From contig NZ_LT904902.1 of assembly GCF_900199725.1 (NCBI RefSeq), positions 983,964 to 1,047,963 on the forward strand: 64,000 bases of DNA. The letters run 5' to 3'. Position numbers and translations under genes: made by a program. Shown here one piece after another: positions 1 to 64,000 of this stretch (positions are counted from its first letter, which is position 1; every line of letters starts with the position of its first letter). This stretch comes from Cytobacillus massiliigabonensis (GTDB lineage Bacteria; Bacillota; Bacilli; Bacillales; Cytobacillaceae). The notes beneath the pieces are model-generated. The model was not told where the DNA came from. It did not search any database and saw only the letters and a list, made by a program, of their open reading frames with translations.

Positions 1-49
1 ACGCAGCAATGAACACAACTAGCTTAAGCATGGTTCGTATCGAGATGAA

Positions 50-535
50 TTAATTCAATTCTATACGGAGTTTGTCTAATCTATAATCCTCAATTAAGTC
101 GATGCTTCTTTTGTTCTCCACATAGCTTTTGATTTGCTCGTTAATATTTGGGATCAGTAAAATGGAGTCTAGTTCCTCGAGAGGAATCCACTTGACTGCC
201 GATTGGTTTAGATCAGGAAATTCGGGTAATTGCGGCATTGAATTATTCTTTATTTTACATTCAAAAATGAGATGTAATGCGTGTTGCTCATTGATATTAT
301 AATTACCAGATTGTTGATGAGGGGCAAACTCGTAAATTAACGCTAATGGTCCAACATCCACTTGAGCTGTCGTTTCTTCTAACACTTCTCTTGCAACACC
401 CTCAATTATCGTTTCACCTGGCTCCAGCCCTCCGCCGGGTAAATTATAATGAATCCCATTATCATCGTATTCAACTAAAAGGACAGAATTATTCTCGATA
501 ATTAAAGCGGTACATCGAATTCTTACATGCGACAA
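50..535 (-). CDS. Nudix hydrolase
   Basis: Predicted Nudix hydrolase of about 161 residues, a family that cleaves nucleoside diphosphates linked to another moiety; the substrate cannot be read. The Nudix box is intact: a GGGLEPGET stretch followed by REVLEETTAQ, so the metal-binding glutamates (REVLEE) are present. I chose the TTG at 535 because GAGGTG lies 8 bases upstream of it; an in-frame ATG 15 bases further out (550) would overlap that ribosome binding site. It is a single-gene unit, divergent from the metallopeptidase gene to its right. The family is clear, the physiological substrate is not. Confidence 0.85.
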   Translation of the reverse strand: MSHVRIRCTALIIENNSVLLVEYDDNGIHYNLPGGGLEPGETIIEGVAREVLEETTAQVDVGPLALIYEFAPHQQSGNYNINEQHALHLIFECKIKNNSMPQLPEFPDLNQSAVKWIPLEELDSILLIPNINEQIKSYVENKRSIDLIEDYRLDKLRIELN

Positions 536-670
536 GATTTCACACCTCATTAGATAAAATTAGGATACTGTTTAAATATTTTATAAGCTTTTAAAGGGTT
601 AAGAATACCTTTAACGAATTCTTAATAATGTTACTATTGTGATAAATAGTTATAGAAAGGTAGCGATAAT

Positions 671-2263
671 ATGGAAACACTGCAAACATTTCTAAAAGAG
701 ATCAATGACCAAATGCAAGTATTATCTAAAGTTGGGGCTCAAGCAAGCTGGATGGCCCAAACAACTGGAGACCCTGAGTGGGCTGCTAAATTAAGTGAAG
801 CTGAAACCAGGTACAGTCTATTATTCTCTTCAAAAGACTCATACGAGAAAACAAAACAATTTCTAGCAACGGAAAACTTAACGGAAATCGAAAAACGTCA
901 GCTTCAACTTCTGCTAAGCGCAATGGAAGGGAATCAACTCCCTGAAGAAGTGATTGCTGATTTATCAAAACGCTCTTCAGAACTCAATTTATTATTTAAC
1001 ACATACACGCCTGTTGTGGATGGAAAGAAGTATTCTGCCAATGATATTCGAGAGATATTGGTTAATAGTGATGACCAAGAATTGCGCAAAAAAGTATGGT
1101 TTGCAAGTAAGGAAGTTGGCAAAGTCGTAGAAAAAGGCCTGCTGGAGCTTGTAAAGAAGCGCAATGAAGCTGCACAGCTTCTTGGTTATGATAACCATCA
1201 TCAAATGGGCTTTGCTCTTCAAGAACTTGACCGTGACGAGGTATTCGCTATTTTCAACGAACTTATTGCTCAATCAGATGAAGCCTATCGCTCGATGAAG
1301 CAAGAACTCGATGAACGTTTAGCAGCTAGATTTGGGATTAATCCAGAAGATATACGCCCATGGCATTATGTCGATCCCTTTTTCCAAGAGGCTCCGCCAT
1401 CTGATTCAACCAATCTGGATCCTTTTTACAAAGGGAAGGACATTGTCCAAATCACAACAGATACGTTCAATTCTATGGGAATCGAAATTGATGACCTATA
1501 TGCAAAAAGCGATTTGTTCCCTAGAGAAAAGAAAAACCCAACAGCCTTTTGCACGGATATTGACCGCGAAGGTGATGTTCGTGTCCTTTGTAACTTAACG
1601 GAAGATGCGTATTGGATGGAAACGAACCTGCATGAGTTTGGCCATGCGGCTTATTTCAAATATGTAGACGCTAGCCTTCCATTCGGACTACGTACAATTA
1701 GTCATATCTTAACAACCGAAGCGATCGCGATGTTATTTGGAAAAATGGGCAAAGATCCGCGTTGGTTAAAGCGCTTCTTACAACTGGATGAAGCAACCAT
1801 AAATGAGCTTGCTCCTGAATTAGAAAAGTACCAACAGTTACAAATGCTTATTGCAGCAAGATGGATTATTACCTTTGTATTTTTTGAAAAAGAACTGTAC
1901 GAAAATCCCGATCAAGATTTAAACGCTTTATGGTGGAAAACAGTGAATGAGATTCAGCTAGTCACTCCTCCTGATTCAACCGATAATCCGGATTGGGCTG
2001 CAAAAATTCATTTTACACTCGCACCTATTTACTACCAAAATTACCTGCTTGGAGAATTAATGGCAGCTCAGCTTCTTCGTCATATTGAAACGAAGATTTC
2101 TCCTGAATTTTTCACAAAAGAAACAGGTGAAATGCTCATCAATCAATTCTTCAAACCAGCTGCCCTTTATGACTGGAATGAAAAAATAAGCCGTGTAACG
2201 GGTGAAAAATTAAACCCTGCTCACTTTGTTGATGTTTATTGCAAATCTCAGGTAAAAAGTTAA
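671..2263 (+). CDS. M2-type zinc metallopeptidase (peptidyl-dipeptidase-like)
   Basis: A 530-residue cytoplasmic metallopeptidase of the gluzincin type. The zinc motif HEFGH is at residues 321-325 and the third ligand is probably the glutamate of TTEA near residue 350, the usual HEXXH plus distal Glu arrangement. No signal peptide or membrane segment is visible, so it probably acts on peptides inside the cell. Length and the N-terminal helical region fit bacterial M2 (ACE-like) peptidases better than the longer M3 oligopeptidases, but M3-like is the alternative. The start has a GAAAGGTAG ribosome binding site. It is monocistronic, with a hairpin terminator straight after it. Confidence 0.85.
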   Translation: METLQTFLKEINDQMQVLSKVGAQASWMAQTTGDPEWAAKLSEAETRYSLLFSSKDSYEKTKQFLATENLTEIEKRQLQLLLSAMEGNQLPEEVIADLSKRSSELNLLFNTYTPVVDGKKYSANDIREILVNSDDQELRKKVWFASKEVGKVVEKGLLELVKKRNEAAQLLGYDNHHQMGFALQELDRDEVFAIFNELIAQSDEAYRSMKQELDERLAARFGINPEDIRPWHYVDPFFQEAPPSDSTNLDPFYKGKDIVQITTDTFNSMGIEIDDLYAKSDLFPREKKNPTAFCTDIDREGDVRVLCNLTEDAYWMETNLHEFGHAAYFKYVDASLPFGLRTISHILTTEAIAMLFGKMGKDPRWLKRFLQLDEATINELAPELEKYQQLQMLIAARWIITFVFFEKELYENPDQDLNALWWKTVNEIQLVTPPDSTDNPDWAAKIHFTLAPIYYQNYLLGELMAAQLLRHIETKISPEFFTKETGEMLINQFFKPAALYDWNEKISRVTGEKLNPAHFVDVYCKSQVKS

Positions 2264-2292
2264 TTAGTGGACAAACACTGAAAACTTTTTGG

Positions 2293-2322
2293 AACTCTAG
2301 GTCAAGCCTAGGGTTTCTTTTT
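2293..2322 (+). terminator. Rho-independent terminator of the metallopeptidase gene
   Basis: A 9-bp stem (AACTCTAGG paired with CCTAGGGTT, one wobble pair) with a 5-base loop is followed by a T-rich run, 30 bases after the peptidase stop codon. Confidence 0.8.
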
Positions 2323-2367
2323 CACAAAAAATATTCATGGGCATCTGCTCACAGCCAAATATGTAAA

Positions 2368-2430
2368 TGTCGGTCTGCCTAATTTCAACTACTTCGTACA
2401 TAAAAACTTGTTCAATTAATCAGACCGACA
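2368..2430. repeat. 10-bp perfect inverted repeat with 43-base spacer
   Basis: TGTCGGTCTG at 2368-2377 matches CAGACCGACA at 2421-2430 perfectly in inverted orientation. It sits between the peptidase terminator and the 3' end of the RCC1-like gene. It could be a long-loop terminator for the minus-strand gene or the ends of a tiny lost mobile element. No second copy was noticed in the window. Confidence 0.5.
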
Positions 2431-2451
2431 ATTTACTCCGAATTATTACAT

Positions 2452-3348
2452 TTAATTGCTGGGCAGTTGAATGCCGCGCCAGCTGCTTACATCACATTGA
2501 CCGTATTCATTATCACCCACAGCAACCACTGTGCCATCTGCTTTAAGACCGACTGTATGGGAACAACCAGCCGCGATCGCCACAATATTATGCCAATCCC
2601 TTACATTACATTGACCATACTTATTCCAGCCAACAGCCACCACCGTTCCATCCGCTTTAAGACCAATGGTATGATTACTGCCTGCAGCGATCGCCACAAT
2701 TCCGCGCCAGCCGCTTAGATCACATTGGTTATGTCTATTTGAACCCACACCCGTCACCGTTCCGTCCGATTGAAGACCCACAGTATGAAGATAACCTGCC
2801 GCAACTGCCACCATATCGCGCCAGCAGCTTACATTGCATTGGCGATACCGATTATTCCCCACAGCCATCACCGTGCCATCCACTTTAAGACCAATGGTAT
2901 GCCAGTCACCCGCTGCCACTGTCACCATATCGAACCAGCTGCTTACATTGCATTCACCTTCATTATTTCGGCCCACTGCTGCCACCGTCCCATCCGCTTT
3001 AAGACCAATGGTACTGCACCAACCCGAAGCCACCGCTACAATATCACGCCAGTCCTCTACATCGCATTGGCCATGCTTATTCCAACCAACAGCCGCTACC
3101 GTACGATCAGATCTAAGACCGATTGAATGAGCATTCCCTGTGTTCGGCGCCATATGAACATTACCCGCTACCACCGCCACCATATCGCGCCAGCCGCTTA
3201 CATCACATTGACCATATTTATTATCACCCACAGCCATCACATTGCCATCCACTTTAAGACCAATGGTATGACGCCGCCCCGCCGCTATGGGATCTTTAGG
3301 CCACCGTTTCACCTTTAATACCGCCTCTTTCGGTGAAATGTAATCCAT
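2452..3348 (-). CDS. RCC1-repeat (beta-propeller) protein
   Basis: A 298-residue protein made almost entirely of about six tandem repeats of roughly 40 residues. Each carries the signature HTIGLKADGTVVAVG followed by NKYGQCNV and then a W-R/H-D-I/M-VAVAAG segment, the pattern of RCC1/regulator-of-chromosome-condensation blades. Such proteins fold as beta-propellers and usually bind other proteins; the bacterial role is unknown. No signal peptide or membrane segment is seen. The start follows AAGGAGG. Six visible repeats is near a complete seven-blade propeller. DNA-level repetition produces long open frames on the opposite strand, which are shadows. Confidence 0.85.
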   Translation of the reverse strand: MDYISPKEAVLKVKRWPKDPIAAGRRHTIGLKVDGNVMAVGDNKYGQCDVSGWRDMVAVVAGNVHMAPNTGNAHSIGLRSDRTVAAVGWNKHGQCDVEDWRDIVAVASGWCSTIGLKADGTVAAVGRNNEGECNVSSWFDMVTVAAGDWHTIGLKVDGTVMAVGNNRYRQCNVSCWRDMVAVAAGYLHTVGLQSDGTVTGVGSNRHNQCDLSGWRGIVAIAAGSNHTIGLKADGTVVAVGWNKYGQCNVRDWHNIVAIAAGCSHTVGLKADGTVVAVGDNEYGQCDVSSWRGIQLPSN

Positions 3349-3445
3349 GTTTTCCCTCCTTGAATATTAGGTGCTTTATGGTTCTATAATAAAAGAAACT
3401 ATCTCTAACTGCCTGTTTAGTTTTATCGACTATTTAGACCTTTTG

Positions 3446-3622
3446 TTATAGTTGATTATTTTCTTCTACCTTTTTTCTTCTGACAATTAGAATGGCAGCT
3501 ACCATAACCCCCCATCCTATAATATCTATAATGGCATTGCCTATATTGCCAATAGCATGACTCGTTAACCCTATCAACAAAGCACCAATAAGAATAAGTG
3601 GGATTGCAAATAAAAACTTCAA
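3446..3622 (-). CDS. Small two-segment membrane protein
   Basis: A short protein (about 58 residues) with two hydrophobic segments, residues about 3-20 and 28-46, and a charged tail (RRKKVEENN). An AGGAGG lies 10 bases before the TTG at 3622; an earlier in-frame TTG at 3631 is too close to that site. Function not recognised. Typical of small Bacillaceae membrane proteins. Confidence 0.55.
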   Translation of the reverse strand: MKFLFAIPLILIGALLIGLTSHAIGNIGNAIIDIIGWGVMVAAILIVRRKKVEENNQL

Positions 3623-3639
3623 ATCATTCAATCCTCCTT

Positions 3640-3916
3640 TTTTAAGTGTAAATGATCCCTATTGAACGATCCTGCCATAAACCCAAAAGGAAACAAAAAA
3701 CAGACTTCTATTGTCCATTCATACTCTCTCCTTAACCAACTTCATCACAAAATACAATCATTCAACTTCCTTCGCTGGTGGTCGATTAATTAACTGTCTA
3801 CATTCAAGAGATTATGAAATAATTATGAAATATGGCTCATCATGTTTTTTAGTGCAAATTGTTTGATGTAATGGAAATATAATACAATTAGTTGATATTA
3901 TGGAGGAGGCTTGCTG
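3640..3916. other. Intergenic region without recognised feature
   Basis: About 280 bp of AT-rich spacer between divergent small genes. I see no gene, hairpin or repeat in it. The promoter of the small plus-strand gene must lie near its right end, where TATAATACAATTAG-like sequence occurs. Confidence 0.4.
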
Positions 3917-4072
3917 ATGTTTAATCGAAAAATTGCTGCGCTTCTATGCGGTTTGGGCATTGTCACTATGACTGTAGAACAGGCTTCAATAGAACAAATA
4001 GCTTCATACATTACCATCATTGCGGGTTCTTTTTTATTATTAAGACAGCAAGAGAAAAAACTTAACAATTAG
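3917..4072 (+). CDS. Small hydrophobic protein (51 residues)
   Basis: A 51-codon open frame with an excellent ribosome binding site (GGAGGAGG, 7 bases before ATG) and a strong terminator 90 bases downstream. The product has two short hydrophobic stretches, about residues 7-18 and 29-43, and ends in a basic/polar tail (RQQEKKLNN). It is not recognised as any named family. The signals on both sides make it likely to be expressed; membrane association is inferred from hydrophobicity only. Confidence 0.6.
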   Translation: MFNRKIAALLCGLGIVTMTVEQASIEQIASYITIIAGSFLLLRQQEKKLNN

Positions 4073-4161
4073 TTAATCCTTTTTATATTCTGTCGGAAGG
4101 CAAATTTTCTAAGGTGAAGTATGTGAATGCAATCACTTAAATCACCAGACTGATTTGTCAC

Positions 4162-4191
4162 AAATAAAACCCAATTATTTGGGTTTTATTT
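4162..4191. terminator. Perfect hairpin terminator
   Basis: A 13-bp perfect stem (AAATAAAACCCAA and its complement) with a 4-base loop is flanked by A and T runs, so it can work on both strands. It terminates the small gene ending at 4072. Confidence 0.8.
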
Positions 4192-4333
4192 AATTTTATG
4201 GATTTAACAGCACCGGCCAAAATAAAATAAAAAATTGATAAAACTTTCACCTTAGTCTTTTTTAAAATGCCATCATAAGTATTCCCACTCTCGGAATCAT
4301 GAATATTTCTTTTACAATTGTTTTTTCTCATTT

Positions 4334-4957
4334 TTATCTCTTCTTACATTTTATCATGATAAAATTTATTGGAGGTTTATTTTTCATTTCCTTATCTGGC
4401 TCGTCAATTTCTGAAAACTCTACTAGACCATATTCGCCAAATTCTCTTTTTACCGTGTCAGAACCATAAAAAAACATTTTTATTCCTTTCATGATTTCAA
4501 AATAGTCTTTATCCAATTGTTTGCCCTTACCAAACATGGGGGCTTTTTGTGAAACAGTTGTAAAAATCATATATCCATTTGGCTTCAACTGATTATAGCA
4601 ATCTTTAATAAACTTCTCTCTCTCCTGCTTATTCAATAAATGAATAAGAGCATGAGAGAATATACCATCGTAAAGATTATGATCAAAGGGCATTTCAGTT
4701 ACTGAACCATGAAAGATTCTATTATTCACTCCATTTTCCCTGGCTAATTCAATTGCCGTTTTTGAAATCTCAATGCCTGTCACTTTCATTCCACTTTCGA
4801 TAAAAACCTTCGCATTCCTGCCATAGCCAATGCCCGGTATTAGTATATCCTTAACATTCCTTTCAAGGAAAAAGTCCTTTGTCAAGATTGCAGAGTCAGT
4901 AGGTTCAAATCCCCACATTGTTTGTTTTTCTATAAAATTGGATTCCCAGAACTCCAT
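4334..4957 (-). CDS. Class I SAM-dependent methyltransferase
   Basis: A 207-residue Rossmann-fold methyltransferase of the type often annotated TehB/thiopurine-methyltransferase-like. The SAM-binding glycine motif reads ILIPGIGYGRNA (residues about 38-49), followed by an acidic residue in VTGIEIS and the post-motif stretch LYDGIFSHALIHL. The substrate cannot be told; relatives act on small thiols, metalloids or halide-like compounds. Start follows GGAGGTAG. It lies downstream of the Rrf2/flavoprotein pair, and one of three identical dyads (5141-5162) sits upstream of it, suggesting shared control. Confidence 0.75.
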   Translation of the reverse strand: MEFWESNFIEKQTMWGFEPTDSAILTKDFFLERNVKDILIPGIGYGRNAKVFIESGMKVTGIEISKTAIELARENGVNNRIFHGSVTEMPFDHNLYDGIFSHALIHLLNKQEREKFIKDCYNQLKPNGYMIFTTVSQKAPMFGKGKQLDKDYFEIMKGIKMFFYGSDTVKREFGEYGLVEFSEIDEPDKEMKNKPPINFIMIKCKKR

Positions 4958-5140
4958 CTTTTCTCTACCTCCATATTTAAGTTTCTGATATAAAATGGCA
5001 TTATTTCATAATCACTATTTTTCCACTCTCATCTATTTTAACTAGGGGAATATGCTTATTCTGCAGAACTTTGAAATCACAGGTGATGCCAATACTATAA
5101 AAAGGCGTTCATGTTACAAAACTCTTCACCCAACTCCCCG

Positions 5141-5162
5141 TGATATAAAAGACACTTTATAT
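5141..5162. promoter_or_regulatory. 22-bp dyad operator, copy 1
   Basis: GATATAAA-N6-TTTATATC, a perfect 8+6+8 dyad. Near-identical copies lie at 6148-6169 and 6656-6677, around the Rrf2 gene. It lies 184 bp upstream of the methyltransferase start and is inferred to be an Rrf2 operator. Confidence 0.6.
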
Positions 5163-5222
5163 CTATATTTAACCTAAAAAATTTCTAGCATTTACCCATT
5201 CAGATATGCTAAACCTTTTTAA

Positions 5223-6125
5223 TTAAAAATCCTCATTTATAAGATCATGTACCACACCCATAGCAGCCTTACTTCCGTCAGCAGCAGCTACTATTAATTG
5301 AGCAGGTCCTTTTATAGAGCTATCTCCACTAGCATAGACTCCCTTTACACTTGTACGTCCTAAATCATCCGTCTCAATCCCACCCATTTCATTTAATTTA
5401 CAGCCTAAGGAATGAGCGAACGAAGATGATTGTTTCAAGTCAGTAGTGATAAAGCCACCTGCTCTTTCCATTTCAAGCCCATTCACGAACTTCACACTCT
5501 TTAATAATCCATTCTCGCCTTGTAACTTTTCGATTTCATCATCAATGACTTTTATTTTTTTCAATGCTAATAGTTCCTTCTGTTCACCGGTAAGGCTTTC
5601 TTTTCCATTTGTACAAACAAGAAGATCATTGCTCCAATTAGAGACCATTTTGACCAAATGAAATGCATTTTCATTCTCTGCAATAACTACTAATGGTTTA
5701 TCTCTTAACTCCCATCCATCACAAAATGGACAACTAAACAAACTCTTCCCATAAAAATCCTGAATTCCTTTAACACTAGGCAACAAATCCCTAAGGCCCG
5801 TTGAAAGAATAACTTTTCTAGAATGAAAAAGCTTTCCTGCTTTTGTACGGATAGTAAATAGGTTGTTCTCCCTATTTATATCAGTAACTTGTTCATTATA
5901 AACGGATAAATTTGAAGAATATTTCTTTACATCCTCCTTCGCTATTTTTTTAAATTCCGAAGGTGTAATACCATCCCTCGTAATAAATCCATGAGATTCA
6001 TTAGTCACTGCATTTCTAGGTTTATCTTCGTCTAACAGGACAGCATTCATTTTTGCTCTCCCTAAAACGAGAGAAGCATTCAAGCCAGCTGGACCTCCAC
6101 CAATGATTGCACAGTCTAACACCAT
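5223..6125 (-). CDS. Thioredoxin-reductase-like FAD/NAD(P) oxidoreductase
   Basis: A 300-residue two-domain flavoprotein of the thioredoxin reductase/AhpF-C fold. FAD-binding GGGPAG is at residues 9-14, a redox-active CPFC pair at 132-135, and a C-terminal SGDS/IKGPAQLIVAAADG motif closes the FAD site. The CxxC suggests transfer of electrons from NAD(P)H to a disulfide; the partner is not visible. It follows the Rrf2 gene by 62 bp on the same strand, with a dyad operator in the gap, so it is probably that regulator's target. Start follows AAGGAGG. Confidence 0.85.
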   Translation of the reverse strand: MVLDCAIIGGGPAGLNASLVLGRAKMNAVLLDEDKPRNAVTNESHGFITRDGITPSEFKKIAKEDVKKYSSNLSVYNEQVTDINRENNLFTIRTKAGKLFHSRKVILSTGLRDLLPSVKGIQDFYGKSLFSCPFCDGWELRDKPLVVIAENENAFHLVKMVSNWSNDLLVCTNGKESLTGEQKELLALKKIKVIDDEIEKLQGENGLLKSVKFVNGLEMERAGGFITTDLKQSSSFAHSLGCKLNEMGGIETDDLGRTSVKGVYASGDSSIKGPAQLIVAAADGSKAAMGVVHDLINEDF

Positions 6126-6147
6126 CTTTTTTCCTCCTTTAATCAGG

Positions 6148-6169
6148 TATATAAAAGACTCTTAATATC
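6148..6169. promoter_or_regulatory. 22-bp dyad operator, copy 2
   Basis: TATATAAA-N6-TTAATATC, two changes from the perfect dyad at 5141. It lies between the Rrf2 gene and the flavoprotein gene, 23 bp upstream of the latter. Confidence 0.6.
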
Positions 6170-6187
6170 TATAATTAAGATAAAAAA

Positions 6188-6634
6188 TTAATTAGCGCTG
6201 TTGCAGTGATTGCTTTCTTCATTCATCCTGGATTCCATTTGATTAGCAATATCATGAATATTTTTGTTTGCTAATTCATCTGTCATCCTTTTTTCAGCTT
6301 CTATCATTACATTTTCAATTAAACAATCTCCATTTTTCGTCTCACTATGTTCCAGTGAACAGCTAAATAACGTCGTTTTTCCTTCGATAGCATAGATCAC
6401 ATCTAGAAAAGAGATATCCTTTGGACGTTTCAAAATACTATACCCGCCTTTGACACCCGGAGTTGATTCGATAAGCCCTGCTTTAACCAATTTTGTCAGG
6501 ATTTTCGATAGATACGTCGGTGATAAATTTTGAACTTTTGCCAGTTGTTCTACTCCAACGGTTTGATTCTTCGGAGTTAATGATAAATATACCATTGTGT
6601 GCAGGGCATAATTTGTGGCTTTTGAATATTTCAT
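6188..6634 (-). CDS. Rrf2 family transcriptional regulator
   Basis: A 148-residue Rrf2-type winged-helix repressor. The N-terminus (MKYSKATNYALHTMVYL) and the recognition-helix region LSPTYLSKILTKLVKAGLI followed by the wing SxxGVKGGYSL-like segment are typical. Cysteines at residues 92 and 104, plus one near the C-terminus, could hold an iron-sulfur cluster or act as a thiol sensor, as in several Rrf2 proteins. Dyads lie both upstream of its own start (6656-6677) and between it and the flavoprotein gene, consistent with autoregulation and control of the redox enzyme. The inducing signal is unknown. Confidence 0.85.
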   Translation of the reverse strand: MKYSKATNYALHTMVYLSLTPKNQTVGVEQLAKVQNLSPTYLSKILTKLVKAGLIESTPGVKGGYSILKRPKDISFLDVIYAIEGKTTLFSCSLEHSETKNGDCLIENVMIEAEKRMTDELANKNIHDIANQMESRMNEESNHCNSAN

Positions 6635-6655
6635 TTTCTATCCTCCTTTATAAAT

Positions 6656-6677
6656 GATATTAAAGAGTCTTTATATC
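6656..6677. promoter_or_regulatory. 22-bp dyad operator, copy 3
   Basis: GATATTAA-N6-TTTATATC, one change from copy 1, 22 bp upstream of the Rrf2 start codon. Suggests autorepression. Confidence 0.6.
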
Positions 6678-6736
6678 TTTAATTCATTATACATACAATA
6701 AAATTTTAATCAAGTAAGTCTTTCTTGAAAAAATAA

Positions 6737-6775
6737 AAAAGAGCGCAATTCCTGCTGCAGAATTGCGCCCGATCG
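6737..6775. repeat. Short dispersed hairpin element, GCAG type
   Basis: AAGAGCGCAATTC-CTGCTGCA-GAATTGCGCCC-like inverted repeat. One of many dispersed copies (others at 9883, 20335, 23736, 24587, 41689, 43727). It separates the carboxymuconolactone-decarboxylase-like gene from the Rrf2 gene and may act as a terminator. Confidence 0.6.
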
Positions 6776-6833
6776 TAATTTAAGTTTTCTATAAGCTGGT
6801 TTTGCGTAATGTTGAAAATGCAATTTAAAGGAA

Positions 6834-7277
6834 TTACTTTTCAGTGGCTCTATTGCCCATCGCAATAGAAATTCTATTCCAGCTGTTAATTTGATTAATG
6901 ATTAGGACAAGGTCAACATACTGTTTTTCATCGAAATGTTCACGCACCCGTTGATAAATCTCATCTGGAACACGTTTTGCAGGGATTAATGTTACATGCT
7001 CGGCTAACTCTAAAGCTGCTTTTTCTGATTCTGTATAAAAGTCACACTCTTGCCAAGCACTAACACAGTAAAGTCTTTGTTCTGTTTCACCCATTTTTCT
7101 CGCGTCCGCTGTATGCATATTCAAACAATATGCACAGCCGTTAATTTGAGAAACACGAATTTTAATAAGTTCACGAAGTTTTCTTTCGATTGCTGTCGTT
7201 TTCGTGTATTTTTCCATATCCATCATAATTTTCATACCATCCGCTGCAATTTCATAGTAAGAAACTCTTTGACTCAT
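6834..7277 (-). CDS. Carboxymuconolactone decarboxylase / AhpD-like protein
   Basis: A 147-residue all-helical protein of the alkylhydroperoxidase AhpD/CMD fold. The redox motif is complete: INGCAYCLNMH with Cys48, Cys51 and His55, the arrangement of AhpD active sites, so a thiol peroxidase-like or stress role is more likely than decarboxylation. Start follows AAAGGGGGCC. It lies upstream of the Rrf2/flavoprotein pair but is separated from it by a hairpin repeat and an Rrf2-type operator, so it is probably a separate transcript in a redox-themed neighbourhood. Confidence 0.85.
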   Translation of the reverse strand: MSQRVSYYEIAADGMKIMMDMEKYTKTTAIERKLRELIKIRVSQINGCAYCLNMHTADARKMGETEQRLYCVSAWQECDFYTESEKAALELAEHVTLIPAKRVPDEIYQRVREHFDEKQYVDLVLIINQINSWNRISIAMGNRATEK

Positions 7278-7431
7278 AAAGCAGGCCCCCTTTGAATTAG
7301 TTTAAAACTTTACGGAAGAACAACTACATGTCTTGTTAAATGAACCTGTCATTCATTGAAGCAAGTTCATTTAACAAAAATGCAATATCCTTTACTCCAT
7401 AACCGTACCAGTTTTTGAAAAAGGTTACAAA

Positions 7432-8205
7432 CTACTCCTTAATAATATAGACAGCATATTTTTGGGGATCGATAAAACCTAATTGACTGCCTAAGTTTAT
7501 AGAAGCACCATTATCAACATCACAATCCCAACGAGGTTGAATGTTTTGGGAAATACAATAATCAATAAATTGTTCAGCAACCATACTAGCTAACCCTTTT
7601 CCTCTGTAATTCAAGTCAGTTATTATATCGATTTCTGCATAGTTTTCAGATTTAAAAATGGATACACCTTCACTAATTATCTTTTCTCTCTCTAACACAC
7701 AAAAGCCAATCCCATTTTGAAGAAAATTCTCTGCAGTATCCCAATATTCATCAAAGTATTTCTTATCAAATTCTAAAGAATGTTCGATTAGATCATTGTC
7801 TTTTTTTAAGATATTATAATCCTGAAGGTTATTTCTTTTCCTATTTTTATATGTTAATAAGTCAAAAGAAAAAGAATAACGTTCTATTCTTCTGACTTTA
7901 CCTTCTAAATATTTTTCTATCGACTGATTCCAGGTTTCTTCATTAGAAAATATAGTGAATCTTTTCCCCAGAATAACTGATTTCTCAAAAATACTAACAA
8001 TACCTTTTAGAAAAAGTTTGTTTGAAGAATGTCCTGTTACAAAATACAATCCTGATGCTGTTTGAATGAGCAATGAATGATACTTATCTGAATCAGCATA
8101 TACAGTACCTTCAATCATCAAATCTAATACGCTATATGCAAAAGTAGGTGCATCTTTAAGCTCTTTCTTTAAAAGAGTAAAATGGTCAGCTGATACTTCA
8201 ATCAC
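7432..8205 (-). CDS. GNAT acetyltransferase (two-domain type)
   Basis: A 257-residue protein of the GNAT_acetyltr_2/GNAT-like class. The C-terminal half holds the acetyl-CoA pyrophosphate loop YRGKGLASMVAEQ and the terminal QPRWDCDVDNGAS stretch common in this subfamily; the N-terminal half is a divergent domain with an SGLYFVTGHS segment. Start is GTG at 8205, 9 bases after GGAGG; an ATG overlapping it is in another frame. The acetyl acceptor is unknown. Monocistronic. Confidence 0.75.
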   Translation of the reverse strand: MIEVSADHFTLLKKELKDAPTFAYSVLDLMIEGTVYADSDKYHSLLIQTASGLYFVTGHSSNKLFLKGIVSIFEKSVILGKRFTIFSNEETWNQSIEKYLEGKVRRIERYSFSFDLLTYKNRKRNNLQDYNILKKDNDLIEHSLEFDKKYFDEYWDTAENFLQNGIGFCVLEREKIISEGVSIFKSENYAEIDIITDLNYRGKGLASMVAEQFIDYCISQNIQPRWDCDVDNGASINLGSQLGFIDPQKYAVYIIKE

Positions 8206-8453
8206 ATTTATATACCTCCATTATTTATTGATTATTTTCAGCTTAATTATACATAGAGTAAAAAATTACCTCCATTTGAGATTTATTACTAACCTACTTA
8301 GTAAATTAAAATATCACCAATTTATTTGTAGAGCTATTCTAATCTTTAGTTTAAGTACAATCCTTTTGAATAATCAGCTTGATTATCCATCGAATATGAT
8401 TATTGAGAAATATAGTACAATTCTGATAAACTTTTTAGGGGGAGGGATAAATT

Positions 8454-8642
8454 TTGAACATCAATTTGGGTGATGTACTTTTTCAGGCTTTTACTTTAAT
8501 ATGGGTATTTTTTATTATTGTTCTAATGGTTTATCTAATAAGGTTTTTTAAAAGTAAAAAACAAGAGAGCCAAAAAATTACGACTTTGGAAAAGAAACTT
8601 GACAGGATTATAGAATTACTCGAAAAGGATAAGAGTGAATAA
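8454..8642 (+). CDS. DUF4083-like small membrane protein
   Basis: A 62-residue protein with one long N-terminal transmembrane segment (about residues 10-31) and a charged C-terminal coiled-coil ending TLEKKLDRIIELLEKDK, the pattern of the DUF4083 family of Bacillus. It starts with TTG, preceded by GGGGGAGGGAT. Function unknown. It stands alone between minus-strand genes. Confidence 0.7.
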   Translation: MNINLGDVLFQAFTLIWVFFIIVLMVYLIRFFKSKKQESQKITTLEKKLDRIIELLEKDKSE

Positions 8643-8738
8643 TAAAAGGGCGAAATTCTTACTGCTGATTGCGTCTATTTTGGAGATGGCTATCGAAATA
8701 ATACTACCCTTTAGCACAATAAGTTGAACAAAAGTAAG

Positions 8739-9518
8739 TTAAACAGCTGCTCGAACTATATAACGGGAAAATGTTATAGGTAAGCCATCCTCAGTAGCAT
8801 TCCTTTCGAAAATCTTAGATATTTCGGGTAAGTCATTTTCTTTCAATGTTATATAAATGGAGGGATGTTGACCAAAACTTCGTAACTTTAAAATATCTAA
8901 TGGGGACTTAATATACTCTGTGCTATTTATTACATCAATCTTAGCATAAGAAAAGTTACTTATATTAAGTCTTTGATTTATAACATCTAAAATTGGAGTT
9001 CCTAATGAAAATTCGAAGAGATTTGGGAATAAAAGTGGTAATTCTTTGCCCGACTCATCACCAGGATGAAGACCGATTATTTTGCCACTACTTTTTAAAA
9101 CTTTTTTAAGATAGGGATAGGCAGATGTAGGACCCTTTCTTATGAATGCACAATCAAATTCGTCTCTTTTGAAAGGTAATCCATTTTTTGTATTTCCTAC
9201 AAGAAAAGAAACATTCGTTTTTTTTCCATTTACCCCTGTTTCTATAAATTTATGCGTTACATCAAACCCTATTATTTCTTTTGCAGCCAAACCACATTTA
9301 TTTGTAAACTCACCGTGACCACATCCAACATCTAATACTTTCTTGTTGGCTATGATTTGAATTACTTCTTTATCAAAAATTGATTCTCCGTTAGGCTCTG
9401 TAAGTGTAGAATTCCAAGAATATATATACTTCCCCTGAAGGTTACTCAGTTGTTGGTACCATTCTGTCGAATGTGGCTTTATCCAATTTTCAAAAGTTGT
9501 AGGGTCAGTTAAATGCAT
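8739..9518 (-). CDS. Class I SAM-dependent methyltransferase
   Basis: A 259-residue methyltransferase. The SAM site reads VLDVGCGHGEFT (residues about 80-91) with the acidic residue in IIGFDVTHK, and the later FDCAFIRKGPTSAYPYLKK stretch is the catalytic-loop region. It differs from the methyltransferase at 4334. An N-terminal region of about 75 residues rich in aromatic residues may bind the substrate, which cannot be named. Start follows AAGGAGGGGG. Single-gene unit. Confidence 0.75.
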   Translation of the reverse strand: MHLTDPTTFENWIKPHSTEWYQQLSNLQGKYIYSWNSTLTEPNGESIFDKEVIQIIANKKVLDVGCGHGEFTNKCGLAAKEIIGFDVTHKFIETGVNGKKTNVSFLVGNTKNGLPFKRDEFDCAFIRKGPTSAYPYLKKVLKSSGKIIGLHPGDESGKELPLLFPNLFEFSLGTPILDVINQRLNISNFSYAKIDVINSTEYIKSPLDILKLRSFGQHPSIYITLKENDLPEISKIFERNATEDGLPITFSRYIVRAAV

Positions 9519-9657
9519 ATATTCCCCCTCCTTATGAAATCTTAAATATTAAATATTCTTGAAGTAAATAAAAAGTCCTTCTTGTTCAACTAAACTCCCC
9601 CCTTTAATATAATATGAAAATGCGATACCGCTTTATTGGAGTATCGCACCCGTTACT

Positions 9658-9831
9658 TCAATAAGCCTTATCTAACCTCAATTTTACACAAGCATAACTC
9701 GAACTCCCCTTTTTCCACCCTGCATGGACATCGTAAAAATAAACACCTTTTTCTTTTGCTGCCATTAAAACATTATTATTTAACGAAACATCCTCCACTT
9801 CGTTATCACTAAGCCATCTATTTACTCCCAA
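9658..9831 (-). pseudogene. Short coding remnant, 57 codons
   Basis: An open frame with protein-like composition, including NEVEDVSLNNNVLMAAKEKG and VYFYDVHAGWKKGSSSYACV, that begins at a TTG without a convincing ribosome binding site and lies directly after an in-frame stop. It looks like the 3' end of a lost longer gene rather than a complete protein. Family not recognised. Confidence 0.35.
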
Positions 9832-9882
9832 TGTATTTTAACTAGCTTTAAGTTTTGTTCAGCGATATAGCCCTTAACATAA

Positions 9883-9926
9883 AGAAGGAGCGTAATTCTT
9901 GCTGCAGAATTGCGCCCGATTACGGA
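9883..9926. repeat. Short dispersed hairpin element, GCAG type
   Basis: Inverted repeat around GAGCGTAATTC and GAATTGCGCCC with the central TTGCTGCA, followed by CGATT. Same family as the copies at 6737, 24587, 41689 and 43727. Confidence 0.6.
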
Positions 9927-10055
9927 ATAAAATTATGTTATTTTTACCATAAAAAGACCCTTTAGACAATGTATATCCAAAGGGGTAAAGTATCGCATCT
10001 TTATTAACGTGACTTTATTTTAAAGCCACATTCGGTCATCTCTGTTATTGTAGCG

Positions 10056-10505
10056 CTAACCAGCGGACTGTTTATTCTTCTTAGTTGTGCCCAGTATAAT
10101 CAAGGCAACATAGATTACAATGGCAATCGAATCTAAAAGCGTATCAGTAAGAGCCGAAACGTCAAGTATTGCGGTTACACCAAGAATGACCATCAGTCGG
10201 ACAACCAAGATCGTCACGATCATCCAAGCGGTAAAACGGACCTTCGATTGCTCACTTTGGAATGACATGAAAATGAATGCGATGCCGAAGACCAGGTTTT
10301 CTGCCGTTATAATGTGCCAAACATACGTCAATACCGTTCGGTTATCCATGGACATCGCCATAATATCGTTCGTTACCAGTACAACGTATTGTCCGTTCCA
10401 TGCATGAGTTACGGCAAACAGAATCGCAAGAACACCTACAATCAGATAATAAAAATTCCTAACCTTGATGTTGATCACAACCCTCCATAGAAATTCCTGG
10501 TTCAT
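10056..10505 (-). CDS. Four-helix integral membrane protein
   Basis: A 149-residue protein with four predicted transmembrane segments (about residues 18-36, 60-80, 93-113 and 122-142) and a basic C-terminus (TTKKNKQSAG). Family not recognised. The frame overlaps the 3' end of the upstream merR gene by 47 bases if the ATG at 10505 is used. A GTG at 10478 lies just after GGAGG but with poor spacing, so the true start is uncertain. The overlap implies co-transcription and translational coupling with the MerR regulator, making it the regulator's likely target. Confidence 0.65.
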   Translation of the reverse strand: MNQEFLWRVVINIKVRNFYYLIVGVLAILFAVTHAWNGQYVVLVTNDIMAMSMDNRTVLTYVWHIITAENLVFGIAFIFMSFQSEQSKVRFTAWMIVTILVVRLMVILGVTAILDVSALTDTLLDSIAIVIYVALIILGTTKKNKQSAG

Positions 10506-10932
10506 TCTCGTGGATATCCTTGTAAAGCTCGCGGACGAATTCTGCCAACCGTTGATCGCTTTCGCTATTAAAATCTCTTAACGTTTCAGATGCTATGTTG
10601 AGCAACCGACTGACCTTTTCCAGATGATTGATCTTCTTGCGCGTTTCTGCGTTTTTAGCATCGAGGAACGCTGCAACCTCTTCGCAGTAAGAGGAATCGA
10701 TATTTTCCATCTTACGGAAACCAAATTTCCCTTTGATTTCATTAAGAGAAAAGTCCGCATACTGCATAATCTGAATATTCATCAAGTCTATGAGGTCGTC
10801 TCTCGAATACATCCGGTACCGATTGTCTTTCCGAGACGGCGAGACGATCCCAATCCGGTCATAATATCGAAGTTTATCCTTAGACATCCCAAGTATCTGC
10901 GAAACCTCTTGTATAGAATAAAGTTTTTCCAT
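10459..10932 (-). CDS. MerR family transcriptional regulator
   Basis: A 157-residue MerR-type activator. The N-terminal winged helix (YSIQEVSQILGMSKDKLRYYD, then the wing with YRMYSRDDL) is intact, followed by the long dimerisation helix and a C-terminal region without an obvious metal-binding cysteine pair, so a drug or other small-molecule signal is more likely than a metal. There is no ribosome binding site before the ATG. The promoter -10 ends 7 bases upstream, so the message is probably leaderless. It is followed by an overlapping membrane-protein gene. Confidence 0.85.
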   Translation of the reverse strand: MEKLYSIQEVSQILGMSKDKLRYYDRIGIVSPSRKDNRYRMYSRDDLIDLMNIQIMQYADFSLNEIKGKFGFRKMENIDSSYCEEVAAFLDAKNAETRKKINHLEKVSRLLNIASETLRDFNSESDQRLAEFVRELYKDIHENEPGISMEGCDQHQG

Positions 10933-10938
10933 GAATCC

Positions 10939-10969
10939 AGAATAACATTTGAGTTGACTCCAATGTCAA
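10939..10969 (-). promoter_or_regulatory. MerR-type promoter with 19-bp spacer and dyad
   Basis: Reading the minus strand: -35 TTGACA (10964-10969), 19-bp spacer, -10 TATTCT (10939-10944). The spacer region contains the near-perfect 20-bp dyad CATTGGAGT-CA-ACTCAAATG. Overlong spacer with a central dyad is the classical MerR operator architecture, so this is autoregulation. The -10 lies about 7 bases from the start codon. Confidence 0.8.
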
Positions 10970-11072
10970 GTGGTTTTTTTAAAATTTTCACCATATTCAG
11001 AATATCACTATTGGAGATATTTTAAATGTATTCCTAATTATCAATATTAATCTTTAATATTTTATTCCGTAT

Positions 11073-11132
11073 TTTGGCCCTTTTCATGAAGAAAGACGCT
11101 TTCTATTTCAGAAAAGCGCCCGTTTGTTGAAG
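11073..11132. repeat. Short dispersed hairpin element, CATGAAG type
   Basis: GGCCCTTTTCATGAAGAAAGACGC followed by a CAGAAAAGCGCCC arm and GTTGAA: an imperfect inverted repeat (AGACGCTTTCT / AGAAAAGCGCC) with constant flanks. Other copies in the same orientation lie at 15163, 16140, 17526, 18392, 46036 and 47695. Confidence 0.65.
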
Positions 11133-11176
11133 ATCGTTATTGAACTAAAGCCCCCTTTAGTTGAATCTAATTCTTT

Positions 11177-12064
11177 TTATACTCCTATTTTGTAATCCTC
11201 AAGAACTTCTTCAATTAAGCGTCTGGCAATACCAGCGAACACAGGATTACTGATTTTGTAATACGGAAGAGCAATAAGTCCTACTGAGAGAGCCCAACCT
11301 CGCCCGCGTTCCCAGGTTGCCTCATCAACCAATAGTTCTTTTCGTAATTTTTCACGGGTTTTTACTGAAAGCAGACTCCAAGCAAATAACCAGTCACATG
11401 CAGGGTCTCCAATACCAAGTCCGCCAAAATCGATGATTGCACATAACCTGCCTTGATTAATAAGCAGATTTCCCGCTAAGAGATCTCCATGGATCCATAC
11501 TGGATTCTTTCCCCAAATTGGTGCATTTAGTGCAGCCTCCCACGCTAATGTTGCTAAGTTGGTATCAATATCATTTTGTAAATTTGCAATAGCCTCTCGA
11601 ACATACTCATCCCTCATTGCAAGAGGAACTCCACGCCAGAAATTATGGTCTCCTGGAGTCGGTCCACCTGATGGATCTATTCTCTGTAATACATTCACAC
11701 ATTGACCTAAGTCAAAAGCCACCTGATATGGATCATCCATTCTTCCCGTAATCGCGTCTTCGCCATCAATCCATTTATAAACAGACCAATGCCAAGGATA
11801 TTCTTCAATCGGGTTACCTAACGCTATCGGTGTAGGTACAGAAACCGGTAGGTGCTTTTCAATGAACGGCAGCCATTGATACTCCTTTTTAATCTGTAAA
11901 GATCCACCTTCGTTAGAAGGAAGTCTAACAGCCATATTTTTACCGAGTCTATAAATTCTGTTATCCGTTCCACTTGAATTAAATCGATTAATAGGAAGAC
12001 CTGCCCAATTAGGAAATTGTTCAGAAATTAATTTGTGTACAAAAGACAATTTTGTTTCTTTCAT
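11177..12064 (-). CDS. Aminoglycoside-phosphotransferase-family protein
   Basis: A 295-residue kinase-fold enzyme of the APH family. The catalytic loop is WIHGDLLAGNLL (HGD at 192-194) and the Mg-binding IDFGG aspartate is at about 212, followed by GDPACDWLFAW, the pattern of antibiotic phosphotransferases. The drug cannot be named from sequence; aminoglycoside, macrolide or other hydroxylated substrates are all possible. Its ribosome binding site (TGGGG) is weak and lies behind an 18-codon leader ORF with overlapping inverted repeats (12071-12168), so expression is probably induced by ribosome stalling. Monocistronic. Confidence 0.8.
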   Translation of the reverse strand: MKETKLSFVHKLISEQFPNWAGLPINRFNSSGTDNRIYRLGKNMAVRLPSNEGGSLQIKKEYQWLPFIEKHLPVSVPTPIALGNPIEEYPWHWSVYKWIDGEDAITGRMDDPYQVAFDLGQCVNVLQRIDPSGGPTPGDHNFWRGVPLAMRDEYVREAIANLQNDIDTNLATLAWEAALNAPIWGKNPVWIHGDLLAGNLLINQGRLCAIIDFGGLGIGDPACDWLFAWSLLSVKTREKLRKELLVDEATWERGRGWALSVGLIALPYYKISNPVFAGIARRLIEEVLEDYKIGV

Positions 12065-12070
12065 TTGAAT

Positions 12071-12130
12071 GCCCCACTAACTTAAAGGGGATTCGCAGTT
12101 TAGGGGGCTAGTTAGGCGATAATCCCCTTT
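12071..12130 (-). promoter_or_regulatory. Leader RNA hairpins (putative attenuator)
   Basis: On the minus-strand transcript AAAGGGGATT (12121-12130), inside the leader ORF, pairs perfectly with AATCCCCTTT (12084-12093). The loop contains GCCCCC (12103-12108), able to pair with the GGGGC that serves as ribosome binding site (12071-12075). Pairing alternatives that depend on where a ribosome sits on the leader are the mark of translational attenuation. The exact switching scheme is inferred. Confidence 0.6.
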
Positions 12131-12168
12131 AATGTGTTATGCCCCATCTTAAACATTGCTGCGGACAT
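12112..12168 (-). CDS. Leader peptide, 18 codons
   Basis: ATG at 12168 preceded by GGAGGTG at good spacing; the product reads MSAAMFKMGHNTLKGIIA. It ends 47 bases before the phosphotransferase start and overlaps the first arm of the leader hairpin. The strong ribosome binding site on a tiny ORF, against a weak one on the gene, is typical of drug-inducible leader peptides. Confidence 0.65.
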   Translation of the reverse strand: MSAAMFKMGHNTLKGIIA

Positions 12169-12816
12169 GATAAACAGCACCTCCAATTAATAGTTACAGT
12201 TATAATAACACGATGTTTTCTGAATTAAAACAACTTTCACAACACGCTATTCATTTGGCCTAATACATGTAAAAACGCGTTCCTAAATAAACGCGCCCGA
12301 TTGTTAAATAGCTGGACTAATTAGAAAATCCATTCAAAGAACTTTGCAAGAATGAAAAGTGGTACTCCAACGAGTAATAAGCCAGCATGGCCTAAAACAT
12401 GAGTAAAGAAAGTCATTCTAGCTGCTGGAACGCTCTTGATTAGGGATCGCTAAAATTTGTTGAAGCTAGCTCTTGCTTAAAGGTAAGAAGTGGAGTTTCG
12501 TCGAATATAATAAATTACCTATCCAGAGGTTATATAAAGGTTAATTTAACGAATATTGTATACGGTGGGTGGATAAAAGAATTCGTATAAATGAACATTA
12601 GATTTCACACCCCCCTCGCCCAAAATGTCTAAAACTTTCATCGATCTCCTAAAGGAAGGCAATTTTATGTTTCTAGTATGCCATTTAACGATAGCCTGTT
12701 AAATTACTTAGGGCAGTACTCGTGGGTTATTGCGATTTGAAGCTAACACATGCCTTGTTTAGAATTCTCTGGATGCTGTTTAGAAAATTCCAATATTAGA
12801 TGAAAGGGGAAACCAA
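12169..12816. other. Intergenic region with remnants
   Basis: About 650 bp. It holds a hairpin repeat near 12270-12300 (AACGCGTTC / AACGCGCC arms), the membrane-protein remnant at 12321-12449, and otherwise AT-rich spacer. No complete gene is seen. Confidence 0.5.
12321..12449 (-). pseudogene. C-terminal remnant of a membrane protein
   Basis: A 42-codon frame opened by a stop codon at 12450. Its last 31 codons form a hydrophobic, clearly membrane-like segment (GHAGLLLVGVPLFILAKFFE). No ribosome binding site precedes the internal ATG at 12416. Probably the 3' end of a deleted gene. Confidence 0.4.
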
Positions 12817-13215
12817 ATGAAAACAAAATGGCTTTTGAGTAGCAGTGCCGTGATGATGGGTTTGTTGGGGTTGGCAGGAACCTTTATTCCCGAAGAAATT
12901 TCAGTAATATTAGGGATTGACCCTTCACCCACTACTCTGATTCTTCTTCAAATCATCGGAGGACTATATTTAGGGTTCGCAATGTTGAACTGGTTTACAC
13001 GTTCTGCCCGGATCGGCGGCATCTATAACAAACCTGTCGTATTAGGAAATCTGATACATTTCATCGTTGTCTTATTTGCCGTAATCCGGCAGTTGGCGGA
13101 GCAGTTTCATTTCATATTCGTTATTTTGACATTAGTTTATCTTGGGTTTGCCGTCTGGTTTACATTGGTTATGCGTTCGAATCCTTTAAGCAATCAATCA
13201 AAAATGTCTGGCTAA
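12817..13215 (+). CDS. Four-helix integral membrane protein
   Basis: A 132-residue protein with four hydrophobic segments (about residues 7-23, 42-60, 74-91 and 97-117). Prolines and a PEEI turn after helix 1 and an NWFTR loop after helix 2 are visible. Family not recognised by eye; it resembles small DUF-type membrane proteins of Bacillaceae. Start follows AAAGGGGAAACC. It is the only plus-strand gene in its neighbourhood and has no obvious partner. Confidence 0.7.
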   Translation: MKTKWLLSSSAVMMGLLGLAGTFIPEEISVILGIDPSPTTLILLQIIGGLYLGFAMLNWFTRSARIGGIYNKPVVLGNLIHFIVVLFAVIRQLAEQFHFIFVILTLVYLGFAVWFTLVMRSNPLSNQSKMSG

Positions 13216-13319
13216 CGCATAGTAAACGGGGATTTATATAACAAAACCATGCTTTGACATCGTCTAATGCATGGTAATTATGTTAACTAATTTAAAATTG
13301 CTAAGTTAATTTTTTTCGC

Positions 13320-13952
13320 TCATCTATTTATTGAGTTCATTAACTGGAAGAAGTATTCAGGTTTATGAGTCTTATTTAGGTTATACCATGAATGTAATGT
13401 ATCTGGTGCAAATACATCTAATTTTTTCAGTACTTCCATCGCAAATTCCAGAGGAGCTACTCCTGATGCAGTGACCAAATTCTCACCAGATACCACAGGT
13501 CCCATCTCATGAAATTCTTCGCCTTTATAATTAGGACAGACCATTTTAATGTACTCTAAGTTATTGCTTGTATGCTGTCTAGAATCTAGGTATCCAATAT
13601 TCGCTAGTCCCTCAGTTGCACCACAAATTGCAGCAACAATAGTCCCAAGCTTTAAAGCTTCGCCAGTTTTTTTCAGGATAGGTTGATGAATATCTTCTCT
13701 CCAAGTATTCCCTCCAGGTAAAACTAAAAGATCTTTACTCTCAAGGGTACATTCATCAAGGGAAATATCTGGTTTTATGCTCAGACCTCCCATCGTAGTA
13801 ATAATTTCTTTATTAACTCCGACTGTAACTACTTTTAAAGGTGCTAAATCTTTTTTGAAAAATCTTCCTGAGTTTAGTTCAGCAATTAAATATCCATATT
13901 CCCAGTCTGACATTGTATTAAATACATAAAGATAAACTTTTTTTCTTTGCAT
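13320..13952 (-). CDS. DJ-1/PfpI family protein
   Basis: About 210 residues of the class I glutamine amidotransferase-like DJ-1/PfpI fold. The nucleophile elbow is AAICGATEGLA with the cysteine near residue 110. The acidic partner lies in the N-terminal YVFNTMSDWEYGY region and the LLVLPGGNTW turn precedes it. Members are chaperone/deglycase-like or peptidase-like; the activity here is not determinable. The ATG at 13952 is 7 bases after GGAGTG, better than the TTG 15 bases upstream. It lies 75 bp downstream of a WYL regulator on the same strand and is probably its target. Confidence 0.8.
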   Translation of the reverse strand: MQRKKVYLYVFNTMSDWEYGYLIAELNSGRFFKKDLAPLKVVTVGVNKEIITTMGGLSIKPDISLDECTLESKDLLVLPGGNTWREDIHQPILKKTGEALKLGTIVAAICGATEGLANIGYLDSRQHTSNNLEYIKMVCPNYKGEEFHEMGPVVSGENLVTASGVAPLEFAMEVLKKLDVFAPDTLHSWYNLNKTHKPEYFFQLMNSINR

Positions 13953-14027
13953 CCATGAACACTCCAATTACAATTGATATAGCCTATTATAATATAACTT
14001 CCCTGACAGCTAACGTCAGGGAAGTTA

Positions 14028-14990
14028 TCATACTTGATAAAATTTTATTAATTCCGACAGAACTTCAATAAGTCTTTTCTTAAGACTTATTGGCTCAATA
14101 ACTTGAATAGATTTACCGTACGGTAAAAGTAAATACGGTACATATGTATGTATCATATTTTTTTCAAGAAGAAATACTGCTTGATTTGATGTCCGTTCTT
14201 GTAAATAATGTCCTAAAAACCAATGTTGGCAAATATCATCCAACGTCCTTGCGTTTCCATTAATAACCAAAGGAATAATCCCTTCCTTATCTTCTATAGT
14301 TGGAAGGATGTTTTTCATAAAAAAGTCACGTGCTGAAAAATTTTCTGGCCGGTTAAACTTAATTTCGGTTAGCATTAGACTTTCAATTCGATCTACTCTA
14401 AAACTACGAATATCATTCCTAAGATGACAAAATCCAATCACATACCACTTATTATTCCAATAAATAATTCTGTACGGATCAACCAATCTATACTTTGATT
14501 GCTCTTCGCCACTTTTATGGTATAGAATTTTTGTTGAGTATCCATTAGCTACGGCCTGCTCCAGCTCCTTCAAGAAAGGTTCCATAGAGAGGGAACTTAA
14601 TCGACTTATTACTTCAAGACTGGTTAAATGTTGGCTTATCTTTGTTTCCTGCTCTTGATTTGAATATTTTCTTAGCTTTGAAATAGCCCTATTTAGTGCT
14701 TCACCTCCATAATATCCGGCTTCTTCTGCAAAAACAGCAGCGTGAAATAGTGAGGTTTGCTCCTCAAAATCAAAAAAAAGAGGAACTTCAATAAAATTGT
14801 TCAATAAAGTGTATCCACCGTTATGTCCTGTGTCTGAAATTATAGGTACACCACTTGTTGAAAGTGTATCAATATAACGATACACAGTCCTTATATTCAT
14901 CTCTAACTTTTCTGAAATTTGTTTTGCAGTAATTTTTTCACCTGAACTAAGCATCCATAGAATTGCTAGTATATTGTCAATTTTAGGCAT
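14028..14990 (-). CDS. YafY-type HTH/WYL-domain regulator
   Basis: A 320-residue transcriptional regulator. The N-terminal DeoR/HTH_11-like winged helix (KITAKQISEKLEMNIRTVYRYIDTL) is followed by the WYL effector domain (about residues 140-230, with KYRLVDPYRIIYWNNKWYVIGFC) and a WCX C-terminal region. WYL domains sense small ligands. It is upstream of a DJ-1 gene in the same orientation. Two other regulators of this type in the window (28747, 54488) are each paired with DinB genes. Confidence 0.85.
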   Translation of the reverse strand: MPKIDNILAILWMLSSGEKITAKQISEKLEMNIRTVYRYIDTLSTSGVPIISDTGHNGGYTLLNNFIEVPLFFDFEEQTSLFHAAVFAEEAGYYGGEALNRAISKLRKYSNQEQETKISQHLTSLEVISRLSSLSMEPFLKELEQAVANGYSTKILYHKSGEEQSKYRLVDPYRIIYWNNKWYVIGFCHLRNDIRSFRVDRIESLMLTEIKFNRPENFSARDFFMKNILPTIEDKEGIIPLVINGNARTLDDICQHWFLGHYLQERTSNQAVFLLEKNMIHTYVPYLLLPYGKSIQVIEPISLKKRLIEVLSELIKFYQV

Positions 14991-15162
14991 ATGAATCCAC
15001 CTTTATATGGAATTTATTATCTATCTTTTAAGTTTACTTTTTCCTTAAATAGGAATAAGTGAATTTTACAGTATTTATCATTAAAATTTAACTTATGCTA
15101 GTTTAAGTATAATTCTTTACAATCTATTTCCGATTTTTAGTATAACTCATCAACCGCGTTAT

Positions 15163-15222
15163 TCAACAATCTGGCCCTTTTCATGAAGAAAGACGCTTTC
15201 TTATTTCAGAAAAGCGTCCTTT
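15163..15222. repeat. Short dispersed hairpin element, CATGAAG type
   Basis: ACAATCTGGCCCTTTTCATG followed by AAGAAAGACGC and a TTTCAGAAAAGCGTCC arm. Same family and orientation as the copy at 11073. Confidence 0.65.
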
Positions 15223-15258
15223 AATGGAATAAAAAAATATGATCTACATACTGCCTTG

Positions 15259-15288
15259 ACTTCTACTTCTACTTCTACTTCTACCTTC
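15259..15288. repeat. Hexanucleotide microsatellite (TTCTAC)n
   Basis: About five tandem copies of CTTCTA in noncoding DNA. A candidate for slipped-strand length variation, with no nearby promoter that I can identify. Confidence 0.7.
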
Positions 15289-15394
15289 ACAGTTCTAGAT
15301 TTTCTCCCTATAGACTGATATTATGCTTGGCGCACAAGAAAAGTTTTGCTACTTTTAGTGTAACAAAAGTTATAAAATTATTTATTTTAATCAA

Positions 15395-15691
15395 TTAAAG
15401 CCCCGCATTTTTTACCCAATTCTCTGTAATCTCGGCGAATTTTTTAACTGCAGGTGAAATAGGTGTTCTAATGGCTAATCCAATGGTTCTAGTTTGTTCT
15501 AATTCAAGTGGTATGACCTTTATCTTATCCAATCCTTTTGGGATAACCATTTCCGGTAAAATACTAATACCTAAATTATTCTCAACCATAGAAAAAATAG
15601 AATTTTCGTTCATATTCTCGAATTGAATATTTGGCTGGATATTGTTCTCTTTAAAAAATATATGTATATCATCAAAGCATTGATAGATTGG
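15395..15691 (-). pseudogene. Truncated LysR-type regulator (effector-domain fragment)
   Basis: About 98 codons of the C-terminal half of a LysR regulator: an NENSIFSMVENNLGISILPE stretch, then IPLELEQTRTIGLAIRTPIS and KKFAEIT, matching the end of the periplasmic-binding-like domain. The DNA-binding half is missing: the frame is closed by a stop at 15692-15694, and a reverse-oriented hairpin repeat starts right there. A start codon at 15613 exists but would give only 72 residues. Confidence 0.7.
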
Positions 15692-15695
15692 TCAA

Positions 15696-15756
15696 CAATC
15701 GGCGCTTTTCTGTAATAAAAGAACAGCGCTTATTTTCATGATAGGTCCGTTTATTA
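15696..15756. repeat. Dispersed hairpin element, reverse orientation
   Basis: GGCGCTTTTCTG ... ACAGCGCTTATTTTCATGAT ... GGTCCG is the reverse complement form of the CATGAAG-type element. It abuts the broken end of the LysR fragment, so repeat and truncation may be connected. Confidence 0.55.
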
Positions 15757-16139
15757 ATACCCCATCTATTTAGCTATTTTAAATTGTATAGTGAATGATT
15801 GTTTTTCAAATTAGTCCCTACAAATAAAGGACGCATAAATAAGGTCAATAGAAGATATAATTATTCCCTTCTAAGAAAAAAGACATGTAAAAAGCATCTA
15901 TCCCCTAAGGAGTTTTTTTGAGCTGGAAATGCGGTCCTTGAATGATTATAAATAGTCAAATAAACCCTCTTAAAGAGAGTGAAAATAACCTATTCAAATT
16001 CTAATCATTACAAGCTCTTCCACATCTCGAATCTTTATCCCCTTTCAATATCTCCAATATATTTATATTAACAGGGAGAAAGAATCTTCGCAAAAATATA
16101 TTTTTTTGATTTAACTAACTCGTTCTTATTACTCGACTA

Positions 16140-16193
16140 AATGGACCTTTTCATGAAGAAAGACGCTACCCTTATTTCAGAAAAGAGCCCTAA
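16140..16193. repeat. Short dispersed hairpin element, CATGAAG type (variant)
   Basis: ATGGACCTTTTCATGAAGAA then AGACGC, a degenerate 3' arm TCAGAAAAGAGCCC. Same orientation as most copies. Confidence 0.55.
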
Positions 16194-16344
16194 TTAATTA
16201 ACATTTCTTTGGTTAATACTCACAATAATCCGAGTACATCCATTGCCTTGCGATGGGCAAATGATGAGAATTGAGTATAAAATGAATTTGTATCGTTTTT
16301 AAGAAGATGTACCGTTTATAATAAACTTATACTATTTATAAAAG

Positions 16345-16382
16345 ATTCATGGTTCAATTCTTTGGATTGAACCATATGAATC
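16345..16382 (+). promoter_or_regulatory. Long imperfect hairpin upstream of GNAT gene
   Basis: GATTCATGGTTCAAT pairs with ATTGAACCATATGAATC with a 2-base bulge and a 7-base loop. It lies 46 bp upstream of the start at 16428, in the probable leader or promoter. It could be an operator or RNA hairpin; no T-run follows, so it is not a classic terminator. Confidence 0.5.
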
Positions 16383-16427
16383 AGTAAAATAAAAACAGTA
16401 CATTACGGTTTTATGGAGGGGATTATT

Positions 16428-16961
16428 ATGGAGCTTGCTGGAGCGAATTTATTACTATCAATGGTATCAATCAAAGATTTAGATTTTGTTTGCAGGATAG
16501 AATGCGATAGAAATTTATGGTACTTTGAAGAATATGTAGAATCAGATAAAAATGTTGTACGTGAAGAGTACATACAAAAGATTGAAGAAAAAGAAAAACC
16601 AACAAGTTACGATTTTATTGTAACTGTAGCTTCGGATAAGAATAAAGTTCCGATTGGTTTAGCTCAAATATGGATCAATAGTGAATATAGAAAGAGCTGG
16701 GAGATTGGTTTTGCAATACTTCCAGAATACAGGGGAAAAGGTTACGGAAGTGAAGCTGCTAAGCTACTATTGCAATTTGCTTTTAAAAAATTAGAAGCAC
16801 ATAAAGTAGTTGGTATGTGTAATTCAAATAATATAAGCTCTGCCGTTTTGATGGAGCATATTGGTATGAGAAGAGAAGCTATTTTTAAAGAAGAACTTTT
16901 TTGGCAAAATAAGTGGGTTGACCAATACTATTTTTCTATCCTTAAAAAAGAGTTTTTATAA
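16428..16961 (+). CDS. GNAT acetyltransferase, RimJ/RimL type
   Basis: About 177 residues with the acetyl-CoA loop PEYRGKGYGSEAAKLL and a C-terminal HKVVGMCNSNNISSAVLMEH-type helix followed by GMRREAIFKEELFW, the hallmark of RimJ/RimL-like protein or small-molecule N-acetyltransferases. The internal ATG at 16428 has GGAGGGG at 6-7 bases; the ATG at 16413 overlaps that site and is less likely. A stable hairpin lies just upstream. Substrate unknown. Confidence 0.8.
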   Translation: MELAGANLLLSMVSIKDLDFVCRIECDRNLWYFEEYVESDKNVVREEYIQKIEEKEKPTSYDFIVTVASDKNKVPIGLAQIWINSEYRKSWEIGFAILPEYRGKGYGSEAAKLLLQFAFKKLEAHKVVGMCNSNNISSAVLMEHIGMRREAIFKEELFWQNKWVDQYYFSILKKEFL

Positions 16962-17024
16962 ATGTGCTAGTTCACATAGATGTCTCATCTTGTCTAATCC
17001 AAAACACACAACGGTTATCACCTT

Positions 17025-17276
17025 TTATGAAACACTCACCCCTTGGAATCTTAACAACATCGCCAAGGATCTGTAGAACATACCCAATTCCATTTCTATT
17101 GCCAGTGCATGCTATCGCGGTTTTGCAAATTGTGCAATGATTCTCCACAAATCACATCGGTTAGTTCTAAAAATAGAGTTGGGTTGTTTATTTATAAAAA
17201 GATAATAAAGTTTATCTACTTCTGCAATTCTTTCATCATTATCGTCGGAATATAATAGAAAATGCTTTAAAATCAC
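17025..17276 (-). pseudogene. Decayed gene with in-frame stop
   Basis: Reading from GTG at 17276, 54 protein-like codons (with NDERIAEVDKLYYLFIN and RCDLWRIIAQFAK) run into a TAG at 17112-17114. The same frame then continues for 28 further protein-like codons (LAIEMELGMFYRSLAMLL) to a stop at 17025. One nonsense mutation in a formerly longer gene explains this best. Family not recognised. Confidence 0.45.
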
Positions 17277-17282
17277 TAGTCA

Positions 17283-17402
17283 TCACCCATTGATAATTTT
17301 TATTAGCGAACCAATGGTATCATCCTTATGAACATATTGAAAATATGCTAACCCTTTTGTAGTTTCTATCTCAAATACATCTCCAATTTTTAATCTCACC
17401 AT
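17283..17402 (-). pseudogene. N-terminal remnant, Imm26-like
   Basis: A 39-codon frame beginning MVRLKIGDVFEIETTKGLAY and ending in a stop after IGSLIKIING. The start resembles the N-terminus of Imm26-type/DUF small proteins, which continue for over 100 residues. It ends 7 bases before the decayed gene at 17025-17276. Assignment of family is tentative. Confidence 0.4.
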
Positions 17403-17525
17403 AGTTCTTATTCACCTTACCACAAATATTTATCAAAGTGCTTATTCAACTATTCTGCTTCGTTAGTTTAAGTACATCCCTTCACACTCTTACATAAATA
17501 TCCATTTTTATCCAAAGTCTTATTC

Positions 17526-17590
17526 CATTAAATGGCCCTTTTCATGAAGAAAGACGCTTTCCTTATTTCAGAAAAGCGCCCTATTCTTGA
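17526..17590. repeat. Short dispersed hairpin element, CATGAAG type
   Basis: TTAAATGGCCCTTTTCATGA ... AGACGCTTTCC ... CAGAAAAGCGCCC and TTCTTGA. Near-identical to the copies at 11073, 18392 and 46036. Confidence 0.65.
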
Positions 17591-17724
17591 ATACCTACAT
17601 GACTTGTATTAGCTAGTTTGTTTTAAAGGGGTAAAAATAGCATTCGTCGATTTTTAGAGCACATCCATATCTCACCGTTAAAAAGGAAGACTGAATTATT
17701 CCTCTCTCAATATAATAGTTTACT

Positions 17725-18285
17725 TTACTTGTATATAATCCTGTATTTTGGCAAAATAACCCCATTGTTATATTTTTTTAGGTCCATTAGTTCTAATTGA
17801 ATCTGCTTTTTACTCGAACCAAAAAGTGAAATACCTTCTCCAATCATGACAGGATTGACCTTTAGTATAAGAGTGTCGATCAATTCGTGGTCCAGGAGTG
17901 AACCAGCCAGTTGACCACCACCACACAGCCAAATTTTTTGATTTACTGCCTGTTTTAAAGTATTGACAAACTCAATTGCGTTTTCTTTTACAAACTCCAC
18001 TTCCTCATTTGACTCAATATTCAATTTACTCGAGAAAACATAATGCTTAAGATCGGGATTTGCAAACTTTGCGAGTGGCCATGGTTCACCTGGTTTCATT
18101 CCATCCTGTAATCCGAGCTCGTATGATTTTCCTCCCATTAAAGCAATTCCATATTCTCTAATATCGGATAAAAAGTCAGGTCCGTGGTCACCTTCATAAA
18201 GAAAAATCGAATCATCTGCAATGTAATTTGGATCTGCAATATATCCATCGGCCGTAGTTGCGACATGATAAATCAATTCAGCCAT
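17725..18285 (-). CDS. Dihydrofolate-reductase-family (RibD C-terminal) protein
   Basis: A 186-residue protein with the DHFR/RibD C-terminal fold: an N-terminal ATTADGYIAD strand-loop, an IALMGGKSYE stretch, and KIWLCGGGQLAGSLLDHELID, which corresponds to the NADPH-binding GGG motif. Homologues are widespread in Bacillus and are not true folate enzymes. A second family member is at 45342. The reductase substrate is unknown. Start is ATG behind GGAGGGATGAC. Single-gene unit flanked by hairpin elements on both sides. Confidence 0.8.
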   Translation of the reverse strand: MAELIYHVATTADGYIADPNYIADDSIFLYEGDHGPDFLSDIREYGIALMGGKSYELGLQDGMKPGEPWPLAKFANPDLKHYVFSSKLNIESNEEVEFVKENAIEFVNTLKQAVNQKIWLCGGGQLAGSLLDHELIDTLILKVNPVMIGEGISLFGSSKKQIQLELMDLKKYNNGVILPKYRIIYK

Positions 18286-18391
18286 TTAGTCATCCCTCCA
18301 AGAAAATGAATTACCTAATTAATTCTATAAACCAGTTTCATTTCCTTTTCTTATTAATCAACTTGTCCCGTTAACTCAATAAGCTTTATTC

Positions 18392-18456
18392 CATTAAATG
18401 GTCCTTTTCATGGAGAAAGACGCTTTCTTATTTCAGAAAAGCGCCCATTTGTTGAA
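18392..18456. repeat. Short dispersed hairpin element, CATGAAG type
   Basis: TTAAATGGTCCTTTTCATGG ... AGACGCTTTC ... CAGAAAAGCGCCC then TTGTTGAA. Same family and orientation as the copy at 17526. Confidence 0.65.
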
Positions 18457-18569
18457 TAACGTTTTCCAAATGCGGGAAGGAAATTAAATATCAAATAAAG
18501 GAAATGTCTTCTTGAAAGTCGAATATTAGCCTAGAACCATAATGAACTATTCCGATGAGGAGGATTCTT

Positions 18570-19079
18570 GTGCGTCCACGACCATTATTTATTGAAAATC
18601 CAGAGCATAATAGGTATGTTAGTCTTGTGCCAGATGGAGATATTGTAGAAATACTTAGTAAGCAACGAACTAAGACCATTACCCTTTTAAGCAGCGTATC
18701 AGAGGAGTCAGCAAGAAAGGCGTACGCACCAGGAAAATGGACACTAAAAGAAGTGATTGGGCATATGACCGACTCGGAACGTGTGATGTCGTATCGAATG
18801 CTTGCCATTGCACGAAATGAAAGTGCACCACTCCCAGCAATGGATCAGGATCAATACGTTTCTGCGGCAAACTTCAACAAATTATCCTGGGAGCAGTTAA
18901 TAGCTGGTTTAGACACGGTACGCTCCAACACGTTAAGCCTTATTTCAACCATTGATGATGCAGCGTGGGTTCGTAATGGAACTGTAATGAACAGGCCAGT
19001 TTCGTTAAGTACCATTGCATATGGCATCGCCGGGCACGAGTTACACCATATGAAAGTGATTAGTGATAAATACTTATAA
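18570..19079 (+). CDS. DinB family protein (putative thiol transferase)
   Basis: About 169 residues with the four-helix DinB/YfiT fold. The metal-binding histidines are visible in KEVIGHMTDSE and AGHELHHMK near the C-terminus. Members include bacillithiol-S-transferases that attach thiol cofactors to toxic electrophiles; this is a family inference. The start is the GTG at 18570, 6 bases after GAGGAGG; an ATG at 18555 overlaps that site and is in frame but unlikely. A strong terminator follows. One of four DinB genes in the window. Confidence 0.8.
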   Translation: MRPRPLFIENPEHNRYVSLVPDGDIVEILSKQRTKTITLLSSVSEESARKAYAPGKWTLKEVIGHMTDSERVMSYRMLAIARNESAPLPAMDQDQYVSAANFNKLSWEQLIAGLDTVRSNTLSLISTIDDAAWVRNGTVMNRPVSLSTIAYGIAGHELHHMKVISDKYL

Positions 19080-19095
19080 GTCTATTTCTATTAAT

Positions 19096-19140
19096 GAAAA
19101 AACCTAATTTCTCATTTAATGCTGAAAAATTAGGTTTTTT
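19096..19140. terminator. Hairpin terminator of the DinB gene
   Basis: AAAAAACCTAATTT and its near-complement AAAATTAGGTTTTTT with a loop of about 15 bases, 17 bases after the stop codon. Confidence 0.8.
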
Positions 19141-19271
19141 CATATTGAAACTTCCTTAGCGTTGTCAATCCGCATTTTCCTGACGTTACCCTTAATTTAA
19201 CATAAATTTCCTATTCCCCTTTAATTTATTATTCAATTATATGGCCCTTTTCTTGAATAACCTCGCTGAAT

Positions 19272-19590
19272 TTAGTCATCCGTTTCTTTTCCTAACTCTC
19301 TTCGAATTGCCAATTGTGCTGTAGAGGTATATGCAAAATCGGACCAACATGACTTATCACTAGGATAAGGGCTTATTAAAATCTCTATAATATCCCATTG
19401 GGATAGAGAAGCTGAAACGGGATGGATTTTTCCGTTAATCCGTAACAGCTGCCATATACTTCGCTTTCTTAGGATCTGCTGCAAAAGAAAAATCGATTGT
19501 AATTGCTCCATTCGGTAAATGTATAACATCCAACTTAGGGGTAAACACAGTTATTTGTTCCCCAAGCAGCTCATAAGAAACAGAGTAAAA
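19272..19590 (-). pseudogene. Frameshifted gene remnant
   Basis: Two consecutive reading frames look coding. The first (19590 to about 19440) contains YELLGEQITVFTPKLDVIHL and DFSFAADPKKAKYMAAVTD and then a stop. A second, starting about where the first ends, reads INGKIHPVSASLSQWDIIEI and SDKSCWSDFAYTSTAQLAIR to 19272. One frameshift near 19440 joins them into a single protein end. It directly follows the DUF3888-like gene. Family not recognised. Confidence 0.45.
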
Positions 19591-19592
19591 AA

Positions 19593-20012
19593 TTACTTAT
19601 GTTGGTAATCTAATACTTCTACCTTAAAGCCGTGACTACATCCAATTTTAGGACTATCACAAGATGGAGATACTCTTACTTTAACCAAGTCATCTTTATA
19701 TTGAAATGGATTATCGTTACTATTAGGAACTTGAATTCTTAAGGAAATATCATAAGAATGATTGTTGTTATAAACAATATTAACAATCCTCCGCTGCTGC
19801 CAGCCAAAACCAGACGCTTCTTTTCCTCCATACTCTTTTATTACCCTTTTATCAATAGCTGGAAATATAATATCTCGAATAATATCTTCGGGTGTAACAT
19901 ACCAGTCTTCTGCATAAGGTTTAATTTCCTTTGGCTCTGGGGGTTTAGCATTAACCAAGTTATCTGGGGCAAATATTAATAAAATAGTAAAGAGAACAAT
20001 CATATTCTTCAA
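19593..20012 (-). CDS. DUF3888-like secreted protein
   Basis: About 139 residues with an N-terminal signal peptide (KNMIVLFTILLIFAPDNLVNA) followed by KPPEPKEIKPYAEDWYVTPE, then the conserved pattern IIRDIIFPAIDKRVIKEYGG and ending VKVRVSP ... GFKVEVLDYQHK. This matches the DUF3888 family of exported Bacillus proteins of unknown function. The TTG at 20012 has GGGAGTG 6 bases upstream and makes a proper signal sequence; a TTG at 20060 would add 16 residues. A paired cysteine (CDSPKIGC) is visible. Confidence 0.7.
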   Translation of the reverse strand: MKNMIVLFTILLIFAPDNLVNAKPPEPKEIKPYAEDWYVTPEDIIRDIIFPAIDKRVIKEYGGKEASGFGWQQRRIVNIVYNNNHSYDISLRIQVPNSNDNPFQYKDDLVKVRVSPSCDSPKIGCSHGFKVEVLDYQHK

Positions 20013-20060
20013 GATGCTCACTCCCATAAAATTTTTTACAGATAGTTTTCGCACTTTCAA

Positions 20061-20461
20061 TTAATATAATCCACAACCACCAATCCGCATCTACAAACCA
20101 AGCTGTTTCTATTGCTCAAATAAGACTAAAATAAATCATTTTAATGAGCAAACTACCTACCCATTACTTCAATAAGCAAAGAGCAATCCCTTGCTTATTC
20201 AAGGATTGCCCCATTGGTTAAATTTCTGCCACAAGCTACTCAATGACGAATTCCATATTCCAACCAAGTGAGGGAATGGAATTCAGCTAACCTGCCACGT
20301 TACTTTAAGTACAAGATTCCACAATCTGGTCCTTAAGATAAAAAAAAGCGTAATTCTTGCTTCAGAATCACGCTCGATAGTTGAAATGGTTAGTGAAAAA
20401 TAATTATATTTTCACCATTTAAATTTTGATAATATGACCATTCATTTATAGTTTTAGGGGC
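20061..20461. other. Repeat-rich intergenic region
   Basis: About 400 bp: an inverted repeat GCAATCCCTTG / CAAGGATTGC at 20186-20211, and a GCAG-type hairpin element at 20335-20380 (AGCGTAATTC / GAATCACGCT). No gene is seen. Confidence 0.5.
20335..20380. repeat. Short dispersed hairpin element, GCAG type
   Basis: AAAGCGTAATTCTTGCTTCA followed by GAATCACGCTCGATAG. Relaxed copy of the 9883 element. Confidence 0.5.
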
Positions 20462-21400
20462 TTACTCCCCCACCATCCCATCATTGTCATTATCACGCAT
20501 ATAAGGGTATAACCAATGGTCACTCGTTATAGGCATACTGAAACCTGCATCTTTTGCTTCTTTAATTGTCACCTGTCCATTCCCATTCGTATCAACACTA
20601 GAAATATCACCGCTTTTGCTTGAACTAGTTGAGTTAGAAGGCTTGTTCTCTGTTAAACCGAGTGTTGCGTTGACTTCATCAGGGTTCACATTGTCGAATG
20701 AATCAACAACCTTGTTGCCTCTTAGAGTATAGGTATACTGATAATGTGAAGGAATTTGCGTTTCCGTATTTGGATATGTGATAATCGCCTCAAAATTAGT
20801 GGCTCCACCTGCTTTGCGGATCGCATCTTCCATATAAGCCTGATCCCCATGTCGGTTAAGCGTACTTTCTTGTGGAGTAATATTGTAAGCATTGGATACC
20901 CCTCCGAGAGAATCTGCAATGATATGTCCTTCATCTAAATCTGTTCTTTCCACACCAGGAACTTTTGCTTCATCAGAGTAGTATCTGCCAGACGATGTTA
21001 CAGGTTCGTTACGGTCATCTTGTAGAATGATTTCATCAGCAATGACACGGACAAGTTGCCCGTATTCATTCGTAAATGCCCAATATTCACGGTCCCCATA
21101 ACCAATGTCAACGACGGCGTTAGGTTCACGATATCCTGACAAATCACCGCCATCAACTTCAATAAGTTTATATCCTGAGAACTGTTCACTATTTGACTGA
21201 GCTGGTGTTTCCTCTCCTACTGGTTCATCAACGACCGTAGTGCTAGTTTCTTCTTTTTCGCTATTTTTATTTGTATTAACTGCGGTTACTTCTTGTGGAT
21301 CTGTTTTTTCATCTGTAATGGATGCATCTTCTACGTTGGTACAACCAACTATTAAAATGGTCGTTAAAAGTATGATTAAATAGTTTATTTTCTTTTTCAT
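20462..21400 (-). CDS. DNA/RNA non-specific endonuclease lipoprotein
   Basis: A 312-residue exported nuclease. A lipoprotein signal peptide ends LLTTILIVGC (lipidated Cys20), and a polar Thr/Glu-rich linker runs to about residue 72. The nuclease domain (about 75-230) has the His-metal core RTDLDEGHIIADSLGG with His159 as general base and NAYNITPQESTLNRHGD supplying the metal Asn. Two EF-hand-like calcium loops follow: DTNGNGQVTIKE at 270-281 and DNDNDG at 303-308. It is probably a membrane-anchored, calcium-binding nuclease that degrades extracellular DNA. A close relative would be NucA-type nucleases, but those lack the C-terminal calcium loops. Confidence 0.85.
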   Translation of the reverse strand: MKKKINYLIILLTTILIVGCTNVEDASITDEKTDPQEVTAVNTNKNSEKEETSTTVVDEPVGEETPAQSNSEQFSGYKLIEVDGGDLSGYREPNAVVDIGYGDREYWAFTNEYGQLVRVIADEIILQDDRNEPVTSSGRYYSDEAKVPGVERTDLDEGHIIADSLGGVSNAYNITPQESTLNRHGDQAYMEDAIRKAGGATNFEAIITYPNTETQIPSHYQYTYTLRGNKVVDSFDNVNPDEVNATLGLTENKPSNSTSSSKSGDISSVDTNGNGQVTIKEAKDAGFSMPITSDHWLYPYMRDNDNDGMVGE

Positions 21401-21665
21401 TTTAGGGCTCTCCTATGATAGTTTCATATGCTGTGCTAAAAATCTCGTATATTCACATAGATTAACATTGTTAACCTACTAATAATAGTATATTTCAAAA
21501 TCAACTTTATTACAGTAGATACTTTGTTCCAAGTGTGCATTAATGGCAACTCGAAATCATGCAGCTAATCTATGATATCCATCGCGACAATATTTAGTTT
21601 CATAATTATGGGAGTAACCCTCGCTTTTCATGTTTATATAAGGACACTGTTGATTTTTAGACAAC

Positions 21666-21703
21666 AAAAGGGAATCCCTCTATTTAGAGAGATTCCCCTT
21701 TTT
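21666..21703 (-). terminator. Terminator overlapping a gene's 3' end
   Basis: AAAAGGGAATCCCTC and AGAGAGATTCCCCTTTTTT form a stable hairpin with A and T runs. The stop codon of the gene at 21680 lies inside the stem, so the last codons encode part of the terminator. Confidence 0.75.
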
Positions 21704-22333
21704 TAGTGTTCCTACCCAAACATCACCAACATTAACCTTATAATGAACGTCATTTGCATAGCTGAGTTTGATTCTTTCGGTTTCATAAGATTTATTTCTT
21801 ATCTCATTTACCTCAGCTTCAGTCCTTAGCCCTGATTCTAAATCTTCTATCAGTTCTTCTTCCGAATACTTTTCAGCATGAATGTGGGCTTCCCAATCAA
21901 ATAAGGCTAATTGATCTTTTAATGATTCAAATTTATGAAATGGAAATCTTTTTATCATAGGATGTTTGTCAAAGGTATCATTGTAAGTATTCAAACAGTC
22001 TCCGTACGAAACAACAATTTGGGAGCTTATAAAGTCAGGTTCAAACAACCAAATTTTTAGATAAAAATCCTCCGTTTCATTATCCATTTTTTCATGCCAA
22101 TTTAAATATATATCAATTATATCGCTTAATAATAAACGATTATACCAATTGGGTGGGTTTGTGCGTACTAGAGAATAAAAGGGATGAATCCATAACTTTG
22201 CATAATCTCTTTGATACTCTCGCATGTTTTCCATATCTAAGTTAAAAACATTTTGTCTCCATCTTATAATTTTCCTCTTGTGCCGTTTCCAGCCTCGAAT
22301 TTTCTTCTTTTTAGAGTAATAAAATTCTTTCAT
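21680..22333 (-). CDS. Hypothetical protein, 217 residues
   Basis: No family recognised. The N-terminus is strongly basic (KKKKIRGWKRHKRKIIRWRQ), followed by aromatic-rich helices (NPPNWYNRLLLSDIIDIYLN) and an acidic C-terminal half (EEELIEDLESGLRTEAEVNE). No signal peptide or membrane segment. Start ATG lies after AAGGGGATG. The terminator overlaps its stop codon. It follows the gene at 22407-23027 by 73 bp on the same strand and could be co-transcribed. Two unknown soluble proteins side by side suggest a pair, but no toxin, immunity or enzyme motif is visible. Confidence 0.6.
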   Translation of the reverse strand: MKEFYYSKKKKIRGWKRHKRKIIRWRQNVFNLDMENMREYQRDYAKLWIHPFYSLVRTNPPNWYNRLLLSDIIDIYLNWHEKMDNETEDFYLKIWLFEPDFISSQIVVSYGDCLNTYNDTFDKHPMIKRFPFHKFESLKDQLALFDWEAHIHAEKYSEEELIEDLESGLRTEAEVNEIRNKSYETERIKLSYANDVHYKVNVGDVWVGTLKKGNLSK

Positions 22334-22406
22334 TCACACACATCCCCTTAACATTTGAGGAAACTTATATGCAGCTATTCGTGTAGCAAACTGTTATATT
22401 TCTGGT

Positions 22407-23027
22407 TCAACCAAAAATTAAACTAAATATCCGTTCGTACGCATCATAAATTTTATTTGCCTCTTCATGTTGTTTGAACTCTTCTCGATATTGACCAACA
22501 AATAAATCTAATTCACGAAGATCCATAAAAATATTTACCATAACTTTTGGAATTTCTCCCCACGAATAAATCTCATCGATTATATCGGATAATTCATGAT
22601 AGATTCTTTCAAATTGCTGTTCATCCATTCCTTTGCCACTTTGAAGTTTTTTAAAAAAGTTTCCGTTTTCATTGATTTTCTCAATCAACCCGGCAATCAC
22701 TCTGGCTTTTTCGGGTTCTATTTCCCCCTTTTCTTTCGTACATCTTCGAATCAGCTTTTTCGTATTTTCGGCTGCTTTCTTAATACGGACCGATTCTTCA
22801 TCCCCATATATGAATGAAAAGTTGTACAGTTCATCGTATAGTCCAACTAAAGTATGGACGACTTCTCCCGGTAAACTTGTACGGCTCTCCCATTCATCGG
22901 CACAGACGGTGAGTGTCTTAACTAACTTTTCGTACTCCTTTTCATGGAAACCATTTCCCATTCGAAGCTCTACAAGTAAATTTATTTCTGAACGTTCAAA
23001 GATATCTATTAGCTCTTTGTCTTTCAC
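22407..23027 (-). CDS. Hypothetical helical protein, 206 residues
   Basis: No family recognised. Predicted to be almost all helical and soluble: heptad-like stretches (KLVKTLTVCADEWESR, RIKKAAENTKKLIRRC) and a C-terminal KVMVNIFMDLRELDLFVGQY segment. Start is GTG behind AGGAGAGTG. Upstream of the 217-residue unknown protein and downstream of a GNAT gene, all on the minus strand; the 33-bp gap to the GNAT gene suggests one operon of three. Confidence 0.6.
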   Translation of the reverse strand: MKDKELIDIFERSEINLLVELRMGNGFHEKEYEKLVKTLTVCADEWESRTSLPGEVVHTLVGLYDELYNFSFIYGDEESVRIKKAAENTKKLIRRCTKEKGEIEPEKARVIAGLIEKINENGNFFKKLQSGKGMDEQQFERIYHELSDIIDEIYSWGEIPKVMVNIFMDLRELDLFVGQYREEFKQHEEANKIYDAYERIFSLIFG

Positions 23028-23060
23028 AATTTCACTCTCCTAGGAAACAGCCACAGTTTT

Positions 23061-23612
23061 TTATTTCCACTCTCTCTTTAATAGAGAAAAAGAATAGTGA
23101 TCATAATATTTCCCTCTTAACAAATGCTTGTCCCTATAAATGCCTTCATTTTTAAATCCAAGATCTTCTAATAATTTTATAGAATTTTTGTTATTTAAAG
23201 CGACATATGCATTGATCCTATTCAGCCTCATATTACTAAAACCACTTTCTATTGCTGATATCAATGCTTCTTTCATATATCCCTGTCCCCAAAATTCATA
23301 CAATAAATCATAACCTATCTCAGCTATATTATTGGTTCGATCCCACAAGTCATAGCCACAAGTACCAATCTGTTCATTGCTATCTTTCTTTACTAAAACC
23401 CATCTATTATGTCCTCTTTTTTCTGGCTTTGAATTCCACTCAATAAATTCAATTGCTTCTTCTTTTTTCTTAAATATTTCTTCATCGTAAAGAAATTCAC
23501 ACACTTTTTCATCGCTAAAAAGTTTAAAAATAAAATCTATATCCTCACTATTTACATTTCTTAATTTTAATCTTCTAGTTTCTAGTTCAGGAAAAAATTT
23601 TTGATCAATCAT
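23061..23612 (-). CDS. GNAT acetyltransferase, RimJ/RimL type
   Basis: About 183 residues. The acetyl-CoA loop is YEFWGQGYMKEAL and the C-terminal pattern NAYVALNNKNSIKLLEDLGF plus NEGIYRDKHLLRGKY is typical of RimJ/RimL-like enzymes acting on protein N-termini or amino sugars. The ATG at 23612 lies after AAAGGGGGAAC at good spacing; the longer frame from 23672 has no ribosome binding site. First gene of a possible three-gene run with two unknown proteins. Confidence 0.8.
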   Translation of the reverse strand: MIDQKFFPELETRRLKLRNVNSEDIDFIFKLFSDEKVCEFLYDEEIFKKKEEAIEFIEWNSKPEKRGHNRWVLVKKDSNEQIGTCGYDLWDRTNNIAEIGYDLLYEFWGQGYMKEALISAIESGFSNMRLNRINAYVALNNKNSIKLLEDLGFKNEGIYRDKHLLRGKYYDHYSFSLLKREWK

Positions 23613-24057
23613 TATGTTCCCCCTTTGCAAAATAAATTGTTTTAAATAAATTATCTTTTTTGGCATAAACATACAAATTCAAGATGAGCGATCAATTTCC
23701 TTTCTTCTTCTGCAATCTGACCCTCTACATAAAGAAAGAACGTAATTCTTCTGTAGAATTACGCCCGATAATGGAATACATTTATATTTTTAGCTAAAGC
23801 TTTACGTTACTGCTCATTACGTGCCTTAACAATTATGTTATTCTGTTTGATAAAACACTGAATGACATTCCGTAAAATCGTTAGCCATCAGAAGCGTAGA
23901 TTGCAAAGAAAAATGTAAAAAATAAGTAATGGCCGTTCGATACCATTCTCTCTACTTTCATTATACCATTATTTTCAAGTTATTTATAGACTGTTCTTTT
24001 TGTCATTTCGATACTATACTCTTAAATACAAATCTAAAAATATTGAGGTGTATTCGT
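23613..24057. other. Intergenic region upstream of arr
   Basis: About 445 bp. It contains a GCAG-type hairpin element (23736-23776) and the arr promoter region; a TATACT -10-like hexamer is near 24015, but its -35 is not convincing. No gene seen. Confidence 0.4.
23736..23776. repeat. Short dispersed hairpin element, GCAG type
   Basis: AAGAACGTAATTC-TTCTGTA-GAATTACGCCC then GATAATGG. Same family as the copies at 9883 and 41689. Confidence 0.6.
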
Positions 24058-24474
24058 ATGAACGCCAAAAAAGATGTCTTAGATAATGGTCCTTTTTTTC
24101 ATGGAACTAAAGCAGAACTGAAAATTGGAGATTTATTAGTACCACAACATTTATCAAATTACCAGGATAAAAAATCTAACTATATATATTTTACTGCGAC
24201 ATTAGATGCTGCTAAATGGGGTGCTGAATTAGCAAGATCCAAATCAAAGGAAAGAATTTATATTGTAGAACCATTAGGTGATTTTGAAAATGATCCGAAC
24301 TTAACGGACAAAAGATTTCCTGGAAACCCAACACGTTCTTATAGGTCTAAATCTCCTTTGAAAATAATTGCCGAATTAAGTTCATGGGAAAGACATTCCG
24401 ATGAAGAAATAAATCATATGCTTACATCTTTAAAAAAGTTAAGTGAACAAGGAAAAAATGTAATATTCGATTAA
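24058..24474 (+). CDS. arr: Rifampin ADP-ribosyltransferase
   Basis: A 138-residue Arr enzyme, which inactivates rifamycins by transferring ADP-ribose from NAD+. The whole length matches the family: DNGPFFHGTKAELKIGDLL at the start, NYIYFTATLDAAKWGAELA, then IYIVEPLGDFENDPNLTDK and KRFPGNPTRSYRS. His15, Tyr44 and Asp79 fall where the family's NAD-binding and catalytic residues are. The start is the ATG at 24058 behind GAGGTG; the open frame extends further upstream but without a signal. Monocistronic with its own terminator. In Bacillaceae this is usually an intrinsic chromosomal gene; no mobile element flanks it here. Confidence 0.92.
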   Translation: MNAKKDVLDNGPFFHGTKAELKIGDLLVPQHLSNYQDKKSNYIYFTATLDAAKWGAELARSKSKERIYIVEPLGDFENDPNLTDKRFPGNPTRSYRSKSPLKIIAELSSWERHSDEEINHMLTSLKKLSEQGKNVIFD

Positions 24475-24505
24475 TCCTTAAAATCTATAAAGTCATGGCC
24501 AAAGA

Positions 24506-24546
24506 AAACCAAAAATCAATTTGTGTTTACAATTGGTTTTTGGTTT
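24506..24546. terminator. Hairpin terminator of arr
   Basis: AAACCAAAAATCAATT and AATTGGTTTTTGGTTT form an imperfect long hairpin followed by T-rich sequence, about 30 bases after the arr stop codon. Confidence 0.7.
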
Positions 24547-24586
24547 ATTTTAGCTATGCCCCACCCCTATCCCTTTCAACAATCTG

Positions 24587-24638
24587 CCCCTTTTCATGAG
24601 GAAAGAGCGAATTCTTGCTGCAGAATTGCGCCCTTTTG
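24587..24638. repeat. Short dispersed hairpin element (chimera of both types)
   Basis: The 5' part CCCCTTTTCATGAGGAAAGA belongs to the CATGAAG type and the 3' part GCGAATTCTTGCTGCAGAAT plus TGCGCCC to the GCAG type. This shows that the two are variants of one element family. Confidence 0.6.
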
Positions 24639-24663
24639 TGGAGTAAAAATTCCTACGTTATGG

Positions 24664-25245
24664 CTATAAATATTTTTCAAAACAAACGCACTGGTGAATA
24701 CGTTTATTATTTGTTTTATATTGTTCAATGTCTTCCCCAACGTAGTGGGTGAAAGCATTTACTAAGTATAGGTTTGGCATGTTATTTTGAATTCGTTGAT
24801 TCATTTCATCTCCTTCAAAATAAATATGATAGTAGGAATCAACGATATTGAAATTCATTTTTTTATACCAGTTTTGAACCCAAAGATCATCCCGTGTCCA
24901 AGCCTCCAGACGATTTAATCCTATTTTCTTTGCTTTATTTTCAGCTGCATATAGTAATTGTTGTCCGATTCCTTGTCGAGAAAAATCAGGATGTACTGCA
25001 ATATGCCAAATCATTCCACCTAATCCTTCTCCCCTAGAACAAACCGTTCGTTCCTCTTTTTCGTATTCAACATCAATTAGTCCAACGATTTGACCATCTA
25101 ATTCCGCGACAAGCTCAATTGTTGGATTTTCATAATGTTCTTTCTTATTTAATACATGATCAAAATATGCAGTCTGTAAAAATGCAAGTGTTCGGCATCT
25201 CACCCATCCCAGCTCATCCTTAACCTTATAGTCTCTAATAATCAC
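24664..25245 (-). CDS. GNAT acetyltransferase
   Basis: About 193 residues. The acetyl-CoA motif is IAVHPDFSRQGIGQQLLYAA and GLNRLEAWTRDDLWVQNWYK follows, a pattern shared with Bacillus GNATs of unknown substrate. The N-terminus IIRDYKVKDELGWVRCRTLA is typical. I chose the GTG at 25245, 6 bases after AGGAGG; an open frame from a TTG at 25353 extends 36 codons upstream, but its ribosome binding site is too close. Monocistronic. Confidence 0.75.
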   Translation of the reverse strand: MIIRDYKVKDELGWVRCRTLAFLQTAYFDHVLNKKEHYENPTIELVAELDGQIVGLIDVEYEKEERTVCSRGEGLGGMIWHIAVHPDFSRQGIGQQLLYAAENKAKKIGLNRLEAWTRDDLWVQNWYKKMNFNIVDSYYHIYFEGDEMNQRIQNNMPNLYLVNAFTHYVGEDIEQYKTNNKRIHQCVCFEKYL

Positions 25246-25560
25246 TTTTTTCCTCCTGATTTTAGGGACCACGTAGTTTTTAGGGGAAATTATACGTTCG
25301 TCCCTTAAAATAAATGCACCCCGTAACGCTTCTTCGTCATGTTCATAATACAACTCCTCCTTCCATTTGTTATTATTTGTATTCTACCAGACTATTTATA
25401 TATAACATACTATTCTAAAGATTAATTCCCATGTTCTATACAATTGCCTAAGTGTGATCATATATTAAACATCGATCTTCAACTAAACTGCCCCTTTAGT
25501 GAAAAAGAAACAGCGATTCCTCAATATTAAAGAATCGCAATCATTAATTGACCGAAAAGG
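25246..25560. other. Intergenic region
   Basis: About 315 bp. The frame of the GNAT gene stays open for 36 codons into it (to 25353). A hairpin element lies at about 25491-25542 (AGCGATTCCT / AAGAATCGC). No other gene is seen. Confidence 0.4.
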
Positions 25561-26319
25561 TTATGATGCAAGAAGTGGCGGAAACCCAGCCCGGCTCCAT
25601 AACCATAATGGAGTATGTACATCAATTGGCGCTAATCCACTTCCAGCTAGTGCTGATTCCCAAGCAGCAGCAACCGCTTGTCTATCATCTGCTCCGCCAT
25701 TTAAAACTTCCTCCGTACATAAACCTAATTTAACTGTAGCTTTTAAAATGTGTGTATCTGGTGCAATCGTAATCAATTCACGAGATCTCCAAGAAACGTT
25801 TGTATAACTTTCCAAAACATATAGCCAATAATTAAAAATTTTCGGTCCTGAGAGATAAGGAAACTCTGATTTTCTTGTTCCTTGCATCATTGCCTTTAGA
25901 GGAGCTATGTCAGATTGGACAAACTCAACCAATCCTTGCACATCTCCTTTTTCCGAAGAATCCACAATGCCTTTGGCTACACGTTGCCAAATTTCTGGAT
26001 GACGGTTTGGTTGCAATCCTACACGATGAAGAAGTAATGCTTCTCGAAGTTGCTCTATATTACTATTAGCTGCAAGTGTCGGGTCAAAAATCCATTTGGT
26101 ATTTGAATCTTGATATGCTTTTACAACAGATTCCCATAACGTGTATGAATTTCTCTGATAATTTAACGCCATTGCCAAAGTTAAAACATTCATCATTTCT
26201 TCTTCGGTAACAACACCAATCAAAACATCTTCAGGCATTATTTCTCCGCCTAGAAGTCCACTTTTATGCATGTGTACTAAAGTATTTACACTTTTTAAAA
26301 AGGCAGCATTATTTCTCAC
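25561..26319 (-). CDS. Conserved helical protein, possibly HhH-GPD-like
   Basis: A 252-residue, largely helical protein. The segment LITIAPDTHILKATVKLGLC resembles the VDTHV-type catalytic stretch of HhH-GPD DNA glycosylases, and IDVHTPLWLWSRAGFPP ends the protein, but no helix-hairpin-helix GPD motif or FeS cysteine cluster is obvious, so a glycosylase role is only a suggestion. Start is GTG at 26319 behind GGGGGA. Single-gene unit. Confidence 0.5.
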   Translation of the reverse strand: MRNNAAFLKSVNTLVHMHKSGLLGGEIMPEDVLIGVVTEEEMMNVLTLAMALNYQRNSYTLWESVVKAYQDSNTKWIFDPTLAANSNIEQLREALLLHRVGLQPNRHPEIWQRVAKGIVDSSEKGDVQGLVEFVQSDIAPLKAMMQGTRKSEFPYLSGPKIFNYWLYVLESYTNVSWRSRELITIAPDTHILKATVKLGLCTEEVLNGGADDRQAVAAAWESALAGSGLAPIDVHTPLWLWSRAGFPPLLAS

Positions 26320-26919
26320 TAAGTATCCCCCAAAACCTATATTTTCTTAATTCATTCTCTAAAGAATGATAGACTCCTTCTTCCACTAAACTTTCACAAA
26401 ATTCCATACTATCATTCCTATAAGTATACATTTCTTATTTTCTTCCTTCATTAAATGGTCCTGTTAGTTAACAATACAAAACCTATCGTTAATTAACCAG
26501 GGAAAGTAAAATAAGCGGAGAATATCCGGTTATTTACTGAATGAAGCACGTTTTTCGATAAATAAGGGGAGTTTTTCCGCTTATATAAAGCAATAGCCTC
26601 CATTTTCACGATTTTCGAGTCAATAAGGGTAATTTCTCCGTCTATTATGGATTTTTTCAATACTTTTTACCAAATAAGCGGAATTCTTCCGTCTATTTCA
26701 TGAGATTGTATGCTTAACCTGATTCCCCAACCTTACAGACAAGCATTTGACTAAAAACTTATTTATTTATGATACGTTCCCCACTATTAATGCTAAATTT
26801 ACATCCTCAACCATCTGGCCCTTTTCTGGAATAAGAAAAAATCCTGAATGAACACAGGATTTTTTAACTAAGTATGAAATTTTCATCAAAAAGTTTGAAT
26901 CCATTTTATGCTTTAGAAT
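26320..26919. other. Intergenic region with 280-bp repeat element
   Basis: About 600 bp between minus-strand genes. It contains repeat copy A (26481-26760), a shared tail (ATTAATGCTAAATTTACATC ... ATCTGGCCC) to about 26822, and a short hairpin at 26831-26867 (AAAAATCCTG / CAGGATTTTT) that probably terminates the DinB gene below. Confidence 0.6.
26481..26760. repeat. 280-bp four-palindrome element, copy A
   Basis: Three copies are present in the window (26481, 35974, 51834), clearly homologous along their whole length and in the same orientation. Each has four degenerate palindromes of the form AATAAGSGGA...TCCGYTTATT. Here they start at 26510, 26561, 26622 and 26673, that is 51, 61 and 51 bp apart. 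No ORF is conserved between copies. Confidence 0.85.
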
Positions 26920-27435
26920 TTAGTGCTTCACATCTAAAAGTAATTTTATCTCTTTTATTTGTTCTATGTGCCGCTGTTCATGCAAATATATCTGTTCGAT
27001 CCATTGATCAAGAGGTAATTCACCTAAGGCAGGATGCTTCACTGATTTTTCTTTCAATATGGCCTTATCTTCAATAGTACTTAGAAACGCCAGCAATTTT
27101 TCCCTCGAATCATTTAACAAATCAATTAGTTGCGGAACTTCGAATGGTGCTGCATCTGGATCAACGATTTTTGGAGCTTTAATCTTTTTCGTTCTATCCA
27201 ATAATGTTAAGTGAATATTTTTCCGTTCTGTGCTAGTACGATCATTGCCTTTTAATCCCCATGCAATAGCCTTTATAGATGCCTCTTCTACTAAAACTAA
27301 GTGATGGCAAACTTGTGCGATACTCCACATATCCATATCAGGCTTCCTATTAAATTCAGTATCACTTAATAAAGTAATTTCCTTTACTAGATTATTTCTC
27401 GTTTCATACAGATTGTCATTTACTAGTTCATTCAT
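26920..27435 (-). CDS. DinB family protein
   Basis: About 171 residues of the DinB/YfiT four-helix fold with metal-binding histidines in SIAQVCHHLVLVEE and LHEQRHIEQIKEI. The ATG at 27435 fits the GGGGGA site better than the ATG two codons upstream. Family members are stress-related or thiol transferases; no regulator gene is adjacent, unlike the DinB genes at 29740 and 53772. A hairpin terminator lies at 26831-26867. Confidence 0.8.
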   Translation of the reverse strand: MNELVNDNLYETRNNLVKEITLLSDTEFNRKPDMDMWSIAQVCHHLVLVEEASIKAIAWGLKGNDRTSTERKNIHLTLLDRTKKIKAPKIVDPDAAPFEVPQLIDLLNDSREKLLAFLSTIEDKAILKEKSVKHPALGELPLDQWIEQIYLHEQRHIEQIKEIKLLLDVKH

Positions 27436-27663
27436 GATCATTCCCCCTTCATCAGATTACTATTCTGCTTTTATTAATATTATAAGTGCTGCTTTAAAAT
27501 AAAGTTTGATTAAAACAGGATCATTCAATGGAAGGTACTCGACATTTTTTATAAAAAAGATAGATCATTTATTTTAGAAAAGCACTTTATAATGGAGTAA
27601 CTATAAATAAGTTAATCTTAATTTAATTAAAACATCCGTTAAGTGAGTAAGAGTTTCGTTTAA

Positions 27664-28362
27664 CTATTCAAACTCAAGCAACTCAGAAATAAATTCATTT
27701 ACTTTACCTTTTAAAACTACGCCGTGTCCCGTACATAAATACTCAACATCGTATTTGGCAATTTTTTTTAACCCTTCGATAAATAAATTAAAATTGTGCT
27801 GTTCTCTCATTTCCACGTTTTGAGACCATTCTAAAACAAACTGCTTATATTTTTCCCTTTCCTTAACACCTGTATCAACAACATTCCCGCTCAATTGTTC
27901 TCCAAAAAAACAGATATGGTCTCCGCAAAATAACACTTTGCTTCCACGATGATATAGTAAAACAGAACCTTTAGTATGGTGTCCAATGAGAACACATTCT
28001 AAATCATTAAAAATTGGACCGTTATCTGGAAGTTTCCTATTTAATTTGTTTCTACTGTTTTCTGGAATTAACTCTAAATCCTGATTATGAATATAGCCTT
28101 CAATATCACTTAAATACTGAATTGCACCAATATGGTCTTTGTGGCCGTGTGTGGCAATAAAATGAGTTATATTACTTTTGGAAATTCCTATCCTTTCTAG
28201 TGCAGAAAACAGGAAGTGAGAATGTTCTTCCTTCCCTGAATCAATAAGAATAATATTATTATGCTCAATCAATAGATAGCAGTTATTATAAGAGTTCCAA
28301 GATTGATCCCACACTAAAAAGGCATATATATTTTTAGCAACTTGTTCCAAATATGTTTTCAC
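27664..28362 (-). CDS. Metallo-beta-lactamase-fold hydrolase
   Basis: A 232-residue MBL-fold hydrolase. The zinc motif THGHKDHIG gives His72, His74, Asp76 and His77; HHTKGSVLLYHRGSK, LFCGDHICF and YLCTGHGVVL supply the remaining ligands. The length and motif spacing are those of the general glyoxalase II/YflN-like group, not of true beta-lactamases, and there is no signal peptide. Start GTG at 28362 behind GGGGGG. Monocistronic. Confidence 0.85.
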   Translation of the reverse strand: MKTYLEQVAKNIYAFLVWDQSWNSYNNCYLLIEHNNIILIDSGKEEHSHFLFSALERIGISKSNITHFIATHGHKDHIGAIQYLSDIEGYIHNQDLELIPENSRNKLNRKLPDNGPIFNDLECVLIGHHTKGSVLLYHRGSKVLFCGDHICFFGEQLSGNVVDTGVKEREKYKQFVLEWSQNVEMREQHNFNLFIEGLKKIAKYDVEYLCTGHGVVLKGKVNEFISELLEFE

Positions 28363-28746
28363 TTTATTCCCCCCATAATTTACAATTTTTATATATTTAT
28401 TTCGCTCGATTCTTAATTAATACCTTCTTCCACCATAATTAAAGTATCTGTCACCAAACTAAATTCTAATAGAATTTCAGAAAAGATTCATCCTATTGTC
28501 ATGTATAATATGTATCTCGTTACTTTAAACCTTTAATGATTTTTTATTTCAAATAAATGAATTAGCAGTTACACTATGTACACATATTCATTATAGGAAG
28601 GATACATAAAAAATTGGCAGGCAAGAATTTCATTAGGGTTAAAACAAAGCTGGATAAATTAATTAGAAATGCCAAAGAAAATAAAAGGTACGGTCAGTGG
28701 AATGACAAAGGCAGCTTAATTAATGATTGAGGGAGGGAAATGAGAA
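28363..28746. other. Intergenic region with small open frame
   Basis: About 380 bp. A 38-codon frame on the plus strand (28614-28730, TTG start, GGAAGGA 12 bases upstream) has a basic, coding-like composition (KTKLDKLIRNAKENKRYGQW). It may be a remnant or a small peptide gene. Promoters for the WYL gene and the MBL gene must also lie here. Confidence 0.3.
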
Positions 28747-29661
28747 TTGAAATTAGAACGTTTGATATCCATCATATTCAAGCTCCTAAATAATGAAATT
28801 TTGTCAGCTTCTAGTTTAGCTGATGAATTCCAAGTATCATCACGGACCATTTATAGAGACATCGACACTATTTGTGCTGCCGGAATTCCAGTCGTTTCTT
28901 ATCAAGGGACTAACGGAGGTTTCGGTATCATAAAAGGATACAAATTTGATAAAAGCTTAATAGGTTCCTATGACATATTAAATCTAATCACTGTATTAAG
29001 CAGTTTATCGCGTATTTTTGAAGATAAGGAAGTTGAACAAACAATAGAAAGATTAAAAACGCTGGATACAAGCTGCAGCAATAGTTCTTTATTAGTTAAC
29101 TTAGAAAGCCATAAAACAGAACCGGCATCATTAATTGATCTGCGAAAAGCTATACAGGAAAAAAGGGTCATCCGCTTTGATTATGTAAGTAAAAAAAATG
29201 AATTTACATCACGTGAATTAGAACCTGTTCACCTTCATTATAAGTTTCGCAGCTGGTATATATATGGTTATTGCAGAGAACGTCAGAATTATAGAGAATT
29301 TAGAGTATCACGTATGCTGAATATCATTCTGACACAAGAAAAATTTCTGCAAACTCACGAAATGAAAGGTGATTCTTCTTATTCAGATTTTGATCTAGAG
29401 GGATTTGAGGATGTAGTTATCCAGGTGAATCCTAATTCCTTAGCAGAAGTATTGGACCAATTCCAAAATTCATCTAAGGTCTTTAACAGTGATGGAAGTA
29501 TGACACTGACAATTTCTGTTTACCAGCCGCTGTATGCTGGATGGCTAAAATCTATTCTTTTAAGCTTTGGCAGCGGGGTTAAAGTTTTAAAGCCAGTGGA
29601 ACTGCAAACCATTTTATTAGATGAAGCAAAAAAAATAATGAAAATTTATAAAGATGTATGA
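28747..29661 (+). CDS. YafY-type HTH/WYL-domain regulator
   Basis: A 304-residue regulator. The winged helix (LSASSLADEFQVSSRTIYRDIDTI) is followed by the WYL domain (about residues 135-205, with RELEPVHLHYKFRSWYIYGY and YREFRVSRML) and a C-terminal WCX domain. It starts with TTG behind GGGAGGG. A DinB gene follows 79 bp downstream on the same strand, and a second WYL/DinB pair occurs at 53772-55432, so control of DinB is likely. Confidence 0.85.
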   Translation: MKLERLISIIFKLLNNEILSASSLADEFQVSSRTIYRDIDTICAAGIPVVSYQGTNGGFGIIKGYKFDKSLIGSYDILNLITVLSSLSRIFEDKEVEQTIERLKTLDTSCSNSSLLVNLESHKTEPASLIDLRKAIQEKRVIRFDYVSKKNEFTSRELEPVHLHYKFRSWYIYGYCRERQNYREFRVSRMLNIILTQEKFLQTHEMKGDSSYSDFDLEGFEDVVIQVNPNSLAEVLDQFQNSSKVFNSDGSMTLTISVYQPLYAGWLKSILLSFGSGVKVLKPVELQTILLDEAKKIMKIYKDV

Positions 29662-29739
29662 CAAACTGCTGTCATATATCTTTTTTTATAATACAAATAT
29701 CAACTGTTACAAAAACAGAATTTAAGGAGTAGATGTTAA

Positions 29740-30240
29740 ATGAACCATGCAAAAAATATGTATAATTACCATGTTTGGGCTAATAAGGTGTTACTTAAAA
29801 GAATAAAAGAACTACCAAGTAATGTCCTATATGAAGAGGTTAGCAGTTCATATCCAACGATCGCTCTAACGTTTAGTCACATGTATGTGGTAGATGTTAT
29901 GTGGTTAGAGGTACTTAAAGGAATGGAAATGCAAGAAGCCTTAGCAATTTCTATCGCTCTCCAAGAAAAGTCTAATTTATATTCCACAGATGAGTTTATT
30001 AAATCTTATGAGGAATTAGCTTCACAGTATATAGATTGGATTGATAATCAAAACGATTTAGAACAAAGGATTCATTTGAATAATCCTTGGACTGGTGCTA
30101 GAGAAACGGCTTACTCAGAAATGTTATTTCATGTTGCCAATCATGGTACGTATCATCGGGGGAACATAGCGACTATGTTAAGACAACTTGGGTACGCTTC
30201 AACAATGAATGACTTCGCTTTATATTGGTACCAGAGTTAA
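29740..30240 (+). CDS. DinB family protein
   Basis: A 166-residue DinB protein. The putative metal site comprises the histidines in LTFSHMYVVDVMW and FHVANHGTYHRGNIATML, the most typical DinB pattern in the window. It lies 79 bp behind a WYL regulator and in front of a strong terminator, forming a two-gene unit. Probably a DinB/bacillithiol-transferase-like detoxification enzyme; the substrate is not readable. Confidence 0.85.
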   Translation: MNHAKNMYNYHVWANKVLLKRIKELPSNVLYEEVSSSYPTIALTFSHMYVVDVMWLEVLKGMEMQEALAISIALQEKSNLYSTDEFIKSYEELASQYIDWIDNQNDLEQRIHLNNPWTGARETAYSEMLFHVANHGTYHRGNIATMLRQLGYASTMNDFALYWYQS

Positions 30241-30267
30241 AACAAAACAGTTCAAGAAGGCAGAGAC

Positions 30268-30306
30268 AAAAAAGCCGATTCCTTAAATTCAGGATTTCGG
30301 CTTTTT
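30268..30306. terminator. Bidirectional hairpin terminator
   Basis: AAAAAAGCCGATTCCT and AGGATTTCGGCTTTTT form a strong hairpin with A and T runs between converging genes (DinB and DUF3231). Confidence 0.85.
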
Positions 30307-30327
30307 ACGTTAGCTTTACTTATTCAT

Positions 30328-31350
30328 TTAATAATCACTATATACGGCACTTGGCGGCTGTTCAAACCAGCCTTTCTCAATCATAATTTTTGCTGCATCT
30401 TGAACAAAATTGGCATTTTTCAATAATGCATTACTATGCTTTAGGGCTATATCATGTCTTCCATTGACAGCTGCCGCATTTCCAAAAGATCTTAACTTAA
30501 TTGTAAACATATCCATCTTATGAAAAAGCATTAACTTATCTGAAAACGGAGAGAAAGTAGATGTTGTTACTAAGTCATTAAGAAGAGATGGGGCTGGCAA
30601 ATTTTCTTTTTCTAACATTTTCATATCTTTTTCAATATTTTTTTGGGTAATCTCTTCTCCTCTTTCAAATAACTTTCGAATCTCTTCGTCCCTTACTACT
30701 TGAGCAAATGCTGTGATTAATGCCCTGCTCGTTGTATTATTTTCAATAATATCGTAAAAATGAGTAATTTCTAACGCATGCATTGGTCGTACATCCCCAA
30801 AGAATCCATTTAAAAAATCCTTATGGACATATGTTACTTTTTCCGGAATTGGTATTAATGGAGGCTTAATGATCAGCCCTTTATACATTAATATTTCTTT
30901 AATTTGACCCATTAAATCCATAGTTGAATCCATACAGTATCTGAAAAATTCTTCTACATCTTTCCTATATACTAGTGGAAAAGCAACGTTGTAAATGCTC
31001 ATTCCTGCCTTTGCCGTATATTTTAAATAATGCACATAAAATTCATCCTGAAATAAACGAGGTGCTTGAATATTTACATCAGCTTCCGTAAAACCATGAG
31101 GAACAGGGAAGTTCTCTTTCGTGAAAATATCGGTAATTATTTTCAAAAATTCCTCACTTAGCAATAATGCATTTTCCAATAAAGCTTTAATATACTCATC
31201 TTCAACATGATGCAGATAATAACTCAATATGCATTTCCCCATACTGTTTCCCATATAGGTAGCCCAAAGTTTCCCTAATTCTGTCGATGTTAGTTTTTCA
31301 GTCGTGCTGGTTTTATCTGTATGTAATTTTATAGGCTTAATCTTTTGCAT
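30328..31350 (-). CDS. DUF3231 family protein
   Basis: About 340 residues, two repeats of the DUF3231 ferritin-like helical domain (about 10-165 and 180-335). The tell-tale starts TSTELGKLWATYMGNSMGKC and PMHALEITHFYDIIENNTTS with HHVEDEYIK are visible. The family is common in Bacillaceae, often several copies per genome; its function is unknown though spore-related roles have been suggested. The ATG at 31350 lies behind GAAGG and is preferred over the ATG at 31377. Monocistronic. Confidence 0.85.
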   Translation of the reverse strand: MQKIKPIKLHTDKTSTTEKLTSTELGKLWATYMGNSMGKCILSYYLHHVEDEYIKALLENALLLSEEFLKIITDIFTKENFPVPHGFTEADVNIQAPRLFQDEFYVHYLKYTAKAGMSIYNVAFPLVYRKDVEEFFRYCMDSTMDLMGQIKEILMYKGLIIKPPLIPIPEKVTYVHKDFLNGFFGDVRPMHALEITHFYDIIENNTTSRALITAFAQVVRDEEIRKLFERGEEITQKNIEKDMKMLEKENLPAPSLLNDLVTTSTFSPFSDKLMLFHKMDMFTIKLRSFGNAAAVNGRHDIALKHSNALLKNANFVQDAAKIMIEKGWFEQPPSAVYSDY

Positions 31351-31672
31351 GATACAACCTTCATTCCTTTTTTTCATAGTATTTCCTGCTCATTCGATTA
31401 CATGTACAAAGATTGTGTTTATAAAGTTTGGAGAGCAATATGAAGCCGGCTGCGGTCACTGGATGATAAAGACGAGTGGATCGATCAAATCTAGAAGCAC
31501 AATTACTGGGGGTTTCTAATAGCAGCAGAATCATTGAAACAATATTTTACTAAATGCTTCGATAGTTTATGTACATATCTTTATAAACCACCATACTATC
31601 ATTACATGAGTATTTAATTTTTCTCGAAATTCTTGTTATACTTGATTTATTCTAAGTAAAGGAATGTTGCTG
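31351..31672. other. Intergenic region upstream of cat leader
   Basis: About 320 bp. A stretch of higher GC around 31430-31510 (CGGCTGCGGTCACTGG) has coding-like frames interrupted by stops and may be a gene remnant. I could not assign it. A TATACT -10-like hexamer lies near 31638 upstream of the cat leader ORF. Confidence 0.3.
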
Positions 31673-31702
31673 ATGAAAAAAGCTGACAAATTAGCCTTCT
31701 AA
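31673..31702 (+). CDS. cat leader peptide, 9 codons
   Basis: ATG at 31673 with AAAGGA upstream; product MKKADKLAF, then TAA. Size, position and the hairpin that begins at its last codons match the leader peptides of chloramphenicol-inducible cat genes such as cat-86 and the pC194 gene. Confidence 0.85.
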   Translation: MKKADKLAF

Positions 31703-31730
31703 AATTATCTAGTTTTTTAATTTTAGGAGG
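31695..31730 (+). promoter_or_regulatory. cat translational attenuator hairpin
   Basis: CCTTCTAAAATTA (31695-31707) pairs with TAATTTTAGGAGG (31718-31730) over 13 positions with one G-U pair. The 3' arm contains the AGGAGG ribosome binding site of cat. A ribosome stalled on the leader would open the hairpin and expose it. This is the established chloramphenicol-induced mechanism. Confidence 0.88.
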
Positions 31731-31740
31731 CGAATGAAAG

Positions 31741-32391
31741 ATGGAATTTAATAAAATTGATATAAATAATTGGGAACGAAAAGAAATTTTCAATCATTTC
31801 TTAAACCAACAAACGAGCTTTAGCATCACTAGAAACATTGATATTACTGAACTATATAAAGTGACAAAAGAAAAAGGATATAAATTCTATCCTGTATTCA
31901 TCTTTTTAGTTACGCATGTAGTAAATTCACATAAAAATTTTAGAATGAACTTTAATTCAGATGGAGAGTTTGGATACTGGGATAAGCTAATTCCTTTGTA
32001 TACGATCTTTGATAAGACATCAGAGTTGTTTTCAGCTATTTCTACTAATACAGATGAAGATTTTAAAAAGTTTTATGACAACTACGTTTCCGATGCTGAA
32101 CGATACAATGGTACAGGAAAAATGTTTCCTAAAACACCGATCCCTGAAAATGTCGTTAACATTTCTATGATTCCATGGACTCCCTTTACTGGTTTTAACT
32201 TAAACTTGAATAATAACCCAAACTACTTTTTACCAATAGTGACTGCAGGTGGATTCATTTATCAAAACAGTGACATTAACTTGCCTTTATCCTTACAGGT
32301 TCATCATTCTGTCTGTGATGGGTACCATGCAGCTCTTTTTATGGATAAAATTCAGACTCTTGCTGATAACCCCCAAGGGTGGCTTGAATAA
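31741..32391 (+). CDS. cat: Type A chloramphenicol O-acetyltransferase
   Basis: A 216-residue CatA enzyme that acetylates chloramphenicol with acetyl-CoA. The catalytic motif HHSVCDGYH is complete (His188/His189, Asp193), and PWTPFTGFNLNL, the FPVFI-like KFYPVFIF segment and the length are all typical of the trimeric type A family. The start is the ATG at 31741, 10 bases after AGGAGG; an earlier ATG at 31734 ends after five codons. Leader peptide and hairpin upstream imply chloramphenicol induction. Terminator follows. There is no flanking mobile element, so it looks chromosomal. Confidence 0.93.
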   Translation: MEFNKIDINNWERKEIFNHFLNQQTSFSITRNIDITELYKVTKEKGYKFYPVFIFLVTHVVNSHKNFRMNFNSDGEFGYWDKLIPLYTIFDKTSELFSAISTNTDEDFKKFYDNYVSDAERYNGTGKMFPKTPIPENVVNISMIPWTPFTGFNLNLNNNPNYFLPIVTAGGFIYQNSDINLPLSLQVHHSVCDGYHAALFMDKIQTLADNPQGWLE

Positions 32392-32401
32392 ATAGAAAAA
32401 G

Positions 32402-32433
32402 AAACACCGGCTAATCATTTAGTCGGTGTTTTT
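32402..32433 (+). terminator. Hairpin terminator of cat
   Basis: AAACACCGGCTAA and TTAGTCGGTGTTTTT with a 4-base loop, 10 bases after the stop codon. Confidence 0.85.
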
Positions 32434-32456
32434 ACTAAACTGCGTTGTTACTTGAA

Positions 32457-32499
32457 GAAAAAAGCGATCTTCGTTATTGAAGAATCGCACCCTTTAGTT
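32457..32499. repeat. Short dispersed hairpin element, AGCGAT type
   Basis: AAAAAGCGATCTTCGTTATT followed by GAAGAATCGCACCC. Related in architecture (arms, then TTAGTTCAATAA) to the other hairpin elements. It may serve as terminator for the minus-strand GNAT gene. Confidence 0.5.
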
Positions 32500-32509
32500 C
32501 AATAACGAT

Positions 32510-33010
32510 TTAATATAGCTTGGACATATAATATTGATCTAAAATTTTCCCCTTTACTATAATAGAATTTCTCTTTACTCCTTCTACTTCAAAACCCATT
32601 TTCTTATATAGTGCAATACCTGCAACATTTTCAATAACTACTGTAAGTTCTATACGTAAAATATTATTCGTTCTAGCCCATCGATCTAAGCTTTGAAATA
32701 GCTTTGTTCCTATTCCACGTCCAGTGTATTCTTCCAATATCCCAATAATGACATAAGCTGTGTGTTTTGTTCTGATTGTATCGCCGCCAATGACAGCTAA
32801 ATAACCGACTAATAGGCTGTCTTCGTTCTCAGCAACAAATATGGCTGAGTTTTTCTTTTTCCCTATTTGCTCTACCCATTTCTTTGTTTGTTCAGGAGTC
32901 CCCTTTCTTTCTCCAGGCTCCATAAGCATATATTCTGCTTCGTTTTCAACTTGCTTCATAAGTTCAGCAAAGGTATAAGCATCAGCCATTTTTATCTCTC
33001 TAATTAACAT
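32510..33010 (-). CDS. GNAT acetyltransferase
   Basis: A 166-residue GNAT. The acetyl-CoA loop ILEEYTGRGIGTKLFQSL is preceded by HTAYVIIG and followed by LRIELTVVIENVAGIALYKK and GFEVEGVKRN, the pattern of RimI/PhnO-like small acetyltransferases. Start follows GGAGGGG. A hairpin and T-box-like sequence lie immediately upstream (33045-33150), possibly controlling it or left from a lost gene. Substrate unknown. Confidence 0.8.
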   Translation of the reverse strand: MLIREIKMADAYTFAELMKQVENEAEYMLMEPGERKGTPEQTKKWVEQIGKKKNSAIFVAENEDSLLVGYLAVIGGDTIRTKHTAYVIIGILEEYTGRGIGTKLFQSLDRWARTNNILRIELTVVIENVAGIALYKKMGFEVEGVKRNSIIVKGKILDQYYMSKLY

Positions 33011-33044
33011 TCAAGTTCCCCTCCAAAACATATTTAATTATAAA

Positions 33045-33150
33045 AAGCCTATCATCTCTAAAGAGACAATAGGCTTAACCTAACGTGGTACCAGCTCTTC
33101 TTTGGCTACATTAATGTAACCTACTAACTGTAGGCTTTTATTATTTTTAT
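33045..33150 (-). promoter_or_regulatory. T-box-like leader fragment with terminator
   Basis: On the minus strand, GCTGGTACCACG (33084-33095) matches the core of the T-box (UGGNACCRCG). It is followed 7 bases later by the terminator AAGCCTAT...ATAGGCTTTTT (33045-33077), the order of a T-box riboswitch's 3' half. Only about 150 bases separate it from the gene upstream, so a full stem I with specifier loop is not evident. Probably a truncated or relic element. Confidence 0.5.
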
Positions 33151-33207
33151 TTTTATTTTTATATGTATAACCTTATGACAGAACTACCTCTCGAGCTCGT
33201 GTTATTC

Positions 33208-33690
33208 TTATGGTCTCTTTGCGTAAAACTGACGATGGAGTTGATGTACTTCCTCCTCTAGTTCAGGAACAGGGCCCTCTACGGTGCTATCAATAATTAC
33301 ATCTTGAATTGGCAGATTCCGAACACGTGATGGAGCAGCGCCTAATTCACCTAACCATTGTCCCAACTGTTCAGATGAACTTGCATAAACGATCCGGCCT
33401 AAACCAACCCAGCCGTGAGCCGCAGCGCACATAGGGCAATGTTCCCCAGAGGTATATACTGTCGACTTGCTTCTTTCTTCAGGTCCCATGTTATTAGCTG
33501 CCCATCGCGCTATAGCAAATTCCGGATGTTGAGTATGGTCCCCGCCTGCCACGTGGTTATGATCTTCAAAAAGCACCTTTCCATCGGCTGAAACAAGTAC
33601 TGAACCGAATGGCTCGTCACCTTTCTCCAAAGCAATTTTTGCTAATTCAACACAGCGTCGCAAGTGCTTCAAATCTGTATCGCTTATCAT
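33208..33690 (-). CDS. Nucleoside deaminase (cytidine-deaminase fold)
   Basis: About 160 residues. The zinc site of the CDA superfamily is present: HPEFAIARWA (His and catalytic Glu) and HCPMCAAAHGW (PCxxC type cysteines). The motif HPE instead of the common HAE, the two-cysteine spacing and the size resemble guanine deaminase/TadA-like nucleoside deaminases; TadA itself has a different motif. The ATG at 33690 lies 6 bases after GAGGAGGA. It is the gene upstream of the T-box-like region. Confidence 0.8.
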   Translation of the reverse strand: MISDTDLKHLRRCVELAKIALEKGDEPFGSVLVSADGKVLFEDHNHVAGGDHTQHPEFAIARWAANNMGPEERSKSTVYTSGEHCPMCAAAHGWVGLGRIVYASSSEQLGQWLGELGAAPSRVRNLPIQDVIIDSTVEGPVPELEEEVHQLHRQFYAKRP

Positions 33691-33863
33691 ATTCAATCCT
33701 CCTCATCCTTTTTATTTTTTGCATCAACCTTTGATAAAATTTCCTATTTCATACGTTAAAGCAAACCAAACATGATTGTGCGTTTTAAATCTATTTTAAC
33801 TAAACTGCTTACATCTAGTATAAGTAGAAACCTTTACAATCTCAATTTTTATCAATTTCCTTA

Positions 33864-34117
33864 TTGAATAGTGTTCAAGAATATGGCCCGATTGCTGAAT
33901 ATCTTAATCGAGATATAGGGCATTCCGATAAAATAAAAACCGGTGCGTCACAGACGAGGTTGCTTGAGAAGCGAATAAAGGCTGCTCAGATTGGGGTAGA
34001 TACACTTCTTGCACGGTGGGAAATCCAAGCAAAACAGATTTGATTAACGCCAAAAAGGAGTTAGAGGGCTTGCTGTTGACACTTCCTACATACTTTACAT
34101 TCAACTTGGAATGGTAA
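33864..34117 (+). pseudogene. Frameshifted coding remnant on plus strand
   Basis: A frame from 33864 reads VQEYGPIAEYLNRDIGHSDK and GASQTRLLEKRIKAAQIGVD to a stop at 34041-34043. A one-base shift continues as DLINAKKELEGLLLTLPTYF to 34117. The composition is strongly protein-like but there is no ribosome binding site. Family not recognised. The antisense frame is a shadow. Confidence 0.4.
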
Positions 34118-34175
34118 TAGTATAGAAATACTTCTTTGTTAAGGCTAATTAGCATTGCATAATTCTTATATTAAA

Positions 34176-34210
34176 AAACCGACCTTTCTAATAGAATACG
34201 GTCGGTTTAA
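34176..34210. terminator. Hairpin terminator
   Basis: AAACCGAC and GTCGGTTT with a 17-base loop, flanked by an A run on one side. It lies downstream of the dsbA-like remnant and oxidoreductase on the minus strand. Confidence 0.6.
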
Positions 34211-34221
34211 GTTAAATTCAA

Positions 34222-34394
34222 TTATGTTATTTTTGAAAGACGGCCCTCAATCTTTTCAGAAGTCATAATGCCTCCACCAAGCACGATAAATTCGTCACCT
34301 TTCTGCAGAAGCAATGTAGGGTAGCTGAGAACCCGTAACACCCGCCACAGAATGCATCCCACACATAGATTAGAGAAAGTTCTTTTTGATTCAT
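34222..34394 (-). pseudogene. Deleted DsbA-family oxidoreductase remnant
   Basis: From ATG at 34394 (ribosome binding site AAGGAG) the sequence reads MNQKELSLIYVWDAFCGGC then YGFS, the start of a DsbA-like thiol oxidoreductase with the CGGC redox pair. After about 22 codons the frame is lost, and in another frame the typical C-terminal thioredoxin-fold segment YPTLLLQKGDEFIVLGGG follows to 34222. The central part is deleted. It lies directly behind the NAD(P)-binding oxidoreductase and may once have been in its operon. Confidence 0.7.
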
Positions 34395-34431
34395 AGCAAA
34401 AAATCTCCTTCAAGATAGGTCGTGTCACTAC

Positions 34432-35070
34432 TTACTCTGCTTCGCCAACAACTGTAAAACGTTCGTTTAAGTGCTGTGGATTTTCAATTTCATCTAAAAC
34501 TGCAATGGCGTAATCCGCATAACTGATATAGCTTTCACCTTTTGAATTTACAAGAAGATGATCTTTTCCTGACTTATAAGCTCCAGTTCTTTTTCCTTTC
34601 ACATCAAATACGGCAGAAGGACTGATAAATGTCCAAGTAATATCAGCTGTTGCCTGTAATTCTTGTAAATTCCGCCCTTGACCTTTTGCAGTTGGTTTAA
34701 CGAAATCTGGAAATTCAGGTGTATCAATTAACTGAACAGTTTTATTTTCATCTACATAAAGGCTTCCAGCACCACCGACAATGATTCCTCTTGTATTAGT
34801 TCCTTTTAAAGCCTCAATTAAAGCATGTCCAGCATCGACATGTGCTTGCTCTTCACCAAGTGGAGCACCGAAAGCATTTACGACTACCTCAAACTGCTTA
34901 ACGTCCTCTTGTGTAAGATCTAATATATTTTTTTCGATCACCGCAACATTCGTTTCTTTGATTTTTGACTTATCCCTTACGATAGCTGTAACTTGATGTC
35001 CCCGACTAACCGCTTCCTTCAAAATAAGACTACCTACTTTCCCGCTTGCACCAATAATTCCAATTTTCAT
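34432..35070 (-). CDS. NAD(P)-binding oxidoreductase (YwnB-like)
   Basis: About 212 residues with an N-terminal Rossmann motif GIIGASGKVGSLI and the ITWTFISPSAVFD and GKRTGAYKSG stretches of the atypical short-chain, BVR-B/NmrA-like family. The ATG at 35070 follows AGGAGGGC; an upstream ATG at 35088 overlaps that site. It is divergent from an Rrf2 gene (35286) and likely its target, as in the B. subtilis ywnA-ywnB pair (established arrangement; homology here is inferred). The substrate is unknown. Confidence 0.8.
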   Translation of the reverse strand: MKIGIIGASGKVGSLILKEAVSRGHQVTAIVRDKSKIKETNVAVIEKNILDLTQEDVKQFEVVVNAFGAPLGEEQAHVDAGHALIEALKGTNTRGIIVGGAGSLYVDENKTVQLIDTPEFPDFVKPTAKGQGRNLQELQATADITWTFISPSAVFDVKGKRTGAYKSGKDHLLVNSKGESYISYADYAIAVLDEIENPQHLNERFTVVGEAE

Positions 35071-35114
35071 TTTATAGCCCTCCTGCATGGATAAATTCAG
35101 TTGTAATTAATTCA

Positions 35115-35144
35115 ATTACATGTAATCATTGTAGTTACATGTTG
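35115..35144. promoter_or_regulatory. Putative Rrf2 operator
   Basis: ATTACATGTAAT, a perfect 12-bp palindrome at 35115-35126, is followed by a degenerate copy, AGTTACATGTTG, at 35133-35144; a third version, AATTACATGATG, is at 35222. They lie in the divergent promoter region of the Rrf2 gene and the NAD(P) oxidoreductase. Confidence 0.6.
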
Positions 35145-35285
35145 GATGAATGTCAACAAAATAAAAAAACATTTTTCATTATGAATAATCTTTTAAGTTA
35201 TAATATACTTGCAATCGAATGAATTACATGATGAACAAATTAATTTATTTTCTCGTAAAAAAGTAAGGTAGGAAGGTGATTGAAG

Positions 35286-35729
35286 ATGTCCATCAGCAGC
35301 AGATTTTCCGTTGGAATTCATATATTAACTCTAATCGAAATAAATAAAGATGGAGTAAGTTCATCTGAATATTTAGCTGGAAGTGTTAACACGAACCCAG
35401 CCGTGATCAGAAAAATTATGGGGATGCTAAAAAAAGCAGGATTAATAAAAGTACAGCCAGGTATTGCAGGAGCAGAACTAGCAAAGGATTTATCGGATAT
35501 TACATTGCTTGACGTTTATAAAGCCGTTAATGTTGTCAAGGACAACGAACTGTTTAGCATTCATGAAAATCCAAATCCTGATTGTACCGTCGGAAGGAAT
35601 ATTCAAAATACAATTGAACCACTCTTTTTCAGTGCTCAAAGTGCATTGGAGAAGGTTCTCGAAAATGTAACGATTGAAGATGTAGTAAAGGATGTTTTTG
35701 AAAAAGAGAAACTAAATGTTAAACGTTAA
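35286..35729 (+). CDS. Rrf2 family transcriptional regulator (YwnA-like)
   Basis: About 147 residues. The Rrf2 winged helix is recognisable in SSRFSVGIHILTLIEINKDG and NPAVIRKIMGMLKKAGLIKV, with GIAGAELAKD in the wing. Unlike the Rrf2 protein at 6188 it has a single cysteine (NPDCTVG), so cluster binding is unlikely; it resembles YwnA/YwgB-type regulators. The ATG at 35286 has AAGGTG at good spacing. Divergent from an NAD(P) oxidoreductase with palindromic operators between them. A terminator follows. Confidence 0.85.
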   Translation: MSISSRFSVGIHILTLIEINKDGVSSSEYLAGSVNTNPAVIRKIMGMLKKAGLIKVQPGIAGAELAKDLSDITLLDVYKAVNVVKDNELFSIHENPNPDCTVGRNIQNTIEPLFFSAQSALEKVLENVTIEDVVKDVFEKEKLNVKR

Positions 35730-35744
35730 ATGTAAAGAATTAGT

Positions 35745-35778
35745 AAAAGACATTCTGTTTTTCAGGAATGTCTTTTTT
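35745..35778 (+). terminator. Hairpin terminator of Rrf2 gene
   Basis: AAAAGACATTC and GAATGTCTTTTTT with a 10-base loop. Confidence 0.85.
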
Positions 35779-35973
35779 GTATTACCAAACCTCTTATTTC
35801 AGAAAAGCACCGTTTGTTGAAATCAAGTATTGCCATAGTTGGATTACTATATTTAATTTGTAATACGGTTCACCGAGACGCAACTAAATGGGATTTTCTT
35901 GAATATAAAGAATGCACCCTTTTTTGTTTACAATACAAATATTAAAAACTGTACACTTCCAATTAAATATAAA

Positions 35974-36257
35974 ACCTATCATTAATTAACTAAACAGGGA
36001 AAGTAAAATAAGCGGAAAATATCCGGTTGTTTCCTAAATGAAGCACGTTTTGGGATAAATAAGGGGAGTTTTTCCGCTTATTCAAAGCAAAATCCCCCAT
36101 TTTCACGGTTTTTCGAGTAAATAAGGGTAATTTCTCCGTCTATTATGGATTTTTTCAATACTTTTTACGAAATAAGCGGAATTTTTCCGTCTATTTCATC
36201 AGATTGTATGCTTAACCTGATCCCCCAACCTTAAGGATAGTCATTTGACTAAAAAAC
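35974..36257. repeat. 280-bp four-palindrome element, copy B
   Basis: Same element as 26481-26760 and 51834-52117. The palindromes start at 36007, 36058, 36120 and 36171 (51, 62 and 51 bp apart). It lies in about 640 bp without genes between the Rrf2 gene and the convergent nuclease operon. A short CATGAAG-type 3' fragment (TTATTTCAGAAAAGC, 35795-35822) lies just to the left. Confidence 0.85.
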
Positions 36258-36370
36258 CTCATTTACCTACGATAAGGTTCACCGCAGTGTATCCATATGA
36301 GGTTTTTTGTAGAAATGAAACTAGTTAAGATTTTAGTACTGAACAGTCCCTTCTATTTACACCCATTGTA

Positions 36371-37693
36371 TTAATAACACAACTCAAACTTTTTAAGTTC
36401 TTCTATTGTTTTATCCATATCTATCAAACCATTTTCCTGAGTACGGATATAGTTTGTTTTCTGGGCTACGGTCATCGTTTTCCCAGTACCTAATCTTGAT
36501 GGTTTTTGTAACAGAAGTCCGTGTTTTTCCGATTCCGATAGAACCGATTTCATCTCTTCATTTCGGAACTTCCTTAAATCTTGGATATCTTCTGCTTCGA
36601 TTTTTACACACAGTACTTGCTGCTCAAGCTGTAGGTAATAATTTTTTTTGCTTTGTGGCTTCCACCAAAAACCCCAAAATCCTCCCCTAGGATTAGAAAC
36701 GTAACCCCAGTTGCCATCAAAATGCATTTGAAGCTCCTTGTAAAAGCCCTGCCAAGCAAAACCATCCCAGTCTATGATAGGTTTTATTTTATAACTATTG
36801 ATTTTACTTTCTAGTTTCTCCAAATAAGCAAGATAGTCGAGAAAAATCGGATGGTTGACACCATTTTTCCTACCCCTCTGTAAAATCTTTAGCATTCTAT
36901 CACGTGTAAACGGAAAATACTTCGCTTCGACTACAGAACGATAATGGCTTTGGTCTGCTATTTTATAATAAATCGGAAGTTGAATCTTATCAGGATGAGC
37001 CATTTCTACAGCTTCGCGATACCGTTCTAGCTGATTAGAGTGGTTTTTAGTAAAGGTTTTGTCCTCAATTAAAACGGCATATGTATCATTGATAATTGCA
37101 AGAATATCCAACCCTTGAAATTGCCTAGTAATCTCCATTTTTTCAATTGTCGGCACTGGAATGCCATGAACATTGAACATCATCGACACAAAGTCAACTG
37201 AAGCGTCATGCAAACTCTTGTCAAATGAGCGGTGTGTTTCCTGACTCCATGACATTAGCCAGCATAAGAAAGCATCCTGTGATAATTCACTCGTTGCAAA
37301 TTCGAATATATTTGGTGTCTCCATATAAGCCGCCTCGCTATCTCGAACATTTTCAAGGAGTAATTCTACATCATGATTACCAATATAGTCGTCCCAATAG
37401 CCTCTTGCAAGAATGGATTGGTAATGAAATTCTGGATAAATCAAATTTGTTTCCACATCAAGAATCCGTCCCCGTTCATTAGGATACAAAAGCAATAAAC
37501 GTTCATCTCCTTGTTGAGCAATAATCTCTGGTACCGATTCCCACCGCTTCATGTATCCACATTCATGATCCTGACACTCATAAACTTGATGTGCATCCAT
37601 AATAATACTGCCATCTCTCATTTCATGTACCATTTCCCAATCTTTCTCTCGTAATTTAGTGCCACATCGTGGACATAAATACTTTGTATTCAT
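36371..37693 (-). CDS. Zinc-ribbon PD-(D/E)XK nuclease-family protein
   Basis: A 440-residue protein. The N-terminus holds a zinc ribbon (Cys7, Cys10, Cys40, Cys45; LCPRCGTKL ... YECQDHECGY). The central part matches the PD-(D/E)XK nuclease superfamily: TSELSQDAFLCWLMSW with Glu136, GLDILAIINDTYAVLIEDK with Asp196 and Glu210-x-Lys212, then QLERYREAV, all catalytic residues being present. The C-terminal 150 residues (WQGFYKELQMHFDGNWGYVS) are unassigned. It is the third gene of a tight operon (gaps 14 and 26 bp). A nuclease behind a possible DNA-modification reader suggests restriction-like defense; this is inference. Confidence 0.75.
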   Translation of the reverse strand: MNTKYLCPRCGTKLREKDWEMVHEMRDGSIIMDAHQVYECQDHECGYMKRWESVPEIIAQQGDERLLLLYPNERGRILDVETNLIYPEFHYQSILARGYWDDYIGNHDVELLLENVRDSEAAYMETPNIFEFATSELSQDAFLCWLMSWSQETHRSFDKSLHDASVDFVSMMFNVHGIPVPTIEKMEITRQFQGLDILAIINDTYAVLIEDKTFTKNHSNQLERYREAVEMAHPDKIQLPIYYKIADQSHYRSVVEAKYFPFTRDRMLKILQRGRKNGVNHPIFLDYLAYLEKLESKINSYKIKPIIDWDGFAWQGFYKELQMHFDGNWGYVSNPRGGFWGFWWKPQSKKNYYLQLEQQVLCVKIEAEDIQDLRKFRNEEMKSVLSESEKHGLLLQKPSRLGTGKTMTVAQKTNYIRTQENGLIDMDKTIEELKKFELCY

Positions 37694-37719
37694 TCATCTA
37701 TCACCTACAATTTTTTAGT

Positions 37720-38079
37720 TTACGGATTCACTCTAAAATAAGTTAAACTTTTTATGTCCTTACCGTTTAGTTGAAATCTTCCACAAGCCCAAGCATCAGG
37801 TCTTTCCATAAAAACTTTATATACTATTAGTCCGAAGAATAGTGCAGCCTGAGTTTGATTTCTTCCACAAGCATGATAAATAGGTTCAAAAACTGTTCCC
37901 CTCCAATTAGACCCAGGCATCCACCCAGCTGTATGAATTTCGTCGCAATCAATCATTCGATTCAATTCATCTTTAATTTGATTATAATCAGTGTCTATAA
38001 GGTTTTTCCTCCAGTTTTTGTAATCCTTGCTAAAGGGAATAGTTTTCTTTTCCTTCCCCGTATCAATAGAAACTATCAT
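37720..38079 (-). CDS. Unknown small protein of the nuclease operon
   Basis: A 119-residue protein, not assigned. Conserved-looking core EIHTAGWMPGSNWRGTVFEP and IYHACGRNQTQAALFFGLIV, then PDAWACGRFQLNGKDIKSLT. Soluble, with no signal peptide or membrane segment. Start ATG follows GAGGAGAG. It sits between the reader-like gene (14-bp gap) and the nuclease gene (26-bp gap), so all three are translated from one message. It may be an adaptor or inhibitor; nothing in the sequence decides. Confidence 0.65.
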   Translation of the reverse strand: MIVSIDTGKEKKTIPFSKDYKNWRKNLIDTDYNQIKDELNRMIDCDEIHTAGWMPGSNWRGTVFEPIYHACGRNQTQAALFFGLIVYKVFMERPDAWACGRFQLNGKDIKSLTYFRVNP

Positions 38080-38093
38080 AACTCACTCTCTCC

Positions 38094-38729
38094 TCATCCT
38101 AATAATTTTGAAACCTTTAAAATGCTCTTGGCTGCATCTACCCTTACTTCCTCATTTTCAGATTCAAGTGCAGATAATAAGACTTGTAGTGCTTTCTTTG
38201 CCTGTTCTTCACTAACTAATGTCTCATCAAATGCAAAAGTTTGTTGTTTATCACTTAAGTCTGTTTCAGTGCTTAGGACTTTATCTAATTCAGCAATATC
38301 AAATGGATGTTTAAACTTAGTAACAATGCTCCTATTACGAAGCAGTTCCTTGACGAACTCATTCAATTGATGCCTTTGTACTTTTTTAAGCCATGTTACA
38401 TCCCGTCTATGGCACATACCCTCATCTTCAAATTTATCATCGTAATAATATGGTCCTATCTCTCCAATATGCACCCATTCTCCTTCAGTGATTAGAACGA
38501 TATCTTTATCATTCATTGTGTTGGTAAAGGCATTTACTATTCCCAAATGATTCCCCAATTTACTTCCTGTCCATTTGTATTTTTCATGGAGCCTTTTTCT
38601 TATTTCGTCTTTTTCAACTCCCTCAAGATTTCCAATTCCTGGGTAACCAATACAAGCAAAGCCCTGTGAAATAAATTCAGTAATTCGCTCAATTCCATTT
38701 GGCTGGGTTTTCATTTGAAAGATGTTCAT
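38094..38729 (-). CDS. PUA/EVE-like putative DNA-sensing protein
   Basis: A 211-residue protein, first gene of the operon. Residues about 5-116 (ACIGYPGIGNLEGVEKDEIR, NHLGIVNAFTNTMNDKDIVL, EWVHIGEIGPYYYD, CHRRDVTWLKK) resemble the sensor module found in front of Mrr-like and other modification-dependent nucleases, related to PUA/EVE folds that read modified bases. The C-terminal part (130-211) is helical with SEEQAKKALQVLLSALESEN. Start ATG follows GGGAGGAAT. Function as modified-DNA reader is inference from family resemblance by eye. Confidence 0.6.
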   Translation of the reverse strand: MNIFQMKTQPNGIERITEFISQGFACIGYPGIGNLEGVEKDEIRKRLHEKYKWTGSKLGNHLGIVNAFTNTMNDKDIVLITEGEWVHIGEIGPYYYDDKFEDEGMCHRRDVTWLKKVQRHQLNEFVKELLRNRSIVTKFKHPFDIAELDKVLSTETDLSDKQQTFAFDETLVSEEQAKKALQVLLSALESENEEVRVDAAKSILKVSKLLG

Positions 38730-38744
38730 TTTATTCCTCCCAAT

Positions 38745-38853
38745 CCGTTACAAACCGTAACAAATTATAACAATTTATAATTTGATTATAAATCATTTTC
38801 TGAAAATGTCAAACCGTAAATATCCGTAACAGTCCATAACGAATTACCAAGGG
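38745..38853. repeat. 10-bp-phased repeats around the promoter
   Basis: Ten-base units in register: CCGTTACAAA at 38745, CCGTAACAAA at 38755, TTATAACAAT at 38765 and TTATAATTTG at 38775 downstream of the -10. Then CCGTAAATAT at 38814, CCGTAACAGT at 38824 and CCATAACGAA at 38834 upstream of the -35. The two groups are 59 bp apart and so remain in helical phase. Presumably binding sites for a cooperative regulator of the operon. Confidence 0.7.
38785..38812 (-). promoter_or_regulatory. Consensus promoter of the nuclease operon
   Basis: Minus strand: TTGACA (38807-38812), 16-bp spacer, TATAAT (38785-38790). Both hexamers are perfect matches to the sigma-A consensus. The transcription start would lie about 40 bases upstream of the first ATG. 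Confidence 0.85.
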
Positions 38854-38877
38854 GATAATTAAAATTGTTTTAAAACA

Positions 38878-38932
38878 AAAAAGAGCATTCTCACAAGTCG
38901 AATTTTTGACTAAGAGTTGCTCCTTTTCTTAA
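38878..38932. terminator. Imperfect hairpin, possible terminator
   Basis: AAAAAGAGCA ... AAGTC-GAATTTTT-GACT ... TGCTCCTTTT, an interrupted hairpin with A and T runs at the ends. No gene ends directly at it. Confidence 0.4.
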
Positions 38933-38937
38933 AAACA

Positions 38938-39833
38938 TAGATATATCATGATTTTTGTTTTTACATTTTGAAAGAATTTACCCTTTTGGGACAGACACTT
39001 AACCTTCATTTCTACATGTTCAAAGCAAGCTTAATACTGGAAATTCAATAAAAAAACCGCACCTATTTATGATAAAGTTCCCCACTATTAATGGTAAATT
39101 TAACATCCTCAACAATCAGGACCGAAAAACCAGGCAAAATTAAAGAGCCCTTCTCGTTCGAGAGGGGCTTAGTTATTCCATTAAGCATTAATTATCTCAA
39201 TCTGTATTGATTTCACCAGTAATTTGTATCCTTCTATATTTCCAAACATTGATATTAATTGTTGGGATAATTCTATCTGAAACAACGAAACTTTCGTTTG
39301 GTTTACTAAATAAAATCCTTCCTAGTAGATCAATCCATTTTAATGAGCATGTCAATCTCGATTCTAGATTAAGGAGAAATACTCAGTGTGTCGAAAAAGC
39401 TTATACATTTGCATAGAATGCAAGAAAATAGAAAGATCAGCCAGCAATGCTAATTCTCAAGAATAGGAAATGTTTGTAAGTTTCGTATAACATTGTTTCT
39501 GCCTGCACCTATAGTTAATATCTCAATACTGCACCATTATTAGCATTAATATTCATATTCGTCCTCTATTAAATGACTTAAAAATAAGAGCTGCTGCGGA
39601 GGTTGCTAGGAAAAATATTTAAAACCAAAAGGAAAGAACAAAATAGTTGAAGAAAGTGAAGAAACAGAGGATGATAGGACATAACAGCTTATTCTCAATG
39701 ATTACAATAAGCTCATACAGTCACTTGCTAAAAAGTATAAAGCACTGCTTATATATCAGCAGGTAACCAACTATGTATATGTTTTTCTTTAATTGCTGGT
39801 TAGCTAACTAATAAATAGAAAGAAGGATCTCCT
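38938..39833. other. Gene-poor region with decayed sequence
   Basis: About 900 bp without a supportable gene. It contains a partial tail of the four-palindrome element (about 39056-39120: TTCCCCACTATTAATGGTAA), a strong hairpin at 39143-39170 (AAGAGCCCTTCTC / GAGAGGGGCTT), and short protein-like stretches interrupted by stops between about 39390 and 39780 (for instance YICIECKKIERSASNANSQE and LILNDYNKLIQSLAKKYK). These are probably remnants of lost genes. One uninterrupted plus-strand frame at 39207-39416 has no ribosome binding site. Confidence 0.4.
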
Positions 39834-40469
39834 ATGAAAATTGACTTTCCAAAAATTTCGCCAGAGTTATCTTCAAGAAACTTCCATGATATTTTTTATG
39901 AAGAAGACCCCATTCTCGAAATGTGCCAGATCATTGATTCCGCCTTTGAAAATGAAGCAGTAGATAGAGTCCGGCTCTACAATGCAGTGATAAAGAATTG
40001 TAAGTTCACAAATACAGACTTTAGTAATATTGATATTACAGACGTTTGCTTTGAAAATTGCGATTTATCAAATGTAAATTTAAGCAAATCATCCGTTCAT
40101 AGAGTCGAATTTAAAAATTGCAAATTAGTCGGCGTTAATTTTGCAGAATCTAGCATAGGAAATGTTATGTTTGAGGATTCGGTATTAAACTTGGCGGGAT
40201 TCGGAAACTCTAAGCTAGAAAAAGTTATATTTAAAGAAGCTTCATTAAATAGTACAGATTTTTATGACTGCAAACTTAAAAAGGTTGAATTCCAAAAATG
40301 CAATCTTGATGGAGCAAATTTTGAGCAAACATCATTAAAAGGAATCGATATTAGCTCGTCTGCTTTTGAAACACTTACTGTTTCCATCGAAAGCTTAAAT
40401 GGCTGCAAGGTATCTTCCTATCAGGCAATTCAGTTTGCATCGCTAATGGGATTGATTATTAAAGATTAG
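39834..40469 (+). CDS. Pentapeptide-repeat protein
   Basis: A 211-residue protein with a right-handed quadrilateral beta-helix: from about residue 40 to 185 it is built of A(D/N)LXX-type pentapeptides (NCKFTNTDFSNIDITDVCFE, CDLSNVNLS, LVGVNFAES, CNLDGANFEQ). Quinolone-protection (Qnr) proteins have this fold and similar length, but no Qnr-specific loop is identifiable by eye and Qnr function should not be assumed. Start follows GAAGGATC. Monocistronic, plus strand. Confidence 0.85.
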   Translation: MKIDFPKISPELSSRNFHDIFYEEDPILEMCQIIDSAFENEAVDRVRLYNAVIKNCKFTNTDFSNIDITDVCFENCDLSNVNLSKSSVHRVEFKNCKLVGVNFAESSIGNVMFEDSVLNLAGFGNSKLEKVIFKEASLNSTDFYDCKLKKVEFQKCNLDGANFEQTSLKGIDISSSAFETLTVSIESLNGCKVSSYQAIQFASLMGLIIKD

Positions 40470-40516
40470 CATTTCTGAATAAATGGCTTCTCAGTACAGG
40501 AAGAAGACATTCCTCA

Positions 40517-40577
40517 ACAATCTAGCCCTTTACACAAAGACAGAGCGCATTTCTTTATACAGAAATGCGCCCCATCG
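40517..40577. repeat. Short dispersed hairpin element
   Basis: CTAGCCCTTTACACAAAGAC then AGAGCGCATTTCTTTATACA and GAAATGCGCCCC. Arms differ in sequence from other copies but keep the layout: GCCC, AAGA, GCGC arm, complementary arm, GCCCC. Confidence 0.55.
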
Positions 40578-40607
40578 AATGATGTACTCTCTACTTGAAA
40601 TAGCAGC

Positions 40608-41600
40608 TCAATAGCTTGTTAGAAACACTTTTCCTTTGGCAGTCTTTGAAGATTCAACAGCATCAACTGCCTTTTTTATGTTTAATAAGTCGTAGTGAGA
40701 ATCTTTCCTCATCAGACTCAGTTTTTCATCTTGGATTAGTTTTATCAAACCTTGAAAAGTTTCTTGCCACTTATCTGCTGTCACATCTTTATTCCAATTC
40801 CTTAAATGAAACATGTTCGCATTCACCTTGGCTTTATTTACAATATCAGCCCAGTTTACTTGTACGCCTGATAAAAGACCAATGGTTAAAAAGTTCCCAT
40901 TAGGGTGAACACAAAAAGCCAAGTCATTTCCTGATGAACCTCCAACAGAATCAATAGCAGCATCTGCACCTTTGCCATTCGTTAATTCCATAACTGTTTC
41001 GCGGAGCGGAAATGCAGAAGTATCTATCACATAGGAAGCACCGAGATGAAGCAAATCTTCTGTATATGTATTACTTCTTGTCACTGCAATCAACCGAAAT
41101 CCTAAAACCTTCGATAATTGAGCGAAAATATGCCCAATCGCAGATCCGCACGCATTAACCAATAGAGTATCATTCTGTCCTAGTTTTAATATTTCTGTAC
41201 AAACCACCCATGCTGTAATGGGATTGATATACATCTGTGCTGCCGTAAAATCATCAATTGAGTCAGGTATAGGAACTGCCAATTCTGATGAAGTTTTAAC
41301 ATACTCTTGCCATGTGCCTTCCCCACGCAAAGGTAAAACACGTTTACCAATCAAATGCTGAGAAACGTAAGGACCGACATCTTCTACAATGCCAACGCCT
41401 TCATATCCCGGAATAGTTGGTAAAGAAATTCGGTGAGAATACGCCCCTCTAATCGGGATTAGGTCAGATGGATTAATAGGACGAGCTAACATTCGAACAA
41501 GGACTTCATTATCTTTTGGCGGTTCAATCCTTTTAGACTCAACTCTTAACACATCTTTAGGGCTGCCAAATTCAGAGAATATAATACATTTTGCATCCAA
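40608..41600 (-). CDS. Zinc-independent MDR quinone oxidoreductase
   Basis: A 330-residue medium-chain dehydrogenase/reductase. The N-terminal GroES-like domain includes ARPINPSDLIPIRGAY and PTIPGYEGVGIVEDVG; the NAD(P) domain has LLVNACGSAIGHIFAQLSKV and GADAAIDSVGG. No catalytic or structural zinc cysteines are present, as in quinone oxidoreductase/enoyl-thioester reductase members. MECR-like 2-enoyl reductases share the PINPSD motif, so that is the best guess. Start is TTG behind AAGGAG. Single-gene unit. Confidence 0.85.
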   Translation of the reverse strand: MDAKCIIFSEFGSPKDVLRVESKRIEPPKDNEVLVRMLARPINPSDLIPIRGAYSHRISLPTIPGYEGVGIVEDVGPYVSQHLIGKRVLPLRGEGTWQEYVKTSSELAVPIPDSIDDFTAAQMYINPITAWVVCTEILKLGQNDTLLVNACGSAIGHIFAQLSKVLGFRLIAVTRSNTYTEDLLHLGASYVIDTSAFPLRETVMELTNGKGADAAIDSVGGSSGNDLAFCVHPNGNFLTIGLLSGVQVNWADIVNKAKVNANMFHLRNWNKDVTADKWQETFQGLIKLIQDEKLSLMRKDSHYDLLNIKKAVDAVESSKTAKGKVFLTSY

Positions 41601-41688
41601 AATTATGAGTCTCCTTATACAAACAAGTTTTCTTTAAGTATATCATTTTCTCATCAACTGACTCGTTCGTTAGTTTTCAACAATTTGG

Positions 41689-41736
41689 CACTATACATAA
41701 GAAAGAGCGTAATTCTTGCTGCAGAATTACGCCCAT
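41689..41736. repeat. Short dispersed hairpin element, GCAG type
   Basis: TATACATAAGAAAGAGCGTA then ATTCTTGCTGCAGAATTACG and CCC: perfect 11-bp arms GCGTAATTCTG-like around TTGCTGCA. Best-preserved copy of the type. Confidence 0.65.
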
Positions 41737-41810
41737 TCATCCAACAAATAAACTGTCTACCATTTAAAAAGAAATCTTATTAAACAAACCCTGAATCAAT
41801 TTAATAATTG

Positions 41811-42830
41811 CTATTTATTATTTAATGGAACAACCAGTTCTAATTCCTTAATTTCTTCCCTATAGCCTTCCTTGTTTATTTCAGCAGGCTTGAGGATTAA
41901 TGAATGTGGCAGCTCATCCATTGGAGGCAGCACTAATACCATATGGTGTCCGTAGTCCCCAGCCATACCCGCTTGCAGTTTTAAACGATCAAATACACGG
42001 TCTTTATCATCGACTACTGCGAAGTCAAACCATGGCCATGTATCGTTTTCATCCATTGCAGCAGGATAATCAATAGTTAAGTCTATTCGAGTTGATAGAG
42101 GTGAAAATGTTACTTTGTCAGCAGTTATTGCATATTCTTTTTCGGTTGTTTTCGTTTTAGCCTTTGGATAGAACTCATGAATAGCCCCATTTACTTTTTC
42201 AAGAGGAAAAGCTACATTCCATTTTCCTTTATGTCCAAATAAATTTTCCCCATGAACCGCAACCTCAATTTTATCACCGTATTCATTAGGATTAGATAAA
42301 GTAAATTGATGATGTTCAATGATCGTCTTTGAGTCGATTTCATCCTGGCCTGTGGAGGCAATGGCAGGCTTGACCGGCTGTCCGTTAATTGTAATGTAAT
42401 TTATGCCAGCCATTTCTTCTGAAAGAGAAAGCTTTTTCTGACCTGTATATTCTACTGTTACGATTAATCGGCCCCCATCGTAAACCGCTTCCTTTACGAT
42501 CATTGTTAAGCCATTTTGACTATCTTGTTTTTCAATTTCTGTCGTAAGCTGATCTTGTTGAATTTTATCAGAGGCAATGTCACTAAATTGCGCATAAATT
42601 GGTCCAATAAGCGGGATATTCGATAAAGCTGCTGCCATTCCTGGAGAAACAAATCCAGATCCAAGAAGGGCCATACATAATCCACATGCAATCAACAGGG
42701 AATGCCTTGTTGTTCTTCTGATTTTTCTATTTTTCTTTGCTTGGAGCATCGCTTCCTTTTCCCTGGCAACTAGCTTTTCAAGAGGTATATCAATGTTATC
42801 AATAGAATGATTAAACTTTTCCTTATTCAT
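41811..42830 (-). CDS. DUF4179 putative anti-sigma factor
   Basis: A 339-residue membrane protein with a cytoplasmic N-terminus, one transmembrane segment at about residues 45-65 (LLIACGLCMALLGSGFVSPG), the DUF4179 signature around AALSNIPLIGPIYAQF, and a large extracytoplasmic domain ending in KELELVVPLNNK. DUF4179 proteins are encoded directly after ECF sigma factors and are thought to hold them inactive. It overlaps the ECF sigma gene by 8 bases, so the two are translationally coupled. Confidence 0.85.
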   Translation of the reverse strand: MNKEKFNHSIDNIDIPLEKLVAREKEAMLQAKKNRKIRRTTRHSLLIACGLCMALLGSGFVSPGMAAALSNIPLIGPIYAQFSDIASDKIQQDQLTTEIEKQDSQNGLTMIVKEAVYDGGRLIVTVEYTGQKKLSLSEEMAGINYITINGQPVKPAIASTGQDEIDSKTIIEHHQFTLSNPNEYGDKIEVAVHGENLFGHKGKWNVAFPLEKVNGAIHEFYPKAKTKTTEKEYAITADKVTFSPLSTRIDLTIDYPAAMDENDTWPWFDFAVVDDKDRVFDRLKLQAGMAGDYGHHMVLVLPPMDELPHSLILKPAEINKEGYREEIKELELVVPLNNK

Positions 42831-43356
42831 AAAAATAGCCCTCCTTTAAAATTGGCCTCAGTTCTTTTTGCGCTCGACTCAAATGCGATTTCACCGTTCC
42901 TTCAGGGCAATTCATGATGTTAGCAATTTCCCTTATGGATAGATCATGATAATACCGCAGTAAAATAATGGTTTTGTATTTAGGATCCAAGGACTTAAAG
43001 GCTTCAGATAAATCCATCGAATGAGCTATGCCGTCTGCACTTTCTTTAGAAATTATTTCTGCAAATAGTTTCTCATCATCTGTAGTAAAATGCCTGGACT
43101 CTTTTCGGATAAAATCAATAGACTTGAAGATCAGTATTTTTATTATCCAACTTTGAAAGCTAGCTGGTTTTTTTAATGTTTTTAGTGAAGTATAAGCCTT
43201 ATAAATGGTTTCTTGATAAATATCAAGGGCATCTTGCTCATTTCTAACATATGAATAGGCTGTACGATACAATTTATTACGCACAGAACTTATTAGAAGT
43301 TCAAATGCCTCATCATTCCCCTTTTTCGCTTCTTGTACCAATTTCCCAACATCCAT
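42823..43356 (-). CDS. ECF RNA polymerase sigma factor
   Basis: A 177-residue ECF sigma factor. Region 2 is AYSYVRNEQDALDIYQETIY followed by SFQSWIIKILIFKSIDFIRK; region 4 is ILLRYYHDLSIREIANIMNC then PEGTVKSHLSRAQKEL. The length and partner (DUF4179) are those of SigV/SigX/SigI-unrelated ECF30-type factors of Bacillus that respond to envelope stress. Start ATG follows AAAGGAGGGG. A likely ECF-type promoter lies at 43385-43411, implying autoregulation. Confidence 0.88.
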   Translation of the reverse strand: MDVGKLVQEAKKGNDEAFELLISSVRNKLYRTAYSYVRNEQDALDIYQETIYKAYTSLKTLKKPASFQSWIIKILIFKSIDFIRKESRHFTTDDEKLFAEIISKESADGIAHSMDLSEAFKSLDPKYKTIILLRYYHDLSIREIANIMNCPEGTVKSHLSRAQKELRPILKEGYFYE

Positions 43357-43384
43357 GTAAGTATCCCCTCCTTTTCATAATAAA

Positions 43385-43411
43385 GTCGAATGAGGGAGTA
43401 GAATCGTTGCA
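43385..43411 (-). promoter_or_regulatory. Putative ECF-type promoter
   Basis: Minus strand GCAACG (43405-43410) followed after about 16 bp by TCGAC (43385-43389). The AAC -35 and CGAC/CGTC -10 are the usual ECF core elements. It lies 29 bp upstream of the sigma gene's start codon. Confidence 0.5.
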
Positions 43412-43851
43412 ATAAAAATTTTTAAAAAATCTACTAATTTATGTTATCTCTTTGGAATGATTCAAAATAAACATTTCATGTCTCCCAAAGGAAAGTCATT
43501 AACATATTATTAATAAATCAAATTACGCACCTAATCAAATGTAGAGTTAAAATTTGGTGAAGGTATGCCATATTTTTATTCCATCAACATAAATAAACGC
43601 CATTACTTAATAATGGCGACCTTTTCTGGAATCGTATCCACTGTGTTACTGCTTTTCGTCATGCTTCATGGTTAAAAATAACCGATTCCCCCCTTTAAGT
43701 ACTTCATCTTTTTTTTCACATTCTGGTCCCCTATATAAAGAAAGAGCGTAATTCTTGCTGAAGAATTTCGCCCTTTTGTTAAAGATCAGGATAATATTTT
43801 GATTGCTGCCTTTATGCCATTATTGCTAATAATGAAAGATGCTTATTCGAT
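43412..43851. other. Intergenic region with hairpin elements
   Basis: About 440 bp. It holds a short inverted repeat near 43596-43612 (GCCATTA / TAATGGC) and a GCAG-type hairpin element (43727-43778). No gene is seen. Confidence 0.5.
43727..43778. repeat. Short dispersed hairpin element, GCAG type
   Basis: GGTCCCCTATATAAAGAAAG then AGCGTAATTCTTGCTGAAGA and ATTTCGCCC. Same family as 41689. Confidence 0.6.
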
Positions 43852-44160
43852 TCATTCTGGCATATGATAACGAGGGAAAAAATTATACACCATAAATGCG
43901 CCGAATAATATGAACATGATTGGACCAAAAATCGCATCTTCAGTAAAACCAGCAAGTCCAAAAATTATACAAATAAGACCAAACCAGGCAGCAAACGAAC
44001 TCACAGTATAAGAATAAATGGCGCCAATAAATGTCAGTGTCCGCCCTAAGAACTGCCCTGATACAGGCTCTTTTACTATACGAATGATACTTAAAACAAC
44101 GCTCCATAATAACAGTGCTGGAATCCCCCATATAAAAATCAATCCAAATAACTTTACCAT
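43852..44160 (-). CDS. Small integral membrane protein
   Basis: A 102-residue protein with three predicted transmembrane segments (about residues 3-26, 40-63 and 66-95). No charged residues lie within the helices. Family not recognised. Start ATG follows GGGGGTG. It stands alone between repeat elements. Confidence 0.6.
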   Translation of the reverse strand: MVKLFGLIFIWGIPALLLWSVVLSIIRIVKEPVSGQFLGRTLTFIGAIYSYTVSSFAAWFGLICIIFGLAGFTEDAIFGPIMFILFGAFMVYNFFPRYHMPE

Positions 44161-44304
44161 TTTTCACCCCCATTATCCCTAAATCTTTTTCAAAGATTGC
44201 GTATCAATCTTTCCTATTCTCTATTTCCTTATTTAACAAATTGGCTCTTTGCCGGATCAACGGTGCACCACAATCGCGCCCGATTGCTTACCTGTTGGAT
44301 CGCA

Positions 44305-44853
44305 TCATGCCGTGAGTAAAGACGACTTCTTTTCTATTATAGCTTTTATTGCTGACACACTTTCTTCTGTAGATTGATTTGTTGTGTCGATCATATTGGA
44401 TTCATAGGCACCTAAATCGTTAAATTGCTCCCACATTTTTTCAACCAATTCAATGTTGGCATTTTCGTCTAATTTCGTGCGGTTGATTGCTCGCTTCATC
44501 GTTTCTTCTTTAGTCGCTCTTAAGATAATGTAATGTATTTCGAAATTTTCCTGTACAGCATTTAACCACGGATGTAAGAACCAAGGACCAACAATTCCAT
44601 CAATAATCACATCGTAACCACCACGTGCAAAACGTTTTGCAGCTTCTAAAAAAGCTTCAATTACAATTAGGTTTTGTTCTTGTGATTCTGGTAAAAATGG
44701 AGGGATTGCCCCCTTTTGAATATAGTGATAAAAATCATCCGTGTGCATATGTACAGCTTTTGATAAGCTAGATTCTTTAGAAACAATAGACGCCGTTGTG
44801 CTTTTTCCAGTTCCTGGCGAACCAGTAATGATAATGATTCTGCCTTGTTTCAA
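44305..44853 (-). CDS. P-loop kinase-like protein (AAA_33/zeta-like)
   Basis: A 182-residue P-loop NTPase. Walker A is ITGSPGTGKSTTA (residues about 9-21), followed by HMHTDDFYHYI, where the DD pair is in the Walker B-like/substrate position, and VIIDGIVGPWF, with the lid region RATKEETMKRAINR. This layout is that of small kinases such as chloramphenicol phosphotransferase-like or zeta-toxin-like proteins; which one cannot be told. No antitoxin gene is adjacent. Start TTG behind GAGGGGG. Possible resistance or nucleotide kinase function remains open. Confidence 0.7.
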   Translation of the reverse strand: MKQGRIIIITGSPGTGKSTTASIVSKESSLSKAVHMHTDDFYHYIQKGAIPPFLPESQEQNLIVIEAFLEAAKRFARGGYDVIIDGIVGPWFLHPWLNAVQENFEIHYIILRATKEETMKRAINRTKLDENANIELVEKMWEQFNDLGAYESNMIDTTNQSTEESVSAIKAIIEKKSSLLTA

Positions 44854-44904
44854 AAGTATTCCCCCTCGTTCAACAAAATGGCCCGATTGTTTAGAGACAG
44901 TTCT

Positions 44905-45105
44905 TCACAAAAATCTGGGAAATAGCCAATACACAATAAGGAAGATACTCACGATCCCCCAAACTGCGGTTCCCACTATCCGCCAAATGATGGATTGGGT
45001 AGCTGAACTTTGATGGACCTCATTTTCCATATTTCTTGTTATAAAAAAAAGAACAACAAATCCGATTATGATAAACCCAACAGCTATCCAAGATAATAAA
45101 TCCAC
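44905..45105 (-). CDS. Small two-segment membrane protein
   Basis: A 66-residue protein with two transmembrane segments (about residues 4-22 and 42-62) linked by a polar loop (NMENEVHQSSATQS). It starts with GTG behind AAAGGGGGAT. Not assigned to a named family. It lies 51 bp upstream of the kinase-like gene on the same strand and may be co-transcribed. Confidence 0.6.
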   Translation of the reverse strand: MDLLSWIAVGFIIIGFVVLFFITRNMENEVHQSSATQSIIWRIVGTAVWGIVSIFLIVYWLFPRFL

Positions 45106-45222
45106 TTTTTATCCCCCTTTGTTGTGAATTGCCTTCTAAACCTGCTACATAGGTCAATTACATTCCTTCGCCATTTTTATACGTTTCATTGTGCAAAAAG
45201 TTTCGAACACTTAATCAGTGAC

Positions 45223-45264
45223 CTTGCCCAGAACAGGAATAGACGTGTTCCTGTTTTGGGCAAG
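45223..45264. terminator. 17-bp hairpin, likely terminator
   Basis: CTTGCCCAGAACAGGAA and TTCCTGTTTTGGGCAAG pair over 17 positions with one wobble and an 8-base loop. It lies between the DHFR-like gene and the small membrane-protein gene. A T-rich run follows on the plus strand only, so minus-strand termination is uncertain. Confidence 0.6.
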
Positions 45265-45341
45265 ATTGTTTTATAAGCTTCTTTATAATACTTGTGGAAT
45301 AACTGCCTCCGTTTAGATATATTCTCAAAAAACAATGGCCA

Positions 45342-45920
45342 TTATTTAATGATCTCATATCGCATCAGCATTGAACCGCTTGTTTCATAAAGCTTGGTTT
45401 CTATTAATCTCATATCATGACGTGTGTCGATGTTGTCGAAGTAACGTTTACCGCTGCCCAATATGACCGGATGAACGATGATTCGCAGTTCATCAAGTAA
45501 AACAGCATTTATCAGACTATGAATAAGACCTGCGCTTGCGGAAACAATAATATCACCCTTGATTTCTCTTTTTATCTCCCTTATTTTCGACATGACATCA
45601 GAGTTAAGCAGAGTAATGGTATCATCGTAGTCTCCCCAATGGACTTCTTTAAACTCACTATTATTTGTTGCTACAAACTTTTGAGTCTTATTCATAGCAT
45701 CAGCCCAATCTCCCTCTTGGAACGGCCAAAAGCTTGCAAAACCTTCATATGTGACCCGCCCCATCAAGATTGCGTCAGCCTTCTGAAACAACAAAAGCCC
45801 GTCATCTGTGGAATCCATGATGCCAGGCATCGCCCAGCTTACCATGTTGTCTTCTTCGCCTTTCGGTCCAGTAAAGATACCATCCAATGTGCTACTTACG
45901 TTTGCAATTAATTTCCCCAT
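45342..45920 (-). CDS. Dihydrofolate-reductase-family (RibD C-terminal) protein
   Basis: A 192-residue paralogue-type of the DHFR/RibD C-terminal family found at 17725. It has SSTLDGIFTGPKGEEDNMVS, DAILMGRVTYEGFASFWP and DIIVSASAGLIHSLINAVLL DEL followed by HPVILGSGKRYFD, the last two replacing the GGG NADPH motif with SASAG. Start ATG follows AGGAGGATAT. Substrate unknown. Monocistronic, with a strong hairpin downstream. Confidence 0.8.
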   Translation of the reverse strand: MGKLIANVSSTLDGIFTGPKGEEDNMVSWAMPGIMDSTDDGLLLFQKADAILMGRVTYEGFASFWPFQEGDWADAMNKTQKFVATNNSEFKEVHWGDYDDTITLLNSDVMSKIREIKREIKGDIIVSASAGLIHSLINAVLLDELRIIVHPVILGSGKRYFDNIDTRHDMRLIETKLYETSGSMLMRYEIIK

Positions 45921-46035
45921 ATATCCTCCTCAAATATTTTTATGATCTTGCGTAGTGGTAAATTGCCCCGATGATAAATTTAAAAAACATCTTCTGAATT
46001 AACTTCGATTTACTAACAAATAATCCCTTCTCTCA

Positions 46036-46100
46036 TTCCAGAAAATGGTCCTTTTCATGAAGAAAGACGCTTTCCTTATTTCAGAAAAGCGCCAGATTGC
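46036..46100. repeat. Short dispersed hairpin element, CATGAAG type
   Basis: AAAATGGTCCTTTTCATGAA ... AGACGCTTTCC ... CAGAAAAGCGCC and AGATTGCGG. Same family and orientation as the copies at 11073 and 18392. Confidence 0.65.
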
Positions 46101-46177
46101 GGTATAAATAATATATTTTCGCTAAGACAAAGTTAACAAAATCGTTTTTTCTTCCCCATATTTGTGTTTATTATGGG

Positions 46178-46729
46178 TCATGACATTGATAGCTTACATT
46201 TCTTTCCTTGAGATTCTAAAGATTCTGTTATTTTCCCATCTAGCTTCTTAATCGCCAACATCGAATGATCCTGAATGATTCCTGTATCTACGAAACCAAA
46301 TGAAGCATATAATGATTTAGCTATGACATTGCTTGTCCGATAAAAGAGGACTACATATTCTGCCTCCCCCTCTGGCATCGTTTCAATATCCATCAACATT
46401 TTTTCAAAAGCAAGTTTGCCATATCCCTTCCCCTGGTAACGCTTATCAATCATAATATGCCAAATAAAATAGCTCTTCTTCCCGTAAAAAATTTCATTTT
46501 CAAATGATTCATGATCCAACGTATCATAAATATACATCAAAAATCCAACCGCAGACTCATCGGCATAAATGGCTAAGGGAGTCGCTGGTATACCGTCTGC
46601 GTTCATCATATGAGCGTCTGCAAAGCTTCTGAGGTTAGTAGTTTCTATAAAGTCTTCCTGGTTTTTTTCCACTTCAAGTGCTATTACTTCATCTATGTTA
46701 TCCCCAGTTATCTTTCGTAATTCAATCAT
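46178..46729 (-). CDS. GNAT acetyltransferase
   Basis: About 183 residues. The motif IDKRYQGKGYGKLAFEKMLM and the later VVLFYRTSNVIAKSLYASFG are characteristic; the FVDTGIIQDHSMLAIKK end is typical of diamine/spermidine-type acetyltransferases, so polyamines are a possible but unproven substrate. The ATG at 46729 has GGAGAGGAG upstream; the ATG at 46765 lacks a site. It lies 57 bp downstream of a second GNAT gene on the same strand, suggesting a two-gene unit. Confidence 0.8.
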   Translation of the reverse strand: MIELRKITGDNIDEVIALEVEKNQEDFIETTNLRSFADAHMMNADGIPATPLAIYADESAVGFLMYIYDTLDHESFENEIFYGKKSYFIWHIMIDKRYQGKGYGKLAFEKMLMDIETMPEGEAEYVVLFYRTSNVIAKSLYASFGFVDTGIIQDHSMLAIKKLDGKITESLESQGKKCKLSMS

Positions 46730-46786
46730 TTTTTTATCTCCTCTCCTAAGACAATCCACTTCCAACAGCAGAAAGATTCAACATGT

Positions 46787-47641
46787 TCAATTATCTTTAT
46801 CAAAACCAAGATGAACAGAGTCTGCAATCCTTTCATAGCCAATTTCCCGATAGATCTTATTTGATGTCGGATTCATCATATCTGTGTACAGTACGCAAAA
46901 CTTGAATTCTTTAAGCAGTTCTCTTGATACCGCCGTAACAAGCGTCCGAGCATATCCTTTTTTACTTTCTTCCTTTGGGGTAAAAACAAAACTAACGGTT
47001 ACACCGTTCATTGTAGGACGTGACTTCTTCATCATAGATACGATCTTTCCTTTATCTTCCCAAATAAAAACCTCTTGTTCCTTTAGAAACATTGCCACAC
47101 GTTTTTTCACTTGTTCGATTGGCGAAATCGGCAGTCCGGCATCCTTTTCGAATAAGTTGAACCATTTCTCGATAAGTGGAGAATCACTTTCTTCTGCATA
47201 ACGCCAAGAACCAGGACTGTGTTCAAGCGTTTCATTAACCTTGTTTAAACGATACAATCCCTGATCCATAAGCAGTTGATGAGTCTTATCTGTTTTAATT
47301 TCCCACTTTTTTGCGACTTTATATGCCCACTCTTTCAAACTGATGATCGAACGAAAGTCAATTTCAAGTTCGACCATCTTCCTTATGAAGAAATCTATTA
47401 TTTCTTCTAAACGGTTTTCATCGACAAAAATAAGATTTAATGGATGCGGGGGTGTCATTTGGAAAAAGGCTAACACATTTCCATCTTCCTCAATTGTCGC
47501 CATAAATGGACTCTCATAATTACCCGCTTTAATAGCTTGCAGCACACCGTAAAAAAGACTGAACACATCTTCCTTTTCCAATAAAAACGACTCTATCTTT
47601 CTCTCAAAATCATGGGCATTATCATAAACTATAAATTTCAT
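46787..47641 (-). CDS. GNAT acetyltransferase
   Basis: About 284 residues with an N-terminal divergent domain (DNAHDFERKIESFLLEKEDV) and a C-terminal GNAT domain with FTPKEESKKGYARTLVTAVS and NPTSNKIYREIGYERI. The CoA-binding loop EESKKGYA deviates from the usual Q/RxxGxG/A but keeps GYA. The ATG at 47641 follows GGAGTG at 6 bases; the ATG at 47680 has no site. It is the first gene of a GNAT pair. Substrate unknown. Confidence 0.75.
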   Translation of the reverse strand: MKFIVYDNAHDFERKIESFLLEKEDVFSLFYGVLQAIKAGNYESPFMATIEEDGNVLAFFQMTPPHPLNLIFVDENRLEEIIDFFIRKMVELEIDFRSIISLKEWAYKVAKKWEIKTDKTHQLLMDQGLYRLNKVNETLEHSPGSWRYAEESDSPLIEKWFNLFEKDAGLPISPIEQVKKRVAMFLKEQEVFIWEDKGKIVSMMKKSRPTMNGVTVSFVFTPKEESKKGYARTLVTAVSRELLKEFKFCVLYTDMMNPTSNKIYREIGYERIADSVHLGFDKDN

Positions 47642-47694
47642 TATTAACACTCCAATCATATCAAATAAAATCGAAGGCACCGATTTAGAAACAC

Positions 47695-47746
47695 CTTTAT
47701 ATGAAGAAAGACGCTTTCCTTATTTTTCAGAAGAGCGCCCTATTCT
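47695..47746. repeat. Short dispersed hairpin element, CATGAAG type (truncated)
   Basis: TATGAAGAAAGACGCTTTCC then TTATTTTTCAGAAGAGCGCC and CTATTCTGGAA. The GGCCCTTTTC 5' part is degraded. Confidence 0.6.
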
Positions 47747-47940
47747 GGAAGAAACAATGTATATGTGTTAGCTTACCTTCTACTTTGTAAGTAATTTACT
47801 AGTATTTCACGTTCCTCTTCAAATAGCATTTTTATTTCACTAATTTTAGCTGCAATAAATAGTTTTCAGTCCATTTTGCAAGAAAAAGGAAACGACTTTG
47901 TTATTCATACAAAGCCGTTTTTCTACTATTATCGTATGCA

Positions 47941-48363
47941 CTACCCTTGATATCCTTCAGTGTAAATTTGAAAGGTTACACCGAATTTATCTTTAATCAC
48001 CCCGTAAGCAGGACTAAAACCCGTATCTGCTAGTGGCATTTCAACTTGACCGCCATCCTGTAATGCTTCAAAAATTTGGCGAGCTTTGTCTGCATTGTCA
48101 AACGTGACACAAATGGTCACCAGGTTTCCTTCTTGAGCCGGTTGACCTGGAAATGTATCTGAAAACATAATTACTGACTCTCCAACCCTTATCGTAGCGT
48201 GTGAAACAAGATCTTTTGCATCCTCTGGGAAAGGAAAATCTGGGGCAGTGGGCATTTCACCAAATGTAATAACTCCTAAATTTTCTGCATGAAATACCTT
48301 TTCGTAAAATCCAATTGCTTCTCTTGCATTTCCGTTCAACTGTAAATAAGGAATAAATTGCAT
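47941..48363 (-). CDS. VOC family protein (PhnB-like)
   Basis: About 140 residues of the vicinal-oxygen-chelate fold. The start FIPYLQLNGNAREAIGFYEK, the middle SVIMFSDTFPGQ and the end ADTGFSPAYGVIKDKFGVTF are typical of PhnB/YxaH-like proteins, whose enzymatic role is unclear. The ATG at 48363 lies behind GAGGAGCTG. It is adjacent to a DUF1801 gene upstream, the same pairing as at 59879-60665. Confidence 0.85.
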   Translation of the reverse strand: MQFIPYLQLNGNAREAIGFYEKVFHAENLGVITFGEMPTAPDFPFPEDAKDLVSHATIRVGESVIMFSDTFPGQPAQEGNLVTICVTFDNADKARQIFEALQDGGQVEMPLADTGFSPAYGVIKDKFGVTFQIYTEGYQG

Positions 48364-48482
48364 TTTTTTCAGCTCCTCTAATTTTATTTGGATATGTACT
48401 CCAAAAATTATTATAACCAACAAGATATTGAGTCATGTAAAAATTCTGATAATTACAATCATTTCTCACGATGGCTATATCT

Positions 48483-48905
48483 TTAGTCGTTCGGATAAAG
48501 ATTCTGATATGTTTCTACTGTATGTATAATTAAATCCTTTAAAACATTGGTATCGATATCAGCTAATTTATTTACATAAATACAAGCCTTACTCTTCGTG
48601 TGTTTCCCAAAGCTATTTAATAATTTTTCTCTTTCTTCACTTTCATAGGCCAAATAAAGACTAATTTTCGCCTTTCTTGGTGAAAAACCCACCAAAGGCG
48701 CATCCCCTTCATGTCCTGATGCATACTTATAGTGATAGCTGCCAAAGCCTATAATACTAGGACCCCACATTTTTGCTTTGTAACCAGTTACCTCTTCAAA
48801 AATTTCTACTAACTGATAGGCATCTGCCTTCTTCTTCTCATTTTCGACACTTTCAATAAATTCAATTACACTATTGTCAGTTTCTTTCATCTTCGGTTCA
48901 TACAT
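48483..48905 (-). CDS. DUF1801 (YdhG-like) protein
   Basis: A 140-residue DUF1801 protein: KMWGPSIIGFGSYHYKYASG followed by GFSPRKAKISLYLAYE and KSKACIYVNKLADID. The family has an unknown role; its frataxin/YdhG-like fold has been linked to iron. Start ATG follows GGGGGGGCG. It pairs with a VOC gene 120 bp downstream. Confidence 0.85.
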   Translation of the reverse strand: MYEPKMKETDNSVIEFIESVENEKKKADAYQLVEIFEEVTGYKAKMWGPSIIGFGSYHYKYASGHEGDAPLVGFSPRKAKISLYLAYESEEREKLLNSFGKHTKSKACIYVNKLADIDTNVLKDLIIHTVETYQNLYPND

Positions 48906-49366
48906 TTATGCGCCCCCCCTATTCTCTGAGTACTTATTTACATTATTTTCATCATTATTACATTCTAAAATACACATACAATTTCCTGCAAAAAAGAAAA
49001 ATCTATCAAAAACCAATTATCCTTTTTCACTCAAATACGTTGCAGGAAATCTAAAAGTCATTGTTTCTGAAAACAAATGCAAGTACATCACTAAATAATT
49101 TTCCATATAATTGGAAAAATACCCATTCCTTATTAAAGAAAAGCGCGCGGTTGTTTAAGTACATTTCTTCACAATTTCACTTGAACAAATTTGCTCATTC
49201 ATTAAACAAACTATGCTTCGTTTCCTCATTCCATTAGATACATGTCCTCTTATACAGAAAATTACCTATTTTGAATTTGAATAAATATCTTTGTATCTTA
49301 ACATGACGAAAACCTATTGAGGAGGCAATGAATTAGTGTGGAAGTACAGCAGGTAGTGTGACATAA
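48906..49366. other. Intergenic region upstream of phosphotransferase leader
   Basis: About 460 bp of AT-rich spacer. A small inverted repeat TTTTCCATATAATTGGAAAA lies at 49098-49117. No gene is seen. Confidence 0.4.
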
Positions 49367-49395
49367 TTGATTCATATAAGGTAAACTTATATAAT
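49367..49395 (+). promoter_or_regulatory. Promoter of the leader/phosphotransferase unit
   Basis: TTGATT (49367-49372), 17-bp spacer, TATAAT (49390-49395). Transcription would start around 49402, 20 bases before the leader ORF. Confidence 0.7.
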
Positions 49396-49421
49396 ACTAA
49401 TTTTGATAAAAGGGTGATTTT

Positions 49422-49478
49422 ATGAAAAACACAGTATTGGTTAATCTTACAGCAAATAGGAGGGTGACTATACTTTAA
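49422..49478 (+). CDS. Leader peptide, 18 codons
   Basis: ATG at 49422 preceded by AGGGTGA; product MKNTVLVNLTANRRVTIL. It contains a tandem pair of rare arginine AGG codons and ends 25 bases before the phosphotransferase start. Its last codons form the first arm of a hairpin that competes for the gene's ribosome-binding-site complement. Confidence 0.7.
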   Translation: MKNTVLVNLTANRRVTIL

Positions 49479-49498
49479 CCCTCCTGGAAACAAGGAGG
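49458..49498 (+). promoter_or_regulatory. Competing hairpins, putative translational attenuator
   Basis: Arm 1 AGGAGGGT (49458-49465) and arm 2 ACCCTCCT (49478-49485) pair perfectly. Arm 2 also pairs, through CCTCC (49480-49484), with arm 3 GGAGG (49494-49498), the ribosome binding site of the gene. Arm 1:2 and arm 2:3 are mutually exclusive, so ribosome position on the leader would decide whether the binding site is free. The switching scheme is inferred. Confidence 0.65.
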
Positions 49499-49503
49499 AA
49501 AAT

Positions 49504-50562
49504 ATGAATTGGAATGAAGTTATTAAAATCTGTGATGAATTTTTGCTTTCAGCCATTACAAAATTATATGGATTGGAAGAATATCGAATTGGACTGATTT
49601 CCCCACACGAGGGAGGGCGAAATATAGTCTATATTTGTGAAAAAGAAGGATCAAAATCAAAAATACTTAGGATTTCTTACTTAAACGACAGGCACCTAGA
49701 AGATTATCTCGGTGAATTAGAATATATAAAATACCTATTCAATCATGGTGGCAGTGTTTCAAATGTCATCAGTTCATTAAACGGAAATATTCTGGAGAAA
49801 ATTTCCTGTAACAACCATACGTTTTTTGTCTGCTTATTTGATAAAGCTAAAGGAAAAAGGCTTGTGGAAAACAATTATCAATACCGAGAAGGCGTTGAAA
49901 TAACTGAATATTACTATAATTGCGGCAAAGTCCTTGGTAAACTGCATCAATTATCAAAAGAATATACTCCTGTTCATAGCAGATATAATTTTTTCGACAA
50001 ATATAATGAAAACTACATCGATGAGTTGATACCCGATACTCTGTCTTTACTTAAAACAAGACTGAAAGAACTTATAAAGACACTGAAAAACTTCAATAGA
50101 AGTAGAGCAAATTTTGGTATGATTCATTTTGATTTCAATGACGGGAATTATTCGATAGACTTTGATAATGGCCAAATTACAGTGTATGATTTTGATAATT
50201 CTTGTTTTGGCTATTATATGTATGACCTTGCTGATCTCTGGACACAAGGGGTTGGGTGGATCCAATTTGATCCAGATCCTAAAAAACGTAGAGAGTTTAT
50301 GAAAGAATACTTTACTATCATTCTTGATGGGTACAGGTCTGAAACCGAAATTGCTGATCATATGCTAGATAAGTTACCAGTATTTATTAACGCGACTATT
50401 ATGGAAAATATTATAGACGCGTTTGAGGTAATGAAGAATAATGGTAACAATCCAGTGTGTGACGAGGAGTTAATGTACCTTATAAAGTGTTTGGAGGACG
50501 ACATTCCGTACAAGGGATTCTTCCATGAAATGTATTCAAGTGATACACCATTTGAATTATAA
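49504..50562 (+). CDS. Phosphotransferase, APH/choline-kinase fold
   Basis: A 352-residue kinase-fold enzyme. The catalytic loop is GMIHFDFNDGNYSI (HFD at 208-210), and the magnesium motif ITVYDFDNSC has the second Asp at 229. The ATP-binding lobe includes EGGRNIVYICEK and ILRISYL. It belongs with aminoglycoside/macrolide-type or homoserine-kinase-II-like phosphotransferases. The leader peptide and masked ribosome binding site upstream argue for a ribosome-targeting drug as inducer, hence a resistance role. The start ATG follows GGAGG at 5 bases. Single-gene unit. Confidence 0.8.
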   Translation: MNWNEVIKICDEFLLSAITKLYGLEEYRIGLISPHEGGRNIVYICEKEGSKSKILRISYLNDRHLEDYLGELEYIKYLFNHGGSVSNVISSLNGNILEKISCNNHTFFVCLFDKAKGKRLVENNYQYREGVEITEYYYNCGKVLGKLHQLSKEYTPVHSRYNFFDKYNENYIDELIPDTLSLLKTRLKELIKTLKNFNRSRANFGMIHFDFNDGNYSIDFDNGQITVYDFDNSCFGYYMYDLADLWTQGVGWIQFDPDPKKRREFMKEYFTIILDGYRSETEIADHMLDKLPVFINATIMENIIDAFEVMKNNGNNPVCDEELMYLIKCLEDDIPYKGFFHEMYSSDTPFEL

Positions 50563-50650
50563 GTACAGAGCATATAAATTTTGTTTTTTAAGCTGTTTCA
50601 TCCACCGATTTAACATTCATTGGTACTATGATATTCCATAAAGTGGCGTT

Positions 50651-50686
50651 CAAGCGGGCTAAGCACAAATTGCTTTAGCTCGCTTG
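50651..50686. terminator. Hairpin with GC-rich arms
   Basis: CAAGCGGGCTAA and TTTAGCTCGCTTG pair with a 10-base loop. It lies between the converging phosphotransferase gene and small membrane protein gene and probably terminates both. Confidence 0.7.
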
Positions 50687-50690
50687 TTTA

Positions 50691-50972
50691 TTATGCAATC
50701 ATCAGACCAATTTTTACACCAAGACCTGTTTCCCAAAAAAATAAAAAAATGACCATAATGAAGAGCCAAGAAATTCGCCAAACTTTGTAAGGGCGTACAA
50801 ATTGAAGGAAATAAAAGATACCCCAGATGATATACGAAAGCCCAGTTGCAAACCACATAGAGGAATCTACTCCTCCTCCACTCATACCGGCCCCAAATAA
50901 GGCTAATACATTAAATGAAAATAACAAAAACAAAAAAATTAGGTTATATATATGAAATGCTTTCTTACTCAA
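50691..50972 (-). CDS. Small integral membrane protein
   Basis: About 93 residues with three to four transmembrane segments (about 8-28, 40-55 and 65-85 of the frame), with FGAGMSGGGVDSS between the first two. The TTG at 50972 follows AGGAGTG at 8 bases; a TTG at 50990 overlaps the site. Family not recognised. Confidence 0.55.
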   Translation of the reverse strand: MSKKAFHIYNLIFLFLLFSFNVLALFGAGMSGGGVDSSMWFATGLSYIIWGIFYFLQFVRPYKVWRISWLFIMVIFLFFWETGLGVKIGLMIA

Positions 50973-51097
50973 CGGTATCACTCCTATCAACTTTCAATTC
51001 TTCTTCCACTTACCTCCCCCTTTAGTTTATGTGGAATCCTTCACAACTCCTTGATTCAGAGATTGTCGATCCGGCGCATTACTTATTAGTATGTAGT

Positions 51098-51589
51098 TCA
51101 CCCACGCAGGAAATCTTCAATCTGTTTCCGTACTACTGCTGGGGGAATTAGTTGAATATGTTCACCTTTATCGTTGCTGGTGAAAATTCCTTTGAAAACT
51201 TCGGGCATGGCATCGTACTGTTTCTCTAACTGTTCATTAAATTTTTTGAAACAGTCATAGGGGTATTTTCCCAGCAGGTAGGGCATCAAAAAAGCTGACC
51301 GCAAGATTTCATATTCCTGATAATTATATGGTGTTCTTTCGGGACGCTTTTTTAAGATTTCCAGCATCTTATTCATTAAAATAGCAACTTCTTCTTCGCT
51401 TGCAAAGGCTGCATATCCTCTAATGGCAGTAAGCCGCATATCCAAATATCGCTCTTTTTTGTATGCTTTTAGAAAAAAGTCCTTTCCGTCCTCTGGCAAG
51501 TCAAATACTAATTGCTTTAATAAGGCATTACGTTTGGCAATATCCTTTGTATTAAAATATGTTTCCGTTTTTGTGTTCCTTTTGTCCAT
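51098..51589 (-). CDS. Hypothetical soluble protein, 163 residues
   Basis: Unassigned, mostly helical. Features: KDIAKRNALLKQLVFDLPED, YLDMRLTAIRGYAAFASEEE and FLMPYLLGKYPYDCFKKF, giving a HEAT/armadillo-like impression (short alpha-helical repeats) but no clear repeat period. No membrane segment. The ATG at 51589 follows GGAGGTG at 7 bases and is preferred over the one at 51604. Single-gene unit. Confidence 0.6.
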   Translation of the reverse strand: MDKRNTKTETYFNTKDIAKRNALLKQLVFDLPEDGKDFFLKAYKKERYLDMRLTAIRGYAAFASEEEVAILMNKMLEILKKRPERTPYNYQEYEILRSAFLMPYLLGKYPYDCFKKFNEQLEKQYDAMPEVFKGIFTSNDKGEHIQLIPPAVVRKQIEDFLRG

Positions 51590-51833
51590 ATATCCCACCT
51601 CCATTTATGAGCTGTGAAGTTACAACTTGTTTTTCAGATAGATTTAGTTCAGATACGGTAAGGGAGCTTAATAGTTGATTTTTATGTTATATGTATTCTT
51701 TTCGATAGTAAGGTTATTAAGACCTCTATTCTAATTGCACTAAACTGATCCGTTACTTTAAGTACAAAATTTCAAATACTCGCCTAAACTTTCACCTAAA
51801 TATCTAGGTGTTATTCCACAATTTAAATATAAA

Positions 51834-52117
51834 TCCTATCATTAATTAAGTAACCAGGGAAAGTAAAATAAGCGGAAAATATCCGGTTATTTGCTGATTG
51901 AAGCACATTTCGGGATAAATAAGGGGAGTTTTTCCGCTTATACAAAGCAAAACCCCCTATTTTCACGGTTTTTCGAGTCAATAAGGGTAATTTCTCCGTC
52001 TATTATGGATTTTTTCAATACTTTTTACCAAATAAGCGGAATTCTTCCGTCTATTTCATCAGATTGTATGTTTAACCTGCTCCCCCAACCTTAAGAAGAG
52101 GCATTTGACTAAACACC
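51834..52117. repeat. 280-bp four-palindrome element, copy C
   Basis: Same element as 26481-26760 and 35974-36257. The palindromes start at 51867, 51918, 51980 and 52031 (51, 62 and 51 bp apart). A truncated CATGAAG-type element follows at 52160-52200, as after copy A, so the flank may travel with it. Confidence 0.85.
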
Positions 52118-52159
52118 TTATTTACTTCCCTACTATTTATGCTAAATTTACAACCTCAC

Positions 52160-52200
52160 AATCTGGCGTTTTTCATGAAGAAAGACGCTTTCCTTATTAT
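52160..52200. repeat. Truncated dispersed hairpin element, CATGAAG type
   Basis: AATCTGGCGTTTTTCATGAA then GAAAGACGCTTTCCTTATTA and a break: the 3' arm is missing and unrelated sequence follows. Confidence 0.6.
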
Positions 52201-52265
52201 GAAGTGACCCCAAAACTAGTTAATCAATATAGATGAACGTTTCCATTTCTTTAATCTCTTTCCAT

Positions 52266-52500
52266 CTAATTGGTGCGTGAACCCGAATGTTCCGCCGTTT
52301 CGATCCCTTGCTCTCCTGCTGCCGAAATAGAATAAACAAGATTACTCATCAACGTTGAAAGCACCTCCAAATTATCAAAGTCTTTTTGAAGGTCGTCACC
52401 TTGAATCCGAAAATATTTCATTTTCGTTCTAAGACGATTTGCATTGGGTAATATTCTTTCACTTCGGCTTCTGTATTTACAATTTGCTTTAGACGAGAAA
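52266..52500 (-). pseudogene. Decayed or overlapping small frames
   Basis: Two coding-like frames overlap by ATGA. The first (from about 52497, no start codon, reading SRLKQIVNTEAEVKEYYPMQ then IVLERK) ends in TGA; the second begins at its ATG (52421) and reads MKYFRIQGDDLQKDFDNLEV then LSTLMSNLVYSISAAGEQG to 52266. No ribosome binding site is seen for either. Probably a frameshifted remnant of one gene, downstream of the gene at 52518. Family not recognised. Confidence 0.35.
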
Positions 52501-52517
52501 TTCATGTTGTGAATTTC

Positions 52518-53234
52518 TTACTCTTGGATAAATGAATAAATATCGTCCTCAGTAAGATCAAATAAATTCATCTTAATAGTTTCGTAATGTGCAGATGAAA
52601 TCTTTAATACCCCTTTAAGGGAAATACTGATTAAATAGAAATCACCATCTTCAATAGCCAAGAAATCACCATCAGATAAATCTCTTAAGTGTAACATTCT
52701 ACGGTCTCCTACTTTAACTTCAAATACTTCACTCTCATTAACGCTTTGAATTCCGAAAGATAACAATTCCCTTTTCACGGTTCCATCCAAAGGCTTTTCT
52801 TTCACTTTAATAAATTCAATGTTAATTTTATTTAGATCTAAATCAGATAGGATTAATTCATCATCGGAGGAAACACCTGCGATTACTCCGTAGCTAAAAA
52901 AAATCTCAAGTTGGACATCTTTGCTCATTTTTTCATTAAATATGTTAACACCCGTGATAGAATAATCTTTCTCACCTTTTTTTTCATATTTTTTTATAAC
53001 TTCCCTTTGATATGAAACACCAATATAATGATCAGAATATCCAGTTACAGGAAAAATATCTTGCAAAATCCCTTCCTTTATTTGTTTCAAATAAATTGAA
53101 TATTCACTTGGCAGTTTTTCTAAAACTGCTACCAACATTTTATTTAACCTGTCAACATCCATTTCAATACATTTTTTTTTACGAAAAAAACTAAACAATT
53201 TCATCACTCCTAAGTCATTATTTTTGATACTCAT
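52518..53234 (-). CDS. Hypothetical protein, 238 residues (or 228)
   Basis: Unassigned soluble protein with an N-terminal basic stretch (MKLFSFFRKKKCIEMDVDRL), a mixed alpha/beta core (DHYIGVSYQREVIKKYEKKG) and an acidic C-terminus ending DLTEDDIYSFIQE. Two starts are possible: ATG at 53234, without a clear site, and ATG at 53204, just after AGGAGTG but with short spacing. Likely a cytoplasmic protein, possibly of the immunity/SUKH-like kind found in Bacillaceae, but no motif supports that firmly. Confidence 0.55.
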   Translation of the reverse strand: MSIKNNDLGVMKLFSFFRKKKCIEMDVDRLNKMLVAVLEKLPSEYSIYLKQIKEGILQDIFPVTGYSDHYIGVSYQREVIKKYEKKGEKDYSITGVNIFNEKMSKDVQLEIFFSYGVIAGVSSDDELILSDLDLNKINIEFIKVKEKPLDGTVKRELLSFGIQSVNESEVFEVKVGDRRMLHLRDLSDGDFLAIEDGDFYLISISLKGVLKISSAHYETIKMNLFDLTEDDIYSFIQE

Positions 53235-53771
53235 TTTAACTTAATAACACGTCTGTTGATTGATTAGTTTTTAATTTAAAATCTAATAAAAAATGAGAGA
53301 TTCCTTGTAAAATGTAAGTTACCACACAAACATTTACGAGGAAGAATCTCTCATGGCTAAGAATACCACATTTTCCCACTACTTCAAAATTTTATTTCTA
53401 AATCAATGAAATTCTAGCTGAGGTTCAGTATGGTTTTCCACGTCAGCTACTTTGCGCTACTCTTCCAATCGAGGCATCGGTATCAAAGAAATACTCGCAT
53501 TTCATTAGGAATTGGACAAAGAAAACACTGTATAAATTTGGTTAATCAACACATGTGATTATTTTTAAAAGTAAATCCTCCTTTATATGTAAAGTTAGTT
53601 ACATTATCTGAAAATCAAGTTCCTAAAGCGTCGTTTGGTAACTTTACTTAAAAGAGTGATATTCCACAATCTAGCCCTATTGTTGAATAAGATATTTATA
53701 TAGGTTAGTTTTCTAATCATATCAATAAAAAAGCGTTAATCCTTTTTGGACTACGCTTTCCTTTAGCACCA
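53235..53771. other. Intergenic region with IS remnant and hairpin
   Basis: About 540 bp. Besides the IS-like remnant, it contains a hairpin at 53727-53762 (AAAAAGCGTTAATCC / GGACTACGCTTTCC), close to the 3' end of the DinB gene and probably its terminator. Confidence 0.5.
53290..53420 (+). mobile_element. Insertion sequence end fragment
   Basis: GAGAGATTCCTTGTAAAATG and AAGAATCTCTCATGGC form inverted ends, and an ATG there reads MAKNTTFSHYFKILFLNQ then stops. This resembles the start of an IS4-type transposase that is truncated after 18 codons; downstream sequence to about 53540 is decayed. The identity is tentative. Confidence 0.4.
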
Positions 53772-54275
53772 TTAGAGAGGCGGGTTTTCTACCCCAAAAT
53801 GGACCCACTCTTCTTTTGGCGGTCCATAAACTCCAAATGGTTTCAATCCTGCTTGACGCATAAGAACAGTCATTTGACCGCGATGATGAATCGTGTGCTT
53901 GATTAACCCCATTAAAATTTGGGCATTTGTTTCTTTCCTTCCAAATGCTATTTGCACCTCATTCAAGGTTTCGTCTTTCCATTGTTGTTCAATGGCTTTG
54001 GCTGCATTTGAACTTACATTTTTAAAGGTTTCGGCAATTTCTTTAGCTGAGATTGGGATATTTTCTGCATTTTTTACTTCTTCCATCTTCAGCCCGAATT
54101 CAGCCAAGTATTCTGGCATACATGTTGTTAAATGCCATGCAATTCTCCCTAGTGTACGGCCTTCTGGATAAACTTGCTGTTTTAATGAGTCATCTGTCAA
54201 ACCATCTAAAACGTTTTGAGTTAATAAAGCTTCCTTGTTCCATTCTTCAATGAAATTTGAAATAGTTACATACAT
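53772..54275 (-). CDS. DinB family protein
   Basis: About 167 residues. DinB metal-site histidines are in GRIAWHLTTCMPEYLAEFG and LIKHTIHHRGQMTVLMRQAG, and the end reads PFGVYGPPKEEWVHFG, as in many Bacillus DinB proteins. The ATG at 54275 follows GGTGGGGG; an ATG at 54293 overlaps it. It is divergent from a WYL regulator whose start region carries a palindrome (54448-54466), which could serve both genes. Confidence 0.85.
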   Translation of the reverse strand: MYVTISNFIEEWNKEALLTQNVLDGLTDDSLKQQVYPEGRTLGRIAWHLTTCMPEYLAEFGLKMEEVKNAENIPISAKEIAETFKNVSSNAAKAIEQQWKDETLNEVQIAFGRKETNAQILMGLIKHTIHHRGQMTVLMRQAGLKPFGVYGPPKEEWVHFGVENPPL

Positions 54276-54441
54276 ATATGGGTCCCCCACCATTTATTTT
54301 CAAAAACCGATAAGAAACGTTGTGCTTCCTCCTGAGTCAATGAAATAAGCTGAACGATTCCTAGTTCTTTTTATAAAGTCTTGTCTTTGTTCTATCTAGA
54401 CTATCATCCTCCTTATTCTGTATCTATTGGTCATTATATAT

Positions 54442-54466
54442 TATAATAGTGACAACTTTTGTCACT
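54442..54466. promoter_or_regulatory. -10 hexamer with adjoining palindromic operator
   Basis: TATAAT at 54442-54447 is immediately followed by the perfect 8+3+8 palindrome AGTGACAA-CTT-TTGTCACT (54448-54466), which covers the start of transcription of the WYL gene. It lies in the divergent gap to the DinB gene. Likely WYL regulator binding site. Confidence 0.6.
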
Positions 54467-54487
54467 GTTGCTTATTTGGAGGTAGGA

Positions 54488-55432
54488 ATGTCTAAAGCAA
54501 AAAGATTAAATGAAATGATCATGATGGTTAATCGAAAGAAAAGATTTACCGTTAGGGAATTAGCAGAAGAGTTTGGAGTATCAAAAAGAACGATTTTAAG
54601 AGATTTGCAGGAATTGAGTGAGATGGGGGTACCATTGTACTCAGAAGTAGGTCCCCATGGAGGTTATCAAATCTTAAATGAAAGGATTCTACCTCCGATC
54701 GCATTTAATGAGGATGAAGCTGTTTCTATATTTTTTGCCATCCATGCATTAAGACATTATATATCACTTCCTTTTGATATTGAGTATGAGTCAATCATAA
54801 AGAAATTTTACTTAAATCTTTCCGGCGATATTAGAGACACCATTGATCAAATGAAAGATCGAGTTGATTTTGAATCTGTACATCAACAGGAAAAAAGCTC
54901 ATTTTTAAAACAGCTATTGGATGCGGCAATTCAACAGGACATTCTAATTATTAGTTATGAAACAAGTAGAAAAACTAGCGTAAGAAGCATTCAGCCGATT
55001 GGTATTTATGCAAATGAAGGAAAGTGGTATTGTCCATCTTATTGTTTTCTCAGTAAAGATTATCGAGTGTTCAGATGTGATCGAATAAGGTATGTAGAAC
55101 GTGATGAAAAAAATGACCCCATTGACCTATCGAATATAAAATTAAGAAATCGTTTTTCAATTCTTAATCAGCATAAAGAAACGATGGAAATATATGTGGA
55201 ATTGACCAAAAGCGGAGTAGACAAATTCCAATCTGTAAATTGGCCTACTGTCTATTTAAGAAAAAGGGATGATGGATCAGGTTTTATAGAAGGTAGTATT
55301 GCTAAACATGATATTACCTTTTTATCAAATTACTTTATCGGATATGGAGAAAATGCGATTATTAAGGAGCCTTTTGAATTAATTGAACGTACAAAAGAAA
55401 TATTAAACAAAGTATTAAATCAGTATAGCTAA
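54488..55432 (+). CDS. YafY-type HTH/WYL-domain regulator
   Basis: About 314 residues. The winged helix is KKRFTVRELAEEFGVSKRTI then LRDLQELSEMGVPLYSEVGP; the WYL domain (about residues 138-205) includes RSIQPIGIYANEGKWYCPSY. The ATG at 54488 follows GGAGGTAGGA; the open frame from 54449 lacks a site. Palindrome just upstream suggests autorepression. Divergent from a DinB gene, like the WYL/DinB pair at 28747. Confidence 0.85.
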   Translation: MSKAKRLNEMIMMVNRKKRFTVRELAEEFGVSKRTILRDLQELSEMGVPLYSEVGPHGGYQILNERILPPIAFNEDEAVSIFFAIHALRHYISLPFDIEYESIIKKFYLNLSGDIRDTIDQMKDRVDFESVHQQEKSSFLKQLLDAAIQQDILIISYETSRKTSVRSIQPIGIYANEGKWYCPSYCFLSKDYRVFRCDRIRYVERDEKNDPIDLSNIKLRNRFSILNQHKETMEIYVELTKSGVDKFQSVNWPTVYLRKRDDGSGFIEGSIAKHDITFLSNYFIGYGENAIIKEPFELIERTKEILNKVLNQYS

Positions 55433-55477
55433 TTCATTTCCAAAATTATATTTATAATACAAGTAAATTCACAAAAG

Positions 55478-55502
55478 AAGAGCTTGGACTTATCAAGCTC
55501 TT
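55478..55502 (+). terminator. Hairpin terminator of WYL gene
   Basis: AAGAGCTTG and CAAGCTCTT pair with a 7-base loop, followed by ACTCATTTTTTTCC. Confidence 0.8.
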
Positions 55503-55647
55503 ACTCATTTTTTTCCTTCTTTTTCAAATTCAAATTGCCTCGCCAGTGTGATAAAGTGTCTCCACTCTTGTAGAAACACACTCGATTGCGGAACATGCGA
55601 TCTATTATTCACCTAGTGACTAGACCATTGGTCGGCTGGTCAATGTA

Positions 55648-56331
55648 TTAAGTAAACTTTTGTACAGCATCCAAAAAGGCTGAGAGATTATCATCATGCA
55701 CAAAGTGCCCAGCATTCTCTATCGACACGAATTCGCCATTCGGAATAAGCCTTGAAACTTCCTGCAATTTATTTTGAGGAATATGACTGGACCCGCCGCC
55801 TATTATAAGAGCCGGAGCGATAATATCGGTAAGACGCGCCCACCATTCGGGATTAGGTTCATTAAGCTGCCGCAGAATCGAAGGTACAACCTCCCAATCA
55901 AACGGAAGGGAATCCGCCGGTTTAGATGGAATTTCGATTGGCTTGCCCAGAGAAGGAGGAGGGGTGTCTTCAACAATCAACCGTTCTATCCTTGTCGGAA
56001 ATGCCTCTGCGAATAGATAGGATACTGTACCTCCCATCGAATGGCCCATTAGGGTAAACCTTTCAAAATTCATCGCATTCGCAAAATGCAGCAAGTCATC
56101 ACACATTAGTTCAAAAGTGTATTTACTAGTTCTCACGCTCCCTCCATGCCCCCGTTGATCTAAAGCTAATACGCGGTAATTTTCTCCTAATCCTGCAGCC
56201 ACTTGATCCCATGATTCTGCACTTGTTCCCAGAGCGTGAAGTGCAACAATCGGCGGGGAAGAAGGCTCCCCAGTCTCGCGATATTGGAAAATACATCCAT
56301 TAAATTCTATTTGCTTCACACGTGTTTCCAT
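55648..56331 (-). CDS. Alpha/beta hydrolase
   Basis: A 227-residue alpha/beta hydrolase. Oxyanion HALGTSAES, nucleophile elbow LMGHSMGGTVSYLF (Ser in GHSMG), acidic and catalytic His in NAGHFVHDDNL, and LALDQRGHGGS in the N-terminal part are all present, so the catalytic triad is complete. Substrate unknown; similar to carboxylesterase/haloperoxidase-like proteins. Start ATG follows AAGGAGATG. Third gene of an operon with a TetR regulator (35-bp gap) and another hydrolase. Confidence 0.85.
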   Translation of the reverse strand: METRVKQIEFNGCIFQYRETGEPSSPPIVALHALGTSAESWDQVAAGLGENYRVLALDQRGHGGSVRTSKYTFELMCDDLLHFANAMNFERFTLMGHSMGGTVSYLFAEAFPTRIERLIVEDTPPPSLGKPIEIPSKPADSLPFDWEVVPSILRQLNEPNPEWWARLTDIIAPALIIGGGSSHIPQNKLQEVSRLIPNGEFVSIENAGHFVHDDNLSAFLDAVQKFT

Positions 56332-56366
56332 CTCAAAACATCTCCTTTGTAGGATATTATTTTAGA

Positions 56367-56951
56367 CTAGTTACAAAATTCCCTTATTATCTGCTCCTTT
56401 AGTTCTTTTATCGGAAACTTCTGTGGATAGGTGGCTATCATCAACATCATCCCTTGCAGTACAGTAGAAAAATATAGCGATCGTTTTCTCGGATCCTTTT
56501 CTCCCATTTGTTCGAATATTTCACACTGCAACTCAAACTGATTAGCATTTTCCTCGATAATACGATAACTGAATTTGATCAACTCTTTATCTTCCCTTGG
56601 CTGAGTTTGCAAGTGCAGATAGAATCGATGAACCTCTGGGTTTTTATCGATATTATCAATGGCTCCATTGACTATATATTTTAGCTGCTCACTAGGTGTC
56701 TCCAACTTGACTGCTTCTGACATTACTTCAACTACTTCTCTGATTCTGGTCTCGACCATTTCAGCTAGCAACTCTTCTTTTCCTTTGTAATAGCTATAAA
56801 GCAACCCTTTCGAAATGCCCGCTTGTTTTGCTATAGCGCTTATAGAAGTAGCGTAATATCCCTGTTTTATAAATAACTCGATAGCAGCTGCGCGAATATT
56901 TTCTTTGGATGCTTGGCGAATGCGGTCATTCTCTTCGGGTGTACGTGGCAT
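56367..56951 (-). CDS. TetR family transcriptional regulator
   Basis: A 194-residue TetR regulator. The HTH region FIKQGYYATSISAIAKQAGI then SKGLLYSYYKGKEELLAEMV is canonical; the C-terminal ligand domain is helical. It lies between two alpha/beta hydrolase genes (gaps 6 and 35 bp), and all three share an orientation, so it probably controls its own operon. Start ATG follows GGAGG. No operator was identified with certainty. Confidence 0.88.
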   Translation of the reverse strand: MPRTPEENDRIRQASKENIRAAAIELFIKQGYYATSISAIAKQAGISKGLLYSYYKGKEELLAEMVETRIREVVEVMSEAVKLETPSEQLKYIVNGAIDNIDKNPEVHRFYLHLQTQPREDKELIKFSYRIIEENANQFELQCEIFEQMGEKDPRKRSLYFSTVLQGMMLMIATYPQKFPIKELKEQIIREFCN

Positions 56952-56957
56952 GTATGT

Positions 56958-57710
56958 TCAATCCTCCATAAAAGCAATGATTTCATGATATAAATCTTCG
57001 GAATGAGTAAGCGGCAACATATGATCAGCATCCTGCATTTCGAGGAAGTGGATGCTTGAAACCTTCCGGAAAAAATCGGCAACCCGATAATTATCTGCCA
57101 AGTCCTGATCGCCAATAATAAATAGAGTTTCGGGATTCAATTCTCCTAATCTTTCATATGCTTTCGGCTGGGGCCATTTTATGCAAAAATCAGCAGACCA
57201 CTTAAGCATACGCTCGAAATGATGTCTAAGCATTTGAACATTCAGTTCTTTTTGCGGACTATTGATAACGACTTGATAAGTTGGTGAATGAAGGGCAAGT
57301 TCTAACATCTTACCTATATCAGGTGCAGCTTCTGATATTTTGATATGATACTGTTCAAACTCTTTTGAATACGGGAAGCCAGTCAAGGAAGGAGCAATTA
57401 ATACAAGTTTTGATACTCTTTCAGGGTAATTTAGAGCGAAATCGGTTGCAATCTGGCCGCCCATGGAATGGCCAATAATCGTTGCCTGATTAAGTTCCAG
57501 ATCATCCATAAGTGCCAGGACATCTTCAACATAGTTTGCTTGTTTTAAAGGGGATGGTGATTGACCAGCACCTCGGCCATCAAAAGCAATCACTTTATAA
57601 TTCTTAGATAAAAGGGGGGCTAAAAATGTCCATAGCCTCAAATCAGTTCCACCGCTATGGATAAGAACAACCGGATGACCTTTGCCAGTGATTTCATAAT
57701 GTAAATCCAA
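56958..57710 (-). CDS. Alpha/beta hydrolase
   Basis: A 250-residue alpha/beta hydrolase, first gene of the three-gene operon. Triad: oxyanion hole HSGGTDLRLW, nucleophile elbow IIGHSMGGQIATDF, and His in QDADHMLPLTHSED. It reads VIAFDGRGAGQSPSPLKQAN before the elbow. It differs enough from the hydrolase at 55648 to be a separate family member. Start TTG follows GGAGGGG. The TetR start lies 6 bp behind its stop. Confidence 0.85.
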   Translation of the reverse strand: MDLHYEITGKGHPVVLIHSGGTDLRLWTFLAPLLSKNYKVIAFDGRGAGQSPSPLKQANYVEDVLALMDDLELNQATIIGHSMGGQIATDFALNYPERVSKLVLIAPSLTGFPYSKEFEQYHIKISEAAPDIGKMLELALHSPTYQVVINSPQKELNVQMLRHHFERMLKWSADFCIKWPQPKAYERLGELNPETLFIIGDQDLADNYRVADFFRKVSSIHFLEMQDADHMLPLTHSEDLYHEIIAFMED

Positions 57711-58110
57711 TACAACCCCTCCGTTTTTACTGAATTTTCTATTTCATTTTATTATTGAATGAACGGTTAGTCAATAAAAAACACTGTTTAATTTCGAATA
57801 ATCTGAAATATTATTTTTACCCAAAAAAATTGCCTTAGTGATTAGCGTTCTAAATAAAAAATCGGGCATTACATGGTGGATTTTCTATCTTCGAACAAGC
57901 CTGCACAAACTGTCATAAAAAGAAAATGAGCACTAATCCTTGTGCTAGGATCGCGCTCTAAAGAAAAAGCGTAATTCTCGCTTCTGAATTGCGCCTGTAA
58001 TGGAATTAGCCTAATTTCGGAAGGAATGCACAGTTCCTCCAAGGGATTAACATGAGCAATCCCCCCACTTTTGCAAAATTGACCGAACGTTATTAACTTG
58101 AAATTACACA
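57711..58110. other. Intergenic region with hairpin elements
   Basis: About 400 bp. Two inverted repeats occur together around 57927-58000: GAGCACTAATCCTTG / AGGATCGCGCTC and AAAGCGTAATTCTCGCTTCT / GAATTGCGCC, the latter of the GCAG type. No gene is seen. Confidence 0.5.
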
Positions 58111-58422
58111 CTACGGAGCAAATTCTATTTGACCAGTAAACAATAGGATAATCGTAATTATCCAGAATATAAAGAAAGACGAGGAGAAGATTAAAGATAG
58201 AATGGGAATTACATTTTTCTCTGTCTTCTTCACTATTCCGATTACAGATAGTACGCAGCCTAAACCCGTAAGGAAGAATGTTATATAATCCCCTGCTAAA
58301 TTCCCGACATTTGCTATTCTTGTCGGTGTTACAAAAACAATGAAAATACAAATAACCCCAATAACTAGCGAGGTATAACTAATCATACTGTACTTTTTTG
58401 GTACAGTAATTTTGTTTTCCAA
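58111..58422 (-). CDS. Three-segment membrane protein
   Basis: A 103-residue membrane protein with three transmembrane segments (about residues 14-33, 45-63 and 72-96), and a GLGCVLSVIGIVKKTEKN motif in the second. It resembles DUF4190-like small membrane proteins, but this is a weak match. TTG start behind AAAGGGTG. An open frame on the same strand (57869-58351) overlaps it in another register and is a shadow. Confidence 0.6.
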   Translation of the reverse strand: MENKITVPKKYSMISYTSLVIGVICIFIVFVTPTRIANVGNLAGDYITFFLTGLGCVLSVIGIVKKTEKNVIPILSLIFSSSFFIFWIITIILLFTGQIEFAP

Positions 58423-58558
58423 ATAAACACACCCTTTCTATTGAAATTAAAGTTAAAATCCCCCTAATGAAATTTTCTGATAAACCTGATATAGGATAAG
58501 CTTGATGCTGTTAACTTGCCAATTATTAATATGAATCTTACTACAGTCACTCAATCGT

Positions 58559-59062
58559 TTACTTATTATCTAATGTTTTCATCATATCCCACGAAGTACC
58601 ATCTATACCAACTTTCACAAATCCCTGACTTTCATACAGACGAAGAGCGAGATTATTTGGATCAACACTTAATGATAATGCAGTGAAACCAGAATCCTTA
58701 GCTGTTCTAATCATCTCATTGAAAAGGAGAGTTCCTAGCCCTTGACCTCTATACTCTGGTAAAACAGCCATGGTAAGTACTGGAGTGTTTTTATCAATAA
58801 ATCCATATGTTTTATTTGTTTCATCAAATAAACGTATCCATATTGCACCAACTGGGGTTTCGCTTGAGTCTGTCGCGATTAAGGCCTTATCCCCCTTTCT
58901 CCCCCAATTACTAACATACTTTACTAGCTCAGGCTGGTTTAAAATCTCTCTTGAAGGCTGTACTTCACCTTCTGCAATAAAAATGGCTTGGTAAAGCATT
59001 TCCCATAAAAAATCAATATCCTGTTCCGTTTCTGTCCTTATCTTGTATTCAGTCAAGTTCAT
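58559..59062 (-). CDS. GNAT acetyltransferase
   Basis: About 167 residues. MAVLPEYRGQGLGTLLFNEM is the acetyl-CoA loop; LSLSVDPNNLALRLYESQGF and VKVGIDGTSWDMMK complete a RimI/YjdJ-like GNAT. The start is uncertain between ATG 59062, just behind AAGGAG with short spacing, and a TTG at 59056; an ATG-like TTG frame further upstream (59089) has no site. Substrate unknown. Monocistronic. Confidence 0.8.
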   Translation of the reverse strand: MNLTEYKIRTETEQDIDFLWEMLYQAIFIAEGEVQPSREILNQPELVKYVSNWGRKGDKALIATDSSETPVGAIWIRLFDETNKTYGFIDKNTPVLTMAVLPEYRGQGLGTLLFNEMIRTAKDSGFTALSLSVDPNNLALRLYESQGFVKVGIDGTSWDMMKTLDNK

Positions 59063-59185
59063 TGCTCCTTCCTCTATTTTAAAAGCCAATTAAAGAACAG
59101 TAGAAGAAATTTGGCCGCTACCTCATAGACAATTCTTCACTTTACTCACAATTCTATTAAAGGTTTTAATTTTATATTCAATTTC

Positions 59186-59638
59186 CTACTCTATAAGTTT
59201 TACAATTCCATCTTTGTACTCAAATAAATAATTTCCCTTCTTTTCTAATAGAACAGGTAAATATTGAGTGACCATTTCAGCGATCCCTAAGTTATTTGGA
59301 TTCAATATCCAATCAATTTTTTTCCACTCAAGAATCCCTTCTCTCGTTTTTTGTAAGGGTTCGTTTCCGAATGCCCTTTCTACTTCGAACAAATACACAT
59401 ATAACCCATCTTTTTCTTCATCACTTTTTTCCCATGTAATTACACCTTTTGAGTAATATTCGTCTACTTTGATTCCTGTTTCCTCTAAAACCTCACGTTT
59501 TGCACCAGCGTCAGCATTTTCGTCAGCTTCAATTTTACCGCCAACCCCGTTCCACACGCCCATAATTGGAGGCTTTTCACGATTCAGCATTAAGATACGG
59601 TCATTGCTCTTTAAAAAACATACATTGTATTTAAACAT
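59186..59638 (-). CDS. Nudix hydrolase (MutT/8-oxo-dGTPase-like)
   Basis: A 150-residue Nudix protein. The box is complete: GVGGKIEADENADAGAKREV then LEETGIKVDE, with GX5EX7REVLEETG spacing. NREKPPIMGVWNGVGGK upstream resembles the 8-oxo-dGTP diphosphatase type, so sanitising oxidised nucleotides is the first guess. Start ATG follows TGGAGATG. Second Nudix gene of the window, not closely similar to that at 50. Confidence 0.85.
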   Translation of the reverse strand: MFKYNVCFLKSNDRILMLNREKPPIMGVWNGVGGKIEADENADAGAKREVLEETGIKVDEYYSKGVITWEKSDEEKDGLYVYLFEVERAFGNEPLQKTREGILEWKKIDWILNPNNLGIAEMVTQYLPVLLEKKGNYLFEYKDGIVKLIE

Positions 59639-59714
59639 GATTCATCTCCACAATTAAATTGTTTCTTAATGCACTACTTCAACTAAACTGTGCTTTCCCT
59701 CTATTACTTCAACA

Positions 59715-59752
59715 AAAAAAGCGTTAATCCTTGTTCAATTAACGCCACGATT
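59715..59752. repeat. Short dispersed hairpin element
   Basis: AAAAAAAGCGTTAATCCTTG then TTCAATTAACGCCACG. Related arms (AGCGTTAATCC) recur at 53727; both may be terminators with the family layout. Confidence 0.5.
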
Positions 59753-59878
59753 TCTGAAGTTTGTTATTCAAAGACTTCATAATCTCCATTATCTTTTTTA
59801 GATAAGACTATTTCTGCATTGAAACCAAAAAACTAAATGATTTATTAACTCAATTAAACCAATGCTGTGTAATAGCCA

Positions 59879-60220
59879 TTAAAGTGAATCTGAAGCCTGG
59901 CTGACCAATGACACTAGCTGCTTGGAATCAAACGTATCCCCTTCATGCAGCTTCAGTGTTTTTCTTTCCGGCGGACCACCGAACATTCCTTCAGGAAGTT
60001 CAAGCTCGGCAGCATTAAAGATCGTAAAGCTGACCGCATTTTTCGAGGTTGAAATAACAGCAGCGTATTTTCCATTTTTCAAAAAATGGGGCTTCTTATA
60101 CTGAATACGTTCTTGGACACCCGGTATAGCCTGGTGGACGGCCTCACGTAAATTTGCAGATAGCTCTCCCTGCCATGGTTCTTTTAATGCTTCAATAAAA
60201 TCGGTTACTTCTGGATTCAT
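59879..60220 (-). CDS. DUF1801 (YdhG-like) protein
   Basis: A 113-residue DUF1801 protein: PGVQERIQYKKPHFLKNGKY then AAVISTSKNAVSFTIFNAAE and GMFGGPPERKTLKLHEGDTF. Start ATG follows AAGGAGAG. It lies 50 bp downstream of a VOC gene on the same strand and therefore probably belongs to the same transcript, which starts at an ECF42-type promoter (60708-60735). The pair resembles VOC/DUF1801 at 47941-48905. Confidence 0.85.
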   Translation of the reverse strand: MNPEVTDFIEALKEPWQGELSANLREAVHQAIPGVQERIQYKKPHFLKNGKYAAVISTSKNAVSFTIFNAAELELPEGMFGGPPERKTLKLHEGDTFDSKQLVSLVSQASDSL

Positions 60221-60269
60221 TTTGATTACTCTCCTTTTGTAAGTATTGATTTTTTAAAATTTGGATGTT

Positions 60270-60665
60270 TTACGGTTTGGTTATCATCCACGTAACACCG
60301 AATTTATCTACAACTTCTCCATAGTATGCACCCCATGGCTGCAAAGCAAATGGATACTTGTTTTCTCCACCCTCACCAAGCTTGCTATATGCCTCTCTAG
60401 CTTCAGACTCATTGTCATAGGTTAAAGCTAAACTGATGCTGCGGCTGCTGGATATCGGTTCAAAGGAATCCGAGATCATTAACATATTCCTTCCAGCTAC
60501 CACCAAAGACAGATGCATGACTTTATCCTTCATTGCTTCCGGAGATCCAGGTGCATCTCCGAATGTTCTCACTGATAGAACTTCCCCACCGAGTGACTCT
60601 ACGTAAAAATTCGCCTGACTTCTTGCATCCTCCGACAGTAGATAAGCGTTTAATTGTGCTCCCAT
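60270..60665 (-). CDS. VOC family protein (PhnB-like)
   Basis: A 131-residue VOC-fold protein: AQLNAYLLSEDARSQANFYV, NMLMISDSFEPISSSRSISL, and WGAYYGEVVDKFGVTWMITK. It closely parallels the VOC protein at 47941. Start ATG follows GGAAAGG. A TGTCGA-N16-TCGTCG promoter lies 43 bp upstream, identical in layout to those of the ECF42 sigma operon and the YCII gene, so it is probably a target of that sigma factor. Confidence 0.85.
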   Translation of the reverse strand: MGAQLNAYLLSEDARSQANFYVESLGGEVLSVRTFGDAPGSPEAMKDKVMHLSLVVAGRNMLMISDSFEPISSSRSISLALTYDNESEAREAYSKLGEGGENKYPFALQPWGAYYGEVVDKFGVTWMITKP

Positions 60666-60707
60666 TTTTCAACAACCTTTCCAGTTTAATTTGCCTTTCT
60701 ATCTATA

Positions 60708-60735
60708 CGACGAATATACATGGGTGAAATCGACA
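60708..60735 (-). promoter_or_regulatory. Putative ECF42-type promoter, copy 1
   Basis: TGTCGA (60730-60735), 16-bp spacer, TCGTCG (60708-60713) on the minus strand, upstream of the VOC gene. Same elements and spacing at 61258-61285 and 63068-63095. Confidence 0.7.
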
Positions 60736-60752
60736 AAGGAGAAAACATTTTT

Positions 60753-61187
60753 TTAAAAATTTTTTAACATGTTGAGTTGATCCTTTAAATCGGTTTCCAT
60801 GACCAGAGTTCCGGAGTCTCGCAAGAAACTCATATCCTTTTTAAGCTTCCGAACTTCGATTCTACATTCGCCGCGGCCAATCGGAACCGGCATCATCAGA
60901 GCCAAATTAAGCGCCTCATCTTCTGAGTTGACATCAATCAGTGTATATTCCGCAATAAGCTCTTGATCTGCTGGAAACGGACCGGCCAGTATGTCTGGCT
61001 TTTCACTGTCTGATGGGTACATGATCCTAATCCCGGTTGAACTTGGATCGAGTTCCCCTGCAGAAATGAGGTAACCGGCGCCGGCCAAAGACTTCTTGTA
61101 CGCAATCATAGCTTCGTTGTGTTCCTGGCTGTAATTTACTCCTGCTTCCGAGTACCCGGTTGCCTTGACAATGAACATAAATTGCAT
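60753..61187 (-). CDS. YCII-related (DGPF) protein
   Basis: A 144-residue protein of the YCII/DGPF family: FIVKATGYSEAGVNYSQEHN, then PDILAGPFPADQELIAEYTL and IDVNSEDEALNLALMMPVPI. Here DGPF is replaced by AGPF. YCII proteins are small dimeric proteins, and DGPF types are found beside ECF42 sigma factors. Start ATG follows AAGGAGGGA. It has its own ECF42-type promoter (61258-61285) and lies downstream of the sigma gene. Confidence 0.85.
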   Translation of the reverse strand: MQFMFIVKATGYSEAGVNYSQEHNEAMIAYKKSLAGAGYLISAGELDPSSTGIRIMYPSDSEKPDILAGPFPADQELIAEYTLIDVNSEDEALNLALMMPVPIGRGECRIEVRKLKKDMSFLRDSGTLVMETDLKDQLNMLKNF

Positions 61188-61257
61188 GATTATTCCCTCC
61201 TTATAGGAAGATCACTTGAAGGCATGACTCGCTGCCACAACTCTTCCCTTACTAATA

Positions 61258-61285
61258 CGACGATTGTGAAACACTAAAATCGACA
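61258..61285 (-). promoter_or_regulatory. Putative ECF42-type promoter, copy 2
   Basis: TGTCGA (61280-61285), 16-bp spacer, TCGTCG (61258-61263) on the minus strand, 71 bp upstream of the YCII gene and just beyond the sigma gene's stop codon. Confidence 0.7.
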
Positions 61286-61298
61286 ATTCGGGGGAAAA

Positions 61299-62561
61299 TT
61301 ATTTCAATGTGCCAGAATCACATTCAGCTGCTCTTTTTAGTAAAAGTTCTCGTTCGCGCTCATTCCGGGTCATAGATGCAGCGTGTTCAAATTCTTTACG
61401 AGCTTCATCGGCCCTTCCAAGCTTCACCAGAAGATCTCCGCGAACACTCGGCAGAAGATGGTATCCTTTTAAGGAAAAATCGGCACTTAGCTCATCAACA
61501 ATCTGAAGTCCAAAGGCTGGTCCAAAAGCCATAGATACAGCGACTGCCCGGTTTAATTCGACGATTGGCGATGGCATAACTCTCGACAGTGCTTCATAAA
61601 GGGCTGCAATCCGAATCCAATTGGTCTCAGCCGCGGTAGGTGCCTTTGCATGACAAGCAGAAATCGCCGCCTGAAGGGAGTAAGACCCGAATGGTCGTCC
61701 AAGCTTCTGGCTGCGATCGAGTGCCATTAATCCGCGGCGAATGAGCAATTGGTCCCACGCTGCTCGGTTCTGATCCATGAGAAGGACAGGTTCTCCCCTA
61801 GAATTAATCCGTGCCTTAAAGCGAGAAGATTGAATCTCCATTAGGGCGACTAGTCCATGAACCTCTGATTCATATGGTACGATCTCGGCTAGTACACGTC
61901 CGAGTCTTAGCGCTTCTTGACAAATGAGAGGACGGATCCATTGATCCCCAGAGGTTGCCGAATATCCTTCATTGAACATAAGGTAAATCACCTCAAGTAC
62001 GGCGGAAAGGCGATCTTTTAGTTCATCTCCTGCCGGCACCTCAAACGGAATTTTTTTGTCTCTAAGCGTTCTCTTGGCTCGAACGATTCGCTGGGCTATC
62101 GTTGCTTCAGCAGCTAAAAAGGATCGTGCAATTTCGTCAGTTGTTAGCCCGCATAACAAACGAAGCGTAAGAGCTACTCTCCCCTCCTGAGGTAACACCG
62201 GATGGCAGGTCATAAAGATCAGACGAAGGAGATCGTCACCAAGCTCCCCGTCTAAGGCATCTATGTCATCCTCTGTATATAAATCCGTATTATGGGCAAC
62301 CTCTGTATACTTCTGATCACGCAGCTTATTTCTGCGAAGAAGATCAATAGCTCGTCGCTTCGCCGCCGTCATAAGCCAAGCACCTGGATTATTCGGAATC
62401 CCGTTCTGTGGCCATTGTTCAAGTGCAATCACCAATGCATCATGGGCAAGATCCTCTGCAAGACCAACATCCCGTACCATCCGAGTTAACCCAGCAATAA
62501 GCTTTGCGGACTCTATTCGCCATATTGCATCGATGGTTCGATGTGTATCTGACAAACTCAC
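61299..62561 (-). CDS. ECF42-type RNA polymerase sigma factor
   Basis: A 420-residue sigma factor with a long C-terminal extension. Region 2 (about residues 10-80) reads RMVRDVGLAEDLAHDALVIA and NPGAWLMTAAKRRAIDLLRR; region 4 (about 125-180) reads LTLRLLCGLTTDEIARSFLA then EATIAQRIVRAKRTLRD. Residues about 180-420 form a TPR-like domain (LNRAVAVSMAFGPAFGLQIV). That architecture and its YCII neighbours are those of ECF42 factors, which have no anti-sigma and probably use the extension as sensor. GTG start behind AAGGAG. Overlaps the YCII gene upstream by 4 bases. Confidence 0.9.
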   Translation of the reverse strand: MSLSDTHRTIDAIWRIESAKLIAGLTRMVRDVGLAEDLAHDALVIALEQWPQNGIPNNPGAWLMTAAKRRAIDLLRRNKLRDQKYTEVAHNTDLYTEDDIDALDGELGDDLLRLIFMTCHPVLPQEGRVALTLRLLCGLTTDEIARSFLAAEATIAQRIVRAKRTLRDKKIPFEVPAGDELKDRLSAVLEVIYLMFNEGYSATSGDQWIRPLICQEALRLGRVLAEIVPYESEVHGLVALMEIQSSRFKARINSRGEPVLLMDQNRAAWDQLLIRRGLMALDRSQKLGRPFGSYSLQAAISACHAKAPTAAETNWIRIAALYEALSRVMPSPIVELNRAVAVSMAFGPAFGLQIVDELSADFSLKGYHLLPSVRGDLLVKLGRADEARKEFEHAASMTRNERERELLLKRAAECDSGTLK

Positions 62562-62992
62562 GCTTGATTCTGCTCCTTCACTTGTTTTCGCAGGGCTGTT
62601 TCTTTCTCCAGCAATTCTTCATCATTCGTTAATTCTTCAATTTCAAACACCTGTCTTAACTCAATCTCTCCCTGGCCAAATCCATGGGGGTCAGGCATAC
62701 GAAGCGCCCATTCAATCGCTTCCTCTCTTGATTTAACTTCTATCAATGTATATCCTGCGATTAATTCTTTTGCCTCTGTAAATGGACCATCCATAACTTT
62801 TGGTTTCCCGCCAGGTTCCGGGTAAGAAATCCTGATTCCATTTGAGCTGGACATCAGACCATCAGCCGCTAGCAATACCCCGGCCCTAACCAATTCCTCA
62901 TTATACTTCTGCATGGCATCAAATTGTTCCTGACTAGGCAATACCCCAGCCTCTGAATCTGTAGTAGCTTTGACAATCATCATAAATCTCAT
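62558..62992 (-). CDS. YCII-related DGPF protein
   Basis: About 144 residues with the complete DGPF signature: MRFMMIVKATTDSEAGVLPS, then PKVMDGPFTEAKELIAGYTL and IEVKSREEAIEWALRMPDPH. It is first in the sigma operon: its stop overlaps the sigma GTG by 4 bases, so translation is coupled. The ATG at 62992 follows TTGGAGG; a further in-frame start at 63007 overlaps that site. The promoter at 63068-63095 has the ECF42 consensus, implying autoregulation. Confidence 0.9.
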   Translation of the reverse strand: MRFMMIVKATTDSEAGVLPSQEQFDAMQKYNEELVRAGVLLAADGLMSSSNGIRISYPEPGGKPKVMDGPFTEAKELIAGYTLIEVKSREEAIEWALRMPDPHGFGQGEIELRQVFEIEELTNDEELLEKETALRKQVKEQNQA

Positions 62993-63067
62993 ATTTTTTA
63001 CCTCCAATTTTTTCGTGAAGTGACTTAACCGATGTAAAACTGCTGAGTAAGTCCGTTCCTATATATA

Positions 63068-63095
63068 TAACGAATGAAACTTGACCAGATCGACA
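63068..63095 (-). promoter_or_regulatory. Putative ECF42-type promoter, copy 3
   Basis: TGTCGA (63090-63095), 16-bp spacer, TCGT (63070-63073, followed by TA) on the minus strand, 77 bp upstream of the YCII-sigma operon. The -10 is less complete than the TCGTCG of the other two copies. Confidence 0.65.
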
Positions 63096-63252
63096 GCCAT
63101 CTAAATTTTTTTTAATAAATTTCGACGGCAAGCAGTAAAATTCCTGTCAGTCATAAAAAAGGGTTTCTTTATTAGCCAATCGAATGAAATAAATAGATCA
63201 ATATAAGACCGTTCTTAATTATGAATTTTTTTAAAATTAAAGGAGTGATTTT

Positions 63253-63555
63253 TTGAATAGGGTAAAATTGATAATCTTCATGTCTTTGATAATAGTAATT
63301 TTATTTTTTTCGCTACATTCAACGCCTAAAATGGCCATAAGAACACATGTATTTTTTATGGGTTATCCAAAGGCTGCTCTTACATCCGAGATTATTGATT
63401 ATGAGTATCAGAATAATAAATTTAAGGAAAAAGACAGCAGAGGATATACTTTAATAGAACCTCCAATCGAAAAAGCAACGGAAGGTCTTTTAGACACTTA
63501 TCAAGTAAAAAGGATAGGATTTTTATTTTTCGCTGATTTTATTAAAGACATTTAA
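63253..63555 (+). CDS. Small exported or membrane-anchored protein
   Basis: A 100-residue protein with one N-terminal hydrophobic segment (residues about 5-22) that could be an uncleaved signal anchor, then a soluble, charged part (EIIDYEYQNNKFKEKDSRGY) ending FLFFADFIKDI. Start TTG behind AAAGGAG. Not assigned. It lies 32 bp upstream of the next gene and is probably co-transcribed with it. Confidence 0.55.
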   Translation: MNRVKLIIFMSLIIVILFFSLHSTPKMAIRTHVFFMGYPKAALTSEIIDYEYQNNKFKEKDSRGYTLIEPPIEKATEGLLDTYQVKRIGFLFFADFIKDI

Positions 63556-63587
63556 TAGAATGAAAATATATCGGAAGGGAGCACTAA

Positions 63588-63896
63588 TTGTTGAACAGTA
63601 CGTTTTTCGTGATCATATTTTTTTCCTTCCTTTCTTCAACTCTAACTAGTAATTGGATATTAAAAATAAAGCAAAATAAATGGTTGGGGATGTTAGTTTC
63701 CTTTTGTATAAATTCACTAATTTTATCAGCAGCAGCAATCATTCTCTACAAGTTAGATATTCAAATGTTCCATAAGCAAACAAGAGGACTATACGAGAGT
63801 TTAGGGATTTTAGTTTTAGTGTTTTTTATTCCTATTCTCACATTTATCAATTTCTATATCCTTGAATTTGTGAAAAGTAGAATGAGCCACTCGTAA
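63588..63896 (+). CDS. Small integral membrane protein
   Basis: A 102-residue membrane protein with three transmembrane segments (about residues 5-22, 33-52 and 70-92). A TTG start lies behind GGAAGGGAG. Family not recognised. It follows the exported protein at 63253, so the two could act together at the membrane. Confidence 0.55.
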   Translation: MLNSTFFVIIFFSFLSSTLTSNWILKIKQNKWLGMLVSFCINSLILSAAAIILYKLDIQMFHKQTRGLYESLGILVLVFFIPILTFINFYILEFVKSRMSHS

Positions 63897-64000
63897 AATT
63901 TATACGAATCTCGTTCAACGAACTGGTGTATCGTCCGATAAGTTTTTTCCATGGCTACAAATGAGAACAAGATGGACAAATAAACAACTTAGACAGCAAG

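Follow-up and report, generated by a model that had tools for sequence, protein, structure and literature searches.

In PADLOC family PDC-S02, an N-terminal reader and an Mrr_cat endonuclease are joined in one chain; the PDC families are the product of a guilt-by-embedding screen and are not validated. In the McrBC system, according to PMC11090510, the sensor/GTPase and the PD-(D/E)XK nuclease are encoded by two genes. Bell et al. 2020 (PMC7641849) describe stand-alone EVE proteins found with type I systems, as well as EVE domains joined to PD-(D/E)XK, HNH, PLD and GIY-YIG domains and to McrB. No mention of PF14281/PDDEXK_4 or PDC-S26 was found in the literature collection searched. The locus compared here with these systems lies in a window of 64,000 nucleotides (the whole stretch of DNA that was analysed) and has the following features, the three genes being called pua, mid and nuc:

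38094-38729, minus strand: pua, open reading frame of 211 aa
37720-38079, minus strand: mid, open reading frame of 119 aa
36371-37693, minus strand: nuc, open reading frame of 440 aa
38785-38812, minus strand: sigma-A type promoter TTGACA-16-TATAAT, 12 of 12 hexamer bases, spacer of 16 bp
38752-38829, minus strand: three TTACGGNTW sites flanking the pua promoter on either side, from a motif count
36251-36308, minus strand: terminator-like hairpin 3' of nuc, from folding of 36235-36380 (z -2.87)
35793-39107, no strand: cassette (about 3.3 kb) that holds pua, mid and nuc, about 80 bp at the same place in the relative G014
pua protein: Mrr_cat/McrB-type sensor domain (residues 1 to ~150), flexible stretch (159-170), two C-terminal helices
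nuc protein: zinc ribbon (~1-53), small module (~54-120), PDDEXK_4 match (128-257), C-terminal region

The pua protein shares with PDC-S02 the reader part (residues 1-140) and differs from it in having no Mrr_cat, ending instead in the flexible stretch and the two helices. The likeness to McrBC lies in the splitting of sensor and nuclease over genes and in the pua-like domain that precedes AAA_5 at loci L229 and L230, whereas neither an AAA_5 GTPase domain (Pfam) nor McrC was found in pua, mid and nuc. Stand-alone EVE proteins keep much the same company as pua (type I systems and diverse nucleases), but pua has no significant EVE similarity and pairs with mid. The nuclease core of PDDEXK_4 (PF14281) and PDC-S26 is common to nuc, which differs by adding a zinc ribbon and a small module in front. 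On two Exiguobacterium plasmids, a nuclease gene likewise follows pua-mid (L011) or pua (L134); however, its product, mREase_II, belongs to a family other than that of nuc (Pfam DUF6998 match).

The reading that we tentatively favor, with a little less than even confidence, is that the locus is a split, partner-swapping, modification-dependent restriction cassette acting in phage defence. Such a cassette would move between genomes and work like a split type IV restriction system, in which pua, equivalent to an Mrr/McrB-type sensor with the nuclease part missing, would be the subunit that recognizes some feature (probably a modified base) in foreign DNA; mid, a frequent small partner of pua, would probably be an adaptor or regulator; and nuc, or another nuclease elsewhere (L011), would be the exchangeable downstream effector. 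On this reading, nuc is the likely effector of pua+mid and would act through pua, and the scheme would involve modified-base binding, contact among the three proteins, DNA cleavage and a defence effect. The observations behind this reading are the sensor homology, the recurrence of pua+mid, the conserved nuclease residues, the look of a transcription unit and the joint absence of the genes in G014. If the reading is correct, the sensing and cutting of modified phage DNA would be spread over exchangeable genes with mid as the recurrent partner of the sensor; mid would gain a testable place in phage defence despite having no accepted family, and the stand-alone relatives of the PDC-S02 sensor would be a group worth testing.

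The original prediction of three tightly spaced minus-strand genes behind a perfect sigma-A promoter agreed with the sequence: the gaps are 14 bp (pua-mid) and 26 bp (mid-nuc), and the genes have the look of one transcription unit. Note that promoter-like sites of all qualities number 12 in the region against 11.3 in shuffled sequences, so only the perfect-match promoter is notable. The TTACGGNTW motif occurs nine times in the window against 2.95 expected, and the three occurrences that flank the pua promoter are putative operators. Moreover, G014 matches the flanks of the cassette in long pieces of 92–95.5% DNA identity and two short pieces of 84%, and no match to mid, pua or nuc was obtained for this genome in the searches of 201 relatives. 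The replacement of 3.3 kb by about 80 bp there indicates that pua, mid and nuc came or went together. This comparison was made with G014, the stretches from seven other relatives covering one flank each. Neither terminal repeats nor a target duplication were seen at the cassette ends (35793 and 39107); the site itself is variable, since G014 carries just past it a further stretch of about 6.5 kb that is absent from the window.

The resemblance of the first gene to the sensors of modification-dependent restriction enzymes, suspected at the outset, was substantiated by profile comparisons, in which pua proved homologous to a domain found in enzymes that are known to be of type IV or annotated as such. 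The PADLOC model PDC-S02 matches pua residues 12-191 (E 9.4e-15), and residues 1-140 align with the N-terminal domain of the Mrr_cat enzymes of this family in hhalign at 99.88% (E 2e-32). The full-length PDC-S02 proteins of L002 (329 aa) and L136, an archaeal plasmid locus with brxL adjoining, consist of a pua-type N-terminal domain and then Mrr_cat. The pua profile also matches residues 388-488 of the L230 protein, an McrB with EVE at 16-144 and AAA_5 at 575-729, the GTPase part of which matches solved E. coli McrB chains (E 2e-101); the gene after it resembles McrC by eye. In another AAA_5 protein, that of L229, residues 196-349 are matched, again ahead of AAA_5. In pua itself, neither a nuclease domain nor an Mrr_cat match was found (Pfam, PADLOC), and judged by its sequence, it looks like a type IV restriction sensor lacking its nuclease. 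The pua profile had no match in the EVE-HNH proteins of L218 and L220, and the N-terminal parts of the L052 and L080 Mrr_cat proteins, as well as the neighbors in L108 and L121, were rejected as pua-type readers, having no match to the profile.

The suggested EVE/PUA identity of pua was not borne out by its sequence. There was no match to the EVE model up to E 1 (Pfam), and hhalign against three EVE domains gave a non-significant 2.3%; at the same time, the strands and helices of the predicted structure follow an order that a PUA-like fold would allow. The AlphaFold2 model (mean pLDDT 89.3, pTM 0.70), with scores above 90 for the ten-residue blocks as far as residue 150, has predicted strands at 3-6, 24-26, 77-82, 85-96, 107-118 and 136-138 and helices at 40-51, 55-71, 174-187 and 193-210, with low confidence over 159-170. 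The C-terminal helices are weakly HEAT-like, all Pfam matches being weak and under the cut-off, and the best PDB matches of pua are designed alpha-repeat proteins covering these helices. No usable match to mid, to nuc or to the sensor domain was obtained in PDB sequence searches.

The pua domain occurs in 81 of 397 genomes of the order, and a stand-alone copy occurs in 26 of the 397, hand-picked as open frames of at most about 275 aa that cover about 130 model positions or more (the count takes in G869, which has internal stops, and leaves out a degenerate copy in G813). Some of the relatives lie near restriction genes, which fits the type IV layout originally proposed. Those of type I are N6_Mtase three genes off in L214, HsdR two genes off in L215 and HsdR adjoining in L219. 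EVE-HNH was found by domain scan in L218, and L220 is alike; SAVED and Prok-JAB lie nearby in L224, and an OLD-type AAA ATPase lies nearby in L083. In L081, the gene after pua encodes a shorter pua relative. Many other pua loci have no obvious defence neighbor by eye. The gene after pua in L225 was considered as a GIY-YIG nuclease and rejected, with no Pfam match up to E 0.001. Neither mid nor nuc was found within three open frames in the 16 newly fetched stand-alone pua loci.

The middle gene, for which no assignment had been offered, indeed has no match among the accepted families of Pfam, NCBIfam, PADLOC and PHROGs; the conserved core of its product is dominated by W, P and G. Few genomes carry it, and these are scattered: 4 of the 201 relatives and 2 of the 398 genomes of the phylum (the window included in both counts), and 7 of 397 genomes of the order, with two of the seven copies truncated or degenerate. 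Three queries found it in five plasmid records. Three candidate relationships were rejected: mid as a relative of pua, on comparison of the two; the unassigned protein of 174-181 aa that precedes mid in some places as a pua relative (hhalign 0.1%); and a 139-aa neighbor in L122 as a diverged mid (blastp E 0.47).

The recurrent and best-supported core of the cassette is pua+mid. The two adjoin in 8 of the 14 non-phage loci with an intact mid (L117 included; L003/L115 and L116 left out), on the same strand in the window, L011, L013, L014, L112 and L113 and head to head in L012 and L015. An adjoining pua is absent in L001, L002, L009, L010, L114 and L117, and in L002 a pua-like domain is contained in the Mrr_cat enzyme three genes upstream of mid. 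In the order sample, a stand-alone pua is present in four of the seven mid genomes, adjoining in all four, whereas the share over the whole sample is 26 of 397 (P 4.5e-4 without correction for kinship). The mids of L013 and L014 are closely similar and stand beside puas of different subfamilies. On the mid tree, the presence of pua is clustered and needs three changes, at least two of which are imposed by strong branches. The presence of mid on the pua tree takes seven changes, four or more of them imposed in this way, and shows no clustering, a number as low having come up in 297 of 500 shuffles; a change on either tree may be a gain or a loss. The mid tree left out L003/L115 (one record, with mid interrupted near the contig end), the degenerate L116, the near copies L107 and L123 and the very distant L117; the pua tree left out L089, L133, L090 and L095, and its Mrr_cat rows were trimmed to the first 165 residues. 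These results suggest that the pairing was re-formed, whether through a functional link or through a mobile niche common to both genes, and the unclustered distribution on the pua tree fits re-pairing and also chance shuffling.

The third gene encodes a PDDEXK_4 nuclease, as the proposed PF14281-type profile check established (32.9 bits against the Pfam gathering cut-off of 22.3); the best match to PDC-S26 is confined to residues 121-273. The residues named in the original prediction, Glu136, Asp196 and Glu210-x-Lys212, are present and identical in all ten full-length family members, window included, so that a nuclease with intact catalytic residues stands in the same unit as the sensor. The four predicted zinc-ribbon cysteines are Cys7, Cys10, Cys40 and Cys45; in one relative, L077, there is an alignment gap near the last cysteine pair. 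Full-length relatives with 55–60% identity occur in 10 of 201 genomes, again counting the window. However, in none of the nine other loci, with 14 kb fetched for each, was pua or mid found nearby. The window is thus the single case of linkage among ten full-length nuc loci and among eight pua-mid pairs, and pua-mid-nuc as a conserved operon was rejected. The expected type IV layout of a reader beside a PD-(D/E)XK enzyme therefore survives in its sensor homology and nuclease residues but not as a conserved arrangement; likewise, the possibility, considered beforehand, that homologues of the genes would prove scattered and unlinked holds for nuc and fails for pua+mid.

This distribution speaks for the strongest alternative, a quite possible one in our estimation, that two independent elements share one cassette: pua+mid would act without nuc, nuc would be self-sufficient, with its ribbon and module providing the targeting, and co-transcription would be a convenience of insertion. 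It accounts for the solitary nuc relatives, for the seven of eight pua-mid pairs that have no nuc, and for Terrilactibacillus L003, where what is left of a truncated mid agrees with the window mid at 97% identity over 60 residues and the gene after it encodes a protein with a DUF4209 match, not nuc. Moreover, ribbon and module turn up in different arrangements next to Mrr_cat enzymes and a further PDDEXK_4-like protein, so nuc may carry targeting parts of its own. Both form one gene ahead of an Mrr_cat gene in L051/L080; in L052, a ribbon gene precedes a module-Mrr_cat protein; in L053, the ribbon is fused to a PDDEXK_4-like core without the small module; and in L056, a ribbon gene lies beside a protein that ends in the module and resembles a PD-(D/E)XK enzyme by eye. 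Two independent elements agree poorly, however, with the single promoter, the short gaps and the joint absence in G014. A nuclease also lies directly downstream of another pua-mid pair, on the Exiguobacterium plasmid L011 (mREase_II, E 2.4e-54), and this second pua-mid-nuclease set makes chance less likely. Finally, in the set of 201 relatives, some match to pua accompanies nuc in 4 of the 10 nuc genomes, with P 0.012 before any correction for kinship; one of the four matches is to a 728-aa protein. Against the split cassette, on the other hand, stands that in the six pairs besides L011 and the window no nuclease was seen directly downstream (by eye, with one neighbor scanned), and two genomes speak against a conserved layout of reader beside nuclease: in G034, nuc is on contig 37 and pua-mid on contig 10; in G008, nuc is on contig 3 and pua on contig 29.

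Beyond the split cassette that we favor, a wider scheme, which we consider unlikely, would make mid the hub of an undescribed split restriction-like class, a small, conserved adaptor docking exchangeable sensors (several pua subfamilies, and perhaps the 174-181 aa and DUF1413 proteins) and, in some copies, exchangeable nucleases; phages would also have it in the interval from terminase to portal, and there it may keep competing phages out.

It is still less probable that pua+mid is a toxin-antitoxin-like or autoregulated module, with mid as the promiscuous partner of several small proteins and nuc incidental. The order of the genes gives this some substance, since mid follows not only pua but also DUF1413 proteins in some places and, on a Roseomonas plasmid and in two phage contigs, the 174-181 aa protein, as do the TTACGG sites flanking the pua promoter and the head-to-head arrangement in L012 and L015. 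Against it, restriction sensors are relatives of pua, which is common as a stand-alone gene and then mostly lacks mid, and mid is also found without pua.

The phage contigs bear on the last alternative. Twelve IMG/VR contigs carry mid and four carry pua, and, by eye, a slot between terminase-like and portal-like genes holds mid in 5 of the 12 (L105, L106, L107, L123 and L124, the terminase-like gene resembling a large terminase) and pua in all three contigs examined (L130, L131 and L132); pua was near mid in none of the 12. The separate occurrence of both genes in the same phage slot means that a shared mobile niche could explain their pairing. That pua and mid are chromosome-captured phage cargo (superinfection exclusion or packaging-related) with no link to modified DNA is nonetheless very improbable, given that pua is homologous to restriction-enzyme sensors and frequent in bacterial genomes and that tblastn with the window mid gave no match in 50,697 phage records. 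Among the phage contigs, GIY-YIG was found near pua in L130 by domain scan, and L132 is alike.

The additional stretch that adjoins the cassette site in the close relative G014 carries a gene with RCC1-like repeats, recognized by eye, and the gene at 2452-3348 of the window is similar to it; therefore, the region around the cassette site looks prone to rearrangement.

L179 (G014), 10270-11166, reverse complement: RCC1-like repeat gene (by eye)

Before mid, the small partner gene of the cassette, an unassigned protein of 174-181 aa is encoded in two phage contigs and in a Roseomonas plasmid, and DUF1413 proteins are encoded at this position in Schwartzia and in the phage contig L124.

L108 (phage contig), 76-621: 174-181 aa protein
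L109 (phage contig), 829-1374: 174-181 aa protein
L010 (Roseomonas plasmid), 7384-7908: 174-181 aa protein
L002 (Schwartzia), 5561-5971: DUF1413 protein
L124 (phage contig), 4642-5001: DUF1413 protein

The two scanned copies of the 174-181 aa protein had no Pfam or PADLOC match, and its candidacy as a relative of the sensor-like pua was rejected, the two being unrelated. The gene preceding mid at the L105 locus is a relative of that in L124.

Two parts of the nuclease nuc, its zinc ribbon and its small module, were found again, as separate genes or reordered, at L051/L080, L052, L053 and L056, where they occur beside Mrr_cat and PDDEXK_4-like proteins. At 7001-8102 of L082, in a single genome, pua is present as two tandem copies that have diverged from each other. 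Upstream of pua at L014, L112, L011 and L113, inspection by eye suggests that short repeats surround the promoters as they do in the window, with a sequence different from its TTACGGNTW sites.
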